Source: Octadecabacter algicola
Lineage (GTDB): Bacteria > Pseudomonadota > Alphaproteobacteria > Rhodobacterales > Rhodobacteraceae
Direction of reading: 5' to 3'
DNA length: 64,000 nt
Assembly: GCF_021532625.1 (NCBI RefSeq)
Contig: NZ_JAKGAR010000001.1
Location: forward strand, 62,001-126,000
Part shown: positions 1-64,000 of the stretch, in pieces
Numbering within the stretch: position 1 is the stretch's first letter
How the letters are laid out: each line of letters begins with the position of its first letter
Position numbers and translations under genes: made by a program
The notes under the pieces: generated by a model
What the model was told of the DNA's origin: nothing
What the model saw: only the letters and a program-made list of their open reading frames with translations
Databases searched by the model: none

Positions 1-4
1 GTCG

Positions 5-1165
5 CTAACTGATATGTTGTACCAGTGTCGTGAGCATGGTGACACAGACGTTTAGCTGATCGATCTCAAGATATTCGTCCGGCTTATGGGCCTGTCGGAT
101 TGAACCCGGTCCACAGACGACAACATCGCTTCCGAGTGCTTGAAACAGCCCTGCTTCGGTGCTGAACGCCACGAGATCAGCGCGGTTTGAATCCGTGAGC
201 TGAGCCACCAAATCACGGGCCGCGTTCTGGGGCATCGGGACAAGTCCCGCGACTTCGCCGATTGTTGTCACTGAGATCGTAGCCTCAGGGCTGATCATTT
301 GCATGGCAGGCAGCAGGTCATCCGCACAAAATCGCACCATTTCGGATTTCACAAAATCTGCGTCGGAGTCCTGCACGGGGCGCATTTCCCAATCCACCAC
401 AGCTTTGCCCGCGATGACGTTATGGGCGACCCCGCCAGAAATGCGGCCGATGTTGATCGTGCTCCACGGTGGGGCAAAGGGGCTGTCAGGCGGGCTGCGT
501 TCAATAAGGTCTTGTCGCAGTTCCAGTAAACGGGTGACGTATCGCGTTGCGTATTCTGCCGCGTTCACACCCAAATCAGGGGCCGATCCATGGCCCTCTA
601 GCCCGACAAATTCGGCGGTATATTCACAACATCCTTTGTGCCCTTCGATGATACGCATTTCAGTTGGTTCACCGATGATCGTGATTTCGGGCACCAATCC
701 CTTATTGCGTAAAACTGCCACCAAGGCCCGCGCGCCAAGGCAACCGACTTCTTCGTCATAGGTAAAGGCGAAATGCAGCGGGCGGGCCAGCGAGTTCGCA
801 TCAATCGTTTCGGCCACGGCAAGGCACGCGGCGATGAACCCTTTCATGTCACAGGCCCCGCGTCCGTAAAGACGGTCATTGCTTTGGGTCAATTCAAAAG
901 GATCGCTGGCCCAGTCTTGATCCGTCACGGGCACTACATCTGTATGACCCGAAAGCAGCACACCACCCGTAGTTTCCGGCCCCAGTGTGGCAAACAGGTT
1001 CGCTTTTGCGCCACTTGGATCATGGTCAAGAAACACCCGCGCGCCTAATGCTTTGAATTTGTCAGACAGCCAAGAAATCAAATCTAGGTTGCTGTCGCTT
1101 GATACTGACGCAAAACCAACCAAGTGGCGTAAATGTTCAATCGTGCGGTGTTCGACCGGTTTCAT
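5..1165 (-). CDS. argE: M20 family deacylase, acetylornithine deacetylase (ArgE) type
   Basis: Zinc-dependent amidohydrolase of the M20A family, 386 aa, the usual ArgE length. Visible metal and catalytic residues are His74 and Asp76 in GHTDVVP, Asp106 in GRGACDMKG, the acid pair near 138-139 in YDEEVG, Glu166 in GEPTE and a late His near 360 in RQAHKPDEY. The family removes an acyl group from N-acetylornithine or related N-acyl amino acids in the cytoplasm. It starts 1 bp after the M24 gene stops, with a GAAGGG-like ribosome site, so the two are one leftward operon. That partner suggests a catabolic deacylase (for example of N-acetyl-diaminobutyrate) rather than arginine synthesis; this is inference. 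The family call is firm, the substrate is not. Confidence 0.85.
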   Translation of the reverse strand: MKPVEHRTIEHLRHLVGFASVSSDSNLDLISWLSDKFKALGARVFLDHDPSGAKANLFATLGPETTGGVLLSGHTDVVPVTDQDWASDPFELTQSNDRLYGRGACDMKGFIAACLAVAETIDANSLARPLHFAFTYDEEVGCLGARALVAVLRNKGLVPEITIIGEPTEMRIIEGHKGCCEYTAEFVGLEGHGSAPDLGVNAAEYATRYVTRLLELRQDLIERSPPDSPFAPPWSTINIGRISGGVAHNVIAGKAVVDWEMRPVQDSDADFVKSEMVRFCADDLLPAMQMISPEATISVTTIGEVAGLVPMPQNAARDLVAQLTDSNRADLVAFSTEAGLFQALGSDVVVCGPGSIRQAHKPDEYLEIDQLNVCVTMLTTLVQHIS

Positions 1166-1166
1166 G

Positions 1167-2351
1167 CTAGCCCTTCAGATATATCTGGCGTGGCCGGTCA
1201 CAGAAACACTGCGCTGGGCCATCTTCGGTAATCAAAATGGATTCAGTGATTTCCAGCCCCCAGTCGTCCATCCAAAGACCCGGCATGAAATGGAACGTCA
1301 TGCCCGCTTGCAGGACTGTGTCGTCAGCTTCGCGCAGTGAGATCGTGCGTTCCCCCCAGTCGGGAGGGTAGCTGAGACCGATTGGGTAGCCACAGCGCGC
1401 GCCGCGTTCGATACCCGCGCGTTCAAGAGGCCCAGCAAGGGCCGCTGCGATGTCGCAAGCGCGATTGCCGGCGCGTGCTGCGTTTAATCCTGCTTCCAAC
1501 CCTTCGACCAGCGCTGCCTCAGCACGTTTCAGAAAGTCGGGTGGCGTTCCCAGAAAGACTGATCGGCAAAACGGGATGTGATAACGGCGATAACAGCCTG
1601 CGAGCTCAAAGAAGGTCCCTTGCCCTTGCTTAAACGTGTCACCGTTCCACGTTAGGTGAGGGGCCGCGGCGTCGCTGCCCGAGGGAAGTAATGGCACAAT
1701 TGCTGGATAGTCGCCCCAGTCATCGCCAACCCCACGGATCACATCGCCGTAGATGTCTGCAACCAGATCATTTTTGCGTAACCCCGGTTCAATCCGCTCA
1801 ATCACGCCGTCTATTACGGTCTCAGCGATCCGCGCGGCTTTGTGCATATAGACCAACTCTTCGTCGGATTTTATGCCGCGTTGCCAATTCACAAGGGCGG
1901 TTGCATCGATGATTTGGGCGCTGGGCAATTCAGCAAGTAGCGTGGTGTAGGCCTTGGCTGAAAAGTAGTAGTTGTCCATTTCTACGCCAAGACGGGCGGC
2001 CCCATGGCCGATGTCTTTCAGAATGCGCGACAGGTCCTGCATGGGATGACGGGTGCTGGATTGCACAAAAGTATCGTCATACCCCAAGACGCGGTCGTTC
2101 CCCATCCAGACAGTCCGCACTGCGCCGTTGGCATCCTGATTGCGGCCCCACCAGATCGGGTCGCCGTCCTGCACCACGATCACGCCTTGATGGACATAAA
2201 AGGACCACCCGTCATACCCGGTTATCCACGCCATATTGGACGGGTCTTCGACAAACAAAACGTCAATGCCGGCCGTATTCATCGCAGAGCGCACAAGCGC
2301 CAAGCGGCGCGCGTATTCCTTGTCGCTGAAGGCGGGGTTTGGGTTTGTCAT
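1167..2351 (-). CDS. M24 creatinase-fold hydrolase, ectoine hydrolase (DoeA/EutD)-like
   Basis: 394 aa with the two-lobed creatinase/prolidase layout: an N-terminal lobe (about 1-155) and a pita-bread lobe (about 165-394). Likely active-site residues are His232 in APHLTW, Glu249 in FFELAG and Glu367/Glu370 in GLEITESI. The stretches ITGYDGWSFYVHQ (43-55) and YPIGLSYPPDWGER (322-335) match my memory of ectoine hydrolases, which open the ectoine ring to N-acetyl-2,4-diaminobutyrate. Other ectoine genes (dedicated transporter, transaminase, dehydrogenase) are not seen nearby, so creatine-like or other amidine substrates remain possible. First gene of the leftward operon, with GAGGAG upstream of its ATG, divergent from the ABC transporter. 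Confidence 0.75.
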   Translation of the reverse strand: MTNPNPAFSDKEYARRLALVRSAMNTAGIDVLFVEDPSNMAWITGYDGWSFYVHQGVIVVQDGDPIWWGRNQDANGAVRTVWMGNDRVLGYDDTFVQSSTRHPMQDLSRILKDIGHGAARLGVEMDNYYFSAKAYTTLLAELPSAQIIDATALVNWQRGIKSDEELVYMHKAARIAETVIDGVIERIEPGLRKNDLVADIYGDVIRGVGDDWGDYPAIVPLLPSGSDAAAPHLTWNGDTFKQGQGTFFELAGCYRRYHIPFCRSVFLGTPPDFLKRAEAALVEGLEAGLNAARAGNRACDIAAALAGPLERAGIERGARCGYPIGLSYPPDWGERTISLREADDTVLQAGMTFHFMPGLWMDDWGLEITESILITEDGPAQCFCDRPRQIYLKG

Positions 2352-2673
2352 TCAGGCACTCCTCAGCAGGTTTTGCAGCCTCAGGTTAGGTCGCCCAGCG
2401 GGTTATTTCTACGATTTGGCGACATTGTGGGGGCGTTTTTGAACCATCTCCCGTAACCGAAAGCAGTGCATAGACTGATTCTCGATTCCATCGCGGTATT
2501 TGATCACATTTCCACAAAGTGCTGAAATTGGCCGCACAATTCACGGTGAAACGGCATCTCTGCGGCCTTTCGGACTTGTTCTTGGGAATCCACTTGCAGG
2601 TCCGACGTGCGATGGGTTTACTTGCCACAACGAAGAGTGGGGAACCCACCGCGTGATAGATAGGGAGCCCAAG
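2352..2673. promoter_or_regulatory. Divergent intergenic region between M24 gene and ABC operon
   Basis: A stretch of about 320 bp between two divergent operons, so it should hold both promoters. An open frame runs upstream from the ABC ATPase to an ATG at 2500, but its translation shows no family likeness before the TTG at 2674, so I treat it as non-coding. I could not recognise a clear operator, riboswitch or sigma-70 promoter by eye. Confidence 0.5.
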
Positions 2674-3771
2674 TTGGCTGATACACAACGAGACGACGCG
2701 TTTGTCGAATTCGAGAGAGTTCAAAAAAGTTACGACGGTGAAATCCTTGTCGTAAAAGATTTGAACCTTGCACTGCCTAAGGGCGAATTTCTGACCATGC
2801 TTGGGCCGTCTGGGTCCGGCAAGACCACTTGCCTGATGATGCTGGCCGGTTTTGAAACCGCCACTCACGGCGATATTCGCCTGAATGGTGAATCGATCAA
2901 CAACATCCCACCGCACAAGCGCGGCATTGGCATGGTGTTTCAGAACTACGCGTTGTTCCCACATATGACGATTGCCGAAAACCTGTCTTTCCCGTTGGAA
3001 GTCCGGAATATCGGCAAATCCGATCGCGAAGCAAAAGTGAAACGTGCGCTCGACATGGTCGAGATGGGCGATTTTGGTGGCCGGCGTCCGGCGCAGCTTT
3101 CGGGCGGCCAGCAGCAACGTGTGGCTTTGGCCCGTGCGCTGGTCTTCGAACCCGAACTTGTCTTGATGGATGAACCTCTTGGTGCGCTGGATAAGCAGCT
3201 GCGTGAGAAGATGCAGTTCGAGATTACTGATTTGGCGCATAATCTAGGCATTACGACGGTTTATGTGACGCACGACCAAACCGAAGCCTTGACGATGTCT
3301 GATCGTGTTGCCGTCTTTGATGATGGCCGCATCCAGCAGCTGGCGCCACCGGATGAGCTTTATGAGCAGCCGCAAAACAGCTTCGTTGCCCAGTTCATCG
3401 GTGAGAACAATACGCTCGTGGGGGTTGTTACCAAGATCGAAGGTGACACCTGCGAAGTGAAGCTGGATAGCGGAGAGATCATTGATGCCAAGCCCGTGAA
3501 TGTCGGTGCTGTTGGCGACCGCACCACTGTTTCTATCCGCCCAGAGCGCGTTGAGATTGACCCAGAGCTTGGGCCGGATGCGCATACGCTTAGCGCTGAG
3601 GTGCTTGAGTTTATTTATATGGGCGACACGTTCCGCACACGCCTTCGCGTGGCGGGCAATAGCGACTTTATCGTTAAGACGCGTAACCGTGCCGACCAGC
3701 GGCGCTATGCGCGTGGAGACACAGTCAAGATTGGCTGGCTCCCTCAGGATTGCCGCGCTTTGGACGCTTAA
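2674..3771 (+). CDS. ABC importer ATPase, PotA-like (spermidine/putrescine/opine class)
   Basis: Cytoplasmic ATPase of an ABC importer, 365 aa from the TTG start chosen here. Walker A GPSGSGKTT (about 44-52), signature LSGGQQQR (142-149), Walker B VLMDEPLGAL and the H-loop VTHDQ follow in order. A TOBE-type C-terminal domain fills about 240-365, the usual PotA/FbpC architecture. The TTG at 2674 has AGGGAG six bases upstream and gives the family length. A GTG at 2653 and an ATG at 2500 are in frame but would add residues without homology. First gene of a rightward operon with the binding protein and two permeases. Confidence 0.9.
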   Translation: MADTQRDDAFVEFERVQKSYDGEILVVKDLNLALPKGEFLTMLGPSGSGKTTCLMMLAGFETATHGDIRLNGESINNIPPHKRGIGMVFQNYALFPHMTIAENLSFPLEVRNIGKSDREAKVKRALDMVEMGDFGGRRPAQLSGGQQQRVALARALVFEPELVLMDEPLGALDKQLREKMQFEITDLAHNLGITTVYVTHDQTEALTMSDRVAVFDDGRIQQLAPPDELYEQPQNSFVAQFIGENNTLVGVVTKIEGDTCEVKLDSGEIIDAKPVNVGAVGDRTTVSIRPERVEIDPELGPDAHTLSAEVLEFIYMGDTFRTRLRVAGNSDFIVKTRNRADQRRYARGDTVKIGWLPQDCRALDA

Positions 3772-3860
3772 TCGTCCAAGGCTCCCAGAATAGGCCGCGC
3801 CAAGCTCGGTGCGCGCGGCTTGATCGTAAGAACAGTCCGAGTAAAACATGGAGACTTCTA

Positions 3861-4976
3861 ATGAAACTCACTAAAACGCTCTTGGCGACAACGGCCCTTG
3901 GCCTGTCTGCCGCATCCGTTATGGCTGATGGCCACATGTCTTCCGACATGACACTCGTGAGCTGGGGCGGTGCATACCAAGCCTCACAATCAGCTGCGTA
4001 TTCCGACCCTTATGTCGCAATGAACGAAGGCGTAACTGTCACTTGGGATGAGTCCTCTGCTGAAGCCGTGGCAAAGCTGCGCGCGATGAACGAAGCGGGT
4101 TCTATCACTTGGGATGTTGTTGACGTTGTTGCTGCTGACGCTCTGCGCCTGTGCGACGAAGGTCTGGCGCTTGAAATCGACGCTGATGAGCAACTTGCTC
4201 CAGCACCTGATGGCACATCCGCTGAAGACGACTTTGGTGACCTTCTGGTTGGCGACTGCTTTATCCCGCAGATCGTTTATTCCACAACATTTGGCTACCG
4301 CACGGACTTGGTTCCTGATGGTGTAGACGCACCGGATAACATCTGTGACGTTTTCGATCTGGAAACATATCCAGGCATGCGCGCACTTGAAAAGCGTCCG
4401 ATCAACAACGTTGAATGGGCTTTGCTGTGTGACGGCGTTGCAAAAGAAGACGTATACGACGTTCTGTCCACTGAAGAGGGCCAAGAGCAGGCTCTGGCCA
4501 AGCTTGACACAATTCGCGACAGCGTAATCTGGTGGTCCGCTGGTGCTGACACGCCACAGCTTTTGGCTGACGGCGAAGTGTTCATGGGCTCCACATACAA
4601 CGGCCGTCTGTTTGCTGCGATCGAAGAGCAGGACCAGCCAATCGGTATGATGTGGGACGCACAGGTATTTGACCTTGATGGTTGGATCATCCCAGCGGGT
4701 CTTTCTGAAGAGCGTGAAGCACGCGCACTCGACTTCGTTTACTTCGCAACAGACACACAGCGTCTTGCGGATCAGGCCAAGTACATCTCTTACGGTCCTG
4801 CGCGTATGTCGTCCGCACCACTTGTTGGTCAGCACGCAACATTGGGCATCGATATGGCACCACACATGCCAACCGATCCTAACAACGCTGCGAACACGTT
4901 CTTGTACAACTACGAGTTCTGGGCTGATTACCGCGACGATATCGACGCGAAATTCCAAGCTTGGTTGGCTCAATAA
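3861..4976 (+). CDS. Periplasmic substrate-binding protein of the ABC importer (PotD-like)
   Basis: 371 aa with a clear signal peptide: MKLTKT, a hydrophobic Ala/Leu/Ser core, and cleavage probably after VMA at residue 22. The mature part opens with TLVSWGG, typical of the PotD/Fe-type extracellular solute-binding proteins, and is acidic throughout. It should capture the ligand in the periplasm and hand it to the two permeases downstream. The start was chosen by GGAGAC about 10 bases upstream and by the signal peptide; an open frame reaching back to 3750 overlaps the ATPase gene and is not credible. A strong hairpin follows the stop. The substrate cannot be read from sequence. Confidence 0.9.
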   Translation: MKLTKTLLATTALGLSAASVMADGHMSSDMTLVSWGGAYQASQSAAYSDPYVAMNEGVTVTWDESSAEAVAKLRAMNEAGSITWDVVDVVAADALRLCDEGLALEIDADEQLAPAPDGTSAEDDFGDLLVGDCFIPQIVYSTTFGYRTDLVPDGVDAPDNICDVFDLETYPGMRALEKRPINNVEWALLCDGVAKEDVYDVLSTEEGQEQALAKLDTIRDSVIWWSAGADTPQLLADGEVFMGSTYNGRLFAAIEEQDQPIGMMWDAQVFDLDGWIIPAGLSEEREARALDFVYFATDTQRLADQAKYISYGPARMSSAPLVGQHATLGIDMAPHMPTDPNNAANTFLYNYEFWADYRDDIDAKFQAWLAQ

Positions 4977-4986
4977 GCGACCTTTC

Positions 4987-5010
4987 GGAAGGGGCGTTCG
5001 CGCCCCTTCC
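4987..5010 (+). terminator. Perfect hairpin after the binding-protein gene (attenuator or mRNA stabiliser)
   Basis: Ten-base perfect stem (GGAAGGGGCG / CGCCCCTTCC) closed by a TTCG tetraloop, 10 bp after the stop codon. The following sequence is only weakly T-rich, so it may act as a partial terminator or a 3' stabilising structure. That would fit high binding-protein and low permease expression. Confidence 0.7.
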
Positions 5011-5062
5011 ACCCCTTTGTTTCTAAATTTATCCACCTAAAAACTACCTTCGCGGGGACACT

Positions 5063-6721
5063 ATGAGCGATACAACAGGGTCAGGACCAATGCTTGCAGC
5101 TGACGGCACGCCACTTAAGGCGAGCCTCGGGCGGGCGTTGCGCCGCCAAAAAATCAGGGCATTGGCACTGATTGCGCCTTTGTTGCTGTTCGTGCTGCTG
5201 ACCTTTGTCGTACCGATCGTGTCGATGTTGTTTCGATCCGTCGAAAACCAGATTGTGTCAGGGACATTGCCGGGCACTGTTGTGGCCCTTGAAAGCTGGG
5301 ACGCTGGAAGTGGGGGAATCCCCTCCGAGGACGTATTCCAGAACCTGTTCTTTGATATGTTCAACGCTGCCGAGGCCAAAGAGCACACCAAACTGGGTAC
5401 TCGCCTGAACTACGAAAATACAGGCCTTGCGTCGATGTTCCGCACGTCAGGGCGGTCGATGGATGATGTCGGAGAGGTGTTTCAAGACGCTATCGAAGAC
5501 GTGGATGACCAATTTGAAGACGGTGCCTTTTGGTTTGCCATGATGAACGGCGCAGGTGGTGAAGACCTGCTACGCGAACGTCTTGAACGCTGGGTTGATT
5601 TGACTGGCGATGACATGCGCGGCGACGTCGGTTTTGTTCCGTCTGCGGAGATTGTCGAACTTCTGCCGACGACCGCAGCCGCCTACACGGACTTTGCGAT
5701 CTGGACCGCGATTGAAGACGAAGATGTCGTTGCCGAAGAAGACCCATGGGAAGCGGTCTATGCCGCATTGGTTGTTGATCTGGAAAACCCAGCCACGGGT
5801 ACTGCTATTGCTGCCTATGAGGGCGAAGGTGCCGAAGCGCTTCAGGCCATTGCCGCCGCTGAAATGCCAAAGGCCGATTTTACTGCCGCATTTGCCGATC
5901 TAGACGAAGATTGGGCCAATACTGATGTTTGGAAAACGATCGAGGTCTACAGTTCCGCATACACAACAGGGTACTTCCTCAATTCGGTTGACCGTGAACT
6001 AACGCCGGATGGCGTAGAACTACGCCCTGATAACGAACGCCTTTACATCAAACTGTTTGGCCGCACGATGTGGATGTCCATGATCATCACGCTGAGCTGC
6101 ATTATCTTAGGGTATCCGGTTGCTTGGTTGCTGGCTAACTTGCCCATGAAGTCTGCTAATGTGTTGATGATACTTGTTCTGTTGCCATTTTGGACGTCGC
6201 TCCTTGTGCGGACGTCAGCTTGGAAAGTACTGCTGCAACAGCAAGGCGTAATCAATGAATTGCTTGTGTGGCTTGGCTTTGTGGATGATGCAAACCGTTT
6301 GATTTTGATGAACAACTCGACTGGTACGATCATTGCGATGACGCATATTCTGCTGCCGTTTATGATCCTGCCACTTTATTCAGTTATGAAGACGATCAAC
6401 CCGACCTATTTGCGCGCAGCTAAATCACTGGGCGCAACTAATATCACTGCGTTCCGTCGCGTGTATTTTCCGCAGTCCGTTCCAGGCATTGGGGCGGGGT
6501 CGATCCTCGTGTTCATCTTGGCGATTGGGTATTACATCACGCCGGAAATTGTTGGCGGCACCGATGGTGTCTTCATCTCGAACCGGATTGCCTATCATAT
6601 TTCCAGATCGCTGAACTGGGGCCTTGCGGCCGCGCTCGGGACGATCTTGCTGGTGCTCGTTTTGGCGCTTTACTGGGTCTACGATCAGATCGTCGGCATC
6701 GACAACGTGAAACTGGGATAA
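5063..6721 (+). CDS. ABC importer permease 1 with large periplasmic insertion
   Basis: Inner-membrane permease of the PotB class, 552 aa against about 280-310 usual for the family. TM1 lies at about 33-57. It is followed by about 265 mostly acidic, soluble residues before the core transmembrane domain begins near residue 326. The EAA-type coupling loop (RAAKSLGATNITAFRRV) sits at about 449-466. The core is typical, so the gene should be functional; the insertion should face the periplasm and may contact the binding protein. It starts 52 bp after the hairpin and is followed 4 bp later by permease 2. Confidence 0.88.
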   Translation: MSDTTGSGPMLAADGTPLKASLGRALRRQKIRALALIAPLLLFVLLTFVVPIVSMLFRSVENQIVSGTLPGTVVALESWDAGSGGIPSEDVFQNLFFDMFNAAEAKEHTKLGTRLNYENTGLASMFRTSGRSMDDVGEVFQDAIEDVDDQFEDGAFWFAMMNGAGGEDLLRERLERWVDLTGDDMRGDVGFVPSAEIVELLPTTAAAYTDFAIWTAIEDEDVVAEEDPWEAVYAALVVDLENPATGTAIAAYEGEGAEALQAIAAAEMPKADFTAAFADLDEDWANTDVWKTIEVYSSAYTTGYFLNSVDRELTPDGVELRPDNERLYIKLFGRTMWMSMIITLSCIILGYPVAWLLANLPMKSANVLMILVLLPFWTSLLVRTSAWKVLLQQQGVINELLVWLGFVDDANRLILMNNSTGTIIAMTHILLPFMILPLYSVMKTINPTYLRAAKSLGATNITAFRRVYFPQSVPGIGAGSILVFILAIGYYITPEIVGGTDGVFISNRIAYHISRSLNWGLAAALGTILLVLVLALYWVYDQIVGIDNVKLG

Positions 6722-6725
6722 CGAC

Positions 6726-7943
6726 ATGAGCATCACGACACCCAACACCCCGCGTCCTGACTTGATAACCTTCACAATGCCGCTGACAGCCTTACTGGCC
6801 GCCATGTTCGGCTTTGTTGGGGGAAATATGATTGGCCAACCTTGGTATGGCGCCCTGATCGGCGCGATCATTGGCGCTGCAGTCGCTTTTATCGTTGAGA
6901 ACAACTTGTCCCGTCGCACCGCTGTCCGTTGGGGGCTGATTGGAGCCTTCGCAGTGGCCGGATTTATCTTTGGCAACCTTGGAACGGCTATATCCGGTGC
7001 CATCGTTGGTGCTGTCCTTGGCTGGGCAGGGTATTGGCTGGCGACGGGCAAATATCGCGCTGGCGTTCCAGTATATTACACGGCGGGCCAAACGCTTTGG
7101 CACAACGCGTTCTTGCTGATATGTGGGTTCATCTTTTTCTTTCTGATCGCGCCGCTGTTCCCCGTCATGTGGCTAAGCTTTAACGCGCAAGACTTCTTTA
7201 CATTCACGCCTGAAATGCTGAACTTTCAGGCCGAGGGCTACAGCCTGAAACACTACCGCGATTTCCTTGGCACCGATGAATGGATGGTGCCGTTGAAGAA
7301 CTCGCTGATCATTGCACCGATTGCGACCGTCATTTCGGTGTCCCTTGGCACTTTGGCCGCAGTCGGCCTAAGCCAAAGCCACGTTCCAGGCCGACGCGCG
7401 ATGATGGCTATTCTGATTTCACCTATGATCGTGCCGCTAATCATTTCGGCGACAGGCATGTTCTTTTTCTATGCACCTTTGGGCAACTGGCTCGAGGCAA
7501 CTTTGGGCCTTTCACAGACCTTTGTCGGTTTTGTCAAAGTGATCCTTGCCCATGCGGTTTTGGGGATTCCCTTTGTTATCATCACCGTTACAGCGACTTT
7601 GGTTGGCTTTGACAACTCGCTGACCCGTGCGGCGGCGTCGATGGGGTCTGCGCCTTTGCCGACGTTCTTTAAGGTACAAATGCCGCTCATCATGCCAGGA
7701 GTTATTTCGGGGGCCTTATTTGCGTTCATTACCTCGTTTGACGAAGTCGTCGTGGTGCTGTTCGTTGGGTCGGCCCAGCAACAGACTTTGCCGTGGCAGA
7801 TGTTTACCGGACTGCGCGAGCAGATTTCACCGACCATTTTGGCGGCAGCGACTGTTCTTGTTGTGATGTCGATCTTGTTGCTGACAACCGTGGAACTCCT
7901 GCGTCGCCGGTCTGAACGGCTGCGCGGGCTAAGCCCTGCGTAA
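6726..7943 (+). CDS. ABC importer permease 2 with glycine-rich N-terminal extension
   Basis: Inner-membrane permease of the PotC class, 405 aa against the usual 260-280. The core starts near residue 124 and carries the EAA loop (RAAASMGSAPLPTFFKV) at about 300-316. The first 115 residues hold three or four extra hydrophobic segments rich in glycine (GNMIG, GAIIGAAV, GAIVGAVLG), reminiscent of glycine-zipper membrane hairpins. Partner of the preceding permease. HyuA follows 4 bp downstream, so transport and ring opening are co-transcribed. Confidence 0.88.
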   Translation: MSITTPNTPRPDLITFTMPLTALLAAMFGFVGGNMIGQPWYGALIGAIIGAAVAFIVENNLSRRTAVRWGLIGAFAVAGFIFGNLGTAISGAIVGAVLGWAGYWLATGKYRAGVPVYYTAGQTLWHNAFLLICGFIFFFLIAPLFPVMWLSFNAQDFFTFTPEMLNFQAEGYSLKHYRDFLGTDEWMVPLKNSLIIAPIATVISVSLGTLAAVGLSQSHVPGRRAMMAILISPMIVPLIISATGMFFFYAPLGNWLEATLGLSQTFVGFVKVILAHAVLGIPFVIITVTATLVGFDNSLTRAAASMGSAPLPTFFKVQMPLIMPGVISGALFAFITSFDEVVVVLFVGSAQQQTLPWQMFTGLREQISPTILAAATVLVVMSILLLTTVELLRRRSERLRGLSPA

Positions 7944-7947
7944 TCAG

Positions 7948-10038
7948 ATGGCCGATCCCATGATCCGTCTTGGCGCTGACATCGGGGGAACGTTCACCGA
8001 TGTCGTGCTTGAGGTTAGGGGGCAGTCTTATTCGACAAAGGTTCTTACGACTTACGGCGCGCCAGAAGACGCGATTGTCGATGGGATGATGCAGGTTTGC
8101 GTCAAAGCAGGTATTCGGCCTGACCAAATCGGTCAGGTCATCCACGGAACCACCCTTGCCACAAATGCGCTGATTGAACGTCGCGGTGCGAAGACGGCGT
8201 TGATCACCACGGAAGGGTTCCGTGATGTCATCGAGATGCGGACCGAAAGCCGGTTCGAGCAGTATGATCTCAACCTCGAACTGCCCGCACCGCTGTTGCC
8301 TCGTCACATGCGATATACCGTTCCGGGGCGGATGGATGCGACAGGGTCAGAGTTACTGCCACTGACCCGTGAAGACATCGAACCCGTTGTCGAACAGATT
8401 GCACAAGCCGGCTATGAAAGCGTCGCGGTTGGGCTGATCCATTCCTATTTGAACGATGCCCACGAAAAACTGGTGCGCGACGTGCTAAGCGAGCGTCTGC
8501 CAGACGTCATGGTGTCTTTGTCCAGCGAAGTCAGCCCACAGATGCGCGAGTATGAACGGTTCAATACTGTTGTCGCCAACGCCTACATCAAGCCGCAGAT
8601 GAAGTCCTATCTCAGCCGCCTTGAGGGCCGTTTGGCGGGCGAAGGGGTAGGCTGCAAGATTTTTCTGATGCATTCCGGCGGTGGGATTATTTCGCTAAAG
8701 GACGCTGCAGACTTTCCTGTGCGCCTCGTGGAATCCGGTCCGGCTGGTGGTGCTGTGTTCGCTGCGAATATTGCGGCACGCTATGGGTTGGATAAGGTGT
8801 TGTCATTCGACATGGGCGGTACAACAGCCAAGATTTGTCTGATCCAGAACCAGACCCCAAAAACCAGCCGTGTTTTTGAAGTCGCGCGGACATATCGGTT
8901 CAAGAAAGGGTCGGGGATGCCGATCTCGATCCCTGTAATTGATATGGTTGAAATTGGTGCAGGCGGCGGATCTATCGCCCATGTGGATGCCCTACAGCAA
9001 ATCCGTGTGGGTCCCGAAAGCGCAGGTTCTGAACCGGGGCCTGCTTGTTACGGGCGGGGCGGTGAACGACCGACTGTCACGGACGCGGACTTGGTACTTG
9101 GTAAACTGCAGGCCGATGAGTTTGCTGGCGGTTCGATGTCCCTCGATAAAGCGGCGTCGCAAGTTGCGTTGCAAAATGAATTGGGCGAGCCCCTCGGGAT
9201 GGATGCGCGCGATGCGGCCTTTGGTTTGGCTGAAGTCGTCGACGAAAACATGGCCAATGCCGCACGGGTTCACGCCGTTGAAAACGGCGAAGACCTGTCG
9301 GAATACACCATGATCGCATTCGGCGGCGCAGCCCCGTTGCATGCTGCGCGGCTGTGCGAAAAACTCGGGATTGATCGTTGCCTGATACCGCCCGGCGCTG
9401 GGGTTGGATCCGCAATTGGGTTCTTGCGTGCGCCATTCTCGTTTGAGGCGACACGATCCGCCTACATGACCCTCGCTGATTTTGACGCTGTGTCAATCAA
9501 GGCGCTGCTTGGTGAGTTACAAACCGAAGCCACGACGTTCGTGCGAAGCTGTGACAATGACAGCGAAATCCTGTCCGAGTTTAAGGTCTACATGCGCTAC
9601 ACGGGGCAGGGCTGGGAAATCCCGATTACATTGACTCAAAAACAAGCACTTGCGCCCGACGCGGCCACCTTTGAGGCATTGTTCGAGGAAAACTACAGCC
9701 GCTTGTTCGGGCGCACCGTACAGGGCTTGGATATCGAAATTACGGTGTGGGCCGTAAACGCGACGACACCGCCACAACCGGTTGAAAGAACTGCAGAAAC
9801 CAGCGGCGACAAGGTCGCTGTTGTTTCAGGGAAGTGTTCTTTCTTTGATGCCGCTGTTGGGGATAACGTTGCCGGATACCTTTATCGGCGCGGCCCGAAA
9901 TTCGATGTAGGGCAGTACATCGATTTCCCTGGAAAAATTATCGAAGATGAAACCACAATCATCATCCCCAAAAGCCGCCGCGCGATTTACCAACCGGACG
10001 GTTGCATTGATTTGATCGCAAAGAAGGATCTGACATGA
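7948..10038 (+). CDS. hyuA: Hydantoinase/oxoprolinase subunit A (ATP-binding)
   Basis: 696 aa, full length for HyuA. The N-terminal phosphate-binding motif DIGGTFTDVV is at about 11-20 and the second actin-fold motif DMGGTTAK at about 288-295. HyuA with HyuB forms an ATP-dependent cyclic-amidohydrolase acting on hydantoins, N-methylhydantoin or 5-oxoproline in the cytoplasm. The start is an ATG 4 bp after permease 2, and the stop overlaps the HyuB start by 4 nt (ATGA), so the subunits are translationally coupled. The exact ring substrate cannot be told from sequence; acetone carboxylase-like relatives seem less likely because no third subunit is present. Confidence 0.9.
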   Translation: MADPMIRLGADIGGTFTDVVLEVRGQSYSTKVLTTYGAPEDAIVDGMMQVCVKAGIRPDQIGQVIHGTTLATNALIERRGAKTALITTEGFRDVIEMRTESRFEQYDLNLELPAPLLPRHMRYTVPGRMDATGSELLPLTREDIEPVVEQIAQAGYESVAVGLIHSYLNDAHEKLVRDVLSERLPDVMVSLSSEVSPQMREYERFNTVVANAYIKPQMKSYLSRLEGRLAGEGVGCKIFLMHSGGGIISLKDAADFPVRLVESGPAGGAVFAANIAARYGLDKVLSFDMGGTTAKICLIQNQTPKTSRVFEVARTYRFKKGSGMPISIPVIDMVEIGAGGGSIAHVDALQQIRVGPESAGSEPGPACYGRGGERPTVTDADLVLGKLQADEFAGGSMSLDKAASQVALQNELGEPLGMDARDAAFGLAEVVDENMANAARVHAVENGEDLSEYTMIAFGGAAPLHAARLCEKLGIDRCLIPPGAGVGSAIGFLRAPFSFEATRSAYMTLADFDAVSIKALLGELQTEATTFVRSCDNDSEILSEFKVYMRYTGQGWEIPITLTQKQALAPDAATFEALFEENYSRLFGRTVQGLDIEITVWAVNATTPPQPVERTAETSGDKVAVVSGKCSFFDAAVGDNVAGYLYRRGPKFDVGQYIDFPGKIIEDETTIIIPKSRRAIYQPDGCIDLIAKKDLT

Positions 10039-11738
10039 CCTCGTCGAATGTCGCGTATCAAGTCATGTGGAACCGCCTGATTTCGATTGTCGAAGAACAG
10101 GCGCAAGCATTGGTCCGTACGGCGTTTTCGACGTCGGTGCGCGAAGCAGGGGACCTTTCAGCGGGTGTATATGATGCGCAGGGTCAGATGTTGGCGCAGG
10201 CTGTCACCGGAACACCGGGGCACGTAAATGCCATGGCTGACAGTGTTGCGCATTTCATCCGTCGGATCGGCGTGGAGAACATCCACGAGGGTGACGTCTA
10301 TATCACCAATGATCCATGGGAGGGCACAGGCCACCTGCATGACATCACCATGGTCTCGCCGTCCTTTTTTAAGGGCCAGCATGTAGGGTTCTTTGCCTGC
10401 ACGGCCCATGTGGTGGACATAGGTGGGCGCGGCTTCGGGGCGGACGCTGCCAGCGTTTACGAAGAAGGAATTTACATCCCCATCATGAAGTTCGCCCGCG
10501 AAGGTGAAGTCGATCAAACGCTTGTTCAAATCGTGCGCGGTAATGTGCGCGAGCCTGACCAGTTGATCGGTGATATCTATGCTTTGGCCAGTTGTAATGA
10601 GATCGGCCACCGCCGTCTAAGTGACATGATGGAAGAATTTGCGCTGCCTGATCTGAAAGGCGTCGCGAGGTTTATTTTTGAGAATTCGCGCCGTGCCACG
10701 CTGGAGAAGATCGCCGCGTTGCCGCGCACATCAGCGGACGGGGAAATGACACTGGACGGGTTTGACACCCCGATCACGTTGCGCGTTAACGTGACGGTCC
10801 ACGAGGATCGCATCGTTTCAGATTTTTCGGGTTCCTCTGGCATGTCGACCAAAGGCATCAACTGCCCACTGGTCTACACCAAAGCCTATGCCTGCTACGC
10901 GCTCAAGGTCGCGATTGCTCCCGAAATTCCCAACAATGCGGCCTCGCTTGCGCCGTTTGAGGTGACTGCACCCGAGAGGACGATTGTAAACGCGGCACAT
11001 CCGGCACCTGTGGCGCTGCGCCATATCATCGGGCATTTCGTGCCGGACACTGTTTTCAACGCGTTTGATAAGATCGTTCCGAACGTGGTGCCTGCCGAAG
11101 GCGCTGGGTGCCTTTGCAATTTCCAAGTCAGCCTGCGACCGCGAAGCGACAGACCCGACCCTGAAGGCGCAAAGAGGTCCGAAGTTTTGACTTTTAATTC
11201 TGGTGGATCTGGTGCGCGTCCCTCCGTTGACGGACTGAACGCCACTGCGTTTCCATCTGGCGTTATGACGATGCCGATTGAAGCAACTGAACATGCAGGA
11301 CCCGTGATCATCTGGCGCAAGGAGCTGCGGCCGGATTCTGGTGGGGCTGGTGAATATCGTGGTGGTCTTGGCCAGTTCATGGAAGTCGGTGCGCGGGATG
11401 GATATGAATTTGATATCCAAGCGATGTTGGATCGCGTGGATCATCCTGCTTTGGGGCGGCGGGGCGGGGGCGCTGGCGCTGCGACTTTGATCGCGCAGGA
11501 CGATGGCACTTATATGCGTGGCAAGGGCAAACAGTTTGTCCCCCACGGGCGACGTGTGATGATGGCGTTCCCCGGCGGGGCTGGTTACGGCGACGCCAAG
11601 GACCGCGACATAATGTCGATAAAACGAGACCTCGCGCTGGGTTATATTTCTGCCAAGGAGGCACAGGAAATCTATGGCTTAAGCGCTACTGCGATTTCTG
11701 AAGTTGCGGAATTGGTGGCAAAAGGGGACACTGTCTAG
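10035..11738 (+). CDS. hyuB: Hydantoinase/oxoprolinase subunit B
   Basis: 567 aa, typical HyuB length. The N-terminus shows the usual LISIVEEQAQALVRTAFS stretch with DLSAGVYDAQG after it; conserved elements such as ITNDPWEGTGHLHD and the glycine-rich PDSGGAGEYRGGLGQ follow. It pairs with HyuA in ATP-dependent opening of a five-membered cyclic amide. It is the last gene of the transporter operon; about 115 bp without clear terminator separates it from pgm. Together the operon reads as importer plus ring-opening enzyme. Confidence 0.9.
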   Translation: MTSSNVAYQVMWNRLISIVEEQAQALVRTAFSTSVREAGDLSAGVYDAQGQMLAQAVTGTPGHVNAMADSVAHFIRRIGVENIHEGDVYITNDPWEGTGHLHDITMVSPSFFKGQHVGFFACTAHVVDIGGRGFGADAASVYEEGIYIPIMKFAREGEVDQTLVQIVRGNVREPDQLIGDIYALASCNEIGHRRLSDMMEEFALPDLKGVARFIFENSRRATLEKIAALPRTSADGEMTLDGFDTPITLRVNVTVHEDRIVSDFSGSSGMSTKGINCPLVYTKAYACYALKVAIAPEIPNNAASLAPFEVTAPERTIVNAAHPAPVALRHIIGHFVPDTVFNAFDKIVPNVVPAEGAGCLCNFQVSLRPRSDRPDPEGAKRSEVLTFNSGGSGARPSVDGLNATAFPSGVMTMPIEATEHAGPVIIWRKELRPDSGGAGEYRGGLGQFMEVGARDGYEFDIQAMLDRVDHPALGRRGGGAGAATLIAQDDGTYMRGKGKQFVPHGRRVMMAFPGGAGYGDAKDRDIMSIKRDLALGYISAKEAQEIYGLSATAISEVAELVAKGDTV

Positions 11739-11823
11739 CCTTGTGTCGCGGATGTTTCCGCTGGATATTCACATGAAATAAATTTCCAGTTTATCGTATT
11801 ACATCGCGGGCTTTAACGGCTGA

Positions 11824-13479
<1,656 letters not shown>

Positions 13480-13499
13480 CGCTATGAGGTCGATAGTCC

Positions 13500-13751
13500 T
13501 TAGCTGTCGGCGTCCGCTTGTTTGAGAGGGGTGAAACGACCGTCATCAAATTCTGCCTTCGAGCGGACCCAGATGGTGCCGACGGCATCATCATATAGAG
13601 CCACGGGAGACATGTCCGCTTCATAGGTGCCATAGCTCAGCAAGCGATAAAGCCCGCCCTTGCGGTGCTTATGCGTTGGTTGCCATCCGGCCCGCGCAAG
13701 CGGCGAAGCCTGCACTGGGTCTTCTGCCGTTGCGGTTTTGCGGCGAAACAT
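13500..13751 (-). CDS. DUF1653 family small protein
   Basis: 83 aa from the ATG at 13751. The HKHRKGGLYRLL stretch and IWVRSKAEF near the end are the marks of DUF1653, a small family of unknown role. The open frame extends further upstream but that part overlaps the end of nrdJ, so the internal ATG 15 bp after the nrdJ stop is preferred. It lies in the nrdJ transcript, convergent with pgm. No function is proposed. Confidence 0.75.
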   Translation of the reverse strand: MFRRKTATAEDPVQASPLARAGWQPTHKHRKGGLYRLLSYGTYEADMSPVALYDDAVGTIWVRSKAEFDDGRFTPLKQADADS

Positions 13752-13765
13752 GAATGAGGTTCCCT

Positions 13766-15490
13766 TCACGTGGATAAAATTGAACCGGTAATCGCGTTGG
13801 GGCGATACGTTGTACACCCTTTGCATCCTGTATCATAAGCCGACTTGTAGACGTCTTTGAAGCTCTCGAAGGGGATATCTTCGGGGCAGTTCACTGTTTT
13901 CGAAATACCGCTATCGACCCATTTTTGCGCAGCGGCTTGCATCGCAACGTGATCTTCGGGCGACAGGTCGGCCGCTGTTGTGAATGTTTCCGGCAAGTCG
14001 GTTTCTTCGCCAAAGAGGTGGGCGAATTGCAGGGCGGCGTAGTCCATGACCTGTTCGGATGTTGTAATGCCATTGGCGGCATTCACGCGCCGAGTGTAGG
14101 CGGTGGAGAAGATCGGCTCGATGCCGGATGATACGTTTCCAGCCAACATGGAAATCGTCCCCGTCGGTGCAATGGTCGTCAAGGTACCATTGCGCAAGCC
14201 ATATCGTGAAACCTTGGCTTGAACGGCTTCATCCAACGATTTGACGCTCTTGGTGTTGAGATGTTTGTCGGGATTATAGTCGGGAAATGCCCCGCGTTCT
14301 TTTGCCAAGTCAGCCGACGCTACATAGGCAGTGTTCTGGATGACTTGCATCCATTCCGCTAATAATTGCACAGCACGTTCCGATCCGTATCTAACGCCCA
14401 GCATTGCAACCGCATTCGCAACCCCAGTTACGCCAAGCCCGATGCGACGTTGTTTTTGGGCTTTCTGTCGTTGTGCGTCTAGCGGGAAACGTGACACATC
14501 AAGGGAGTTGTCCAGCATCCGAACAGCTATCGCAACGAGGCGCCGCATCTCAGCAGTGTCGAGCGACGCGGATTTGGAGAACGGGGCCCTAACCAAACGC
14601 GCGAGGTTGATTGATGCGAGCGGACAGGTGCCATTGGGCGGAAGCGGTTGTTCCGCACATGAATTGGTCGCGGAAATCGTTTCGAGATACGCTAGCGGAT
14701 TTGCATCATTGATCCGATCGATGAACAGGACTCCCGGTTCTGCCGCACGATAGGTCATTTTCATGATCGCGTTCCAAAGATCCTGCGCCTTTAACGTGCG
14801 AATGATCGACCCGTTCCAAGTCAGGTTCCAGTCGAGATTCCCTTCAACTGCGTCCATGAATTCATCAGTGATCAGAACGGACAAATTGAAATTGCGCATG
14901 CGGCTGCGGTCGGATTTTGCGAAAATAAAGGCTTCGATGTCTGGGTGATCACAGCGCATCGTGGCCATCATCGCCCCACGCCCCATTCCCTTAACGAGCA
15001 TCTTGCAGGTGGTGTCGAAAATATCCATCGCCGCAAGCGGACCTGCCGCTGGGCAATCCAATCCGGCGACACGCATTCCAGAAGGACGCAAAGTCGAGAA
15101 ATCAAATCCAATGCCACCGCCCATTTGCATGGTTAATGCAGCGTCTTTTAATGTATCCATAATTCCGGAAACTGAATCTGGAACAGTACGCATTACAAAA
15201 GTATTAGAGAGCGTGACATTCCGTTCAGTTCCACAACCGGCCAGTATTCGGCCTGCCGGAAGAATTTTGAAATCTTTCATAGCTTCATAAAAAAGCGTTT
15301 GAATTCTATTCCGGTCACTCGGTGTTTCGGCCATAGATAGACCGTTTGCAACACGTTTCCACGTGTCGTTTAGATTAGCGTCGACGATCTGTCCCCCCCG
15401 CACGTACCGATATTTTTGGTCCCATATTTGTGCAGCTATGGGTTGTTCGAAGTCTAGCACAGGCGCAGCTGCCATGCTTAAGTCGTTCAT
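13766..15490 (-). CDS. nrdJ: Class II (B12-dependent) ribonucleotide reductase-like protein, short form
   Basis: 574 aa with the ten-stranded barrel motifs of the RNR catalytic subunit. NSCAE (276-280) holds the predicted thiyl-radical Cys278 with Asn276 and Glu280; GTCPL (287-291) carries Cys289, the partner of the redox pair; PTGTISMLAGN matches the barrel end. The first redox cysteine (position 225 in E. coli NrdA) aligns with Thr97 in LSNTFV, and the protein ends soon after GCKGCTTYRPN without a long tail bearing a further CxxC. The family makes deoxynucleotides; class II enzymes use adenosylcobalamin. Because one redox cysteine is missing, activity or the electron donor may differ. A CtrA-like box lies upstream. 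Confidence 0.85.
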   Translation of the reverse strand: MNDLSMAAAPVLDFEQPIAAQIWDQKYRYVRGGQIVDANLNDTWKRVANGLSMAETPSDRNRIQTLFYEAMKDFKILPAGRILAGCGTERNVTLSNTFVMRTVPDSVSGIMDTLKDAALTMQMGGGIGFDFSTLRPSGMRVAGLDCPAAGPLAAMDIFDTTCKMLVKGMGRGAMMATMRCDHPDIEAFIFAKSDRSRMRNFNLSVLITDEFMDAVEGNLDWNLTWNGSIIRTLKAQDLWNAIMKMTYRAAEPGVLFIDRINDANPLAYLETISATNSCAEQPLPPNGTCPLASINLARLVRAPFSKSASLDTAEMRRLVAIAVRMLDNSLDVSRFPLDAQRQKAQKQRRIGLGVTGVANAVAMLGVRYGSERAVQLLAEWMQVIQNTAYVASADLAKERGAFPDYNPDKHLNTKSVKSLDEAVQAKVSRYGLRNGTLTTIAPTGTISMLAGNVSSGIEPIFSTAYTRRVNAANGITTSEQVMDYAALQFAHLFGEETDLPETFTTAADLSPEDHVAMQAAAQKWVDSGISKTVNCPEDIPFESFKDVYKSAYDTGCKGCTTYRPNAITGSILST

Positions 15491-15541
15491 GATTTTTCTA
15501 CCCCAAGTCTCTTAATACTAACAAGATAATAACCAACTGTG

Positions 15542-15557
15542 TTAAGTAAGTATTAAC
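15542..15557. promoter_or_regulatory. CtrA-like box upstream of nrdJ
   Basis: TTAA-N7-TTAAC, the full consensus reported for the alphaproteobacterial cell-cycle regulator CtrA, about 50 bp upstream of nrdJ and about 160 bp upstream of the divergent GST gene. It overlaps a perfect 12-base palindrome (AACCTTAAGGTT, 15555-15566). Confidence 0.5.
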
Positions 15558-15716
15558 CTTAAGGTTGTGATAGAGATAAAGTAGAAAAATTCTTTGCCGC
15601 TGAAAAAATTGTCGGCTTAGGTCATTTTGCTGCGCCTTTGGGCGGCCTGTAGTTAGGGTCGTCTTAACAACACATCGGTAGTTAGATGAAAAGGGAATCT
15701 AATTCAGGAGTGTGAT

Positions 15717-16349
15717 ATGGTGACTTTATATGCGTGTGAAGGGTCCGGAAACTGTATGAAACCTTGGTTGGCCATGATTCAATTGGAACAAGAATTCGAA
15801 TTGAAAATCGTGGACGTTTTAAATGGAGAGCAAAAACGACCCGATTTCCTCAACCTTAATCCGTTGGGGGTGGTTCCTTTTCTTGTGGACGAGGCAGATG
15901 TCAGTCTTGGCGAGAGCAACGCGATGTTGTGGTTTTTAGCCGAGGGCAGCCATCTTATGCCCGATACTGCAGCCGAAAGGGCCGAAGCCTTGCAGTGGAT
16001 GTTTTTTGAGCAATCCAAGTTGGAGCCGTTTATTTCCCCCGCCCGTTTCTATTCTTTTATCCTGCCCGACCAACGCGAGGCGCATAGCGATGAGATTTCA
16101 CATTGGTTGGAACGCGCTCGCCCTGGCCTTGAGCGACTGGACACACATCTTGGCGCACGCATGTTTATGCTGCAATCGGGCTATTCCATCGCGGACATCG
16201 CGATCTTTGGCTACGTGCATGTCCTTCACGAGGCAGGAATTGATCCTGCTGATTACCCGATGATCGAACGTTGGATTTCGGACGTAACACACACCGACAA
16301 ATTTCAGCCCCTTCAAAATCTTGGCCCTTCAAATGCCGAGGCTGCGTAG
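15717..16349 (+). CDS. Glutathione S-transferase family protein
   Basis: 210 aa with the thioredoxin-like N-terminal domain (about 1-75) and an all-helical C-terminal domain (about 85-205). NPLGVVPFL carries the cis-proline used in glutathione binding, and LGESNAML the SNAIL-like Glu-Ser pair for the gamma-glutamyl group. The C-terminal N-capping region YSIADIAIFGY is clear. A good CAGGAG site lies before the ATG. The gene diverges from nrdJ. The substrate is unknown; bacterial members act in detoxification or as ring-cleavage helpers. Confidence 0.9.
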   Translation: MVTLYACEGSGNCMKPWLAMIQLEQEFELKIVDVLNGEQKRPDFLNLNPLGVVPFLVDEADVSLGESNAMLWFLAEGSHLMPDTAAERAEALQWMFFEQSKLEPFISPARFYSFILPDQREAHSDEISHWLERARPGLERLDTHLGARMFMLQSGYSIADIAIFGYVHVLHEAGIDPADYPMIERWISDVTHTDKFQPLQNLGPSNAEAA

Positions 16350-16376
16350 TCCAATGACCAAAGGCGTCTTTTTCAA

Positions 16377-18416
16377 TTGACTAAAGTTAGCTCTCTGACA
16401 ACGAACCTGATCCATCGGCCAGACGAGCCGATTCAGGATTTCGTTCCTTTCGACCTAGCACAACGGCTTGATGCAGCCGTGTGGGTTTTTGATATCGACA
16501 ATTCGCGTATAGCCCGCGCGAACGCCGCCGCATGCCGCCTTTGGCGTGCCTCTTCGGAAGAAGACCTGAAAGGGCGGGACCTTTCTCGCGATATGTCCAG
16601 CACCGTCGCGAAACGCCTGTTGCAGTATCAGGCTGATTTTACAGCCGGCAATACGACCTTTACTGAACTCTGGACCCTTTACCCGAGTGGCGAGCCGGAA
16701 AGCGTCATGGTCGTCTATAGCGGCTATCGCTTGGAAGATGGGCGAATGGCCATGATGTGCGAGGCGTTGGGCCAAGCCGAGGATCAGCCTGACAACTTGC
16801 GCAGCGCCGAAGCACTATTGCACACCGACGTCATGATTACGTTGTTCAGTCGGGACGGGCCTCCACTGTATATGAACCCCGCAGCCCGCAACGCATTCAA
16901 GACGCCTGTTGTTGATTTCGCCCGACTTTTCGTGGAACCGACAGATTGTGATGAGCTGTTGGACCAGATGGAACGCTTGGGAGAATACCGTCTTGTGTCG
17001 CGCATGAATACGGCGCGGGGCCAACGCTGGTTTGATGTGTCGGCCAAGAAATGTTCTGACGCGGTCACAGGTCAGCCCGCAATTCTAATGACTGCAATCG
17101 ACGTCAGTGAATTAAAAGAAGCCCGCGATACAGCACGGCATTTGGCAGACAGAGACCAACTCACCAACCTACACAACCGAACTTTTTTGCAGAACCATCT
17201 TTCTACTTTGTACCGCGTTCGGCCGGACACCCCATGTGCCTTGATCTTCTTCGACGTTGATCGGTTTAAGCTTATCAATGATCGATACGGACACGAAGCC
17301 GGTGACACCGTCCTTAAGCAAATCGCATTGCGCACCCGTGCGACACTCAGGGCGCATGACATGATTGCCCGCCTCGGAGGCGACGAGTTTGTCGTCTTGA
17401 TCGAAGACGTACACGATCGCGCTAGCTTGGAAGCTCAGATATCGCGACTGCGTTTGGCAATTTCTCGACCAATCTTGCACAATAAGACCCGCATCGACGC
17501 TAGGATCAGCGTTGGCGTGGCTTCGTTTTTCCCGCGCAAAGGTGACCAAAGCGATGTGCTGCGCGAGGCGGACATTGCGCTTTATGCGTCCAAACAAAGT
17601 GGTCGTGATAAGGTTACGTACTTCACACCAGAGATGGGCGTTGCGGCAAAGGCCCGCGATCGCCTTGAGATTGAACTTAGACATGCCGTCGAAAACGAAG
17701 AGTTCGTCCTATACTACCAACCTCGACTTGATATCGAGACGGGAAAAATCATTGGGGCAGAGGGCCTTGCCCGTTGGATGCACCCAGAACGCGGCGTGTT
17801 GCTCCCCGACAGCTTTATCCCAATCTGTGAAGAAACCGGGTTGATCGAAGAGCTGGGGCGATTGGTTCTTGAGGTAGGATGTCGCCAGGCAATAGATTGG
17901 GCGCGCCAAGGGCGTGACTTGAGTGTGTCTCTCAACGTGTCGCCACGACAATTTAGTGACCCGGGGTTTATCAACACGCTGACGTTGCTGGCCACGGATC
18001 CCGACTTTCCGACCGGCAAAATCGAACTTGAAGTGACCGAAACCGTTTTGATTGGTGATCATGATCTGATCGCGGGTCGTTTGCGCGCCATTACGGCCAT
18101 GGGATACCGGCTTGCGATTGATGACTTCGGGACTGGGTATTCTAATTTGTCCTATATTTCGCGGTTCCCTTTGACTTGTCTCAAGATCGATAGATCATTC
18201 ATTTCTCAATTGCCCGAGTCTGGCCCAATCGTTCAATTGATTTTGACGCTCGGTCAGCAGCTTGGGGCAACAGTTGTGTCTGAAGGCGTCGAAACAGCCG
18301 AACAGTTGGCGTGGCTCTCTGATCACAATTGTGACGAAGCGCAAGGGTATTACATTACGGCCCCACTTCCGGTTCCCGAGTTTGAGGCCTTTACTGATCG
18401 TCTACTCGTCTTCTGA
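16377..18416 (+). CDS. PAS-containing GGDEF-EAL cyclic-di-GMP signalling protein
   Basis: 679 aa from a TTG start: PAS-like sensory regions (about 25-130 and 145-245), GGDEF (about 250-410, motif GGDEF at 334-338) and EAL (about 425-675). The cyclase motif is intact. The phosphodiesterase signature reads E-G-L-A-R near 462, with the other acidic sites (NVSPRQF, EVTETV, DDFGTGYS, KIDRSF) kept, so hydrolysis is plausible. No transmembrane segment is seen, so sensing is cytoplasmic. The start is uncertain: no strong ribosome site precedes the TTG, and an ATG at 16354 in another frame stops after eight codons across it. Confidence 0.88.
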   Translation: MTKVSSLTTNLIHRPDEPIQDFVPFDLAQRLDAAVWVFDIDNSRIARANAAACRLWRASSEEDLKGRDLSRDMSSTVAKRLLQYQADFTAGNTTFTELWTLYPSGEPESVMVVYSGYRLEDGRMAMMCEALGQAEDQPDNLRSAEALLHTDVMITLFSRDGPPLYMNPAARNAFKTPVVDFARLFVEPTDCDELLDQMERLGEYRLVSRMNTARGQRWFDVSAKKCSDAVTGQPAILMTAIDVSELKEARDTARHLADRDQLTNLHNRTFLQNHLSTLYRVRPDTPCALIFFDVDRFKLINDRYGHEAGDTVLKQIALRTRATLRAHDMIARLGGDEFVVLIEDVHDRASLEAQISRLRLAISRPILHNKTRIDARISVGVASFFPRKGDQSDVLREADIALYASKQSGRDKVTYFTPEMGVAAKARDRLEIELRHAVENEEFVLYYQPRLDIETGKIIGAEGLARWMHPERGVLLPDSFIPICEETGLIEELGRLVLEVGCRQAIDWARQGRDLSVSLNVSPRQFSDPGFINTLTLLATDPDFPTGKIELEVTETVLIGDHDLIAGRLRAITAMGYRLAIDDFGTGYSNLSYISRFPLTCLKIDRSFISQLPESGPIVQLILTLGQQLGATVVSEGVETAEQLAWLSDHNCDEAQGYYITAPLPVPEFEAFTDRLLVF

Positions 18417-18510
18417 TTTGTAGAACCCTGAAGCCACGGGATGTGCTGACGTGAGCACTGGACCTTAACTGGCATTTCATGTCTTTTGCGTCCTTAGCAG
18501 GAGACATCAA

Positions 18511-20217
18511 ATGCCACAAAAAACCGCCCAACTTAGCGACAGAATTGCCCAAGGACGCGGAGATGACCTTGCAGACGTTGTCCTGCGCGGAGGTCGTGTC
18601 TTTGATGTTATTACTGGGGCTTTCTTAGACGGTGACGTTGCAATCTGCGGTGATACGATCGTCGGGACCTGTGACAGCTATGATGCCCGCGAGGTGGTGG
18701 ATGTAACTGGACTGACGCTCGTTCCGGGGTTCATCGACACCCATTTGCATATTGAATCCAGCCTCGTCACCCCGTTTGAATTTGACCGTTTGGTGACCCC
18801 ACTGGGGGTTACGACCGCGATTTGCGATCCCCATGAGATTGCCAATGTTCTGGGCGTCGAAGGCATTCAGTATTTCTTGGATGCAGCGCTGGAAACGGTG
18901 CTTGATATCCGTGTGAACCTTAGTTCCTGTGTGCCTTCCACGGATATGGAAACCTCTGGTGCCCGAATTGAAGCAGACGACCTGATACCGCTGATGGATC
19001 ACCCGCAAGTGATCGGACTGGCCGAGGTGATGAACTATCCAGGTGTGATCCATCAAGACGCGGGGATCATGGCTAAGCTTGAGGCATTCAAAGGAGGGCA
19101 TATCGACGGGCATGCGCCTTTGTTGTCTGGGCGCGATCTCAACGCGTATATCGCAGCGGGTATCCGCACGGAACATGAAGCGACCAGCGCTGATGAGGCG
19201 CGTGAAAAGCTGCAAAAGGGGCTGCGTGTCCTGATCCGCGAAGGTTCCGTTTCAAAAGACCTTGATGCGCTGTTGCCGCTGCTAGATGAACGCACGGCAA
19301 GCTATATGTGTTTCTGCACCGATGATCGAAATCCTTTGGACATCGGCGAACACGGTCACCTTGATTACCTGATCCGGACGGCTGTCGCGCGTGGGGTTTC
19401 GCCCGTTGCAGCGTATCGCGCGGCCTCACTATCGGCTGCTGAAGCGTTTGGCCTAAAGGATCGCGGCCTCATTGCGCCAGGGCAGAGGGCAGACATTGTT
19501 GCCCTGAAGAACCTCGAGGATTGTGACGCGCAACTGACGTTCTGTGGTGGTGTCCATGCGGCAGAGGCTGCATTCGACGCTCGCAAGGTTACGCCAGTCA
19601 TTGGCCGCAAGTCCGTAAAGGCACCAAAGCTATCGGCGAGCGATTTTCGCACGACCTCTAACCGCAGTGAAACCGATGTAATCGGCGTTATTCCGGGCAA
19701 GATTATTACCGACCACCTCCATGAGGTGATCGAGCCAAAGAATGGCGACAAACAGCCTGATACGCAGCGTGACTTGGTTAAGATCGCGGTGATCGAGCGT
19801 CACGGGATCAACGGCAACATTGCAACGGGCTTCGTCAAAGGGTTTGGCCTGAAAACAGGGGCCATCGCATCGACGGTTTGTCATGACCATCACAACATCG
19901 CCTGTGTTGGCGCTGACTATGATGACATGGCGCTTGCTTGCAATCGGATGAGCGACCTTGAGGGTGGCTTTGTGGTGGCTTCGGGCGGCAAAATTGTGGC
20001 TGAACTTGCTTTGCCTGTGGCTGGACTTATGTCGCTTGAGCCATTCGAAGATGTGCGTTCCAGCCTTGAAACGTTACGGGACGCAGCGCGTGCGCTGGGC
20101 GTGACGTTAGAAGAGCCTTTCTTGCAGCTCGCGTTTCTAGCGTTGCCTGTGATCCCGATGCTGAAGATCACGGATCGCGGCATGGTCGATGTCGCCAAAT
20201 TCGAGATAATCAGCTAG
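18511..20217 (+). CDS. ade: Adenine deaminase
   Basis: 568 aa, the standard Ade length. It is a metal-dependent amidohydrolase that converts adenine to hypoxanthine in purine salvage. The N-terminal metal motif THLHIESS is near 77-84, with [10 protein letters not shown] after it and HGINGN and VCHDHHN in the C-terminal half, all typical of Ade. The ribosome site GCAGGAGAC precedes the ATG. The last 8 bp overlap the convergent kinase gene on the other strand. No neighbouring purine genes were seen. Confidence 0.95.
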
Positions 20218-20869
20218 GCTCGAGGCCCTGCAATGTTCCATCTGCAAGCAGTGTCACCGTCGCTGGAAGGCCGCGATCTAGGACAGCTTGGGCGTTGGGG
20301 ATGTCATTTGACGTCGCGCGCCGCGTTGCCGCGGCGGAGCTGAGCCCATGGCCAAGCCAACGTTGGATAAGCCGCGCGCGCAGGTCCGGCATCGGGACGT
20401 CTAGACGCACCGACAGGGTCCATAGGGGCGCAAGGTTGAACCACGGCGCGTCATCAAACAGCAGGTAATTGCCTTCAACGATCACTACTTCGGCGCTGGC
20501 TGGTACGATCCGCGCGCCCGCAATCGAGATGTCGCGAGAGCGATCAAACAAGGGGACCGCAACATCGACGCGTTCTTTCAGGCGACGCACCAAATGGACA
20601 AAACCAGCCCCATCAAAGGTCTGCGGCGCACCTTTGCGGGACAATTCGCCCATGTCCACAAGAACGTCGTTATCAAGGTGAAACCCGTCCATCGGGACCA
20701 CGGATGTCTCGCATTTTTGGTCATTGAGACGCCGTGCCAGTTCGCTGGCCAAGGTCGTCTTGCCGCTTGCAGGGGGGCCGGAAATCGCAACCAATACCCG
20801 TGCTGGACCCTCTCGTAAGGGTTGGATCAGATCGGACAACGCGTTCACCTGTAGCGTTAGGTCAATCAT
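20210..20869 (-). CDS. P-loop nucleoside/sugar kinase (uridine kinase/PanK-like fold)
   Basis: 219 aa. Walker [10 protein letters not shown] is near 31-39, followed by [11 protein letters not shown], the substrate-side motif of the uridine kinase/phosphoribulokinase/pantothenate kinase superfamily, and VIVEGNYLL, the Walker B-like strand. Similar proteins in alphaproteobacteria are annotated as nucleoside triphosphate hydrolases or fructose-type kinases; the true substrate is unclear. The start was set at the ATG with AAGGAG seven bases upstream; an upstream in-frame ATG adds only six residues. It runs 57 bp upstream of, and convergent to, nothing but ade; the alkD-like gene ends just before it on the same strand. 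Confidence 0.8.
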
Positions 20870-20926
20870 AGATGGCTCCTTTGGCAAAAGGGATGCACGT
20901 AGAAGATGTTGCAGACAAGGCGGCTG

Positions 20927-21613
20927 TTAAACAGGTGGCAGCTTTCGGCTTGCGTCCTTGCGGGCGAAAGGTTTCATCGCCTCGCCGTGGTCGGCCAAAA
21001 ATGTCCGTACACGCGGTGCATCATGACGCCCCAGCTCACGCAACCACCATGAAATGGACTTCTGGATGAACCAAGCTGGGTCAGTTGCGTAGTCTGCCGC
21101 CCAGCCCAGAATCCGTTCCCGCGCGGCCAAGTCAGCCGGCTTGGGGTTGTTCATTTTGGTCCACGGAAGGGTCATCACCAAAGCAGCGCGTTTCGTCCAC
21201 ATGTGATCCGATGTTGTCCATGTTTCGACTTCGTCCAAACGGGTAGGGTCCGCAAGGAGCCGTCGGGACCCAGCACCGCAAACATGATCCGCAATCGCCC
21301 AAGAATCAAATTGAGGCACCCAAGACGTAATTAGTTCCCACGCCGCGTCGTCCGGCCGAATGCGCGCCTGAACCAATAGCTTGGCTGCAGCGACCCGACA
21401 TTCATGGATGTTGGTGTCCCAGAGCTCAGAGGCCAGCGTCAGACGGTCATCAAGTGAAAGCTCTGCGCGCCAGTCTTTGACGGCAGCATCAATCACAGGA
21501 TTGGCCACGCCGAAATAGGGGCGGTTGGCCTTGTGATACTTGCGCATCTCAAGGGCCTTTTGCGCGTCGCCTTGCAGCTGCAATGTGGCGACTGCATCTT
21601 CGATGGGGATCAT
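20927..21613 (-). CDS. AlkD-like DNA alkylation repair protein (HEAT-repeat)
   Basis: 228 aa, all-helical, Trp-rich and typical of the AlkD DNA glycosylase family, which excises alkylated bases without base flipping. MRKYHKANRPYFGV near 23-36, SWVPQFDSWAIADHV and KSISWWLRELG near 188-198 match the family pattern. Its start overlaps the glmS stop by 4 nt (ATGA), so it is translated from the glmU-glmS transcript. I do not see a functional link to glucosamine synthesis; the coupling may be only economical. Confidence 0.8.
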   Translation of the reverse strand: MIPIEDAVATLQLQGDAQKALEMRKYHKANRPYFGVANPVIDAAVKDWRAELSLDDRLTLASELWDTNIHECRVAAAKLLVQARIRPDDAAWELITSWVPQFDSWAIADHVCGAGSRRLLADPTRLDEVETWTTSDHMWTKRAALVMTLPWTKMNNPKPADLAARERILGWAADYATDPAWFIQKSISWWLRELGRHDAPRVRTFLADHGEAMKPFARKDASRKLPPV

Positions 21614-23427
21614 TCGACTGTTACCGATTTTGCAAGGTTTCGTGGTTGGTCAACGTCCGTGCCTTTGGCGACAGCAGTGTGATACGCGATCAACTGGGCA
21701 GGAATTGCATAAAGGATCGGCGCAATAAAGGAGCCTGCCTCAGGCATCAAGATCGTGTCCCACACACCGCTCCCAGCTTCTTTGGCGCCTTGTGCATCCG
21801 TGATCAACAACACCTTACCGCCACGGGCCATGACTTCTTGCATGTTGGAAATCGTTTTATCGAACAGCGCATCACGTGGGGCCATGACGATCACAGGTAC
21901 ATGTTCGTCGACCAGCGCGATTGGGCCGTGTTTTAGTTCACCTGAGGCATAAGCTTCGGCGTGGATGTAGCTGATTTCTTTTAGTTTAAGCGCGCCTTCA
22001 TGGGCGAGTGGGTACATCGCACCGCGGCCCAAAAACAGGATGTCACGCGCTTCTGAAAGCTTACGGGAAACCGCCTTTGAGCGATCTCCAAGCGTCAAAG
22101 CGTGGTTCATCAAACCAGGAACGGATTGCAACTGCTCAAGCGCTTCAGCGACCTGCGCGTCATCCATATGGCCGCGATCTTGTGCGGCTTTGAGGGCAAG
22201 GATCGCAAGGACCGTAAGCTGACAGGTGAACGCTTTGGTGGAGGCCACACCGATCTCGCGACCAGCGAGAATTGGCAGCGCCAAGTCGCTTTCACGTGCA
22301 ATAGAGCTTTCGGGGACGTTGACGACAGAGACGATCTTGTCGGCCTTTTCGTTGCAGTAACGTAGCGCGGCCAAAGTGTCGGCGGTTTCGCCGGACTGGC
22401 TTACGAAGAGGGCAGCAGTGCCGTTCGGGATCGGTGGTTCACGGTAGCGGAACTCGGACGCGACATCGACATCAACGGGAAGGCGGGCGATCTGCTCGAA
22501 CCAGTATTTCGCGGTAAGACAGGCGAAGAATGCAGTGCCGCAGGCCACCATCGACAGGCGATCAATCTTGGTGAAATCGAGCCCACCGTCGGGCAGTTCA
22601 ATTTTGCCGTCCTTGATGTAGTAGCCCAAAGCATTCGTCAGAACGGACGGCTGTTCGGCGATTTCTTTCGCCATGTAGTGTTTGTAGCCGCCCTTATCGA
22701 CCGCAGAAACGTCAACCTCGATCACACGCATGTCGCGATTAGCGATACGGCCTTCGGCGTCTCGGATCTCAATGCTTGTGCGTGTGATGATCGCCCAGTC
22801 ACCTTCTTCGAGGTAAGTGATCTTGTCAGTCATCGGGGCCAGCGCGATCGCGTCAGACCCGACAAAGTTTTCGCCGTCCCCATGGCCGATCGCCAAAGGG
22901 GACCCTTTGCGCGCGGCGATCATAAGGTCTTCTTCGCCTTCAAACAGGAAACAGAGTGCGTAAGCACCGTCCAAGCGGGCAATGGTCTTTTCTGCGGCGT
23001 CTTGGGGGCTATCGCCTTGATCCAGGAAGCTTTGCGCCAGAAGTGCGACGGTTTCCGTGTCAGTATCGGTTTCATAGCCGATGCCTTTGGCAGACATTTC
23101 TTCGCGCAATTCGCGGAAGTTTTCGATGATACCGTTATGAACAACCGCAACGCGACGTGTCTGGTGGGGGTGGGCGTTTTTTACGTTCGGCTCGCCATGT
23201 GTCGCCCAACGCGTGTGGCCGATACCGGACTTACCGGCAAGGGGTTCATGGACCAGCAAATCTTGTAGGTTAACCAGTTTGCCGACGGCGCGACGACGAT
23301 CCAGATCGCCACCGTTTACGGTTGCAATACCGGCGCTGTCATAACCGCGGTATTCCAGCTTTTTCAGCGCTTCAACGAGGATGGGCGCTGCTTCGTGCCG
23401 CCCAAGAACACCTACAATACCACACAT
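21610..23427 (-). CDS. glmS: Glutamine-fructose-6-phosphate aminotransferase
   Basis: 605 aa, full length. The N-terminus MCGIVGVLG exposes Cys2, the glutaminase nucleophile; HTRWATHGEPN is the glutamine site. Two SIS domains follow (VSQSGETADT and the GELKHGPIALV stretch) and the C-terminus ends in KSVTVE, as in GlmS enzymes. It makes glucosamine 6-phosphate for peptidoglycan and LPS. It lies 2 bp downstream of glmU, so both steps of UDP-GlcNAc supply are in one operon. No glmS ribozyme is expected or seen. Confidence 0.97.
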   Translation of the reverse strand: MCGIVGVLGRHEAAPILVEALKKLEYRGYDSAGIATVNGGDLDRRRAVGKLVNLQDLLVHEPLAGKSGIGHTRWATHGEPNVKNAHPHQTRRVAVVHNGIIENFRELREEMSAKGIGYETDTDTETVALLAQSFLDQGDSPQDAAEKTIARLDGAYALCFLFEGEEDLMIAARKGSPLAIGHGDGENFVGSDAIALAPMTDKITYLEEGDWAIITRTSIEIRDAEGRIANRDMRVIEVDVSAVDKGGYKHYMAKEIAEQPSVLTNALGYYIKDGKIELPDGGLDFTKIDRLSMVACGTAFFACLTAKYWFEQIARLPVDVDVASEFRYREPPIPNGTAALFVSQSGETADTLAALRYCNEKADKIVSVVNVPESSIARESDLALPILAGREIGVASTKAFTCQLTVLAILALKAAQDRGHMDDAQVAEALEQLQSVPGLMNHALTLGDRSKAVSRKLSEARDILFLGRGAMYPLAHEGALKLKEISYIHAEAYASGELKHGPIALVDEHVPVIVMAPRDALFDKTISNMQEVMARGGKVLLITDAQGAKEAGSGVWDTILMPEAGSFIAPILYAIPAQLIAYHTAVAKGTDVDQPRNLAKSVTVE

Positions 23428-23429
23428 TT

Positions 23430-24782
23430 TCAGGTCTCCTTAGCCGCTTCGGCCTTCTTTGACTTTAACTTTTCAAACATCCGCCGTGCAAATCCGGCTT
23501 TGTTTTCCTGACGGGCGCGACCGACGGCCAAATCGCCATCAGGCACATCGCGTGTGACGACCGTACCAGTTGCCGTCATGCTTGCATCGCCCAGTGTAAC
23601 GGGGGCCACAAGCATGGTGTTTGACCCGACAAAAACATCCGCACCGATTGTTGTTTTGTGTTTGAAAACACCGTCGTAGTTGCAGGTGATGGTACCAGCA
23701 CCAATGTTTGTACGCTCACCCACCTGTGCGTCCCCAATATAGCTGAGGTGGTTCACTTTCGAACCTGCATCAAGGGACGCATTCTTAATCTCAACGAAAT
23801 TTCCGATCTTTACACCTTCGGCGAGTTCAGCACCGGGGCGCAGACGGGCGTAGGGGCCGACAACGCTGTCACGTGAAACGTGGCAGCCTTCTAGGTGACT
23901 AAAAGCGCGGATCGTGGCGTTGTTTTCAACAGTCACGCCAACGGCGAACACGACATTTGGTTCAATGATGGCATCTGTGCCGATATAAGTGTCATGGCTG
24001 AAATAAACGGTATCGGGCGCCTGCAGTGTCACGCCGTTTTCCATGGCATCGCTACGTGCGCGGGTCTGGAATGCAACCTCTGCCACGGCCAGTTCAGCGC
24101 GTGAATTGATGCCCATTGTTTCGGCCTCATTGCAGCGCACCACGGTGGCGGACAGCCCTTGGGCGCGGGCAATGCCGATAATGTCTGTCAGGTAGTACTC
24201 GCCTGCAGCGTTTTCATCTGTGACCTTATCCAAAAGGTCGAACAAGACGTCTGACTTTGCACAGATAACGCCTGAATTACAAAGCGTTATGGCGCGGGTG
24301 GTGTCATCGGCGTCTTTGTATTCTATGATGGCATCTAATGCGTCGCCTTGCATCACCAAGCGTCCGTAACGGCCAGGATCGGCTGCGTCAAAGCCCAGCA
24401 CAACAACGTCATTCTCTGCTCGTGCCGCGATCATGGCCTCAAGGGTTTCTGCTTGGATAAACGGTGTGTCACCGTAAAGCACAATCGCATCGCCCTCAAA
24501 CCCATCTAGGGCACCTTGGGCCTGCAAAACCGCATGCCCAGTCCCGAGCTGTTCAGATTGCAATACGACCTGAGCATCATCTGACCAATCGCGCGCAGCC
24601 GCTTCCACGAGTTCAGCGCCATGACCTGTCACAACAATGGTTTTTTCCGGCTCAAGAGATGCGCCAGATTTCATCGCGTGCACCAAAAGCGGCGCACCAG
24701 CGATTTTGTGCAGCACTTTGGGCAAGTCGGATTTCATCCGAGACCCTTTACCTGCGGCCAGAATTATCAACGCGACTGCCAT
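23430..24782 (-). CDS. glmU: Bifunctional N-acetylglucosamine-1-phosphate uridyltransferase / glucosamine-1-phosphate acetyltransferase
   Basis: 450 aa. The N-terminal pyrophosphorylase domain (about 1-230) has the LAAGKGSRMKSDLPKVLH nucleotide loop and YGDTPF; the C-terminal left-handed beta-helix domain (about 250-450) has repeated hexapeptides and the acetyl-CoA site region NYDGVFKHKT. It converts glucosamine 1-phosphate to UDP-GlcNAc. First gene of the leftward operon with glmS and the alkD-like gene, divergent from gph, with about 130 bp between them that should carry both promoters. Confidence 0.97.
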   Translation of the reverse strand: MAVALIILAAGKGSRMKSDLPKVLHKIAGAPLLVHAMKSGASLEPEKTIVVTGHGAELVEAAARDWSDDAQVVLQSEQLGTGHAVLQAQGALDGFEGDAIVLYGDTPFIQAETLEAMIAARAENDVVVLGFDAADPGRYGRLVMQGDALDAIIEYKDADDTTRAITLCNSGVICAKSDVLFDLLDKVTDENAAGEYYLTDIIGIARAQGLSATVVRCNEAETMGINSRAELAVAEVAFQTRARSDAMENGVTLQAPDTVYFSHDTYIGTDAIIEPNVVFAVGVTVENNATIRAFSHLEGCHVSRDSVVGPYARLRPGAELAEGVKIGNFVEIKNASLDAGSKVNHLSYIGDAQVGERTNIGAGTITCNYDGVFKHKTTIGADVFVGSNTMLVAPVTLGDASMTATGTVVTRDVPDGDLAVGRARQENKAGFARRMFEKLKSKKAEAAKET

Positions 24783-24911
24783 GTGCCCAAACCTTTATAC
24801 TTTTGCGACCTTCATAGCCGTGAATGCCAATTGCGCAAGGGTGGGGGGTTCACATCCCGTGTCGCTTGGTTACAGAGACGTTAACACCAGTTTGGAAACA
24901 GGGCAGCGCAT

Positions 24912-25574
24912 ATGAAAACGGTTATCTTTGATCTCGACGGGACATTGGCGGATACATCCGGCGATCTTATCGCAGCGGCAAACGTATGTTTTGAAGGGCT
25001 AGGGCTTGGCGCACTGCTTGATCCAGCGTCGGATGCGGGGACTGCGTTACGAGGTGGGCGTGCCATGTTGAAGCTGGGCTTCAGCCGTGTTGAAGGTTTC
25101 GGAGAAGATGAAATCCTACGCCAGTACCCCATTTTGTTGGAGGCTTATGCGCGAGATATCGACACGCACACCGTCCTTTACCCCCGCGCAATGGACGCTG
25201 TTGAAGCCCTAAAGGTCGCGGGTTACGGCGTTGGCATCGCGACGAACAAACCCGAAGGGCTCGCCGAAGAGTTGATGCGCCGCTTGGGTGTTCGTGATGC
25301 GTTTGCATCTTTGGTCGGGGCCGACACTTTACCAGTCCGTAAGCCGGACCCTGAACATTTGTTCGAGGCGGCACGGCGCGCGGGCGGCGATCCGGCGCTC
25401 ACGTGTTTGGTTGGGGACAGCGACACAGACCGCAATACGTCAAAGAATGGTGGGGTGCCGTCGATCCTTGTGACGTTCGGGCCATCGGGTGAAGATATGG
25501 CCGCGCTTGAACCTGAAGCGCTGCTTGACGACTTCGCTGACCTTCCCGCTGTCGTTGCCCGCCTTCTGGACTGA
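24912..25574 (+). CDS. gph: HAD-family phosphatase, phosphoglycolate phosphatase-like
   Basis: 220 aa. HAD motif I FDLDGTLADT near 5-14 with the nucleophile Asp7, motif II at GIATNKPEG, motif III Lys near RKPDPEHL and motif IV VGDSDTD. A helical cap lies at about 15-85. The closest family is phosphoglycolate phosphatase, which recycles 2-phosphoglycolate from DNA repair or RuBisCO activity. Promiscuity in HAD enzymes is broad, so the substrate is probable only. Divergent from glmU; the aminotransferase gene starts 24 bp after it. Confidence 0.85.
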   Translation: MKTVIFDLDGTLADTSGDLIAAANVCFEGLGLGALLDPASDAGTALRGGRAMLKLGFSRVEGFGEDEILRQYPILLEAYARDIDTHTVLYPRAMDAVEALKVAGYGVGIATNKPEGLAEELMRRLGVRDAFASLVGADTLPVRKPDPEHLFEAARRAGGDPALTCLVGDSDTDRNTSKNGGVPSILVTFGPSGEDMAALEPEALLDDFADLPAVVARLLD

Positions 25575-25598
25575 TCGAAACGTGTTGACCCAGTCCAC

Positions 25599-26819
25599 AT
25601 GGCTGCGCACAAACACATTATGACAGAAAAATTCACAGGCAGTTTCACCCAACAAGAACCGATCCCACAGGCTGGCATTGATGCCGCCCTTGCCGTGATG
25701 AACCACGGACGGTTGCATCGCTATAACACGCAGGGTGATGAGATCGCCGAAACAGCGCTGCTGGAAGAGGAATTCGCCGCCGCGACAGGCTCGAAATACT
25801 GCCTCGCGGTGGCGTCCGGCGGATATGCGATGACGACTGCATTGCGCGCTTGCGGTGTGGGACATGGCGATACTGTTTTGACGAATGCGTTTACGCTTGC
25901 GCCGGTACCGGGGGCGATTGCTGCCGTCGGGGCGACACCAATCTATGTGGGCGTGACGGAAGACCTTGTGATTGATTTGGATGATCTTGCGGATAAGATT
26001 ACGCAATCAAAGGTCCTGCTGCTGTCTCACATGCGCGGCCATATCTGCGACATGGAGGCCCTGATGGCCCTCTGTGACAATGCCGGTGTGACCGTGATCG
26101 AGGATTGTGCGCACACGATGGGGGCCACGTGGAACGGCACACCGTCAGGGCGTTGGGGTAAGTTTGGCTGTTACTCGACGCAAACCTACAAGCACATGAA
26201 TTCCGGTGAAGGTGGCTTGCTGATCTCGGATGATGCTGAGGGAATGGCCCGTGCCATCATGCTGTCTGGCAGCTATATGCTGTTTGAACGCCATCGTGCG
26301 GCACCGCCCGTCGAGACCTTTAAGCAGATCAAATATGAAACACCCAATATATCGGGCCGAATGGACAATCTGCGCGCCGCGATATTGCGCCCGCAATTGG
26401 CGGATCTTCAAACACAATGCGATCGATGGAACGCGTTATACCGAGAAGTCGAAACCGGTCTGACAGAGACACCCGGATTGCACGTGCCGCCACGCCCAGA
26501 AAAAGAGGGTTACGTGGCGTCGTCATTCCAATTCCTTTTGTTAGACTGGCCCTCTGAAGCCGTTCAGGACGTGATTGCACGATGTCTGGCACGTGGGGTT
26601 GAACTAAAATGGTTCGGCGGTGCAGAGCCGACAGGGTTTACGTCCCGCTATGACAGTTGGCGGTATGCGCCGTCCGAAAGGATGCCAGACAGTGACCGCA
26701 TTTTGGCAGGGATCATCGATATGCGCTTGCCGTTGACCTTTACCACTGAGGATTGCACCCTGATTGCGCGTATTATTCGCGCCGAAGTCAGTGCGGTTTA
26801 TCAAGCCCAAGTGGCCTGA
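25599..26819 (+). CDS. DegT/DnrJ/EryC1/StrS-family PLP aminotransferase
   Basis: 406 aa. PLP fold type I: the cofactor Lys is in TQTYKHMNSGEGG near residue 198, and EDCAHTMGA carries the Asp that contacts the pyridine nitrogen. Such enzymes transaminate keto-sugars or amino-cyclitols. No sugar nucleotide genes are adjacent, so the role is unclear. An alternative ATG at 25620 would drop seven residues; neither has a strong ribosome site. Confidence 0.85.
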   Translation: MAAHKHIMTEKFTGSFTQQEPIPQAGIDAALAVMNHGRLHRYNTQGDEIAETALLEEEFAAATGSKYCLAVASGGYAMTTALRACGVGHGDTVLTNAFTLAPVPGAIAAVGATPIYVGVTEDLVIDLDDLADKITQSKVLLLSHMRGHICDMEALMALCDNAGVTVIEDCAHTMGATWNGTPSGRWGKFGCYSTQTYKHMNSGEGGLLISDDAEGMARAIMLSGSYMLFERHRAAPPVETFKQIKYETPNISGRMDNLRAAILRPQLADLQTQCDRWNALYREVETGLTETPGLHVPPRPEKEGYVASSFQFLLLDWPSEAVQDVIARCLARGVELKWFGGAEPTGFTSRYDSWRYAPSERMPDSDRILAGIIDMRLPLTFTTEDCTLIARIIRAEVSAVYQAQVA

Positions 26820-26867
26820 TCGCCAAACCTTCTACGCGCGAGAATGAAGTGTGAGGTTTTGATCCGT

Positions 26868-27368
26868 ATGCGTTTGATCTTAATTTTAGTTCTGGGTCTT
26901 TCTGCGCCATTGGGGGCCGCAGCGGATGATTTGAACGATCACTATGACCCCACGATCCTTGATCTGTGTTTAGAAAACGCGGAACGGATAACCGATCGGG
27001 AATCTTGCATCGGGCGTGCATCTAACACCTGCATGACGACCGAAGCGGGGCAATCAACGCTCGGCCAAGGGTACTGCATGAGCCAAGAGTGGGAGCAATG
27101 GGATCAGCGCCTTAATGCGGTTTATCAGCGATTGTTGGTGCAACAAGTTGAATTGGCCGAGGACAATGCAGCATTTAACCCGCTGATTCCGCATGCAGTT
27201 GAATTGTTGCGCGACATGCAACGCAAATGGGTCGCCTTTCGCGATGCGGCGTGTGATTGGGAATATGTTCAATGGAGCGGTGGAACGGGCGCAGGGCCTG
27301 CAACTGCAGAATGCCTGATGCGACTCACAGCCCATCAAACCCTTTTCCTCGAAGGACGAAGCTATTGA
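26868..27368 (+). CDS. Secreted LprI-like (DUF1311) protein, copy 1
   Basis: 166 aa with a signal peptide (MRLILILVLGLSAPLGAAA). Cysteines are spaced through the mature part (DLCLENA, SCIGRAS, NTCMTTE, ACDWEY, ECLMRL). The pattern of a Cys-rich helical protein with WEQWDQRLNAVY and MQRKWVAFRDAACDWE matches the LprI/DUF1311 family, some members of which inhibit lysozyme. The start is the ATG at 26868 because the signal peptide begins there; an upstream ATG adds charged residues. The stop overlaps the TTG start of copy 2. Confidence 0.82.
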   Translation: MRLILILVLGLSAPLGAAADDLNDHYDPTILDLCLENAERITDRESCIGRASNTCMTTEAGQSTLGQGYCMSQEWEQWDQRLNAVYQRLLVQQVELAEDNAAFNPLIPHAVELLRDMQRKWVAFRDAACDWEYVQWSGGTGAGPATAECLMRLTAHQTLFLEGRSY

Positions 27369-27892
27369 CCCATTTCGTCAGATATATCGCAGCCTGCGCC
27401 TTGATTGCAGGGCCAGCCGCCGCCGAACCGCAACCCGCTGTGGCGGCGCTGATGCATTATATGGACGGTGTCGAAACCTGTTTTGACAATGCGGCAGACA
27501 CTGAGGCCGCTCACGCCTGCATCGGGCAGGGGGCAAGCCTGTGTATGGACACCGAAGCCGATGGTTATTCCACCGTAGGAATGATGTTCTGTTCATTGGC
27601 CGAACACGAAGAATGGGACCGTCTTTTGAACGAGACGTACACCAAGACCATGGCTTTTTTTGAACGCGATGATGCCGCCGAGGCGGAGTCGTTTCCAGAA
27701 TTCGCGAACCGCGCAGAATCATTGCGCGCGGCGCAGCGCGCTTGGATTCCGCTTCGGGATGCAGACTGCAGCCTCGAATACGCCTTGTGGGGCGCAGGTT
27801 CTATGCGCCAAATCGCAGGATCAGGCTGTAGGCTTCGAATGACAGCCGAACGTACGATTTTCCTGAGGTTCCTTGGGGACTACATGCGATAG
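27365..27892 (+). CDS. Secreted LprI-like (DUF1311) protein, copy 2
   Basis: 175 aa from a TTG start that overlaps the stop of copy 1 (TTGA), with AAGGACGAAG upstream. Signal peptide about 1-20 (THFVRYIAACALIAGPAAA). It shares with copy 1 the order Cys-x-Asn-Ala, CIGQGASLC, HEEWDRLLNETY, AQRAWIPLRDADCSLEY and CRLRMTAE, so the two are tandem duplicates. Probable periplasmic lysozyme-inhibitor-like proteins; actual function untested. Translation is coupled to copy 1. A longer open frame upstream lacks a signal peptide and was rejected. Confidence 0.8.
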   Translation: MTHFVRYIAACALIAGPAAAEPQPAVAALMHYMDGVETCFDNAADTEAAHACIGQGASLCMDTEADGYSTVGMMFCSLAEHEEWDRLLNETYTKTMAFFERDDAAEAESFPEFANRAESLRAAQRAWIPLRDADCSLEYALWGAGSMRQIAGSGCRLRMTAERTIFLRFLGDYMR

Positions 27893-28002
27893 TGCGATGC
27901 GCGGCAGTTTGTGTTCTTGCGCTTGCCTAGGGGGGCACCCTATCTAGGCCCAACGCCCTCGAGCCGCTTGCGGCCTGTTATCTAGAATAGAAAGTTTGCC
28001 CA

Positions 28003-28473
28003 GTGGCTAGCAATGAATCAAAGCCGGATTTTTACTCAGGTATTCCATGGGTTTATGTTCCACCAGAGCAAGCCCGCGCGCACCCCAAGGGGCAGCTGAA
28101 TTGGATCATGTGGCTTATTTCAATCTATTTCATCGGGATTGGACTGTTCAAAATCTATTGGATCATCGCGTCAGGCTACGGGATTGGGACTGCCTTTTTG
28201 AATGGGACGTGGCCGGTGTTGACGGGGATCGGTCTAATGTTGCGGTTTCCATATGCTGTGATGATGGCGGTCATTACCGCGGGTCTCAGTGCTTTCACGT
28301 TGTTGCGCGGGATAGGGGACACCGGAACTGCTCTGATACTGCTGCAAACATTGATCGCATTCGGGATCTTGTTTTACTTAATCGACGGGGACCGCCCGAA
28401 TTTCATCTACCGCCATCGGTATCGCAAGTATTCGGCGACCAATGAGGGGCCATCGCCGTCCGAGAACGACTAA
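28003..28473 (+). CDS. Small integral membrane protein, uncharacterised
   Basis: 156 aa from a GTG. Hydrophobic segments lie at about 33-56, 60-80, 85-103 and 106-126, so four membrane passes are likely, with a polar N-terminus (KPDFYSGIPWVYVPPEQA) and a basic C-terminus. I do not recognise a named family. It stands alone between the LprI-like pair and nuoA, on the same strand, with about 185 bp before nuoA. Confidence 0.75.
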   Translation: MASNESKPDFYSGIPWVYVPPEQARAHPKGQLNWIMWLISIYFIGIGLFKIYWIIASGYGIGTAFLNGTWPVLTGIGLMLRFPYAVMMAVITAGLSAFTLLRGIGDTGTALILLQTLIAFGILFYLIDGDRPNFIYRHRYRKYSATNEGPSPSEND

Positions 28474-28657
28474 CTTCATGCGAAATTGACAGGTCGCGCG
28501 GCCCTTCGATCATTTAATCGTTCAAAAGCTGCAAAAATCCCCCCGCGAGCAGGGGTTTCGGCCCCGTCCCCCCGTTGACCCCCTTGAGCCAGAGCGGTAA
28601 ACGCGAGGAGACGCGACAGCCGCGCGAACGCGCACCGCCATTATAGGGAGTCTGCAG

Positions 28658-29023
28658 GTGGAAGAGTTTCTTAGGGAATACTTACCAATCGTCATCTTTC
28701 TTGGACTCGCCATCGTGCTGGGAATCGTTTTGATCCTTGCCGCCGTGGTGCTGGCCGTACGCAATCCTGATCCTGAAAAAGTGTCTGCATACGAATGCGG
28801 GTTTAACGCTTTTGATGACGCGCGGATGAAATTTGATGTTCGGTTTTACCTTGTGTCGATCCTGTTCATTATTTTCGATCTGGAAATCGCATTCTTGTTC
28901 CCGTGGGCCGTGGCCTTTGGTGATATTTCAATGGTCGGCTTCTGGTCGATGATGGTCTTCCTCGCGGTGCTGACCGTGGGCTTTGCCTACGAATGGAAAA
29001 AAGGAGCACTCGAATGGGAGTAG
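28658..29023 (+). CDS. nuoA: NADH-quinone oxidoreductase subunit A
   Basis: 121 aa, three membrane segments (about 8-30, 65-87 and 90-112). The conserved loop [12 protein letters not shown] with its Cys/Gly/acid pattern and the [12 protein letters not shown] segment are typical of NuoA/ND3, which helps form the quinone chamber of complex I. Starts at a GTG with AGGGAG upstream; the 10 nt at its end overlap nuoB. First nuo gene; about 185 bp before it should carry the main nuo promoter, with a possible TTGACA near 28486 but no convincing -10. Confidence 0.95.
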
Positions 29024-29547
29024 CTGTTGGCCAAAACACTGCAGGCGCGGACCCAGAGTACGCAACGCAGGCATTGAACAAAGAGCTGACGGATAAGGGT
29101 TTCCTTGTCACGTCCTCAGCTGACCTGATCAACTGGGCCCGCACGGGCTCGCTACACTGGATGACCTTCGGGTTGGCTTGTTGTGCGGTTGAGATGATGC
29201 ACACGTCTATGCCGCGATATGACGCTGAACGTTTCGGTATCGCGCCGCGCGCTTCCCCACGTCAGTCTGACGTGATGATTGTGGCGGGTACACTGACCAA
29301 CAAAATGGCCCCAGCTTTGCGCAAGGTTTATGACCAAATGCCAGAGCCGCGCTACGTGATCTCGATGGGGTCCTGCGCGAACGGTGGCGGTTACTATCAC
29401 TATTCTTATAGCGTTGTGCGTGGCTGTGACCGGATCGTTCCGGTTGATATCTATGTGCCTGGCTGCCCTCCGACAGCGGAAGCACTGCTGTACGGTATCC
29501 TGCAGCTGCAACGCAAAATCCGCCGTACTGGCACGATTGTCCGCTAA
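29014..29547 (+). CDS. nuoB: NADH-quinone oxidoreductase subunit B
   Basis: 177 aa. It holds the N2 iron-sulphur cluster, the last electron carrier before quinone. The tandem cysteines LACCAVEMM and further Cys in GSCANGG and [11 protein letters not shown] are in place. The ATG at 29014 follows AAGGAG and overlaps the nuoA end; an in-frame ATG at 28993 would add seven residues deeper in nuoA. Peripheral arm, cytoplasmic side. Confidence 0.97.
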
Positions 29548-29594
29548 CGCGGGACGGGCCGCCGCGCCCAATACGACCTTCAAAGGGAACGCTC

Positions 29595-30206
29595 ATGTCT
29601 GACGACCTCAAAGAACTCGGCCAACACATCGAACTCAAGCGCCCTGATTGCGTGCTGTCTTGGGACGTGACGGGGGGCGAACTAACGATTGCTGTCGCTC
29701 CGGCGAACTTGGCTTCGTTTGTGGAATTCCTGAAGGTTGATAGCTCATGCAAGTTCAGCTCTTTGGTGGACATCACGGCTGTTGACTACCCGGGCCGCGC
29801 ACAGCGGTTCGACGTGGTCTATCACTTCTTGTCCATGTATCAGAACCACCGCATCCGTTTGCGCGTGAAGGCCCGCGAAGACGAGATGGTGCAATCCATC
29901 ATCGATGTGCACCCGTCCGCCAACTGGTTTGAACGCGAAGTGTTCGACATGTTCGGGATCATCTTCAAAGGTCACCCAGACCTGCGCCGTATTTTGACCG
30001 ACTACGGCTTCCGCGGTTACCCGCTGCGCAAGGATTTCCCGACAACCGGCTACACTGAGGTCCGCTACGACGAAGTGCAAAAACGCGTTGTCTACGAACC
30101 GGTGTCCTTGGTCCAAGAGTACCGCCAGTTCGACTTTATGTCCCCATGGGAGGGTGCCGAATATATCCTTCCGGGTGATGACAAAGCGAAGGAGGAGGCT
30201 AAGTGA
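29595..30206 (+). CDS. nuoC: NADH-quinone oxidoreductase subunit C
   Basis: 203 aa, the usual length of a separate NuoC (30 kDa subunit). The signature segment [12 protein letters not shown] and [23 protein letters not shown]-like ending are present. It bridges subunits B and D in the peripheral arm and has no cofactor. Its stop overlaps the ATG of the next, foreign-looking gene (TGATG). Confidence 0.97.
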
Positions 30207-30676
30207 TGAGCGCCAGTTTGGAGCCAATTGATGATGTTCGATTGGGCTGGAAAGCTATTGAAAGCCATTCCAATTGGATTGAGTGGGCTCAAGAACTTAT
30301 TCCTTCTATGGTCGATATGAATAGAACGGAAGTGTTTAGCAGTCTGTTTGGTCAAGATGGCACTGCGCGGAGCTTGATATGGGATTTGTTAGATCACTTT
30401 GAGCGAGGTGGAGATGAAGTCTCGTTGAATCGAGCTTTTGAGTTTGTTTTGCGCTGTGCGAAGAGTGAAGAGGTTGAAGTGTCGAGCCCCGCGTTCATAG
30501 GGTTCTTCTGCAAGATATCTCAGGGAAACAATCCAGTAATTTCAATCGAGGATTTGGCGCAGCGCCTTCCCAATGATATTCTCGAAGATTATTCAGGTCT
30601 TTGGTTGCATCATTATGGTCTCTCGGGATTTGAGCGGATGAGGGCAGCCAATAAAGCCAAAGGAGCCACTTCATAA
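30206..30676 (+). CDS. Uncharacterised protein inserted between nuoC and nuoD
   Basis: 156 aa, acidic, mainly helical by eye, one Cys pair apart (FVLRCAK, GFFCKIS), no signal peptide or membrane segment. The DNA is clearly richer in A+T than its neighbours, with more TTT, ATT, AAT and TTG codons, and it breaks the usual C-D adjacency of nuo clusters. It is nevertheless fully embedded: GGAGGAGG then a TGATG overlap with nuoC, and a TAATG overlap with nuoD. I do not recognise the family; small acidic helical proteins of this kind include immunity proteins, but that is only a thought. Confidence 0.7.
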
Positions 30677-31899
30677 TGGACGGCACTAAAAACTTCGATG
30701 ACGCCCTCACAGGCGAGCAGAAAATCCGCAATTTCAACATCAACTTCGGCCCGCAGCACCCTGCGGCGCACGGGGTTTTGCGCCTTGTCCTCGAACTGGA
30801 CGGTGAGATCGTAGAACGCTGCGATCCACACATCGGCCTTTTGCACCGTGGCACCGAAAAGCTGATGGAAAGCCGGACGTATCTGCAGAACTTGCCGTAT
30901 TTCGACCGCCTCGATTACGTCGCCCCGATGAACCAAGAACACGCTTGGTGTCTGGCGATTGAAAAGCTGACAGGCACAGTTGTACCGCGTCGTGGATCGC
31001 TGATCCGCGTGTTGTTCTGCGAAATTGGCCGTATCTTGAACCACCTGATGAACGTGACCACACAGGCCATGGACGTCGGCGCGCTGACGCCACCTGTTTG
31101 GGGTTTTGAAGAACGCGAACAACTGATGGTGTTTTACGAGCGCGCCTGTGGCGCCCGTTTGCATGCCGCGTATTTCCGCCCCGGTGGTGTTCACCAAGAC
31201 CTGCCGGATGAGTTGTTGACAGATATCGAGGCATGGGCAGATCAATTCATGACTCGTTTCATGGTCGATCTGGACGGCTTGCTGACCGAAAACCGTATTT
31301 TCAAGCAGCGTAACGTCGACATTGGCATTGTGACTGAAAAAGATATTCAAGACTGGGGTTTCTCAGGTGTGATGGTGCGTGGCTCCGGCCTTGCGTGGGA
31401 TTTGCGCCGTGCACAGCCTTATGAGTGCTACGACGAGTTTGAATTCCAAGTGCCCGTTGGCAAAAACGGCGACTGCTATGACCGTTACCTCTGTCGCATG
31501 GAAGAGATGCGCCAGTCCGTTTCCATTATCCGTCAGGCGATCACCAAGTTGCGTGAGCCCGAAGGGCAGGGCGATGTGATCGCGCGCGGTAAGATGACCC
31601 CGCCGACACGCGCTGCGATGAAGACCGACATGGAAAGCCTGATCCACCACTTCAAGCTCTATACCGAAGGGTTCCACGTTCCGGCGGGCGAAGTTTACGC
31701 CGCAGTTGAAGCGCCTAAAGGTGAATTCGGCGTGTTCCTTGTGGCGGATGGCTCTAACAAACCTTACCGCGCGAAAATCCGTGCACCGGGTTATTTGCAC
31801 CTGCAGGCGATGGATCACGTTGCCGTTAAACACCAACTTGCCGACGTTGCGGCGATCATCGGTACGATGGACGTCGTGTTCGGGGAGATTGACCGTTGA
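30676..31899 (+). CDS. nuoD: NADH-quinone oxidoreductase subunit D
   Basis: 407 aa, the 49 kDa subunit with the NiFe-hydrogenase-like fold that lines the quinone site. [11 protein letters not shown] carries the His that binds quinone; [10 protein letters not shown] and the C-terminal [14 protein letters not shown] are typical. Starts inside the TAATG overlap with the inserted gene. Its stop overlaps the TTG of a 39-codon ORF (TTGA). Confidence 0.97.
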
Positions 31900-32015
31900 G
31901 CGCGTTTGGTCTGATGCAGCTTGTTCCTTTGGCCATGGTGCTCGCGCCAGGCGGCGTTATGCCTGCAAGCCTATTCGTCTTAGTGAGCGGCGCTGCATTT
32001 GGGGGCGGACTGTAA
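31896..32015 (+). CDS. 39-residue hydrophobic mini-protein between nuoD and next gene
   Basis: TTG start overlapping the nuoD stop (TTGA) and TAA stop overlapping the ATG of the next gene (TAATG). The product is almost wholly apolar (Leu, Val, Ala, Met, Gly), with one charged residue or none, long enough for a single membrane pass (about 6-33) and a glycine-rich end. Too short for ordinary gene callers. The double overlap is the main evidence; an ATG at 31914 is an alternative start. If made, it would sit in the membrane near complex I. Confidence 0.5.
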
Positions 32016-32278
32016 TGTTCAGAACGGCCTTGGTTCTTTCGGTTGTTGCGACGTCCGCTTTTGCGCAGGACGCAAGCGATGCCAATATTGCGGCGATGGT
32101 CGCTGCGATCGAAGATGCTGGATGTGTTGTGACGGCGGACAACGGGGACGCTGTCCATCTTGCCTCTGGTTTAACCGAAGATGAAACTGTGGCCGTGATC
32201 CTTACCATGTATGCGGATGGTTTGGTCGCACTCGAAGAAGACGGGACCATGTCCCTTTTCACTGAGGCGTGCCCATGA
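32015..32278 (+). CDS. Small exported two-cysteine protein (copy A)
   Basis: 87 aa. Signal peptide [17 protein letters not shown], then an acidic mature part of about 70 residues with two cysteines (DAGCVV and the C-terminal EACP), probably a disulphide. The mature sequence parallels the next gene. ATG overlaps the preceding stop; its own stop overlaps the start of the lipoprotein gene (ATGA). No known family recognised. Periplasmic location is inferred. Confidence 0.7.
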   Translation: MFRTALVLSVVATSAFAQDASDANIAAMVAAIEDAGCVVTADNGDAVHLASGLTEDETVAVILTMYADGLVALEEDGTMSLFTEACP

Positions 32279-32571
32279 TCCGCGCTGCGTTATTTGTCTG
32301 CGCGGGCTTTATGCTTGCGGGCTGTGATGGCGCTGCGACTGAAACACTTCCTGACGGCGTAAGCGCTGCTGACGTCGCCTTGTTTAAATCCGCTGTAACT
32401 GATGCGGGTTGCGATATCACGAACGATGATCAGGCTGCGCTGGTCGAAGACAAAACTGGCTTTGACGACGCAACACTTTCGATCATTGTTCAATACCTTA
32501 CACTTGCCGGCGAAAGCGAACCTCTCGTGACCGGTTTTCGACTGACTTCAGGATCCTGTGCCAATGCTTAG
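32275..32571 (+). CDS. Small lipoprotein paralogue of the exported two-cysteine protein (copy B)
   Basis: 98 aa with a lipobox (FMLAGCDG; lipidated Cys at residue 18). The mature part repeats the pattern of copy A: an acidic helix, DAGCDIT, a variable middle with an Ile/Leu-rich helix, and a final Cys in GSCANA. Copies A and B thus look like a tandem duplication, one soluble and one membrane-anchored. The end overlaps the nuoE start by 8 nt. Function unknown; its place suggests a periplasmic role tied to complex I. Confidence 0.7.
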
Positions 32572-33751
32572 ACGCCTCCACCTCGACCAACCCGCTAGCT
32601 TTGCTTTCACTTCGGACAACCAGAAATGGGCCGAAGCACAGGTGACGAAATATCCAGAAGGCCGTCAGGCCAGCGCGATCATTCCACTGTTGTGGCGTGC
32701 GCAAGAACAAGAAGGCTGGCTGACTCGTCCGGCAATTGAATATGTCGCCGAAATGCTAGGTCTTGCCTACATGCGCGCTCTCGAAGTTGCGTCTTTCTAC
32801 TTCATGTTCCAATTGCAGCCTGTTGGCTCGGTTGCGCATATTCAGGTGTGTGGCACCACGTCCTGCATGATTTGCGGTGCAGAAGATCTTGTCGCGGTTT
32901 GCAAAGAGAAAATTGCGCCGAACGCGCATGAAGTATCTGCAGACGGCAAGTTTTCGTGGGAAGAAGTTGAATGCTTGGGGTCTTGTTCTAACGCTCCGAT
33001 GGCTCAGATCGGGAAAGATTACTACGAAGACCTGACAGCCGCCAAAATGGGTGAACTGATCGACGCGCTTGGCCGTGGCGAAGTGCCGCTGCCGGGCCCG
33101 CAAAATGGTCGTTACGCTGCTGAGCCTCTCAAGGGTCTGACAACGTTGACAGAGTTTGACAGCGGCAATCATCAGTACAACGCGTCCGTACAATTGGCGC
33201 ATGACATTGGTGATACTGTCAAACGTATTGATGGCACCGAAGTTCCATTGCTCGCGCCATGGAACCAAGCGGCACCAACTTCGGGCGGCAAAGCGGCGAC
33301 ACCTGCCAAGAAAGCGCCTGCTGCAAAGAAAGCTGCACCAAAACCGGCAGCTAAGAAAGTTACAGCTAAGTCGGCCACTGCTAAGCCGGCTGTCAAAGCC
33401 GCATCCGCGCCCAAGGCCGCCGCAAAAGCGAGCACAGCCAAGGCTGCTAAGCCCGCTGCGAAAGCGGCTAAAGCAGCGCCAAAGGCTGCAACTGCGTCGA
33501 CAACAGGCGAAAAGAAACCCAGAACAATGTCCAAACCACGGGCAGCGGGAGCCGATGATCTGAAACGTATCAGCGGTGTTGGCCCGAAACTCGAGGGTGT
33601 GTTGAACGACCTCGGCTTCTGGCATTTCGACCAGATTGCCAAATGGGGCGAAGGCGAAATCGCTTGGGTCGATAGCCGTCTGAAATTCAAAGGTCGCATT
33701 GAGCGTGACAATTGGGTTGATCAGGCGACTGAATTCGCCGCCGAAAAGTAA
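32564..33751 (+). CDS. nuoE: NADH-quinone oxidoreductase subunit E with Ala/Lys-rich linker and HhH-like tail
   Basis: 395 aa against about 165-240 for ordinary NuoE. Residues 1-170 are the thioredoxin-like [2Fe-2S] domain with cysteines in [10 protein letters not shown] and [10 protein letters not shown] stretch at about 190-240 is poorly defined; about 240-325 is an Ala/Lys/Pro-rich linker resembling histone H1 tails; about 330-395 is a helix-hairpin-helix-like domain ([17 protein letters not shown] then [15 protein letters not shown]). Long NuoE proteins are known in Rhodobacter. Cluster N1a is off the main electron path. The tail may aid assembly or tether the enzyme; not proven. Start at ATG 32564; GTG at 32558 possible. 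Confidence 0.93.
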
Positions 33752-33920
33752 CGCATTTCGAAATATCGACGGTGATATCGTAGAAACCGGCCTCAAATTC
33801 AAATTTTGGGCTGTTTTCGCTGGGGTTCCCCTTATCAAGTGTAGGTTGTCACATTAGGCTCTGGCGCAGTTGGCATGTCGGGGCGTGAGATTCCGCATGC
33901 GCACAGGGAAAGGGTACAAC

Positions 33921-35174
33921 ATGAATAATACTTCTTCGAAAGGGACGGGCGCATTTTTGATCGCCGCCTTGTTCGGTCTCGTGGCACTTTTGGTTGCTTG
34001 GGGCATTTTGGATTTTCGGTTCTTCTGGTCATTGGTGATTGGTGTGATCGTTGCGATCATTACTTGGATCGTGCTTTGGCTCGGATGGGGTAAAGATGAT
34101 GCCGACACAGAGTCGAGCACTGGAATGTCCGCGGGAACGACTGCTGCCGCCGGTATTGCTGGTGCAGCTGGTATCGCGGGCGCTGCGGCAGGCGCGGCAA
34201 AATCAGCTGCGGGATCCGCTGCAAGTACCGCCAAGGACGCCGCTTCCGCAACCGCAGACACCGCCAAAAACGCAGCATCGACAGCTGCTGAAACGGCGAC
34301 ATCTGCAGCGTCGAACGTAGCAGACGTAGCGACCAGTGCGGCCGCAAAGACCGCAGATGCTGGTAAGGCTGCGGCCTCCAAAACGGCGTCCGCAGCTAAA
34401 GGCGCGGCAAGCACGGCGAAATCCACGGCGAAGAAGGCAACTGGTGCTGCGAAATCTGCGGCAACTGAGGCTAAATCAACCGGCAAGGCCGCTGCGGCAG
34501 GCGCAAAAACAGCAGCGAAGTCCACGGCATCGGGTGCAGCAACAGCCACCAAAGCAGCAGCAACAAGCGCTAAGACGACAGCGAAATCTGCAACGTCCAA
34601 AGCCAAAGCCGCCGCAGCACCTGCGGCAAAGGACAAGAAGACGGCTGCGAAAACAACGGCAGCCAAGCCAAAGGCAGCAGCAAAGCCCAAAGCAGCAACT
34701 AAGTCTGCAACTACGACGTCGAAAACCGCATCAAAGCCGGCGGCAAAGGCTACAAAGCCAGCAGCGAAAACGGCAAAACCTGCTGCCAAGTCCGCGGCTA
34801 AACCAGCGGCCAAGGCAACTAAATCTGCTGCCAAATCCACGGCTAAACCAGCAGCAAAAACCACTACCAAGTCTACCAAGGCACCAGCCAAGTCCGCTGC
34901 AAGCGCAACGCCTGAGATTCTAAAAGCCGCGCGTTCCGGCGGGGCCGATGATCTGAAACTCCTGAAAGGGGTTGGGCCGGGTCTTGAGAAAACTCTGAAC
35001 GAGCTTGGGTTCTTCCACTTCGATCAAGTTGGGTCTTGGAAGAAGAAAGATGTTGAGTGGGTTGATAGCCGACTGAAATTCAAAGGTCGCATCGAACGTG
35101 ACGGTTGGGTGAAACAGGCGAAAGTTTTGGCAAAGGGCGGAGAGACTGAGTTCTCCAAACGCGCTAAGAAGTAA
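33921..35174 (+). CDS. Membrane-anchored Ala/Lys-rich protein with NuoE-type C-terminal domain
   Basis: 417 aa. Two membrane segments at the start (about 10-30 and 33-55), then a low-complexity Ala/Lys/Thr-rich region (about 75-330), then the same helix-hairpin-helix-like domain as NuoE (DDLKLLKGVGPGLEKTL near 342 and [17 protein letters not shown]). ATG at 33921 with AAAGGGTACAAC upstream; the longer frame has no membrane start. Likely an inner-membrane protein whose basic arm and domain lie in the cytoplasm. It is followed by a strong terminator. A structural or scaffold role with complex I is a guess; the paralogy is visible. Confidence 0.8.
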   Translation: MNNTSSKGTGAFLIAALFGLVALLVAWGILDFRFFWSLVIGVIVAIITWIVLWLGWGKDDADTESSTGMSAGTTAAAGIAGAAGIAGAAAGAAKSAAGSAASTAKDAASATADTAKNAASTAAETATSAASNVADVATSAAAKTADAGKAAASKTASAAKGAASTAKSTAKKATGAAKSAATEAKSTGKAAAAGAKTAAKSTASGAATATKAAATSAKTTAKSATSKAKAAAAPAAKDKKTAAKTTAAKPKAAAKPKAATKSATTTSKTASKPAAKATKPAAKTAKPAAKSAAKPAAKATKSAAKSTAKPAAKTTTKSTKAPAKSAASATPEILKAARSGGADDLKLLKGVGPGLEKTLNELGFFHFDQVGSWKKKDVEWVDSRLKFKGRIERDGWVKQAKVLAKGGETEFSKRAKK

Positions 35175-35193
35175 ATCTCTCAAATGAAACAGT

Positions 35194-35231
35194 AAAAGGC
35201 CCGCCGGATGCACCGCGCGGGCCTTTTCTTT
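35194..35231 (+). terminator. Rho-independent terminator inside the nuo cluster
   Basis: Perfect 11-base stem (AAAAGGCCCGC / GCGGGCCTTTT) with a 12-base loop, ending in TTTTCTTTT. It lies 20 bp after the Ala/Lys-rich protein gene and so should cut transcription before nuoF, implying a further promoter downstream or partial read-through. Confidence 0.85.
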
Positions 35232-35258
35232 TGGTGCATCAAAGGGCAAACTGCGCCT

Positions 35259-35477
35259 ATGACGACGCCACTAAATCAGACGGACGCTAAACAGGGCCGC
35301 CAAGCCGCAATCGTAATTGCACTTGCTGGTCTTTTGAGCATTTTTGCCCCAGCAATTACCCGCACGCTGGGTGCGGAACCGCGGGTTGAAATGCTGTTGT
35401 ACTTAATCTCTCTTGCTGGGTTCATTTGGTCACTGGTGGTGACGTGGAAGCTGTGGCAAAAGACACGGGATAAATGA
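35259..35477 (+). CDS. DUF5337-like small membrane protein
   Basis: 72 aa. Two membrane segments (about 18-36 and 44-62), short polar ends, final charged residues KTRDK. Matches my memory of the DUF5337 family that occurs in Rhodobacterales nuo clusters. The start is the ATG at 35259; the longer open frame includes part of the terminator hairpin. About 53 bp before nuoF. Function unknown, possibly a complex I accessory. Confidence 0.75.
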   Translation: MTTPLNQTDAKQGRQAAIVIALAGLLSIFAPAITRTLGAEPRVEMLLYLISLAGFIWSLVVTWKLWQKTRDK

Positions 35478-35530
35478 TACCTTTGCCGCGTTGCCGGTAA
35501 AGACGCCTAACCTAGATCGAGGACTTCGCG

Positions 35531-36814
35531 ATGCTCGCTGATAAAGACCGCATTTTCACTAACCTTTACGGAATGCACGATCGCACGCTGAAAGGCGCGC
35601 AAAAGCGAGGGCATTGGGATGGCACGGCCAAGATTATTCAAAACGGCCGTGACTGGATCATCGACCAGATGAAGGCCTCTGGCCTGCGGGGCCGCGGTGG
35701 TGCGGGTTTCCCGACGGGTTTGAAGTGGTCCTTCATGCCGAAAGAATCGGATGGCCGTCCGGCGTATCTTGTTGTGAACGCGGATGAATCCGAGCCGGGT
35801 ACATGTAAAGACCGCGAAATCATGCGTCATGATCCACACACACTGATCGAGGGTTGCTTGATTGCGTCTTTCGCGATGAATGCGAACGCCTGCTACATCT
35901 ACATCCGCGGTGAATACATCCGCGAAAAAGAAGCGCTGCAGGCTGCAATTGACGAAGCTTACGAAGCGGGTCTTGTCGGTAAGAACGCTGCCAAATCCGG
36001 TTGGGATTTCGACATCTATCTGCACCACGGGGCAGGAGCTTATATCTGCGGCGAAGAAACCGCATTGCTCGAATCTCTCGAGGGCAAAAAGGGCATGCCG
36101 CGCATGAAGCCGCCGTTCCCTGCAGGCGCAGGTCTCTATGGTTGCCCGACAACAGTGAACAACGTTGAATCCATCGCTGTTGTTCCGACAATTTTGCGCC
36201 GTGGTCCTGAATGGTTCGCGGGTTTTGGTCGCCCGAATAACGCCGGAACTAAACTGTTCGCGATTTCCGGTCATGTGAACAACCCATGTGTGGTTGAAGA
36301 AAGCATGTCGATTTCATTCGAGGAACTGATCGACAAACACTGCGGCGGTATTCGCGGTGGTTGGGATAACCTTAAGGCTGTGATCCCCGGTGGGTCGTCC
36401 GTGCCAATGGTGCGCGGCGAAAACATGCGCGATGCGATCATGGATTTCGATGCGCTTAAAGAAAAGGGGTCTTCCCTTGGCACGGCCGCTGTCATCGTGA
36501 TGGATCAGTCCACTGACGTGATCAAAGCGATCTGGCGCTTGTCCAAATTCTACAAACACGAATCTTGTGGCCAGTGCACGCCATGCCGCGAAGGCACGGG
36601 TTGGATGATGCGCGTTATGGATCGTCTGGTAAAAGGCGACGCCGACCCAGCTGAAATCGACATGTTGCTCGACGTGACCAAACAGGTCGAAGGCCACACA
36701 ATCTGTGCGCTAGGCGATGCGGCGGCTTGGCCGATCCAAGGTTTGATCAAGAACTTCCGCGACGAGATCGAAGATCGGATTGCGCACAAGCGGAACCCTG
36801 TTGCGGCGGAGTAG
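35531..36814 (+). CDS. nuoF: NADH-quinone oxidoreductase subunit F
   Basis: 427 aa, the 51 kDa subunit with FMN and the NADH site. [16 protein letters not shown] is the NADH/FMN glycine-rich loop and [12 protein letters not shown] carries three of the N3 cluster cysteines, with the last near HTICALGD. Peripheral arm tip. GAGGA precedes the ATG. Its stop overlaps the GTG of the next small gene (TAGTG). It accepts electrons from NADH and feeds NuoE and NuoG. Confidence 0.97.
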
Positions 36815-37041
36815 TGAATGCCTATTCGCTGATAAAACTGCTTGAACGTGAAACGCCGAAATGGTGTGAACACTGCGAACGCAATGTTACAAATGCGGAA
36901 CGGCACGCGCCGGATTGTCCAAACTTACCGGAGCCAAAGCGTTCATTCGCTTTGTCGACCGTTGTAATAGGGGCGTTGTTGCTGTTCTTGTGCGTGTTGA
37001 TTACGCTTCTAGTTATCTACTGGACGCGACATGGTTATTGA
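36814..37041 (+). CDS. Small single-pass membrane protein with cysteine cluster
   Basis: 75 aa from a GTG overlapping the nuoF stop (TAGTG). The N-terminal part has WCEHCERN and, eleven residues on, HAPDC, so a Cys-x2-Cys...His-x3-Cys cluster that could bind zinc. A strong membrane segment follows (about 46-68), ending in a short basic tail. The longer open frame runs inside nuoF and is rejected. I recognise no family. Confidence 0.65.
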   Translation: MNAYSLIKLLERETPKWCEHCERNVTNAERHAPDCPNLPEPKRSFALSTVVIGALLLFLCVLITLLVIYWTRHGY

Positions 37042-37110
37042 ACAGTTCTATAAACTCTCGGTCATCGCTGTCGTTTCAGGCCACACTTCTAATACGAGAC
37101 TTTGCCTCCA

Positions 37111-37341
37111 ATGAAAGCCTTCCTAGACGGTACTGCCAGTTTCCTTGCCGCCCTTGCGACTGTCGCGATTTGCGGATTTCCGTCTTGGTTCACTTATAAA
37201 GCCATCGAAGCCAATGTTGCACCGGTTTGGGCGTGGGCGGCAATCGTAGCGTTGGCAGGTGTGGGCATTTTGATGACAATTGCATTTTTGGGCAAGGCGA
37301 TCAAAGGCATCGCGCCATCCCGTGATCGACGGAGACGCTGA
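37111..37341 (+). CDS. Small membrane protein, uncharacterised
   Basis: 76 aa. Two membrane segments (about 8-28 and 37-60) and a very basic end (SRDRRRR), so the C-terminus should face the cytoplasm. The stop overlaps the ATG of the DUF3291 gene (TGATG). A TTG at 37102 is an alternative start. No family recognised. Confidence 0.65.
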   Translation: MKAFLDGTASFLAALATVAICGFPSWFTYKAIEANVAPVWAWAAIVALAGVGILMTIAFLGKAIKGIAPSRDRRRR

Positions 37342-37790
37342 TGCACCTTGCTGAACTTAACATTGGCCGTCTTTTGGCCCCGACAGATGACCCGCTGGTT
37401 AAGGAGTTCATGGACAACCTTGATCGCATCAACGGGCTGGGAAAAAAGATGCCCGGTTTTGTTTGGATGTCAGAAGGGTCAGGTGAGCCGGGGACGGGAA
37501 ACACAGAAAACAGCATCGGCGATGATCCGCAGTTTGTTTTCAATCTCACGGTTTGGGAAGATTTGCCCAGCCTTGAGACCTTTGTGTACAAAACACTGCA
37601 TACCAAGTTCATGAACCGCAAAGCGGAATGGTTTGAGGTTCTTGATCAACAGCACTTTGTTATGTGGTGGGTCGAAGAGGGACATCAGCCCACACGCGAC
37701 GAAGCGTTGGCAAAGCTGGATGAGCTACGCGCGAACGGGCCCAGCGACAGCGCATTCGGTTGGGACTGGATTCGCGCCCAAAACGGGTAA
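37341..37790 (+). CDS. DUF3291 family protein
   Basis: 149 aa, soluble. LAELNIGRLLAP near the start, FVWMSEGSG and the WEDLPSLETFVYKTLHTKF segment are the marks of DUF3291, a dimeric alpha/beta-barrel (monooxygenase-like) fold of unknown reaction. ATG lies in a TGATG overlap with the preceding gene. Its position inside nuo may be historical; no link to complex I is known to me. Confidence 0.85.
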   Translation: MHLAELNIGRLLAPTDDPLVKEFMDNLDRINGLGKKMPGFVWMSEGSGEPGTGNTENSIGDDPQFVFNLTVWEDLPSLETFVYKTLHTKFMNRKAEWFEVLDQQHFVMWWVEEGHQPTRDEALAKLDELRANGPSDSAFGWDWIRAQNG

Positions 37791-37901
37791 AAACTGCCGA
37801 AATAGCTGATATCAGGTCTTTGCTATTGAATAGCAGGTCTGCCTGACAGACATCTAACGCAACCGGCGCACCTGATGCGGCGTATGATTTGGAGTAATGT
37901 T

Positions 37902-38300
37902 ATGAAGACCAAGACGACTTGGCTGATGGCCGCAACTGTTGCGATGGCAATGGGAAGCACAGCGACCGCAAATCCTCGAAACGTCGAATACGTGACCGAA
38001 GGGCTGATCGCGGCTGGCATGGCGGTAGAACTGGGTGATTACTGTGGCAGTGTTGATGTCCGCCTAATTCGCGGGCTCAACTTTCTACAGGGTCTAAAGC
38101 GCCATCTTGATGATTTGGGGTACACGGACGCCGAGATTGAACAGTACATTGATAATGACGTGGAAAAAGAACGGCTTGAGGGAATTGCACGCCAACGGCT
38201 TGCCGATCTGGGTGTGCGTCCGGGTGACAGTGCAAGCTATTGCACGGTGGCGCGGGCACAGATGGCGGCCGGGACTCAGGTTGGTCGACTGTTAAGGTAA
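37902..38300 (+). CDS. DUF5333-like exported protein
   Basis: 132 aa. Signal peptide MKTKTTWLMAATVAMAMGSTATA, then about 108 residues with two cysteines (GDYCGSV and ASYCTVA), probably bridged. It resembles the DUF5333 family of Rhodobacterales. The start is the ATG at 37902, with GGAGTAATG upstream; a longer frame is charged and lacks a signal. Followed by a strong terminator. Periplasmic, role unknown. Confidence 0.78.
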   Translation: MKTKTTWLMAATVAMAMGSTATANPRNVEYVTEGLIAAGMAVELGDYCGSVDVRLIRGLNFLQGLKRHLDDLGYTDAEIEQYIDNDVEKERLEGIARQRLADLGVRPGDSASYCTVARAQMAAGTQVGRLLR

Positions 38301-38326
38301 TACAATTCCTACTATTTTAGTCAGAT

Positions 38327-38362
38327 AACGGGCGCATTTTTATGCGTCCGTTTTGCTTTTTT
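38327..38362 (+). terminator. Rho-independent terminator before nuoG
   Basis: Eleven-pair stem with one G-T pair (AACGGGCGCAT / ATGCGTCCGTT), TTTT loop, then TTGCTTTTTT. It lies 27 bp after the DUF5333-like gene and about 130 bp before nuoG, so nuoG and later genes probably have their own promoter or depend on read-through. Confidence 0.85.
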
Positions 38363-38488
38363 GGGGGGCAATTCGATACCATTCGCACTGGCAAACCTGA
38401 TCGTGTCGCGATAGAACCGCAACCAACCTGTGGCCCAAAGTTTTGGGTCATTCGGCAGCAAAGCACTACGGGAACAGGGAACACGTCC

Positions 38489-40507
38489 ATGTCCGATCTG
38501 CGCAAGATCATTATCGATGACCAAGAGGTCGAAGTTTCGGGCGCCATGACGCTCATTCAGGCCTGCGAAGAAGCCGGTATTGAAATCCCTCGTTTCTGCT
38601 ATCACGAACGCCTTTCCATTGCTGGCAACTGCCGCATGTGTCTGGTCGAAGTCGTGGGTGGCCCACCAAAACCAGCGGCATCCTGTGCGATGCAGGTGCG
38701 TGACTTGCGCCCTGGCCCTGAAGGGCAACCACCTGTTGTTAAAACAAATTCTCCGATGGTGAAGAAGGCGCGCGAAGGCGTGATGGAATTCCTTCTGATC
38801 AACCACCCGCTGGATTGCCCGATTTGCGATCAGGGTGGTGAATGCGATTTGCAGGACCAAGCGATGGCTTACGGCGTCGACTTTTCCCGCTTCCGCGAAC
38901 CAAAACGCGCCGCGACTGACCTTGATCTTGGTCCGCTCGTAGAGACTCATATGACACGCTGCATTTCATGCACGCGCTGTGTGCGGTTCACGACCGAGGT
39001 CGCTGGGATCACACAGATGGGCCAAACGGGTCGTGGTGAAGATTCGGAAATCACAAGTTATCTGGGCGAAACGCTCGACAGTAACATGCAGGGTAACATT
39101 ATCGATTTGTGCCCTGTTGGTGCGTTGGTGTCCAAGCCCTACGCGTTCACGGCACGTCCGTGGGAGTTGACCAAGACCGAATCTATCGACGTGATGGATG
39201 GTCTGGGCGCGAACATTCGCGTTGATACGAAGGGCCGTGAAGTCATGCGGTTCCTGCCGCGCAACCATGACGGTGTGAACGAAGAATGGATTTCCGATAA
39301 ATCCCGTTTCGTTTGGGACGGTTTGCGCCGCCAACGTCTGGATACCCCGTATATCCGTGAAAACGGCAAGTTGCGCAAAGCGGGTTGGGACGAAGCCTTG
39401 AAAGCCGCAGCTGCTGCGATGAAGGGCAAGAAGGTTGTTGGCTTGGTCGGCGATCTTGCGAACACCGAATCTGCCTTCAGCCTGAAGTCTTTGATCGAAG
39501 GGCAGGGCGGTGTTGTTGAATGTCGCGTTGATAATGCAAAGCTGCCTGCAGGTAACCGGTCTGGATATGTTGGCACCGCAACCATCGAAGACATTGATGA
39601 TGCGAAGTTCGTTATGTTCGTTGGTACGAACCCTGTTGCGGAAGCCCCTGTGCTGAACGCGCGTGTGCGCCGTGCATGGTCTAAAGGCTGTAATGTAGAC
39701 CTCGTCGGTCCTGCAGTTGATCTGACCTATGACTACAACCACAAAGGTGATGATCGCGCTGCTTTGCAGAAGCTTTTGGAAACGAAGCCTGCGAAGGCCG
39801 TTAAAGAAAACCCATCCGTGATTGTTCTCGGGCAGGGCGCTTTGCAAGAAGCTGACGGTGCGGCTGTTTTGGCTGCTGTCATGCAGATGTGTGAAGAGTC
39901 AGATTCCAAACTGATGATTCTCCATTCCGCCGCTGGTCGTGTTGGTGCGATGGATGTCGATGCGACGAACGCTGATGGTATGAAAGCTGTCGAAAGCGCC
40001 GAGGTTGTTTACAATCTTGGGGCTGATGAAGTTGAAATCGCCGACGGTCCATTCGTGATCTACCAAGGTTCACACGGGGATCGCGGTGCGCACCGTGCTG
40101 ATATCATCCTGCCAGCGGCTGCTTACACAGAAGAAAACGCGTTGTTCGTAAACACAGAAGGTCGCCCTCAATTGGCGATGCGCGCTGGGTTTGCACCGGG
40201 TGAAGCCAAGGAAAACTGGGCGATCCTGCGGGCGCTCTCTGCGGAATTGGGCGCACAGCAGTCTTGGGATAGTCTTGCGCAATTGCGTCAAGCTCTCGTT
40301 GCGGCGGTTCCTCACCTGGCGGACATCGATGCCGTTGCTGAAAATGACTGGCAGCCGGTTAAGACAGGCAAGTTGGGTAAGGCGACGTTCCGCGCTGCGG
40401 TTAAAGATTTCTATCTGACCAACCCGATTGCACGTGCATCCCAGCTGATGGCTGAGTTGAGTGCAAACGCCAAAGCACGGGCTGAAGCCCCGATCGCGGC
40501 AGAGTAA
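38489..40507 (+). CDS. nuoG: NADH-quinone oxidoreductase subunit G
   Basis: 672 aa, the 75 kDa subunit. Iron-sulphur ligands are in [19 protein letters not shown] (2Fe-2S), [13 protein letters not shown] and [10 protein letters not shown]; the rest is the molybdopterin-enzyme-like domain without molybdenum. The ATG at 38489 begins [11 protein letters not shown]; the long upstream frame includes the terminator and is rejected. Peripheral arm, carrying clusters N1b, N4 and N5. Confidence 0.96.
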
Positions 40508-40510
40508 TTG

Positions 40511-40888
40511 ATGCGCTCGGCCCTCATAACCCTCACAGCGCTCGCTGCTTGCGAGACTGTAACGGAGCCTCCAGTAGGCGCCGTGCGTTATGATGGAATC
40601 GAGACGCGTCTGTTGGACGGTGATTTGGTCAACTTTCATGTGAAAGCGGGCAACACCTTGGAACAGCAAGATATTGCGGATTATGCGGAATGTGCCGCGG
40701 CCCAGTATGCGCTGATCCGTGGGTACGGATTTGCGCGCCATGTGCGTACGCAGATGGACGAAGAGGGTGGCAATTGGACAGGTGATGCGGTTTATACCAT
40801 CTCGCCGGCTCTGCCACGTGGATTACGAACGATAGATGCGGAAGTTACGGTTGCCGAATGCGCGCGCCGGGCTATTCCGACCGTCTAG
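40511..40888 (+). CDS. Small lipoprotein between nuoG and nuoH
   Basis: 125 aa. Very short signal peptide with lipobox LAAC (Cys at 14), then a soluble domain of about 110 residues containing two further cysteines (YAECAAAQ, VAECARRA). The ATG is 4 bp after the nuoG stop region; a TTG at 40508 is an alternative. nuoH starts 24 bp downstream. I do not recognise the family. It would be anchored on the periplasmic side of the membrane. Confidence 0.68.
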   Translation: MRSALITLTALAACETVTEPPVGAVRYDGIETRLLDGDLVNFHVKAGNTLEQQDIADYAECAAAQYALIRGYGFARHVRTQMDEEGGNWTGDAVYTISPALPRGLRTIDAEVTVAECARRAIPTV

Positions 40889-40912
40889 GGCCGGGGGTCT
40901 AAGGGAACGAAT

Positions 40913-41953
40913 ATGGTTGAATTTTTCACCACCACCAATCTGGGAATTGTGCTTTTGATCTTGGGGCAATGCCTTTTGATCTTGTTGCCACTGTTGGTCG
41001 CGCTTGCGTTCCTGATGTATGCCGACCGTAAGATTTGGGCTGCCGTGCAGATGCGCAAAGGGCCAAACGTTGTTGGTGTCTTTGGCTTGCTGCAAAGTTT
41101 TGCCGACTTCATTAAGTACATTGTGAAAGAAGTGGTTGTCCCTGCGGGTGCCGATAAGGCAGTGTTTTTCCTTGCTCCGATGATCACCTTTGTTCTGGCC
41201 GTCATCGCTTGGGCGGTTATCCCGTTCAATGAAGGTTGGGTTCTCAGCGATATCAACGTTGCGATCCTGTATGTCTTCGCAATCTCCTCGCTTGAAGTCT
41301 ACGGCGTGATCATGGGCGGTTGGGCGTCCAACTCGAAATACCCATTCTTGGGGTCGCTTCGCTCTGCGGCGCAGATGATTTCTTATGAAGTGTCCATCGG
41401 CCTGATCATCATCGGTGTTGTTATCTCCACTGGTTCTTTGAACTTTGGCGATATCGTCATGGCACAAGAGAGCGACTACGGCATCTTTGGCTGGTATTTC
41501 ATCCCGCACTTCCCGATGTTGTTCTTGTTCTTTATCAGCGCCTTGGCCGAAACAAACCGACCACCGTTTGACCTTCCCGAAGCGGAATCCGAATTGGTTG
41601 CTGGTTATCAGGTTGAGTATTCTTCTACGCCGTTCTTGTTGTTCATGATCGGTGAATTGATGGCCGTCGTATTGATGTGCGCGTTGGTGTCGCTGTTGTT
41701 CCTTGGTGGCTGGTTGTCACCGATCGGGTTCTTGCCAGATGGCATCTTGTGGCTGATCGCGAAAATGCTGGTCTGTTTCTTCATCTTCGCGATGGTCAAA
41801 GCGATCACACCACGTTTCCGCTATGACCAGCTGATGCGGATTGGTTGGAAGATCTTCCTGCCGCTGTCCCTGTTCTGGGTCGTGTTGGTAAGCTTCTTGG
41901 CTAAATTCGAAGTAATGGGCGGCTTCTGGGCCCGCTGGGCAATTGGGGGCTGA
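40913..41953 (+). CDS. nuoH: NADH-quinone oxidoreductase subunit H
   Basis: 346 aa, eight or so membrane helices. It joins the membrane arm to the quinone site. [20 protein letters not shown] and the [24 protein letters not shown]-type loop (split here) are ND1 marks, with the acidic quinone-chamber residues kept. The stop is 2 bp before the nuoI ATG. Confidence 0.97.
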
Positions 41954-41954
41954 T

Positions 41955-42452
41955 ATGACACAGCAGATCGACTACAAACGGCACGCCAAATACTTCCTTT
42001 TGATGGACGTAATCAAAGGCTTTGGCCTTGGGTTCAAATACTTCTTCGCCCCAAAGGCGACAGTGAACTACCCACACGAAAAGGGGCCACTGTCCCCGCG
42101 TTTTCGTGGCGAACACGCGCTGCGTCGTTATCCAAATGGCGAAGAACGTTGTATTGCATGTAAGCTGTGTGAAGCCGTGTGCCCTGCGCAGGCGATCACC
42201 ATTGATGCTGAACCCCGCGAAGACGGTTCGCGTCGCACCACGCGCTATGACATCGACATGACCAAATGCATCTACTGCGGTTTCTGCCAAGAAGCCTGCC
42301 CAGTGGACGCAATCGTCGAAGGCCCGAACTTTGAATTCTCCACGGAAACCCGTGAAGAGCTTTACTACGACAAAGAAAAATTGCTCGACAACGGCGACCG
42401 TTGGGAAGCTGAAATTGCACGCAACCTCGAATTGGATGCCCCTTACCGATGA
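41955..42452 (+). CDS. nuoI: NADH-quinone oxidoreductase subunit I
   Basis: 165 aa with two ferredoxin-type motifs, [12 protein letters not shown] (about 63-74) and [12 protein letters not shown] (about 102-113), for clusters N6a and N6b. N-terminal amphipathic helix anchors it to the membrane. ATG at 41955 chosen as the family start; an earlier in-frame codon overlaps nuoH. Its stop overlaps the next gene (ATGA). Confidence 0.97.
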
Positions 42453-42835
42453 ACGCCCAATCCGCATATGAGCGCGGCAAAGCGCTGTCGGAACAGGTTA
42501 ACCCCGGCATGGAGGACGCTTTGGCGGCTCGCTATGACGCGTTGGTGCCTGGGCTGTCCCGCATGGTCGTAGAGGTGCCTTATGGTACATTCTATAGCCG
42601 CGGCACTGTGGATGAGAAAACGCGCCTGTTGTCGACGATTGCGGCGCTGACCGCACTTGGTGGACAGACGGCGCCACAGCTCAAGGTGAACATCGCGAGC
42701 GCACGTGCCGTGGGTGCATCCCGCGAAGAAGTATGTGAGATAATCTACCAAATGACGCTCTATGGTGGGTTTCCGTCCATGATAAACGCCATGAATGCGG
42801 CGATTGAAGTTTTTGAGGCGGAGGACGCCGCATGA
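42449..42835 (+). CDS. Carboxymuconolactone decarboxylase (CMD) family protein 1
   Basis: 128 aa, helical. [19 protein letters not shown], then [31 protein letters not shown] are the CMD-domain core. The AhpD-type CxxC is absent, so disulphide chemistry is unlikely. It overlaps nuoI and the second CMD gene by ATGA at each end. No role in complex I is known to me; it may be a small hydrolase/decarboxylase-like passenger. Confidence 0.85.
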
Positions 42836-43251
42836 GCGATCAGAACCCCTTTGAAGCTTGGATCAATGCGAGCCAAACTTGGGCGAAGGGCGTGAGCCCC
42901 GAATTCGCAGAAGTGATGGCAGAGTCTATGAAGGGCGTTCAGGACCTCATGCCGACCATGCCCAAAGAGATGATGGAAGCCTTCATGGGGAAGGGTGCGA
43001 ACCCTGATGCTTTGGATGCGAAAACTAAGCTGTTGTTGACGTTGCAGGGTTTGACGATCCAAGGCGCGATTGCTGAACCACAGATCACGTTGACAGTGCG
43101 CCATGCGCTTGAAGCTGGCGCGACGCCGACAGAACTAACCGAAACGATTGGATTGGCGGGCCTGTTTGGCGGCGCCCCTGCAATGACTAAAGCCCTTGAA
43201 CTTGCGAACGCCGTGATCAACAAGGCCCCGACTGATAAGGACGCGAAATAA
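42832..43251 (+). CDS. Carboxymuconolactone decarboxylase (CMD) family-like protein 2
   Basis: 139 aa. An N-terminal helical part (about 1-55, [13 protein letters not shown]) precedes a CMD-like core ([42 protein letters not shown]). It lacks cysteine entirely in the region where AhpD has its pair. It shares the layout of the preceding CMD gene, so a heterodimer is possible. TAATG overlap with nuoJ. Family call moderate. Confidence 0.7.
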
Positions 43252-43856
43252 TGACCCCAGCTCTGATTGCATTTTACGCATTCGCTGTGACGACGATTGG
43301 CGGCGGTTTGATGACCGTAGTTAGCCGCAACCCCGTTCACTCGGTACTGTGGTTGATCCTCGCATTTCTAAGTTCGGCAGGTTTGTTCGTGCTTTTGGGC
43401 GCGGAATTTGTCGCCATGTTGCTGATCATCGTCTATGTCGGTGCGGTCGCGGTGTTGTTCCTTTTCGTTGTGATGATGCTGGACGTTGATTTCGCCGAGC
43501 TAAAGGCCGAAATGGCGCGCTACATGCCGCTGGCCCTACTGATCGGCGTTGTTTTGTTGATGCAGCTTGGTTTGGCCTTCGGTGTATGGGGCTTCTCGGA
43601 AGGGGTTGATACCCGTTTGGCACAGCCGATTTCGGACGCTGAAAACACCAAACAGCTTGGCATGCTTCTTTATGATCAATACTTCCTGATCTTCCAGCTG
43701 GCGGGACTGATCCTGCTGGTCGCGATGATCGGTGCAATCGTTCTGACCCTGCGCCACCGCACGGACGTCAAACGCCAAAACGTTATGGTGCAGATGTCGC
43801 GCGATCCGGCGAAGACAATGGAACTTAAAGACGTGAAACCGGGGCAGGGGCTGTAA
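43251..43856 (+). CDS. nuoJ: NADH-quinone oxidoreductase subunit J
   Basis: 201 aa, five membrane helices, the ND6 homologue. [18 protein letters not shown] and the [20 protein letters not shown] helix with its pi-bulge region are typical. Start overlaps the second CMD gene (TAATG). nuoK starts 2 bp after the stop. Confidence 0.97.
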
Positions 43857-43858
43857 TC

Positions 43859-44164
43859 ATGATCGGACTTGAACATTATCTTACAGTCGCGGCGGCCTTG
43901 TTCGTCATCGGCATCTTCGGGCTTTTCCTGAACCGCAAGAATATCATCATTCTTTTGATGAGCATCGAATTGATGCTTCTGGCTGTGAACATCAACTTCA
44001 TCGCTTTCTCCTCATTCCTTGGCGATCTCGTCGGGCAGGTGTTCACCCTGTTCGTCCTGACGGTCGCCGCCGCTGAGGCCGCGATTGGCCTTGCGATCCT
44101 CGTTTGTTTCTTCCGCAACCGCGGCACCATCGACGTTGAAGATGTCAACGTCATGAAAGGCTAA
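43859..44164 (+). CDS. nuoK: NADH-quinone oxidoreductase subunit K
   Basis: 101 aa, three membrane helices, ND4L homologue. The helix-2 segment [16 protein letters not shown] carries the conserved Glu of the proton path, and [11 protein letters not shown] the second one. nuoL follows after 4 bp. Confidence 0.97.
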
Positions 44165-44168
44165 GACC

Positions 44169-46382
44169 ATGGAACTGATTATTCTTTTTGCCCCATTGGT
44201 CGGCGCCATCGTTGGCGGATTTGGCTGGAAAATCATGGGCGAGACTGCGGCACAGTGGTTGACCACTGGCTTGCTGTTCCTCGCTGCGATCCTGTCTTGG
44301 GTCATCATGCTGACGTTTGATGCGTCCGCGCATGAAAACGGCTACTACTGGGTCGAGATCATGACGTGGATCCAGTCCGGTACATTGGATACCTCTTGGG
44401 GTATCCGGATGGATCGCCTGACTGCGATTATGTTGGTCGTTATCAACAGCGTATCGGCTTTGGTTCACCTGTATTCATTCGGCTACATGGCCCATGATGA
44501 ACAGTTCCCTGACACGCCTTACAAAGCGCGTTTCTTTGCCTACCTGAGCTTCTTTACTTTCGCGATGTTGATGCTGGTAACCTCAGGCAACCTTGTACAG
44601 ATGTTCTTTGGTTGGGAAGGCGTCGGCGTTGCGTCCTACCTGTTGATCGGTTTCTACTATAAGAAACCGTCTGCCAACGCCGCAGCGATTAAAGCTTTTG
44701 TTGTTAACCGTGTCGGTGACTTTGGATTTGCACTGGGTATCTTTGCGATCTTCTACGTGACTGGGTCTATCAACTTTGATGTGATCTTTGCCGAAGCACA
44801 CACTATTTCCGAAACCACGCTGCACTTCTTGTGGCGCGACTGGAACGCAGCTGAAGTCATCGCGCTTTTGTTATTCATCGGTGCCATGGGTAAGTCGGCG
44901 CAGCTGTTCCTGCACACTTGGTTGCCTGACGCGATGGAAGGCCCGACACCTGTGTCCGCCCTGATCCACGCCGCGACAATGGTTACTGCTGGTGTGTTCT
45001 TGGTCTGCCGCATGTCGCCGATCATGGAATTCGCGCCATCCGCGACGGGATTCATCGTATTCCTTGGCGCGACAACAGCCTTCTTTGCTGCGACTGTTGG
45101 CCTTGTTCAGAACGACATCAAACGCGTCATCGCCTATTCTACATGTTCCCAGTTGGGGTACATGTTCGTGGCTGCCGGCCTTGGTGTCTACTCGGTTGCG
45201 ATGTTCCACCTGCTGACACACGCTTTCTTTAAGGCGATGTTGTTCCTCGGGGCGGGCTCCGTGATCCACGGAATGCACCACGAACAAGACATGCGGAATT
45301 ATGGCGGCCTGAAAGACAAGCTTCCCTACACATTCTGGGCCATGATGATCGGCACATTGGCGATTACCGGTGTTGGTATACCATTGCTGTACCTTGGTTT
45401 CCCAGTCGGGTTCGCAGGTTTCGTGTCCAAAGATGCGATCATCGAAAGCGCTTATGCGGGCACGATGGGGGGCTATGCCTTCTGGATGCTGGTTATCGCA
45501 GCGCTGTTCACATCGTTCTACAGCTGGCGCCTGATGTTCCTGACGTTCTACGGCAAGCCGCGCGGCGACAAGCACACACATGAACACGCGCACGAAAGCC
45601 CAAAGGTCATGCTAGCACCGCTGGCGATCCTTGCAGTCGGTGCAATCTTTGCTGGCATGGTTTTCTACAAGCCGTTCTTCGGAAATGCGAAATACGTGGG
45701 CCAATACTTTGGCGTTGCGTACGCTGAGCAAGGCCATGGCGACGATCACGCGATGGACGGTCACACGGATGACACGCATGCGGATGACGATCACGCCGCT
45801 ACGGTCGAAGAGCACCACGATGACGAGGCCGAAAACCACGGCGATGCGTCTCACAACGATGAGGCCAACGGCTATGAAGCGGCTGAAGAAGGCCACGGCG
45901 AAACGCACTACGCATTCGACGGTGAACCGGGTGAGGGCGCCATTTATGTCGCTCACGACAACACCACATTGGATGATGCGCACCTTGTTCCTGTTTGGGT
46001 CAAACTCGCGCCGTTCTTTGCGATGCTTCTTGGCTTCGTGACAGCCTACATCTTCTATATCCGTAAGCCTGAACTGCCACGCAAATTGGCCGAACAACAG
46101 GCTCCGCTCTACAACTTCCTGCTCAACAAATGGTACTTTGATGAGCTTTACGATGCGATCTTTGTAAAGCCAGCGATGAAGCTCGGTAAGTTCTTGTGGA
46201 AGCGCGGCGATGGCAATGTCATCGATGGCACGATCAACGGCGTTGCAATGGGTCTCATCCCGATGCTGACCCGTCTCGCTGGGCGCGCGCAGTCTGGCTA
46301 TGTCTTCACCTATGCATTTGCGATGGTGATCGGGATCGTGGTGATCCTGACCTACTTCACGATCACCGGAGGGTACGAATAA
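44169..46382 (+). CDS. nuoL: NADH-quinone oxidoreductase subunit L with His/Asp-rich loop
   Basis: 737 aa against about 610-650 usual. Antiporter-like core: the [13 protein letters not shown] helix, [27 protein letters not shown] and the [19 protein letters not shown] helix are intact. After the core, residues about 520-590 form a hydrophilic loop rich in His, Asp and Glu, located before the final helix and lateral-helix region (about 605-737). The loop is probably at one membrane face and could bind metal. Distal proton pump of the membrane arm. The TAA overlaps the nuoM ATG. Confidence 0.95.
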
Positions 46383-47926
46383 TGAGCAACCTTCTTTCTA
46401 TCACCACCTTCATCCCTGCCATTGCAGCGGCCATTCTGGCCTTGTTCTTGCGCGGCGATGACGAGGCGGCACAGCGCAATGCAAAGTGGCTGGCGATGGC
46501 AGCGACGGCGATGACATTCATCGTCTCCCTGTTCATTCTGATCGGGTTTGATGCTGATGACACTGGGTTCCAGTTCGTCGAAGACCGCTCATGGATCATG
46601 GGTCTGAACTACAAGATGGGCGTCGACGGGATTTCGATCCTGTTCGTCATGCTCACAACGTTCCTGATGCCGATTGTGATTGCGTCCTGCTGGACCGTTA
46701 ACAACCGAGTCAAAGAATACATGATCGCCTTCCTGTTGCTTGAAACACTGATGCTTGGTGTGTTCATGGCGCTGGATCTGGTGCTGTTCTACCTCTTCTT
46801 CGAAGCTGGTCTAATCCCAATGTTCCTGATTATTGGGATCTGGGGCGGCAAAGAACGCATCTACGCGTCGTTCAAGTTCTTCCTTTACACGTTCCTTGGC
46901 TCGGTGCTGATGTTGGTTGCGATGGTTGCAATGTTCTCAGCGGCTGGCACGACAGACATTCCGACACTGATGCAGTTCCCATTCGGGACTGACACGTTCA
47001 GCATCCTCGGTATTCAGATCATTGGCGGCATGCAGACGTTGCTGTGGCTGGCATTCTTTGCCTCCTTCGCAGTGAAAATGCCGATGTGGCCTGTGCATAC
47101 ATGGTTGCCAGATGCGCACGTTCAAGCGCCGACTGCGGGCTCTGTGGTACTGGCGGCGATCCTGCTGAAAATGGGCGGTTACGGCTTCTTACGTTTCTCT
47201 TTGCCAATGTTCCCGATCGGATCCGAAGTGATGGGATCGCTGGTCTTGTGGATGTCCGCAATTGCGATCGTTTACACCTCGCTCGTCGCATTAGTCCAAG
47301 AGGACATGAAAAAGCTGATCGCCTATTCATCCGTCGCCCACATGGGTTTCGTGACGATGGGTATCTTTACGTTCAACCAGCAGGGCCTTGATGGCGCGAT
47401 CTTCCAGATGCTCAGCCACGGCTTTATCTCTGGTGCGTTGTTCCTGTGTGTTGGCGTGATCTACGACCGTATGCACACGCGTGAAATCGACGCTTACGGT
47501 GGTCTTGTGAACCGCATGCCGGCCTATGCGCTGATCTTTATGTTCTTCACGATGGCAAACGTTGGCCTTCCAGGGACATCCGGATTTGTTGGGGAATTCC
47601 TGACGCTTATGGCGGTCTTCCAAGTTAACACTTGGGTTGCTGCTGTTGCGACGACTGGCGTGATCTTTTCTGCCGCTTACGCGCTGTGGCTTTACCGCCG
47701 CGTGGTCATGGGCGATCTGATCAAAGAAAGCTTGAAATCCATAACCGACATGACAACCCGCGAACGTGCAATCTTCGCGCCGCTGGTGATCATGACGCTT
47801 TTGCTGGGTGTCTACCCCAGCCTTGTCACCGATATTATCGGGCCATCGGTCGCCGCTTTGGTCGATCATGTTGAAACTGCGCAGGCGGCATTTACGCCGA
47901 CTGCTGCCGCTGTGGCCTCGCATTAA
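46382..47926 (+). CDS. nuoM: NADH-quinone oxidoreductase subunit M
   Basis: 514 aa, ND4 homologue and proton pump with about 14 helices. [17 protein letters not shown] carries the conserved Glu, [22 protein letters not shown] the Lys/Asp region, and [11 protein letters not shown] the later helix. The start is the ATG in the TAATG overlap with nuoL; the open frame runs further back inside nuoL. nuoN starts 12 bp later. Confidence 0.97.
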
Positions 47927-47938
47927 GGAACCGAACTG

Positions 47939-49378
47939 ATGTTGTCCCAAGACCTGAACACCATCCTGCCGGAAATCATTCTGTCGCTCTTCGCGATGGG
48001 GGCACTTCTGGGTGCGGTTTATACTGTAAAAGACAAAAGCGCGGGGCTGCTGGTTTGGCTGACCTCCGGGCTGTTTGTCGCATTGGCCTTCTGGATCGGC
48101 ACGACGGGCGAGGGCACAACGACAGCCTTCTCCGGTATGTTTGTCGACGATGCCTTTAGCCGTTTCACCAAGGTCGCTATCTTGTTGGCCGCTGCTGCGG
48201 TACTGGTGATGAGCCAAGACTACATGCAGAAGCGTGACCTGCTGCGGTTCGAATATCCATTGCTGATAGCATTGGCCGTTGTCGGCATGATGATGATGGT
48301 TTCCGCAGGCGACTTGATGTCGCTTTACATGGGCCTCGAGCTTCAGTCTCTTGCGCTTTATGTTGTCGCGTCCTTGCGTCGTGACTCTGTGAAGTCTACG
48401 GAAGCCGGTTTGAAGTACTTCGTTCTTGGCGCGTTGTCTTCGGGTCTGCTGCTCTATGGTGCGTCCCTGACATACGGATTTGCTGGCACCACTTCTTTTG
48501 CTGGTATCATCGAAGCAACAGAGGGCGGCGTATCACTGGGTCTCCTGTTCGGTCTTGTATTCCTGAGCGCGGGTTTCGCATTCAAGGTTTCCGCAGCACC
48601 GTTCCACATGTGGACACCTGACGTCTATGAGGGCTCCCCAACGCCGGTAACCGCTTTCTTCGCCACAGCACCGAAAATTGCGGCAATGGCGCTGTTCGCG
48701 CGGGTCATGCATGACGCCTTCGGAAATTCCATCGCAGATTGGCAGCAAATCGTTGCCTTCCTTGCGGTCATCTCAATGTTCCTCGGTGGTATCGCTGCGA
48801 TCGGTCAAACAGACATCAAACGCCTGATGGCTTTTTCCTCGATCTCTCACATGGGCTTTGCGCTGATGGGCCTCGCGTCCGGTACAGCGTTCGGTGTGCA
48901 GGCGATGTTGGTTTACCTTGGCATCTATGTGGCGATGAACGTCGGCACATTCGCGTTTATCCTCAGCATGGAAAAAGACGGTCGTCCGGTGACAGATATC
49001 GGATCGCTTAACATGTATTCTAAACGTGAGCCGCTTAAGGCGCTGGCGATGTTGATCTTGTTGTTCTCTATGGCTGGTGTGCCGCCGATGCTTGGCTTCT
49101 TTGGTAAGTTCTACGTGCTGCAAGCGGCTTATGACGCAGGCCTCGCTTGGTTGGCGGTTGCTGGTGTGATCGCGTCTGTGATTTCAGCGTTCTACTACTT
49201 GCGCATCGTGTTCTACATGTACTTCGGGTCCGATAAGGATGACGCATTGGATGCGAACAAATCGCCTGTCTTGTGGGGCTTCTTGATGGCGTCCGCTGCG
49301 ATCATGGTCTTGGGCGTTGTCAATCTCTTTGGGATTGAACCTCTGGCCGAAGCTGCGTCACTCGCTCTTGTCAACTGA
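47939..49378 (+). CDS. nuoN: NADH-quinone oxidoreductase subunit N
   Basis: 479 aa, ND2 homologue and proton pump. [42 protein letters not shown] and the [15 protein letters not shown] helix are all typical. Last nuo gene. Its end overlaps the likely TTG start of birA by 11 nt. Confidence 0.97.
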
Positions 49379-50117
49379 TCTGCCAACGGGCTTTGGTCAC
49401 TTTCATTTCGATGAAGTGACTTCGACCTTGGATGTGGCCCGCGATCAAGCGGGCCAATCCCCAATGCCCACGTGGTTTACCGCCACGCGCCAAACCGCGA
49501 GCCGCGGCCGCCGTGGCCGTCCGTGGGTCGCGCCAGTCGGGAACTTTTACGGCACGGTTTCGCTGCCTTGTCCTGATCCCAATGCTGCATCCTTGCGCAG
49601 CTTTGTCGCTGCCATTGCGTTGCACGATGCGTTGCGTGCCGTGATGGGCGAGGGGCCGACCCTTTCACTGAAATGGCCAAACGATGTCTTGCTCAATAGT
49701 GGTAAGGTTGCGGGCATCCTCCTTGAAAGCCTACAGGTGAATGGCCAGATGTGGGGGGTCGCTGTTGGGATCGGCGTGAACCTTATTGCATCACCAGACT
49801 TGGATCAGGTGGAAGAGGGCGCGGTTTATCCGGTGAATGTTAAGTCCGAAAGCGGCGTTGATATTTCCCCGACGGATTTCTTGCACCACCTTGCGTCGGC
49901 GTTCGCCCGTTACGACGAACAACTCACTACCTATGGCTTTGCCCCGATCCGAACGGCGTGGCTTGCGAAAGCGGCGCGTCTGGGGGAAACGATTACAGCC
50001 CGACTTCCGGGCGAAGCCGTAACGGGACGCTTTGAAACGGTCGATGAAAACGGTTATCTGGTCTTGAACACGGCCAAAGGCCCTCGGGCGATTGCAGCTG
50101 CTGACGTCTTCTTCTAA
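49368..50117 (+). CDS. birA: Biotin-[acetyl-CoA-carboxylase] ligase
   Basis: 249 aa from a TTG in the end of nuoN. No N-terminal DNA-binding domain, so a ligase only. The family motif around GRRGRPW (biotinyl-AMP loop) near 45-51 and KWPNDVLLN near 101-109 are clear, with GVNL later. It attaches biotin to carboxylase carrier proteins. The start is uncertain because the frame runs further back in nuoN; TTG 49368 gives a good N-terminus ([16 protein letters not shown]). Followed 9 bp later by coaX. Confidence 0.9.
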
Positions 50118-50126
50118 GGAACTTCC

Positions 50127-50903
50127 ATGCTTCTTTGCATTGATACCGGAAACACGAACACTGTCTTCGCCCTTTGGGACGGGGATAAATTCCTGTGCAC
50201 GTTTCGCACCTCGACAGAATGGCAGCGCACAGCGGATCAGTATTTCGTGTGGTGGAGCACACTATTGGCGCACCACAAAATCGATGCTGATGTGACCGAA
50301 GTAATCATCTCGTCCACGGTACCGCGTGTGGTGTTTAATCTGCGCGTTATGGCGGACCGTTATTTTGACACGCGGCCCTATGTGGTTGCGAAACCGGACT
50401 GCTTGCTGCCTGTGCCACCACGCGTGGATGAAGGCACAGCCGTTGGGCCAGACCGGCTGGTGAATACTGCTGGGGCGTATGATCGCCATGGCGGTGATTT
50501 GATCGTTGTCGATTTTGGCACGGCGACAACATTTGATGTGGTCGCAGAAGATGGAGCCTATGTGGGTGGCGTCATCGCCCCCGGTGTGAACCTCAGCCTT
50601 GAGGCACTGCACCAAGCGGCGGCAGCTTTGCCGCATGTAGATATTACCAAACCACAGTCCGTTATCGGTACGAACACCGTGGACTGTATGCAATCGGGCG
50701 TTTTTTGGGGCTATGTCGGCCTTATCAATGGCGTCTGTGAACGGATAAAGGGCGAGTACGACCGCCCCATGAAAGTCGTAGGAACCGGAGGGTTAGCACC
50801 ACTGTTTTCAAGTGGTTACGCCCTTTTTGATACAATCGAAGATGACCTGACGATGCACGGACTGACCGTGATCCACAGGTTCAACAAGGATAACAATAAT
50901 TAA
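50127..50903 (+). CDS. coaX: Type III pantothenate kinase
   Basis: 258 aa. ASKHA-fold kinase: DTGNTNTVFALWD near 5-17 is the phosphate-1 motif, GPDRLVNTAGAYD the pantothenate/dimer region and VDFGTATTFDVV the phosphate-2 motif. First step of CoA synthesis; monovalent cation dependent and not feedback-inhibited by CoA. It lies 1 bp before the ribonuclease J start. Confidence 0.95.
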   Translation: MLLCIDTGNTNTVFALWDGDKFLCTFRTSTEWQRTADQYFVWWSTLLAHHKIDADVTEVIISSTVPRVVFNLRVMADRYFDTRPYVVAKPDCLLPVPPRVDEGTAVGPDRLVNTAGAYDRHGGDLIVVDFGTATTFDVVAEDGAYVGGVIAPGVNLSLEALHQAAAALPHVDITKPQSVIGTNTVDCMQSGVFWGYVGLINGVCERIKGEYDRPMKVVGTGGLAPLFSSGYALFDTIEDDLTMHGLTVIHRFNKDNNN

Positions 50904-50904
50904 A

Positions 50905-52572
50905 ATGACTAAAGCTAGATTGATGTATCTCCCCCTCGGCGGAGCGGGCGAGATCGGTATGAACTGTTATGTCTACGGCTACGGGCCAGAAGGCGCAGAA
51001 CGGCTAATCGTGGTCGACTTGGGCGTCGCATTTCCAGACATGGACAGCACTCCTGGCGTAGACCTGATCTTTGCGGATATCGCATGGTTGGAAGAACGCA
51101 AAAACCAAATCGAAGCGATCTTTATCACCCACGCCCACGAAGACCACGTCGGCGCGGTTGGCCATCTATATGAACGTCTAGGCGCGCCAATTTACGCCCG
51201 TGCGTTTACCGCCAACATCGCCCGTCGCAAAATGACTGAACACGGTTATTCCGAGAAATCGGTCACCACTGTCGGCAAATGGCCAGAGACCGTGAAGAAG
51301 GGACCTTTCGAAGTCGGCTTTGTGCCAATCAGCCACTCGATCCCAGAAAGCAGCGGCTTGGTGATTGATACCAAGGGCGGGCGGATTATCCACACGGGTG
51401 ATTTCAAGATTGATGTCGAGCCGGGCATTGGTGAACCGTTTGATCACGACCTCTGGGCCTCGCTTGGCAAGGATGGAGTTAAGGCGATGGTCATCGATTC
51501 GACCAACGTGTTCTCGACGGAAGAAGGCCGCAGCGAATCCACAGTCGGACCAGAGATCGAAAACTTCCTTAAAGATGCCAAAGGCATGGTCGCGGCAACG
51601 ACATTTGCATCCAACGTCAGCCGCGTGCGCACGATTGCGCTGGCCGCGCAGCGGGCAGGGCGGTCTGTTTGCCTGTTGGGTCGTTCCATGCGTCGCATGG
51701 TCGAAGCCGCGACAGACGTTGGCATTTTGGAAGATTTCCCACCTGTCATCAGCGCCGAAGATGTGTCGAGCATGCCACGCGAAAACGTGCTGCTTTTGGT
51801 GACGGGATCTCAGGGCGAACGCCGTGCTGCTTCAGCGCAACTGGCGCGCGGCAAATATATGGGCATCACGATGAAAGAGGGCGATACGTTCCTGTTTTCA
51901 TCCAAGACCATCCCTGGCAATGAAAAGGGCGTGATTTACATCATCAACCAGTTCAGTGAGCTGGGTGTGGATGTCGTGGACGACCGCAGTGGCCTTTACC
52001 ACGTGTCAGGTCACGCCAACCGTCCTGATCTGGATGTCATGCGCGATCTGGTCAAACCACAGACCGTGATCCCGATGCACGGCGAACACCGCCACCTTCG
52101 TGAACACGCCAAAATTGCCGAAGAAGCCGGCGTTCAAAGCGTTCTGGCGGTCAATGGTATGATGATTGATTTGTCTGGTAACCAGCCTAAGGTCGCTGAA
52201 TATATTGAGACAGGCCGCACCTATTTGGACGGCACCGTAAAGGTTGGCCAGTTTGATGGCGTCGTGAGGGACCGCATCCGGATGGCCTTAAACGGCCATG
52301 TGATTGTTACACTAATCATTGACGAAGATGGTGATCCGTTGGGCGATCCGTGGTGCGAAGTGATGGGGCTTCCAGAGATGGGCCGCAACAATGCGCCATT
52401 GGTTGATGTTCTTGAAGAAGACCTCAGCCAGTTCATGGGCCGCGCCAAGGACAAGACTATTGCTGACGATACCAAGCTTGAAAAAGAATTGCGCACACTT
52501 GCGCGCAAGACGGCGCAGGCTGAAATTGGCAAAAAGCCCGAAGTATCTGTAATTATTTCACGGCTTGGCTAA
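50905..52572 (+). CDS. rnj: Ribonuclease J
   Basis: 555 aa. Metallo-beta-lactamase/beta-CASP nuclease. The zinc motif HAHEDH is near 72-77; HSIPESSG, HTGDFK and the beta-CASP region with VTGSQGE follow; GHANRPDLD and PMHGEHRHL are in the later part. It has 5'-to-3' exonuclease and endonuclease activity in RNA turnover and rRNA maturation. Cytoplasmic. Alphaproteobacteria commonly carry it; the birA-coaX-rnj order is shared by many relatives. Confidence 0.96.
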   Translation: MTKARLMYLPLGGAGEIGMNCYVYGYGPEGAERLIVVDLGVAFPDMDSTPGVDLIFADIAWLEERKNQIEAIFITHAHEDHVGAVGHLYERLGAPIYARAFTANIARRKMTEHGYSEKSVTTVGKWPETVKKGPFEVGFVPISHSIPESSGLVIDTKGGRIIHTGDFKIDVEPGIGEPFDHDLWASLGKDGVKAMVIDSTNVFSTEEGRSESTVGPEIENFLKDAKGMVAATTFASNVSRVRTIALAAQRAGRSVCLLGRSMRRMVEAATDVGILEDFPPVISAEDVSSMPRENVLLLVTGSQGERRAASAQLARGKYMGITMKEGDTFLFSSKTIPGNEKGVIYIINQFSELGVDVVDDRSGLYHVSGHANRPDLDVMRDLVKPQTVIPMHGEHRHLREHAKIAEEAGVQSVLAVNGMMIDLSGNQPKVAEYIETGRTYLDGTVKVGQFDGVVRDRIRMALNGHVIVTLIIDEDGDPLGDPWCEVMGLPEMGRNNAPLVDVLEEDLSQFMGRAKDKTIADDTKLEKELRTLARKTAQAEIGKKPEVSVIISRLG

Positions 52573-52580
52573 GCGATTGG

Positions 52581-52600
52581 CGCGCCCTAGTCAGGGCGCG
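52581..52600. terminator. GC-rich hairpin between convergent rnj and DUF2798 genes
   Basis: Perfect 8-base stem (CGCGCCCT / AGGGCGCG) with an AGTC loop, overlapping the last codons of the DUF2798 gene. No T-run, so it may be a stability hairpin or a weak bidirectional terminator. Confidence 0.45.
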
Positions 52601-52814
52601 TCAGCTTACCGACAAGGCGACGCGCGATAGGGGCGACAACCAAGACTGTCGGAAAGGCGACCATCCAACTTGATATCCAAGAGCCAATCCAATTTGGGAA
52701 AAACGCTATGTCAGCGTCCAAGACACGCCATGTCGCGATTGCCGAAACGATTCCGGACATCAGGCAAGACAGAATAAACCCAAAAAGGATCGGTGCAAAA
52801 CGTGCTGGTATCAT
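52587..52814 (-). CDS. DUF2798 family two-helix membrane protein
   Basis: 75 aa with two membrane segments (about 6-27 and 47-67) and the WIGSWISSWMVAFPTVLVVAP segment typical of DUF2798. Short inner-membrane protein of unknown role, often next to TetR-type regulators. Here no regulator is adjacent, but an inverted repeat sits just upstream. Convergent with rnj. Confidence 0.82.
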   Translation of the reverse strand: MIPARFAPILFGFILSCLMSGIVSAIATWRVLDADIAFFPNWIGSWISSWMVAFPTVLVVAPIARRLVGKLTRPD

Positions 52815-52823
52815 GCGTAAACT

Positions 52824-52843
52824 CCTAAACTGGTTAGTTTAGG
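52824..52843. promoter_or_regulatory. Perfect inverted repeat upstream of DUF2798 gene
   Basis: CCTAAACT-GGTT-AGTTTAGG, a perfect 8-base inverted repeat 10 bp upstream of the DUF2798 start on the minus strand. Size and symmetry fit an operator for a dimeric repressor such as TetR. Confidence 0.5.
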
Positions 52844-52917
52844 TTTGCCGTGGATTTGTTCCAAAGGAAATAGGTGCCGCACCCGTTAAGGTGCGACAAA
52901 AAATCCAAGGAACTGCA

Positions 52918-54435
52918 TTAGCTTCCCTGACGCTCGTCAAAGCTTTTCATAATGAAATCAGGCGCATCGTCACCCATGCCGACAATTGCGGGACCATGGT
53001 CCTGATTGCTGCGGCTGCGTCCCCTGCCGCCACGGCTGCGCTTTGGCTTGTCAGACTTTGGTTGTTCTTGCTCGGGCTTAGTAGGGGCCTCGGCTGGTGC
53101 GACGTCCTTTGGTGCTTCGACTGCCGCAGCGTCGGCCTTGGGCGCGTCTTCTTTCACCGCTTCGGTCGTTTCGACCTTATCGGCGGCAGGTTTGCGGCCG
53201 CGACCACCACGTGAACGGGTGCGTTTTGGCTTGTCCTCTGACTTGGCCTCTTCGGAGGCAGTAGCAGGGGCGTCTTTAGGGGCCTCAGCCTTTGCAGCAC
53301 CTTTAAGGTCAATGCGGGGGATTTCCATCTCTACGAGGCGTTCGATGTCGTCGAAATTCTTTTCGTCGCGGGCCACGCAGATCATAATCGCGGTGCCTTT
53401 TTTACCAGCACGACCGGTGCGACCAATACGGTGCACATAGTCTTCGGCATGGCTTGGCACGTCGTAGTTAAAGACGTGCGACACGTTTGGAATATCCAAA
53501 CCACGGGCCGCAACATCAGACGCTACAAGGAAACGCAAAGATCCATCGCGGAATCCGTCAAGCGTGCGCATGCGGTGCGATTGATCCAGATCGCCGTGAA
53601 TAGGCGAGGCGTTATAGCCGTTTTTCTTCAGGTATTTAGCGACGGCATCCACATCGATCTTGCGGTTACAGAAGATGATACCGTTGCGGCACTCTTCGCC
53701 TTCGGCTTCAATCAGATCACGCAAGAGGCGCTGTTTATCAGCGGCCGATTTGGTGGACTTCGCCATCACCACACCTTGTGTGATGTTTTCAGATGTCGTT
53801 GCCGCGCGGGCGACCTCGATCTTGACCGGGTTGGACAAGAACGTATTCGTAATCCGTTCGATCTCAGGTGCCATTGTGGCCGAGAAGAACAGCGTCTGGC
53901 GGGTGAATGGTGTCAGTCCGAAGATGCGTTCGATATCGGGGATGAACCCCATGTCGAGCATCCGGTCGGCTTCGTCGACCACCATGATCTTAACGTCAGA
54001 CAGGATCAGTTTACCGCGTTCGAAATGGTCAAGAAGGCGACCAGGTGTTGCGATCAGAACGTCAACGCCGCGATCAATCAGGGCGTCTTGTTCTTTGAAC
54101 GATACGCCACCAATCAACAGGGCCTTCGTCAGTTTCGTGTGCTTGGCATAGGCGTCGAAGTTTTCTGCAACTTGTGCGGCCAGCTCGCGGGTCGGGGCCA
54201 GCACCAAGGAACGTGGCATACGCGCCCGTGCGCGGCCGCGCTTTAGCATGGAGATCATCGGCAGCGTGAAGCTGGCGGTTTTACCCGTACCCGTTTGGGC
54301 GATGCCAAGGACGTCCTTGCCCTCAAGGGCTGGGGGAATCGCTCCGGCTTGAATTGGGGTCGGCGTTTCGTAGCCGGTTTCTTCGACGGCCTTGAGGACC
54401 TTCTTGTCGAGATTTAAGTCACTGAATTTGGTCAA
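52918..54435 (-). CDS. rhlE: DEAD-box RNA helicase, RhlE type
   Basis: 505 aa. Q motif (PTPIQAG near 24-30), motif I AQTGTGKT, motif II VVDEADRMLDMG, motif III SATM and motif VI HRIGRTGRAG. The last 130 residues are a low-complexity Ala/Glu/Lys/Arg tail with RSRGGRG repeats, likely an RNA-binding arm. It unwinds RNA in ribosome assembly or decay. The start is a TTG with AAAGGAAG five bases upstream; a longer frame (to 54549) adds 38 residues without homology. Confidence 0.93.
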   Translation of the reverse strand: MTKFSDLNLDKKVLKAVEETGYETPTPIQAGAIPPALEGKDVLGIAQTGTGKTASFTLPMISMLKRGRARARMPRSLVLAPTRELAAQVAENFDAYAKHTKLTKALLIGGVSFKEQDALIDRGVDVLIATPGRLLDHFERGKLILSDVKIMVVDEADRMLDMGFIPDIERIFGLTPFTRQTLFFSATMAPEIERITNTFLSNPVKIEVARAATTSENITQGVVMAKSTKSAADKQRLLRDLIEAEGEECRNGIIFCNRKIDVDAVAKYLKKNGYNASPIHGDLDQSHRMRTLDGFRDGSLRFLVASDVAARGLDIPNVSHVFNYDVPSHAEDYVHRIGRTGRAGKKGTAIMICVARDEKNFDDIERLVEMEIPRIDLKGAAKAEAPKDAPATASEEAKSEDKPKRTRSRGGRGRKPAADKVETTEAVKEDAPKADAAAVEAPKDVAPAEAPTKPEQEQPKSDKPKRSRGGRGRSRSNQDHGPAIVGMGDDAPDFIMKSFDERQGS

Positions 54436-54545
54436 TTTCTTCCTTTCGCGGAGTTTGCAGCTAGGTGCCGCAATCGTCACGCGGCTGGGTTGGCCGTATT
54501 GCCACCCTTTGGGTGCGGTTGGGATACGCGTGAAGTTGCTTAAGG

Positions 54546-55157
54546 TCAAGTAAACAAAGGGCTTTGCGCAGAGGGGTGGATAACTGGAGCATATCCGTTA
54601 CGCAAAACATCCACCATTGGCGGCGCCGTAAGCAGTGTGACCATTCCAGACGGACGCGGTTGGGGCGCGCCATATCCATCTGGCATGTAGGGTAGAGCTG
54701 CGTCTCCATTTAACAGGAAGACGCGGTCAGTTTTGATAAACGTTCCAGCAGGCAGGCTATCTGCATCGGCCGTATGGGTTTGAAGGAGGCGCGCGCCATG
54801 AACTGCGCGTGCGCGGTGCAAGTCGTCGTCCATATGTGGCGCACTTGGTGTGCCACCCCAGGCATCTTTAAATACGTTGTAGCTTTTTCGGCGGCAGTAG
54901 GCGCAAGGGCGATGCCCTGCAGCCAATGCGACTGCTTCGTCCAGAAAGAAGAGCTCGGTCCAGTTGCGGCCCGTCATCACATCACGACGGCGGCCCTGCC
55001 AATCAAGCGTGCAGCAAATCCATGCACGATGTTTCCACAGAGCATCCCCTATGACCTTGTCAGAGGTGTGTAGTATTCCGCGATTGCCCGTAAAAAGACC
55101 ACGAGACGGCACAGCGATAAACTGGCCGTCCGGCTGGACTCGATTGCGCAGTGGCAT
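54546..55157 (-). CDS. Conserved protein of unknown function with CxxC motif
   Basis: 203 aa, soluble. The start MPLRNRVQPDGQF and GLFTGNRGILH recall a conserved alphaproteobacterial family that has no assigned function, and a Cys-x2-Cys (PCAYCRRKS near 85-88) may bind metal. RRRDVMTGRNWTELFFLDEAVALAAGHRPC is also conserved in my memory. It lies 3 bp downstream of the DUF3299-like gene on the same strand, so the two may be one transcript. Confidence 0.7.
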   Translation of the reverse strand: MPLRNRVQPDGQFIAVPSRGLFTGNRGILHTSDKVIGDALWKHRAWICCTLDWQGRRRDVMTGRNWTELFFLDEAVALAAGHRPCAYCRRKSYNVFKDAWGGTPSAPHMDDDLHRARAVHGARLLQTHTADADSLPAGTFIKTDRVFLLNGDAALPYMPDGYGAPQPRPSGMVTLLTAPPMVDVLRNGYAPVIHPSAQSPLFT

Positions 55158-55160
55158 GAT

Positions 55161-55601
55161 TTACAGGGGGCGGGCGCCTGTCAGGATCGTGGACTGCCAT
55201 GTTTCAGGGTCTGAGATCGTTTCGAGAGCACCGCGAAGCGTGATCTGCTTGCCTTCTTCATACAAGACCGGCTCGGCCATGCTGACCTGAAGCGAAGTGC
55301 CATGTTCAGCGGACCCGCACAACGGGCAGAAGCCCATGTCGGAAATCAAGATGAAATCATACATCCAAGGGCCTTCGCTCAGCGGGACGAGGTAGCCAGA
55401 GATGTCAAACTGCTCAACACCATTTTCCAAAGCCGCAGGAAAAACTTTGCGCACTTCATAGCTTGTATCTGTAATGACTTCGTCGACTTGGATCTGCGAA
55501 AGCAGGTCCCACTGCTCTGGCGTGTCTTCGGCCCAGACCATAGTTGCGCCAAGACCCAAAGGTGCCGCAAGCGCGAGTACAGAAGTTGCAGATTTAGTCA
55601 T
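55161..55601 (-). CDS. Exported DUF3299-like protein
   Basis: 146 aa with a signal peptide (about 1-24, ending VWA). SGYLVPLSEGPWMYDFILISDMGFCPLCGSA suggests the DUF3299-type fold (metal-handling periplasmic proteins); the GFCPLCG pair could bind metal or form a redox disulphide. About 95 bp separates it from prfC, same strand. Functional class is a suggestion. Confidence 0.62.
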   Translation of the reverse strand: MTKSATSVLALAAPLGLGATMVWAEDTPEQWDLLSQIQVDEVITDTSYEVRKVFPAALENGVEQFDISGYLVPLSEGPWMYDFILISDMGFCPLCGSAEHGTSLQVSMAEPVLYEEGKQITLRGALETISDPETWQSTILTGARPL

Positions 55602-55697
55602 GATGCCATCTCCAGTGTTGGTAGGTGAATCCTAAGGCAAAAAAACTTAGTGATCCAGCCACAGTTTTTGTCATGCGCGACTTGTTGCGGATCAGAC

Positions 55698-57308
55698 TCA
55701 GCCAGCCATCATTTCTTTGGTCGAGGTGAGAGAAACATCCGGATAATCGCGGGCGACGCGGTCGATGTCCCACTGCAGGCGTGTCAGATAAACGGTGTCG
55801 CCATCGCTGTCTGTTCCGATGTGCTGCTTGTTGGCCGCAACGAACTTGTCCACCGCGTCTTTGTCACCCGAAACCCAACGCGCTGACGTGAACTGGGATT
55901 GCTCAAACCGCACGGGCAGGCCGTATTCCATCTCAATGCGACTGGCGAGGACTTCGAATTGTAGCGGGCCAACAACGCCAACGATAAAGCCAGACCCGAA
56001 GCTCGGCTTAAAGACCTTGGCTGCGCCTTCTTCGGCAAACTGCATGAGCGCCTTTTCAAGATGTTTCGCCTTAAGGGGGTCACCCGCGCGCACGCCTTGC
56101 AGCAGTTCCGGCGCAAAGGACGGGATGCCTTTGACTTGTAATGCTTCGCCTTCGGTCAGGGTGTCGCCGATGCGCAATTGTCCGTGGTTGGGAATACCGA
56201 TGATGTCGCCAGCCCATGCTTCTTCCGCCAATTCGCGATCAGACGCGAGGAACAACACAGGGTTGGAGATCGCCATTGGTTTCTTGGTGCGCACATGGGT
56301 TAGCTTCATGCCGCGTTTGAAGTGGCCCGACGCCATCCGCACGAACGCTACGCGGTCACGGTGCTTTGGGTCCATATTGGCCTGCACCTTGAAAACGAAG
56401 CCCGTCACTTTGGTTTCGTCAGGGTGAATGACGCGCGGTTGGGCGGATTGCGGCTGCGGCTCGGGGCCGAATGCGCCGATCCCTTCCATCAATTCACGGA
56501 CCCCGAACGAGTTGATCGCGGAGCCAAACCAGATTGGTGTCATTGTGCCTTCTAGAACAGCTTTGGGGTCGAGGGATGGTAGCAATTCCTTGGCCATCTC
56601 GATTTCTTCACGGAACTGTTCAAGCAGCGCCGCAGGAACATGTTCTTCCCATTTCGGATCATCCAGCCCGTTGATTTCGATGCTCTCGGCAACGGTATTC
56701 CGGTCGGCGCGGTCCATAATGTCTAAACGATCACGCAAGATGTCGTAGCAGCCGATGAAATCACGGCCAACGCCAATGGGCCAAGATGCCGGTGTCACGT
56801 CAATCGCAAGGTTCTCTTGGATTTCGTCAATGATCTCAAACGTATCGCGGCTTTCGCGGTCCATCTTATTACAGAACGTCAGGATCGGAAGGTCACGCAG
56901 GCGGCAAACTTCGAATAGCTTTTGCGTTTGGGATTCAACACCCTTGGCGCCATCAATCACCATCACGGCCGCATCAACGGCGGTCAGTGTTCTGTACGTG
57001 TCCTCGGAAAAGTCCGAGTGGCCCGGCGTGTCGACAAGGTTGTAGCGCAGCGACCCTTTGGCGCTGGCAAAGTCAAACGACATCGCAGAAGCCGACACCG
57101 AAATCCCGCGATCCTTTTCCATCTGCATAAAGTCGGATCGGGTTCGGCGGGCCTCACCCTTGGCGCGCACTTGGCCGGCCATCTGAATAGCCCCACCAAA
57201 CAACAGGAACTTTTCTGTCAGGGTCGTCTTACCGGCATCTGGGTGCGAAATGATCGCAAAGGTGCGGCGGCGGGCAATTTCAGCGGGAAGGGGGGCACGA
57301 TCTGTCAT
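55698..57308 (-). CDS. prfC: Peptide chain release factor 3
   Basis: 536 aa. GTPase that recycles RF1/RF2 after termination. G1 SHPDAGKTTL, then DTPGHSDF and NKMDRESRD in order, followed by the domain II/III pattern of RF3. Start at the ATG 57308, which begins MTDRAPLPAEIARRRTFAI; the longer frame adds twelve residues. Leftward, about 127 bp downstream of the Hint-protein stop. Confidence 0.95.
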   Translation of the reverse strand: MTDRAPLPAEIARRRTFAIISHPDAGKTTLTEKFLLFGGAIQMAGQVRAKGEARRTRSDFMQMEKDRGISVSASAMSFDFASAKGSLRYNLVDTPGHSDFSEDTYRTLTAVDAAVMVIDGAKGVESQTQKLFEVCRLRDLPILTFCNKMDRESRDTFEIIDEIQENLAIDVTPASWPIGVGRDFIGCYDILRDRLDIMDRADRNTVAESIEINGLDDPKWEEHVPAALLEQFREEIEMAKELLPSLDPKAVLEGTMTPIWFGSAINSFGVRELMEGIGAFGPEPQPQSAQPRVIHPDETKVTGFVFKVQANMDPKHRDRVAFVRMASGHFKRGMKLTHVRTKKPMAISNPVLFLASDRELAEEAWAGDIIGIPNHGQLRIGDTLTEGEALQVKGIPSFAPELLQGVRAGDPLKAKHLEKALMQFAEEGAAKVFKPSFGSGFIVGVVGPLQFEVLASRIEMEYGLPVRFEQSQFTSARWVSGDKDAVDKFVAANKQHIGTDSDGDTVYLTRLQWDIDRVARDYPDVSLTSTKEMMAG

Positions 57309-57435
57309 GCTCCGCGCTATAGCGATGTGCTCGAGCAAGGGCAATCACGACGACGCATTGAAGAGAGTTCGGCACGGCAATCGCAATTCGACTTGCGACA
57401 TCAGCCCTATCGAAGACAATCACCCGTTTGATGGA

Positions 57436-58431
57436 TCAGCTTGAGGAGGCGCGTTTCAGAAGTGTTACGACGTCCGGCCTGTTTGCAAGGCTTTCCGTAA
57501 CTTCAAAATCTTGATGGGGCGCTGCAGCGTGATCAGGAATGAATTCACCGTCGGCGACGTCGTCTGGCAGTGCCTTACGGGTTCTGGAATCGACCAAAAG
57601 CGTCTCGGCGGCGATCCCTTCCGCGTAAATAATCTGGTGGTCATCAAACAAGATTTGGAAGTAATCCACGAAACCGCCATCGAGTTGATACACGCTATCG
57701 CCATTGATCAGGTGCCTGACTTTTACCAATACCTCGGAGCGGCCGGCTCCTAGTCGGTCTTCGCGCTGGTATATAAACAAGCGGTGGTCGGGCGACAGGA
57801 TGAGATCACGGCTATTGAAAAGCGCGCCCTCTGAGATGACGACTGGCGCAAAATCACCAACCGCCCGAAGGGTTGTTTCACCAATCCATCGAATAGCTTG
57901 CGGCCCGGCATCGCGGGTCAGGACGCGATCACCGATATTCAGATCTTCGATCGGCACTTGCGCACCGGACGCCAAAGTAATGTGTGTACCACGCGCAAAA
58001 CGCACACAGGCGACATCACCAAATTTCGCAGCCGCAGACTCGCGGTCGGCACCGACAAGACGATAAATGCTTTCTGGCTCGAAAGTTGCCAGCGGCATCA
58101 AATAAACCTCGGCGGCCTCGTCCCCTTCGACTTCGACCAGTACCAAGGCTTCGTAGGTCGTACTGTCACGCGCCATAAGCGTAATTGCACAATCCAGGTA
58201 AAGCAGGTTCCCAGGAGTTCCGAGTTCGGTTTCTTCGGCAATGATAAACGCGGACCCGTCGCCCTTTTCATAGATCAACGCCTTACGCTGCGATCCTGTT
58301 GTCAGTTGGTACACATCGTCGAGCACCAGTTCGTCCATAAATGACATGACGTCACCTTCGGCCACGCCGTCTGTCACCACGAAGGCGTCAGAAGGATAGA
58401 CGGCTATGGTGTTCTGGTTCGTCTTGGACAT
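57436..58431 (-). CDS. Hint-domain (intein/hedgehog-like) protein, nucleophile position altered
   Basis: 331 aa. N-terminal 155 residues form an acidic beta-rich region; about 156-300 is a Hint domain: RFARGTHITLASGAQVPIEDLNIGDRVLT, ILSPDHRLFIYQ and the DDHQIIYAEGI ending. Classical Hint proteins begin this domain with the autocatalytic Cys directly before Phe (CFxxGT); here Arg stands there, with a Cys two residues before it. So autoprocessing may be lost or shifted. No signal peptide seen. Roseobacters carry many such proteins, often secreted. Function unknown. Confidence 0.8.
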   Translation of the reverse strand: MSKTNQNTIAVYPSDAFVVTDGVAEGDVMSFMDELVLDDVYQLTTGSQRKALIYEKGDGSAFIIAEETELGTPGNLLYLDCAITLMARDSTTYEALVLVEVEGDEAAEVYLMPLATFEPESIYRLVGADRESAAAKFGDVACVRFARGTHITLASGAQVPIEDLNIGDRVLTRDAGPQAIRWIGETTLRAVGDFAPVVISEGALFNSRDLILSPDHRLFIYQREDRLGAGRSEVLVKVRHLINGDSVYQLDGGFVDYFQILFDDHQIIYAEGIAAETLLVDSRTRKALPDDVADGEFIPDHAAAPHQDFEVTESLANRPDVVTLLKRASSS

Positions 58432-58594
58432 AGATGGAAACTCAATTCAACAAGGGTGGTCAACTGTGACTGACCTAACATAGAAAATGGGCCAAACGGC
58501 GTCAAAGTTCCGTCAGGTCAGAGGCAATTGACGCCTAGGTAACGTATGTGACTTTGTAGGCCAAGAGCATCAAGCGACAACAGGAGATAACGAC

Positions 58595-59374
58595 ATGGAT
58601 ATGGGAATTAAGGGTAAACGGGCGTTGGTTTGTGCGTCGTCAAAGGGATTGGGGCGCGGTTGCGCCGAGGCTTTGGCGGCCGAAGGTGTCGACTTAGTGC
58701 TAAATGCACGAGGGGCGGACGCGTTGGAAACAACCGCACAAGCGATCCGCGATGAACACGGGGTCGATGTTGTTACTGTCGCAGCCGATGTCACGACCCA
58801 AGACGGCCAATCCGCTGTCATCAAGGCGGCGCAAGGTGTTGATATTTTAGTGACAAACGCGGGTGGTCCGCCTCCGGGGTCATGGGCCGACTGGGGACGG
58901 GATGATTTCATCGCCGCACTTGATGCCAACATGCTGACGCCCATTGCGCTCATTCAAGCTCTGGTACCGACGATGATGGATCGCGGTTGGGGCCGTGTGG
59001 TCAACATCACATCTGGATCGGTTAAGGCACCAATTCCTGTGCTTGGGCTGTCCAACACTGCCCGCACAGGATTGACGGGCTTTGTTGCGGGAACCTCGCG
59101 TCAGGTTGCGGGTTCTGGCGTCACTATAAACAACTTGTTACCGGGCATTCACGCCACGGATCGTGCGCAGTCTTTGGACAAAGGTGTCAGCGACGCACAA
59201 GGCATTTCCATGGAACAAGCTAAGACAAACCGCGAAGCGACGATTCCTGCAGGTCGATACGGCACCCGTGAAGAATTTGGTGCAGCCTGTGCGTTCCTAT
59301 GTTCTGATAAAGCTGGCTTTATCGTCGGACAGAACCTGTTGTTGGATGGTGGGGCGGTGAACGCAACGATCTAG
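58595..59374 (+). CDS. Short-chain dehydrogenase/reductase-fold protein without canonical YxxxK
   Basis: 259 aa, Rossmann fold. Nucleotide loop ASSKGLGRGCAEAL near 15-28, NAGGPPPGSW near the NNAG position, and ITSGSVKAP at the catalytic Ser. The expected Tyr-x3-Lys is replaced by Ser-Asn-Thr-Ala-Arg (LSNTARTG), a trait of an SDR subgroup whose reaction is uncertain. CAGGAGA upstream. Divergent from the Hint gene; an ABC ATPase starts 93 bp downstream on the same strand. Confidence 0.88.
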   Translation: MDMGIKGKRALVCASSKGLGRGCAEALAAEGVDLVLNARGADALETTAQAIRDEHGVDVVTVAADVTTQDGQSAVIKAAQGVDILVTNAGGPPPGSWADWGRDDFIAALDANMLTPIALIQALVPTMMDRGWGRVVNITSGSVKAPIPVLGLSNTARTGLTGFVAGTSRQVAGSGVTINNLLPGIHATDRAQSLDKGVSDAQGISMEQAKTNREATIPAGRYGTREEFGAACAFLCSDKAGFIVGQNLLLDGGAVNATI

Positions 59375-59432
59375 CGTCGTGGCGGGTCATCTCTTGCTCT
59401 GGGGCGTCTGCATTGCTATCTGCCTTATTTAT

Positions 59433-59445
59433 CCGATATTTTCGG
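59433..59445. promoter_or_regulatory. Imperfect inverted repeat upstream of orphan ABC ATPase
   Basis: TTATCCGA-TATTT-TCGGTAA, about 22 bp before the GTG. Spacing and dyad fit an operator, but the arms are short. No regulator can be named. Confidence 0.3.
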
Positions 59446-59467
59446 TAAGGATTAAGGCCGTATCCAC

Positions 59468-60544
59468 GTGACAGACGCTCCACGCTTAGAAATCAAGTCG
59501 TTAAGCCGCTCTTTTGCGGGTCGCAAGGTTGTGGACGATGTCTCGTTGTCGGTGATGGCGGGGCAGGTGACTTGCCTGCTTGGCCCGTCTGGCTGCGGCA
59601 AATCGACGACGTTGCGCATGATTGCCGGCATCGAGATGCAGGATTCCGGATCGATCCTGTCGGACGGGGAACTGCTGTGCGACACGGTTTTTCGCGTCCC
59701 GCCTGAGGGGCGCGGTATCGGGTTAATGTTTCAGGACTTTGCTTTGTTTCCGCACCTAAGCGTTGCGGGCAATGTGGCCTACGGGCTGTCAGGCAGCACG
59801 CGCAGCAACCGGGCACGGGTCGAAGAATTGCTAGAACGGGTCGGGATGTCGGCTCATATCGATAATTACCCACATGAGCTTTCTGGTGGCGAACAGCAAC
59901 GAGTGGCACTTGCGCGGGCCTTGGCACCACGTCCAAGGATCATGTTGATGGACGAGCCGTTTTCAGGACTGGATGATCGACTGCGCGATGAAATCCGCGA
60001 TGAGACTTTGGATGTTTTGAAATCCGAAGGTGCGGCTGTTTTGTTGGTCACCCATGAACCTGGCGAAGCAATGCGCATGGCCGATGAGATTGCCCTGATG
60101 CGGGATGGCAAGATCGTTCAAAAAGGCGCACCCTACAACATCTACAATACGCCCGTTGATAAGGATGCGGCGGGTTTCTTTAGCGATATCAATGTTGTGC
60201 CATCCGAAGTGAATGGCGCGTTGGCCCATACAGCGTTCGGGCGCTTCCTTGTTCCAGGTGTGGCTGATGGCTCGGCAGTGGATATTATTGTGCGGCCTCA
60301 GCACATCAAAATCGACTTTGACCGATCCGGCAAGGGTCCCAATCCGACGATTGCCGATGGCACGCCTGCACGTGGTGTTGTGAAACGCGCGCGTTTTATG
60401 GGCAACGAAAGTCTGGTTGAATTTGTGCTGGATGATGGTTCTTTGATGAAAGCTATCGTTCCGTCCGTCTTCTTGCCCAAAGTTGGCACGGTGCTATGGC
60501 TGATGATCCGGCGCGACAAATGCTTCATTTTCCCGCGCGACTAA
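59468..60544 (+). CDS. Orphan ABC transporter ATPase (FbpC/PotA-like)
   Basis: 358 aa from a GTG. Walker A GPSGCGKST near 38-46, LSGGEQQR near 140, MLMDEPFSGLDD and THEPGEAM; a TOBE-like C-terminal domain follows. No permease or binding protein is next to it, so its partner genes are elsewhere or it serves a shared importer (iron, sulphate or polyamine class). The last 51 bp overlap the convergent WYL regulator gene. Confidence 0.88.
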   Translation: MTDAPRLEIKSLSRSFAGRKVVDDVSLSVMAGQVTCLLGPSGCGKSTTLRMIAGIEMQDSGSILSDGELLCDTVFRVPPEGRGIGLMFQDFALFPHLSVAGNVAYGLSGSTRSNRARVEELLERVGMSAHIDNYPHELSGGEQQRVALARALAPRPRIMLMDEPFSGLDDRLRDEIRDETLDVLKSEGAAVLLVTHEPGEAMRMADEIALMRDGKIVQKGAPYNIYNTPVDKDAAGFFSDINVVPSEVNGALAHTAFGRFLVPGVADGSAVDIIVRPQHIKIDFDRSGKGPNPTIADGTPARGVVKRARFMGNESLVEFVLDDGSLMKAIVPSVFLPKVGTVLWLMIRRDKCFIFPRD

Positions 60545-61180
60545 ACGTTCATAATCGATCAACCGCTTGCCGTCTTCTTCGACGAACAAGGATGGCAGCA
60601 CTCGCATCCCCGTAATCTGGTCAATGCGCAGGTCATCGAATTTCCGTGTGGTATCGCACCAGACAACGCAGGTCCAAAGCCGTCCCCAATAATCCAGCTG
60701 AAGAGGGCGGACCGTGCGATCGCGCCCCGCAATACTAAGTGATAGTTTCTGACGTGCCCGAATAGCTGCGCGGATCTTTGGCAAATGTTGGAACCCGCGC
60801 GCGGCATCCGCAAAGGGGTAAACCGCTAAGGTATTGGGCGCGTTCATTTCTGGCAGCACACCGTCGAGCTTAGCGGCAAGGCTGGCGGCGGCGGTCGCAA
60901 GATCGGGGTCTTGCGCCTGTCCCATGGCTGCAAGGCTGACATGGAGTGCCTCTAGCTCGGCCATGCTTAGGTTCAGCGGCGGCAGCGTGATGGCGGCCGT
61001 AACGCGGAATCCGGTACCGCGTTCGCCTTCGATGGGCACGCCGGACGCGGCTAACGTATCCATATCGCGGTAGATCGTGCGCAATGACACATCCATCGCG
61101 CGGGCCAAATCAGCTGCGCGGTGCAAATCGCCATCTCGCAGGTGGCGAATCAAATTCATCAGTCTGTCTGCGCGTCTCAT
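60494..61180 (-). CDS. YafY-type WYL-domain transcriptional regulator
   Basis: 228 aa. N-terminal HTH (about 1-60, RRADRLMNLIRHLRDG, DVSLRTIYRDMDTLAASGVPI) and a WYL-like domain (about 135-210, LQLDYWGRLWTCVVWCD, IDQITGMRVL). Such proteins repress their own genes or DNA-repair/metabolic targets, often by sensing nucleotides. Convergent overlap of 51 bp with the ABC ATPase. Repeated TGTCA boxes lie upstream. Confidence 0.85.
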   Translation of the reverse strand: MRRADRLMNLIRHLRDGDLHRAADLARAMDVSLRTIYRDMDTLAASGVPIEGERGTGFRVTAAITLPPLNLSMAELEALHVSLAAMGQAQDPDLATAAASLAAKLDGVLPEMNAPNTLAVYPFADAARGFQHLPKIRAAIRARQKLSLSIAGRDRTVRPLQLDYWGRLWTCVVWCDTTRKFDDLRIDQITGMRVLPSLFVEEDGKRLIDYERLVARENEAFVAPDHQP

Positions 61181-61203
61181 AAGACCTCTCTTGGGGATAG
61201 TTT

Positions 61204-61237
61204 TGTCAAAAAACTGTCAGTTGTCAATTTAGTGACA
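61204..61237. promoter_or_regulatory. Cluster of TGTCA boxes upstream of WYL regulator
   Basis: TGTCA at 61204, 61215 and 61222 and its complement TGACA at 61233, in 34 bp, 24-57 bp upstream of the regulator start on the minus strand. The spacing of 11 and 7 bases, with inverted arrangement at the end, suits an autoregulatory operator. It also lies 130-170 bp before tatA. Confidence 0.5.
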
Positions 61238-61370
61238 CAAGAAAGCTAAAACCCTTACAAATATAGGGGTATTTTGTCGTTTCCCCCTTTCATATCCGCC
61301 CAAGCCCCCCTAAGTCTGTTTCCTGCAATGCCAACGCGGGCCAAATGCCCGCCCCTCGTGGAGAGAATAC

Positions 61371-61586
61371 ATGCTCAACAATATCGGCCTTCCTGGCCTT
61401 CTTCTGATCGCCGTCGTGGTGCTGGTCCTGTTTGGCCGCGGCAAAATTTCGTCCCTGATGGGTGAGGTCGGCAAAGGCATCACTGCGTTCAAAAAGGGCG
61501 TTGATGACAGCAAGAGCGAAATCGAAGACGCAATGGCTGAAGACGCCAAAGACGTCACGCCGACTGAAGACGAGACCAAGGTTTAA
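61371..61586 (+). CDS. tatA: Sec-independent protein translocase subunit TatA
   Basis: 71 aa. N-terminal membrane helix (about 5-22, [17 protein letters not shown]), the FGRGKI hinge, then an amphipathic helix ([17 protein letters not shown]). It forms the variable pore for folded Tat substrates. GGAGAG precedes the ATG. tatB begins 40 bp after. Confidence 0.96.
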
Positions 61587-61625
61587 TAACCTGCTCTTTT
61601 CTCACTTAATTACCGGAGGCGTGTC

Positions 61626-62252
61626 TTGCCCAATCTAAGCTGGATGGAAATGTTGGTCGTCGGGATCGTGGCACTGGTTGTCATTGGTCCCAAGGATTTG
61701 CCGGGTATGTTCCGGCAGGTTGGCCAATTCGTGGGTAAGGCCAAAGGCATGGCGCGGGAGTTTTCCAGCGCCATGAATGCTGCCGCTGATGAGGCGGGCG
61801 TCAAAGACATCAACAAGACACTGAAAGCGGCTGCTAATCCGCAGAAGTTCGGTGTCGACAAAATCCGCGAAGCCACGAAGATGCAGGGCGGTTCTATGCC
61901 TGACCCTGATGCTAAGCCGGAAAACGAAACCGATAAGCTTCGTGCGAAGATGACGGATGAACGCAAGGCGACCGCCAAAAAGATGAGCGATGCCATGGCC
62001 AAAGCGGCCAACGAGCGTGTGGCGGCTGAGAAGGCGGCCGAAGCCGCAACCAAAGCACCAGCGGGCACCGTGAAAGACGCGCCAAAGACTGCGAAAACCG
62101 CGACATCGGCGTCCAAGTCTAAAGCCCCGGCTAAGGCGGGCACAAAGAAAGCGCCTGCCAAAAAGGCCGCGACAAAGGCCAAAGCCAAACCAACAACATC
62201 TGCAAAAACAGCTAAGCCCAAGGCTGCTAAGGCCTCGAAGGACGCGAAATGA
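61626..62252 (+). CDS. tatB: Sec-independent protein translocase subunit TatB with Ala/Lys-rich tail
   Basis: 208 aa. N-terminal PNLSWMEMLVVGIVALVVIGPKDLPGMFR matches TatB (helix, then Pro-hinge). Starts at a TTG after CCGGAGG. The C-terminal 80 residues are Ala/Lys-rich (AKAGTKKAPAKKAATKAKAK), like the tails of NuoE and its neighbour. It receives substrates with TatC. The stop overlaps the tatC ATG (ATGA). Confidence 0.94.
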   Translation: MPNLSWMEMLVVGIVALVVIGPKDLPGMFRQVGQFVGKAKGMAREFSSAMNAAADEAGVKDINKTLKAAANPQKFGVDKIREATKMQGGSMPDPDAKPENETDKLRAKMTDERKATAKKMSDAMAKAANERVAAEKAAEAATKAPAGTVKDAPKTAKTATSASKSKAPAKAGTKKAPAKKAATKAKAKPTTSAKTAKPKAAKASKDAK

Positions 62253-63193
62253 GCCAGACTGATACGTCCGAAGATGGGCTGAACACCGATGAAATGGAAG
62301 ACAGTTCAGCGCCGCTGATTGAACATCTGGCCGAACTGCGAACACGACTGATCCGTGCCGTTCTTGCGTTCATTGTCGGTATAGTGATCGCCTTTACGGT
62401 CGCAGAGCCGATCCTTCAGTTCTTGCTTGAGCCGATTGAAGCCACGTTGCGCGAACTCGGTGACCCGTCCCCGACGATGCAGTATACATCGCCGCAGGAA
62501 TACCTGTTCACCTTATTCCGTATTTCGATGGTATTCGGCTTTGCTTTGGCGTTTCCGGTGATTGGGTACCAACTCTGGCGGTTCGTTGCTCCTGGGCTTT
62601 ACAGCAAAGAGAAGGGCGCGTTCCTGCCGTTCCTGATCGCGTCTCCGGTGATGTTCCTGCTGGGGGCTTCGTTTGCGCACTTCGTTGTGACACCTTTGGC
62701 CATGGCGTTCTTCCTTGGCTTTGCGGATGTTCCGTCCATCATCGCGGATCTTATGGCCGGCTTTGTCGGCGGGACTGATGGCGCGAATGTTGTACCCCTA
62801 GAGGACGAAGGCATTCGCATTACCTTCTTTGGTAAGGTGAACGAAAGCCTCGATATTACGCTGAAATTCATCATGGCCTTTGGCCTTTGTTTCCAGCTTC
62901 CTGTTCTTTTGACCCTCATGGGGAAGGCAGGTTTGGTCAGTGCCGAAGGTCTGCGCAACGTCCGCAAATACGCGATTGTCGGTATCTTGCTGCTCGCCGC
63001 TCTGGTGACGCCGCCTGACATCATCACGCAAGTCATCCTGTTTGTGGTGGTCTACGGTCTTTATGAGATTTCCATCCAGTTGGTAAAGCGCGTCGAAAAA
63101 ACGCGCGAAGCCAAGCTGCGCGCCGAAGGCCTATGGTTTGACGATGAGGAAGAAGACGAAGACCTTGCCAATGATGAAGAGTCCACGTCGTGA
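62249..63193 (+). CDS. tatC: Sec-independent protein translocase subunit TatC
   Basis: 314 aa, six membrane helices, receptor for Tat signal peptides. MEDSSAPLIEHLAELRTRLIR near the start is the conserved TatC cytoplasmic entry; the PTLLPF-like first loop and GFGLCFQLPVLL later are also present. The acidic tail (DDEEEDEDLANDEE) is typical of roseobacter members. Overlaps tatB by 4 nt and the next gene by 4 nt (GTGA). Confidence 0.95.
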   Translation: MSQTDTSEDGLNTDEMEDSSAPLIEHLAELRTRLIRAVLAFIVGIVIAFTVAEPILQFLLEPIEATLRELGDPSPTMQYTSPQEYLFTLFRISMVFGFALAFPVIGYQLWRFVAPGLYSKEKGAFLPFLIASPVMFLLGASFAHFVVTPLAMAFFLGFADVPSIIADLMAGFVGGTDGANVVPLEDEGIRITFFGKVNESLDITLKFIMAFGLCFQLPVLLTLMGKAGLVSAEGLRNVRKYAIVGILLLAALVTPPDIITQVILFVVVYGLYEISIQLVKRVEKTREAKLRAEGLWFDDEEEDEDLANDEESTS

Positions 63194-64000
63194 ATGATGA
63201 AACCTTAGGCCGGATCGCGGATGCGCTGGAACGTTTGTCACCAGCCCCCGCGACCGCGCCTGACTTCAGTGGTGCAGCCTATGTCTGGCACGCCGATCCC
63301 GATCGTTTGGAACCAGTTGAAACGGTCAGCCGTGTTGATCTGTCCCTGTTGATTGGTATCAACCGATCGCGCGATACCCTGCACGCCAACACAGTGCAGT
63401 TTGCCAAAGGTTTGCCTGCCAACAACGCCCTTCTCTGGGGCGCGCGCGGCATGGGAAAATCCAGCCTTGTCAAAGCGATCCATGGCGATGTTCAGGCCAA
63501 ACACGACAAACTGAAAATCGTTGAAGTACAGCGCGAAGATCTACCCAGCATTGGCCGTTGCCTGGCTTTGCTGCGGGGACGTCCTGAGCGGTTTATCATG
63601 TTTTGCGATGATCTGAGCTTTGGTCACGACGATGCCCATTACAAGTCGCTTAAGGCGGTCCTTGATGGTGGTATCGAAGGGCGGCCCGAGAACGTCGTGC
63701 TTTATGCGACGTCAAATCGCCGCCACTTGATGCCGCGTGACATGATCGAAAACGAACGATCAACTGCAATCACCCCGTCCGAAGCGGTCGAGGAAAAGGT
63801 GTCGTTGTCGGATCGGTTCGGGCTGTGGCTCGGGTTTCATCCGTGTGATCAGGACCAGTATTTGGACATGATCCGCGGCTATTGTGATGCGCATGGTGTG
63901 CAGATCGACGATGATACGATGCGCGCTGAAGCCATTGAATGGCAAGCAACGCGCGGATCCCGTTCAGGGCGCGTTGCTTGGCAATATTTCGTCGACCTTG
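63190..64000 (+). CDS. DUF815 family AAA-type ATPase (partial at window end)
   Basis: 270 codons readable from a GTG overlapping the tatC stop (GTGA) to the window end; the C-terminus is cut. Walker A GARGMGKSS near 86-94, then FIMFCDDLSF as Walker B and ATSNRRHLMPR as sensor-like motif, the pattern of DUF815, a family of AAA-like ATPases of unknown role common in alphaproteobacteria. Context with tatABC suggests co-transcription only. True end lies beyond 64000. Confidence 0.82.
   Translation, partial: MNDETLGRIADALERLSPAPATAPDFSGAAYVWHADPDRLEPVETVSRVDLSLLIGINRSRDTLHANTVQFAKGLPANNALLWGARGMGKSSLVKAIHGDVQAKHDKLKIVEVQREDLPSIGRCLALLRGRPERFIMFCDDLSFGHDDAHYKSLKAVLDGGIEGRPENVVLYATSNRRHLMPRDMIENERSTAITPSEAVEEKVSLSDRFGLWLGFHPCDQDQYLDMIRGYCDAHGVQIDDDTMRAEAIEWQATRGSRSGRVAWQYFVDL

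Follow-up and report, generated by a model that had tools for sequence, protein, structure and literature searches.

The nuo cluster of Octadecabacter algicola encodes the complex I subunit NuoE (32564-33751, + strand, 395 aa) and, next to it, a membrane protein (33921-35174, + strand, 417 aa from the ATG), and both continue into a long Ala/Lys-rich arm and end in the same domain. The locus raises the question of what such a tail does on a respiratory subunit and a membrane protein, and of what it might bind. Coordinates are those of the window, the 64,000-nucleotide stretch of contig NZ_JAKGAR010000001.1 that was analyzed.

The shared C-terminal domain and the arms that carry it

NuoE comprises its catalytic part, the thioredoxin-like [2Fe-2S] subunit of complex I (32564-33262, + strand; PF01257, E 1e-51), an Ala/Lys/Pro-rich arm (33263-33544, + strand), and the C-terminal domain (33545-33748, + strand), and at full length it matches the NCBIfam model PRK12373 over residues 1-394 (598.6 bits against a curated cut-off of 514). 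The neighbor begins with a transmembrane (TM) helical hairpin (residues 7-56; 33939-34088, + strand), followed by an Ala/Lys/Thr/Ser-rich arm (34092-34937, + strand) and its own copy of the domain (34938-35171, + strand). The domain, of approximately 70 residues, occupies roughly residues 328-395 in NuoE and 340-417 in the neighbor, and the motif GADDL begins at residues 329 and 341, respectively.

A genome-wide search with the 69-aa NuoE domain as query (E up to 1) identified five copies: those of NuoE, the neighbor (65% identity, E 2.0e-25), ribosomal protein bL21 (60% identity, E 3.1e-20), and two single-TM proteins (65% and 59% identity). Five genomic copies at such E values exclude chance as the source of the likeness between NuoE and its neighbor. 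An earlier note on this DNA had proposed, at the residues found here, that the two proteins share an HhH-like C-terminal domain, had mentioned a similar extension on bL21 of alphaproteobacteria, and had advised a profile search with the domain alone; the first two proposals are confirmed by these matches, and the search gave a match to the model of the phasin PhaH in addition to the five copies. The genes of both single-TM carriers lie directly downstream of an OmpA-type gene, which in one of the two cases has a Pfam OmpA match.

An AlphaFold2 model made from 90 domain copies is all-helical (pLDDT 91.1, pTM 0.80), and an HhH fold is predicted for the domain: the nearest solved folds are the HhH modules of RadA, POLQ, and NusA at Z 7.0-7.6, values which, being below 8, may reflect a common arrangement alone. 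The model had no Foldseek match at E 0.001, and the window copies matched nothing over cut-off in Pfam; one carrier, L150, has HHH_5 over cut-off (28.9 bits against 27). The N-terminus of ribosomal protein eL32 in PDB 9l94_Q shows a weak likeness to the domain profile (E 0.012), perhaps a parallel case. Within the domain, three glycines are invariant, among them those of the G-V-G hairpin, R59 (0.94), R62 (0.97), W65 (0.98), and Q68 (0.97) are highly conserved, and Q38 is another nearly invariant polar residue. The second hairpin is non-canonical. Glu occupies position 25 in 77% of copies, where DNA-binding HhH motifs usually have a small residue, and the domain as a whole is slightly acidic (mean net charge -1.6, n = 90 copies).

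The earlier note had also described the arms as H1-like and basic. Both arms of this genome are indeed Ala/Lys-rich and positively charged, that of NuoE having 93 residues, 21 Lys, and a net charge of +22, and that of the neighbor 281 residues, 47 Lys, and a net charge of +36, of which +5 falls in the first half. The basic charge is nevertheless not conserved. When the arms of 116 NuoE and 132 hairpin proteins were cut by an automatic rule, in sets that may include a few other TM proteins, 34 and 86, respectively, were net negative; the length and charge of the NuoE arm vary widely among orthologs. A conserved basic DNA-binding arm was rejected on these counts. Five bL21 proteins (L270, L272, L274, L280, L287) have a Lys/Ala-rich tail without the domain.

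The neighbor of NuoE and protein-O of Dinoroseobacter shibae

We take the neighbor to be the ortholog of protein-O, a subunit of the RC-LH1 complex of Dinoroseobacter shibae. A profile of 13 hairpins matches residues 1-63 of 8yy9_O at E 1.7e-13 and D. shibae 9lts_A at E 6e-13, the query being the profile, with the window's hairpin as its first row. The AlphaFold2 model of the window hairpin (pLDDT 71, pTM 0.42) has helices at residues 7-29 and 34-56, and the best Foldseek rows for this model are 9lts_A and 8yy9_O, at E 2.5 and 3.2. The accessible text of the protein-O paper places the gene between nuoE and nuoF and states that the C-terminus of the protein resembles that of NuoE; it describes the hairpin as visible in RC-LH1, the C-terminal domain as not visible, and the function as unknown to its authors. 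The gene order nuoE-neighbor-nuoF in the window agrees with the reported D. shibae order and recurs in genome G035, where the hairpin reads identical to residues 1-63 of 8yy9_O. Both hairpin and domain are present in PDB 9wqv chain a. At the two aligned columns of the cysteine pair of the hairpin ends, which is disulfide-bonded in D. shibae, 55 of 86 orthologs have both cysteines, 31 (the window protein included) have neither, and none has one alone; by a looser count, five orthologs have a cysteine at a different position, solely on the N-terminal side.

No match to PF00124 (reaction center) was found in the window genome, which is rated 99.92% complete. We placed nuoE and nuoF in 70 genomes of the family, which were picked by domain hits, so that carriers are overrepresented (of 81 loci, 11 could not be used). 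The nuoE-nuoF gap holds a domain-bearing hairpin protein in 20 of the 21 genomes with reaction-center genes and in 30 of the 49 without (p 0.0036, kinship ignored); such a protein is thus more frequent with photosynthesis without being restricted to it, and the 30 genomes led us to reject a photosynthesis-specific role for the neighbor. Protein-O, named as a photosynthetic subunit, is suggested to be a member of a wider nuo-cluster family found in many genomes without reaction-center genes. Six genomes have a hairpin protein without the domain at the same position, and the hairpin is therefore likely to have a separate role. Since the hairpin can occur without it, the domain is an accessory to the protein-O hairpin.

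Other features of these loci were recorded. Protein-O-like hairpins without the domain at L194, L211, L216, and L242 carry a KG[ST]WxY motif near their end, which is also present in 11 of 57 domain-bearing hairpin proteins. In some genomes a third domain-bearing gene lies 3' of protein-O (L045:3960-4514, L071:4868-5482, L158, and others). The L071 protein, scanned whole, matched no Pfam family; it looks phasin-like, a label of our own given by appearance alone. A script identified a terminator-like hairpin and T-run directly 3' of the protein-O ortholog, within the nuo cluster (35194-35236), which was missed by a second terminator scan with a loop limit of 8. A conserved terminator at this place was rejected as a general feature, with 2 of 56 other orthologs having one compared to 2 of 207 random stretches. 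A small DUF5337 membrane protein is encoded between the protein-O ortholog and nuoF (35259-35477; PF17272, E 1e-17). Between nuoD and nuoE (31900-32571) there are small, exported-looking ORFs with cysteines that by eye seem mutually related, and ORF 32269-32571 had no Pfam match over cut-off.

Range, independence, and evolution of the carriers

The domain is present in 91 of 100 genomes of the window's family (E 0.001). At E 1e-5 it was found in 22 of 240 genomes of a class-wide sample and in 56 of 249 of a phylum-wide sample, where 53 of the 56 are Alphaproteobacteria and the remaining three, from one family, have weaker matches (E 4e-8 to 2e-7). A phage or plasmid origin was rejected: no phage record matched at E 0.01, and the seven plasmid records with the domain (E 1e-5) are Shinella, Rhizobium, Sinorhizobium, and Methylobacterium replicons of 2.4-4.6 Mb. 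Family models confirm as carriers bL21, uS2, bS1 (1025 bits), bL19, a PHB depolymerase (630 bits), and a Pfam phasin. A LivG-like ATPase scores 325 bits, under its model cut-off of 362 yet over the Pfam cut-off for the ATPase; an oligopeptide-type ABC ATPase, membrane proteins, and a few proteins without an assigned name also carry the domain. bL21 with the domain is over the model cut-off in 64 of the 100 family genomes. In the class-wide sample, 13 of the 22 carrier genomes have one copy each: five have it on bL21, seven on a single-TM protein, and one on a protein without an assigned name.

NuoE, bL21, and protein-O carry the domain independently of one another. In a table compiled by hand for the 92 of the 100 family genomes that allowed a judgment on both proteins, with eight set aside, the domain is on both NuoE and bL21 in 61, on NuoE only in 16, on bL21 only in 3, and on neither in 12; the two presences are correlated (p 2e-5, kinship ignored). 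NuoE lacks the domain in 18 of 98 judged family genomes, with most such NuoE still within the nuo cluster, so the tail is not a requirement of complex I as such. A paper on Paracoccus denitrificans complex I gives, in its accessible text, the C-terminus of this subunit as 29 residues longer.

The earlier note had suggested that one copy on NuoE and one at the membrane form a tether. That the two copies bind each other, and in this way fasten the NADH arm of complex I to the membrane or aid its assembly, appears improbable to us. The arrangement of the genes would suit it, 50 of the 70 family genomes having a domain-bearing hairpin protein in the nuoE-nuoF gap (that gap alone, in genomes picked by domain hits), as would the slightly greater closeness of NuoE and protein-O domains within than between genomes (0.677 vs 0.653; 0 of 5000 permutations, 81 distinct pairs), with identity within a genome of up to 95% (L019). 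However, the other 20 of the 70 have the domain on NuoE and no domain-bearing hairpin in the gap, six of them having a domain-less hairpin there, and genomes G015, G023, G053, G077, and G083 present the reverse case, a domain-bearing hairpin beside a NuoE without the domain. An obligatory tether is not supported, given that each protein keeps the domain where the other lacks it, that the class sample has single-copy genomes, and that the arm is often net negative. Codon identity at shared residues is also raised within genomes (0.532 vs 0.469), so that the likeness can be accounted for by gene conversion or by shared codon use.

A tree of 188 domain copies (78 columns) mixes NuoE and protein-O domains, and this mixing and the convergence within genomes would fit gene conversion. 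With 110 of its 185 inner branches open, the origins of the carriers are not readable from the tree, and its starred branches require three or more label changes for NuoE and likewise for protein-O. Those changes, and the nine family genomes in which no copy was detected at E 0.001, could speak for a domain that spread by C-terminal fusion and gene conversion, has little function, and was kept because it is harmless. We consider this very unlikely: beside freely diverging arms the domain is strongly conserved, with its three invariant glycines, W65, and Q68, and deletion of phaH is reported, in the available text of a review, to disorder granules.

PhaH and the probable partner of the domain

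The NuoE domain alone matches positions 169-233 of the 234 of the PhaH model (E 9.2e-21), which is the whole domain. The whole-protein PhaH cut-off of 250 bits is missed by NuoE (80.5) and by the neighbor (64.0), and Caulobacter vibrioides was the sole genome of 14 controls to exceed the model's cut-off. PhaH of Caulobacter crescentus was reportedly described by Salinas et al. in 2023. According to the available text of the same review, PhaH binds DNA nonspecifically in dependence on its HhH domain, and through that domain Caulobacter PhaH reportedly positions PHB granules along the nucleoid. The nucleic-acid link suggested by the earlier note thus finds support in a homolog reported to bind DNA; from PhaH we infer that the NuoE, bL21, and protein-O copies may bind DNA or RNA and may affect the positioning of their carriers. 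The match to the PhaH model, the HhH-like fold, the conserved glycines, R59, and R62, and the presence of carriers on the ribosome, PHB granules, and complex I argue for a nucleic-acid partner, whereas the acidic domain, the Glu at position 25, the non-canonical second hairpin, and the absence of a Foldseek match at E 0.001 argue against one.

Since basic charge is absent from the domain and inconsistent in the arms, a shared protein partner is conceivable. All copies would then dock on one conserved alphaproteobacterial protein, such as a scaffold, a part of RNA polymerase, a chaperone, or a protease adaptor. The near-neutral to acidic character of the domain and the nearly invariant polar residues outside the hairpin, e.g., Q38, R62, and Q68, would agree with this, as would its structural likeness to NusA AR2 (6ib8_C, Z 7.0, 63 residues). 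NusA AR2 is a protein-binding module and offers a parallel for such docking. Against it stands the DNA binding that the review's available text reports for the PhaH homolog, and we regard a protein partner as possible but on the unlikely side.

Our best explanation, whose chances we judge to be even, is that the tail is a portable, interchangeable alphaproteobacterial HhH domain that docks on a common partner, with DNA or RNA as the likeliest. Joined through a flexible spacer, the domain would sit on the outside of large machines that face the cytoplasm, and its partner would probably be nucleic acid, as reported for the homologous PhaH domain. The NuoE tail would hold complex I near the nucleoid or polysomes, and in O. 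algicola complex I (NuoE), the 50S subunit (bL21), and three membrane proteins would be in loose contact with the nucleoid or RNA. Single copies in 13 of 22 carrier genomes and mutually independent carriers are expected if there is one external partner. If the PhaH reading carries over, the complex I and ribosome of many marine bacteria would have a DNA- or RNA-binding tail; respiratory membranes would then be physically linked to the nucleoid, and the placement of machines could be tested via one domain. A broader and more tentative proposal is that the domain is an address label through which ribosomes, complex I, RC-LH1-type membrane proteins, PHB granules, and ABC transporters are attached to one scaffold, for which the nucleoid or nascent RNA is the likeliest candidate, with respiration, translation, and storage placed by one device.

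A search of open-license PubMed Central found no paper joining these carriers. The likeness of protein-O and NuoE was already noted in the accessible text of the protein-O paper, and the tail is common to the NCBIfam models of NuoE, bL21, uS2, and PhaH. Those for NuoE (PRK12373), bL21 (PRK12278), and uS2 (PRK12311) are full-length models already containing it; their names assign the tail no function, and bS1, bL19, the depolymerase, and the ABC ATPases fall outside them. The RadA N-terminal domain and NusA AR2 have an HhH fold that the domain may share, the rows at Z 7.0-7.6 aligning 58-63 residues; they belong to different proteins and have 19-24% identity in the aligned rows. Protein-O of D. 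shibae resembles the neighbor in its position between nuoE and nuoF, its TM hairpin, and its C-terminal HhH domain, and differs in that the neighbor lacks both hairpin cysteines and comes from a genome without a reaction-center gene. PhaH of C. crescentus (NCBIfam NF045508) is a phasin, unlike NuoE and the neighbor, which both fall under the PhaH family cut-off, yet its C-terminal domain is of the same family as theirs.
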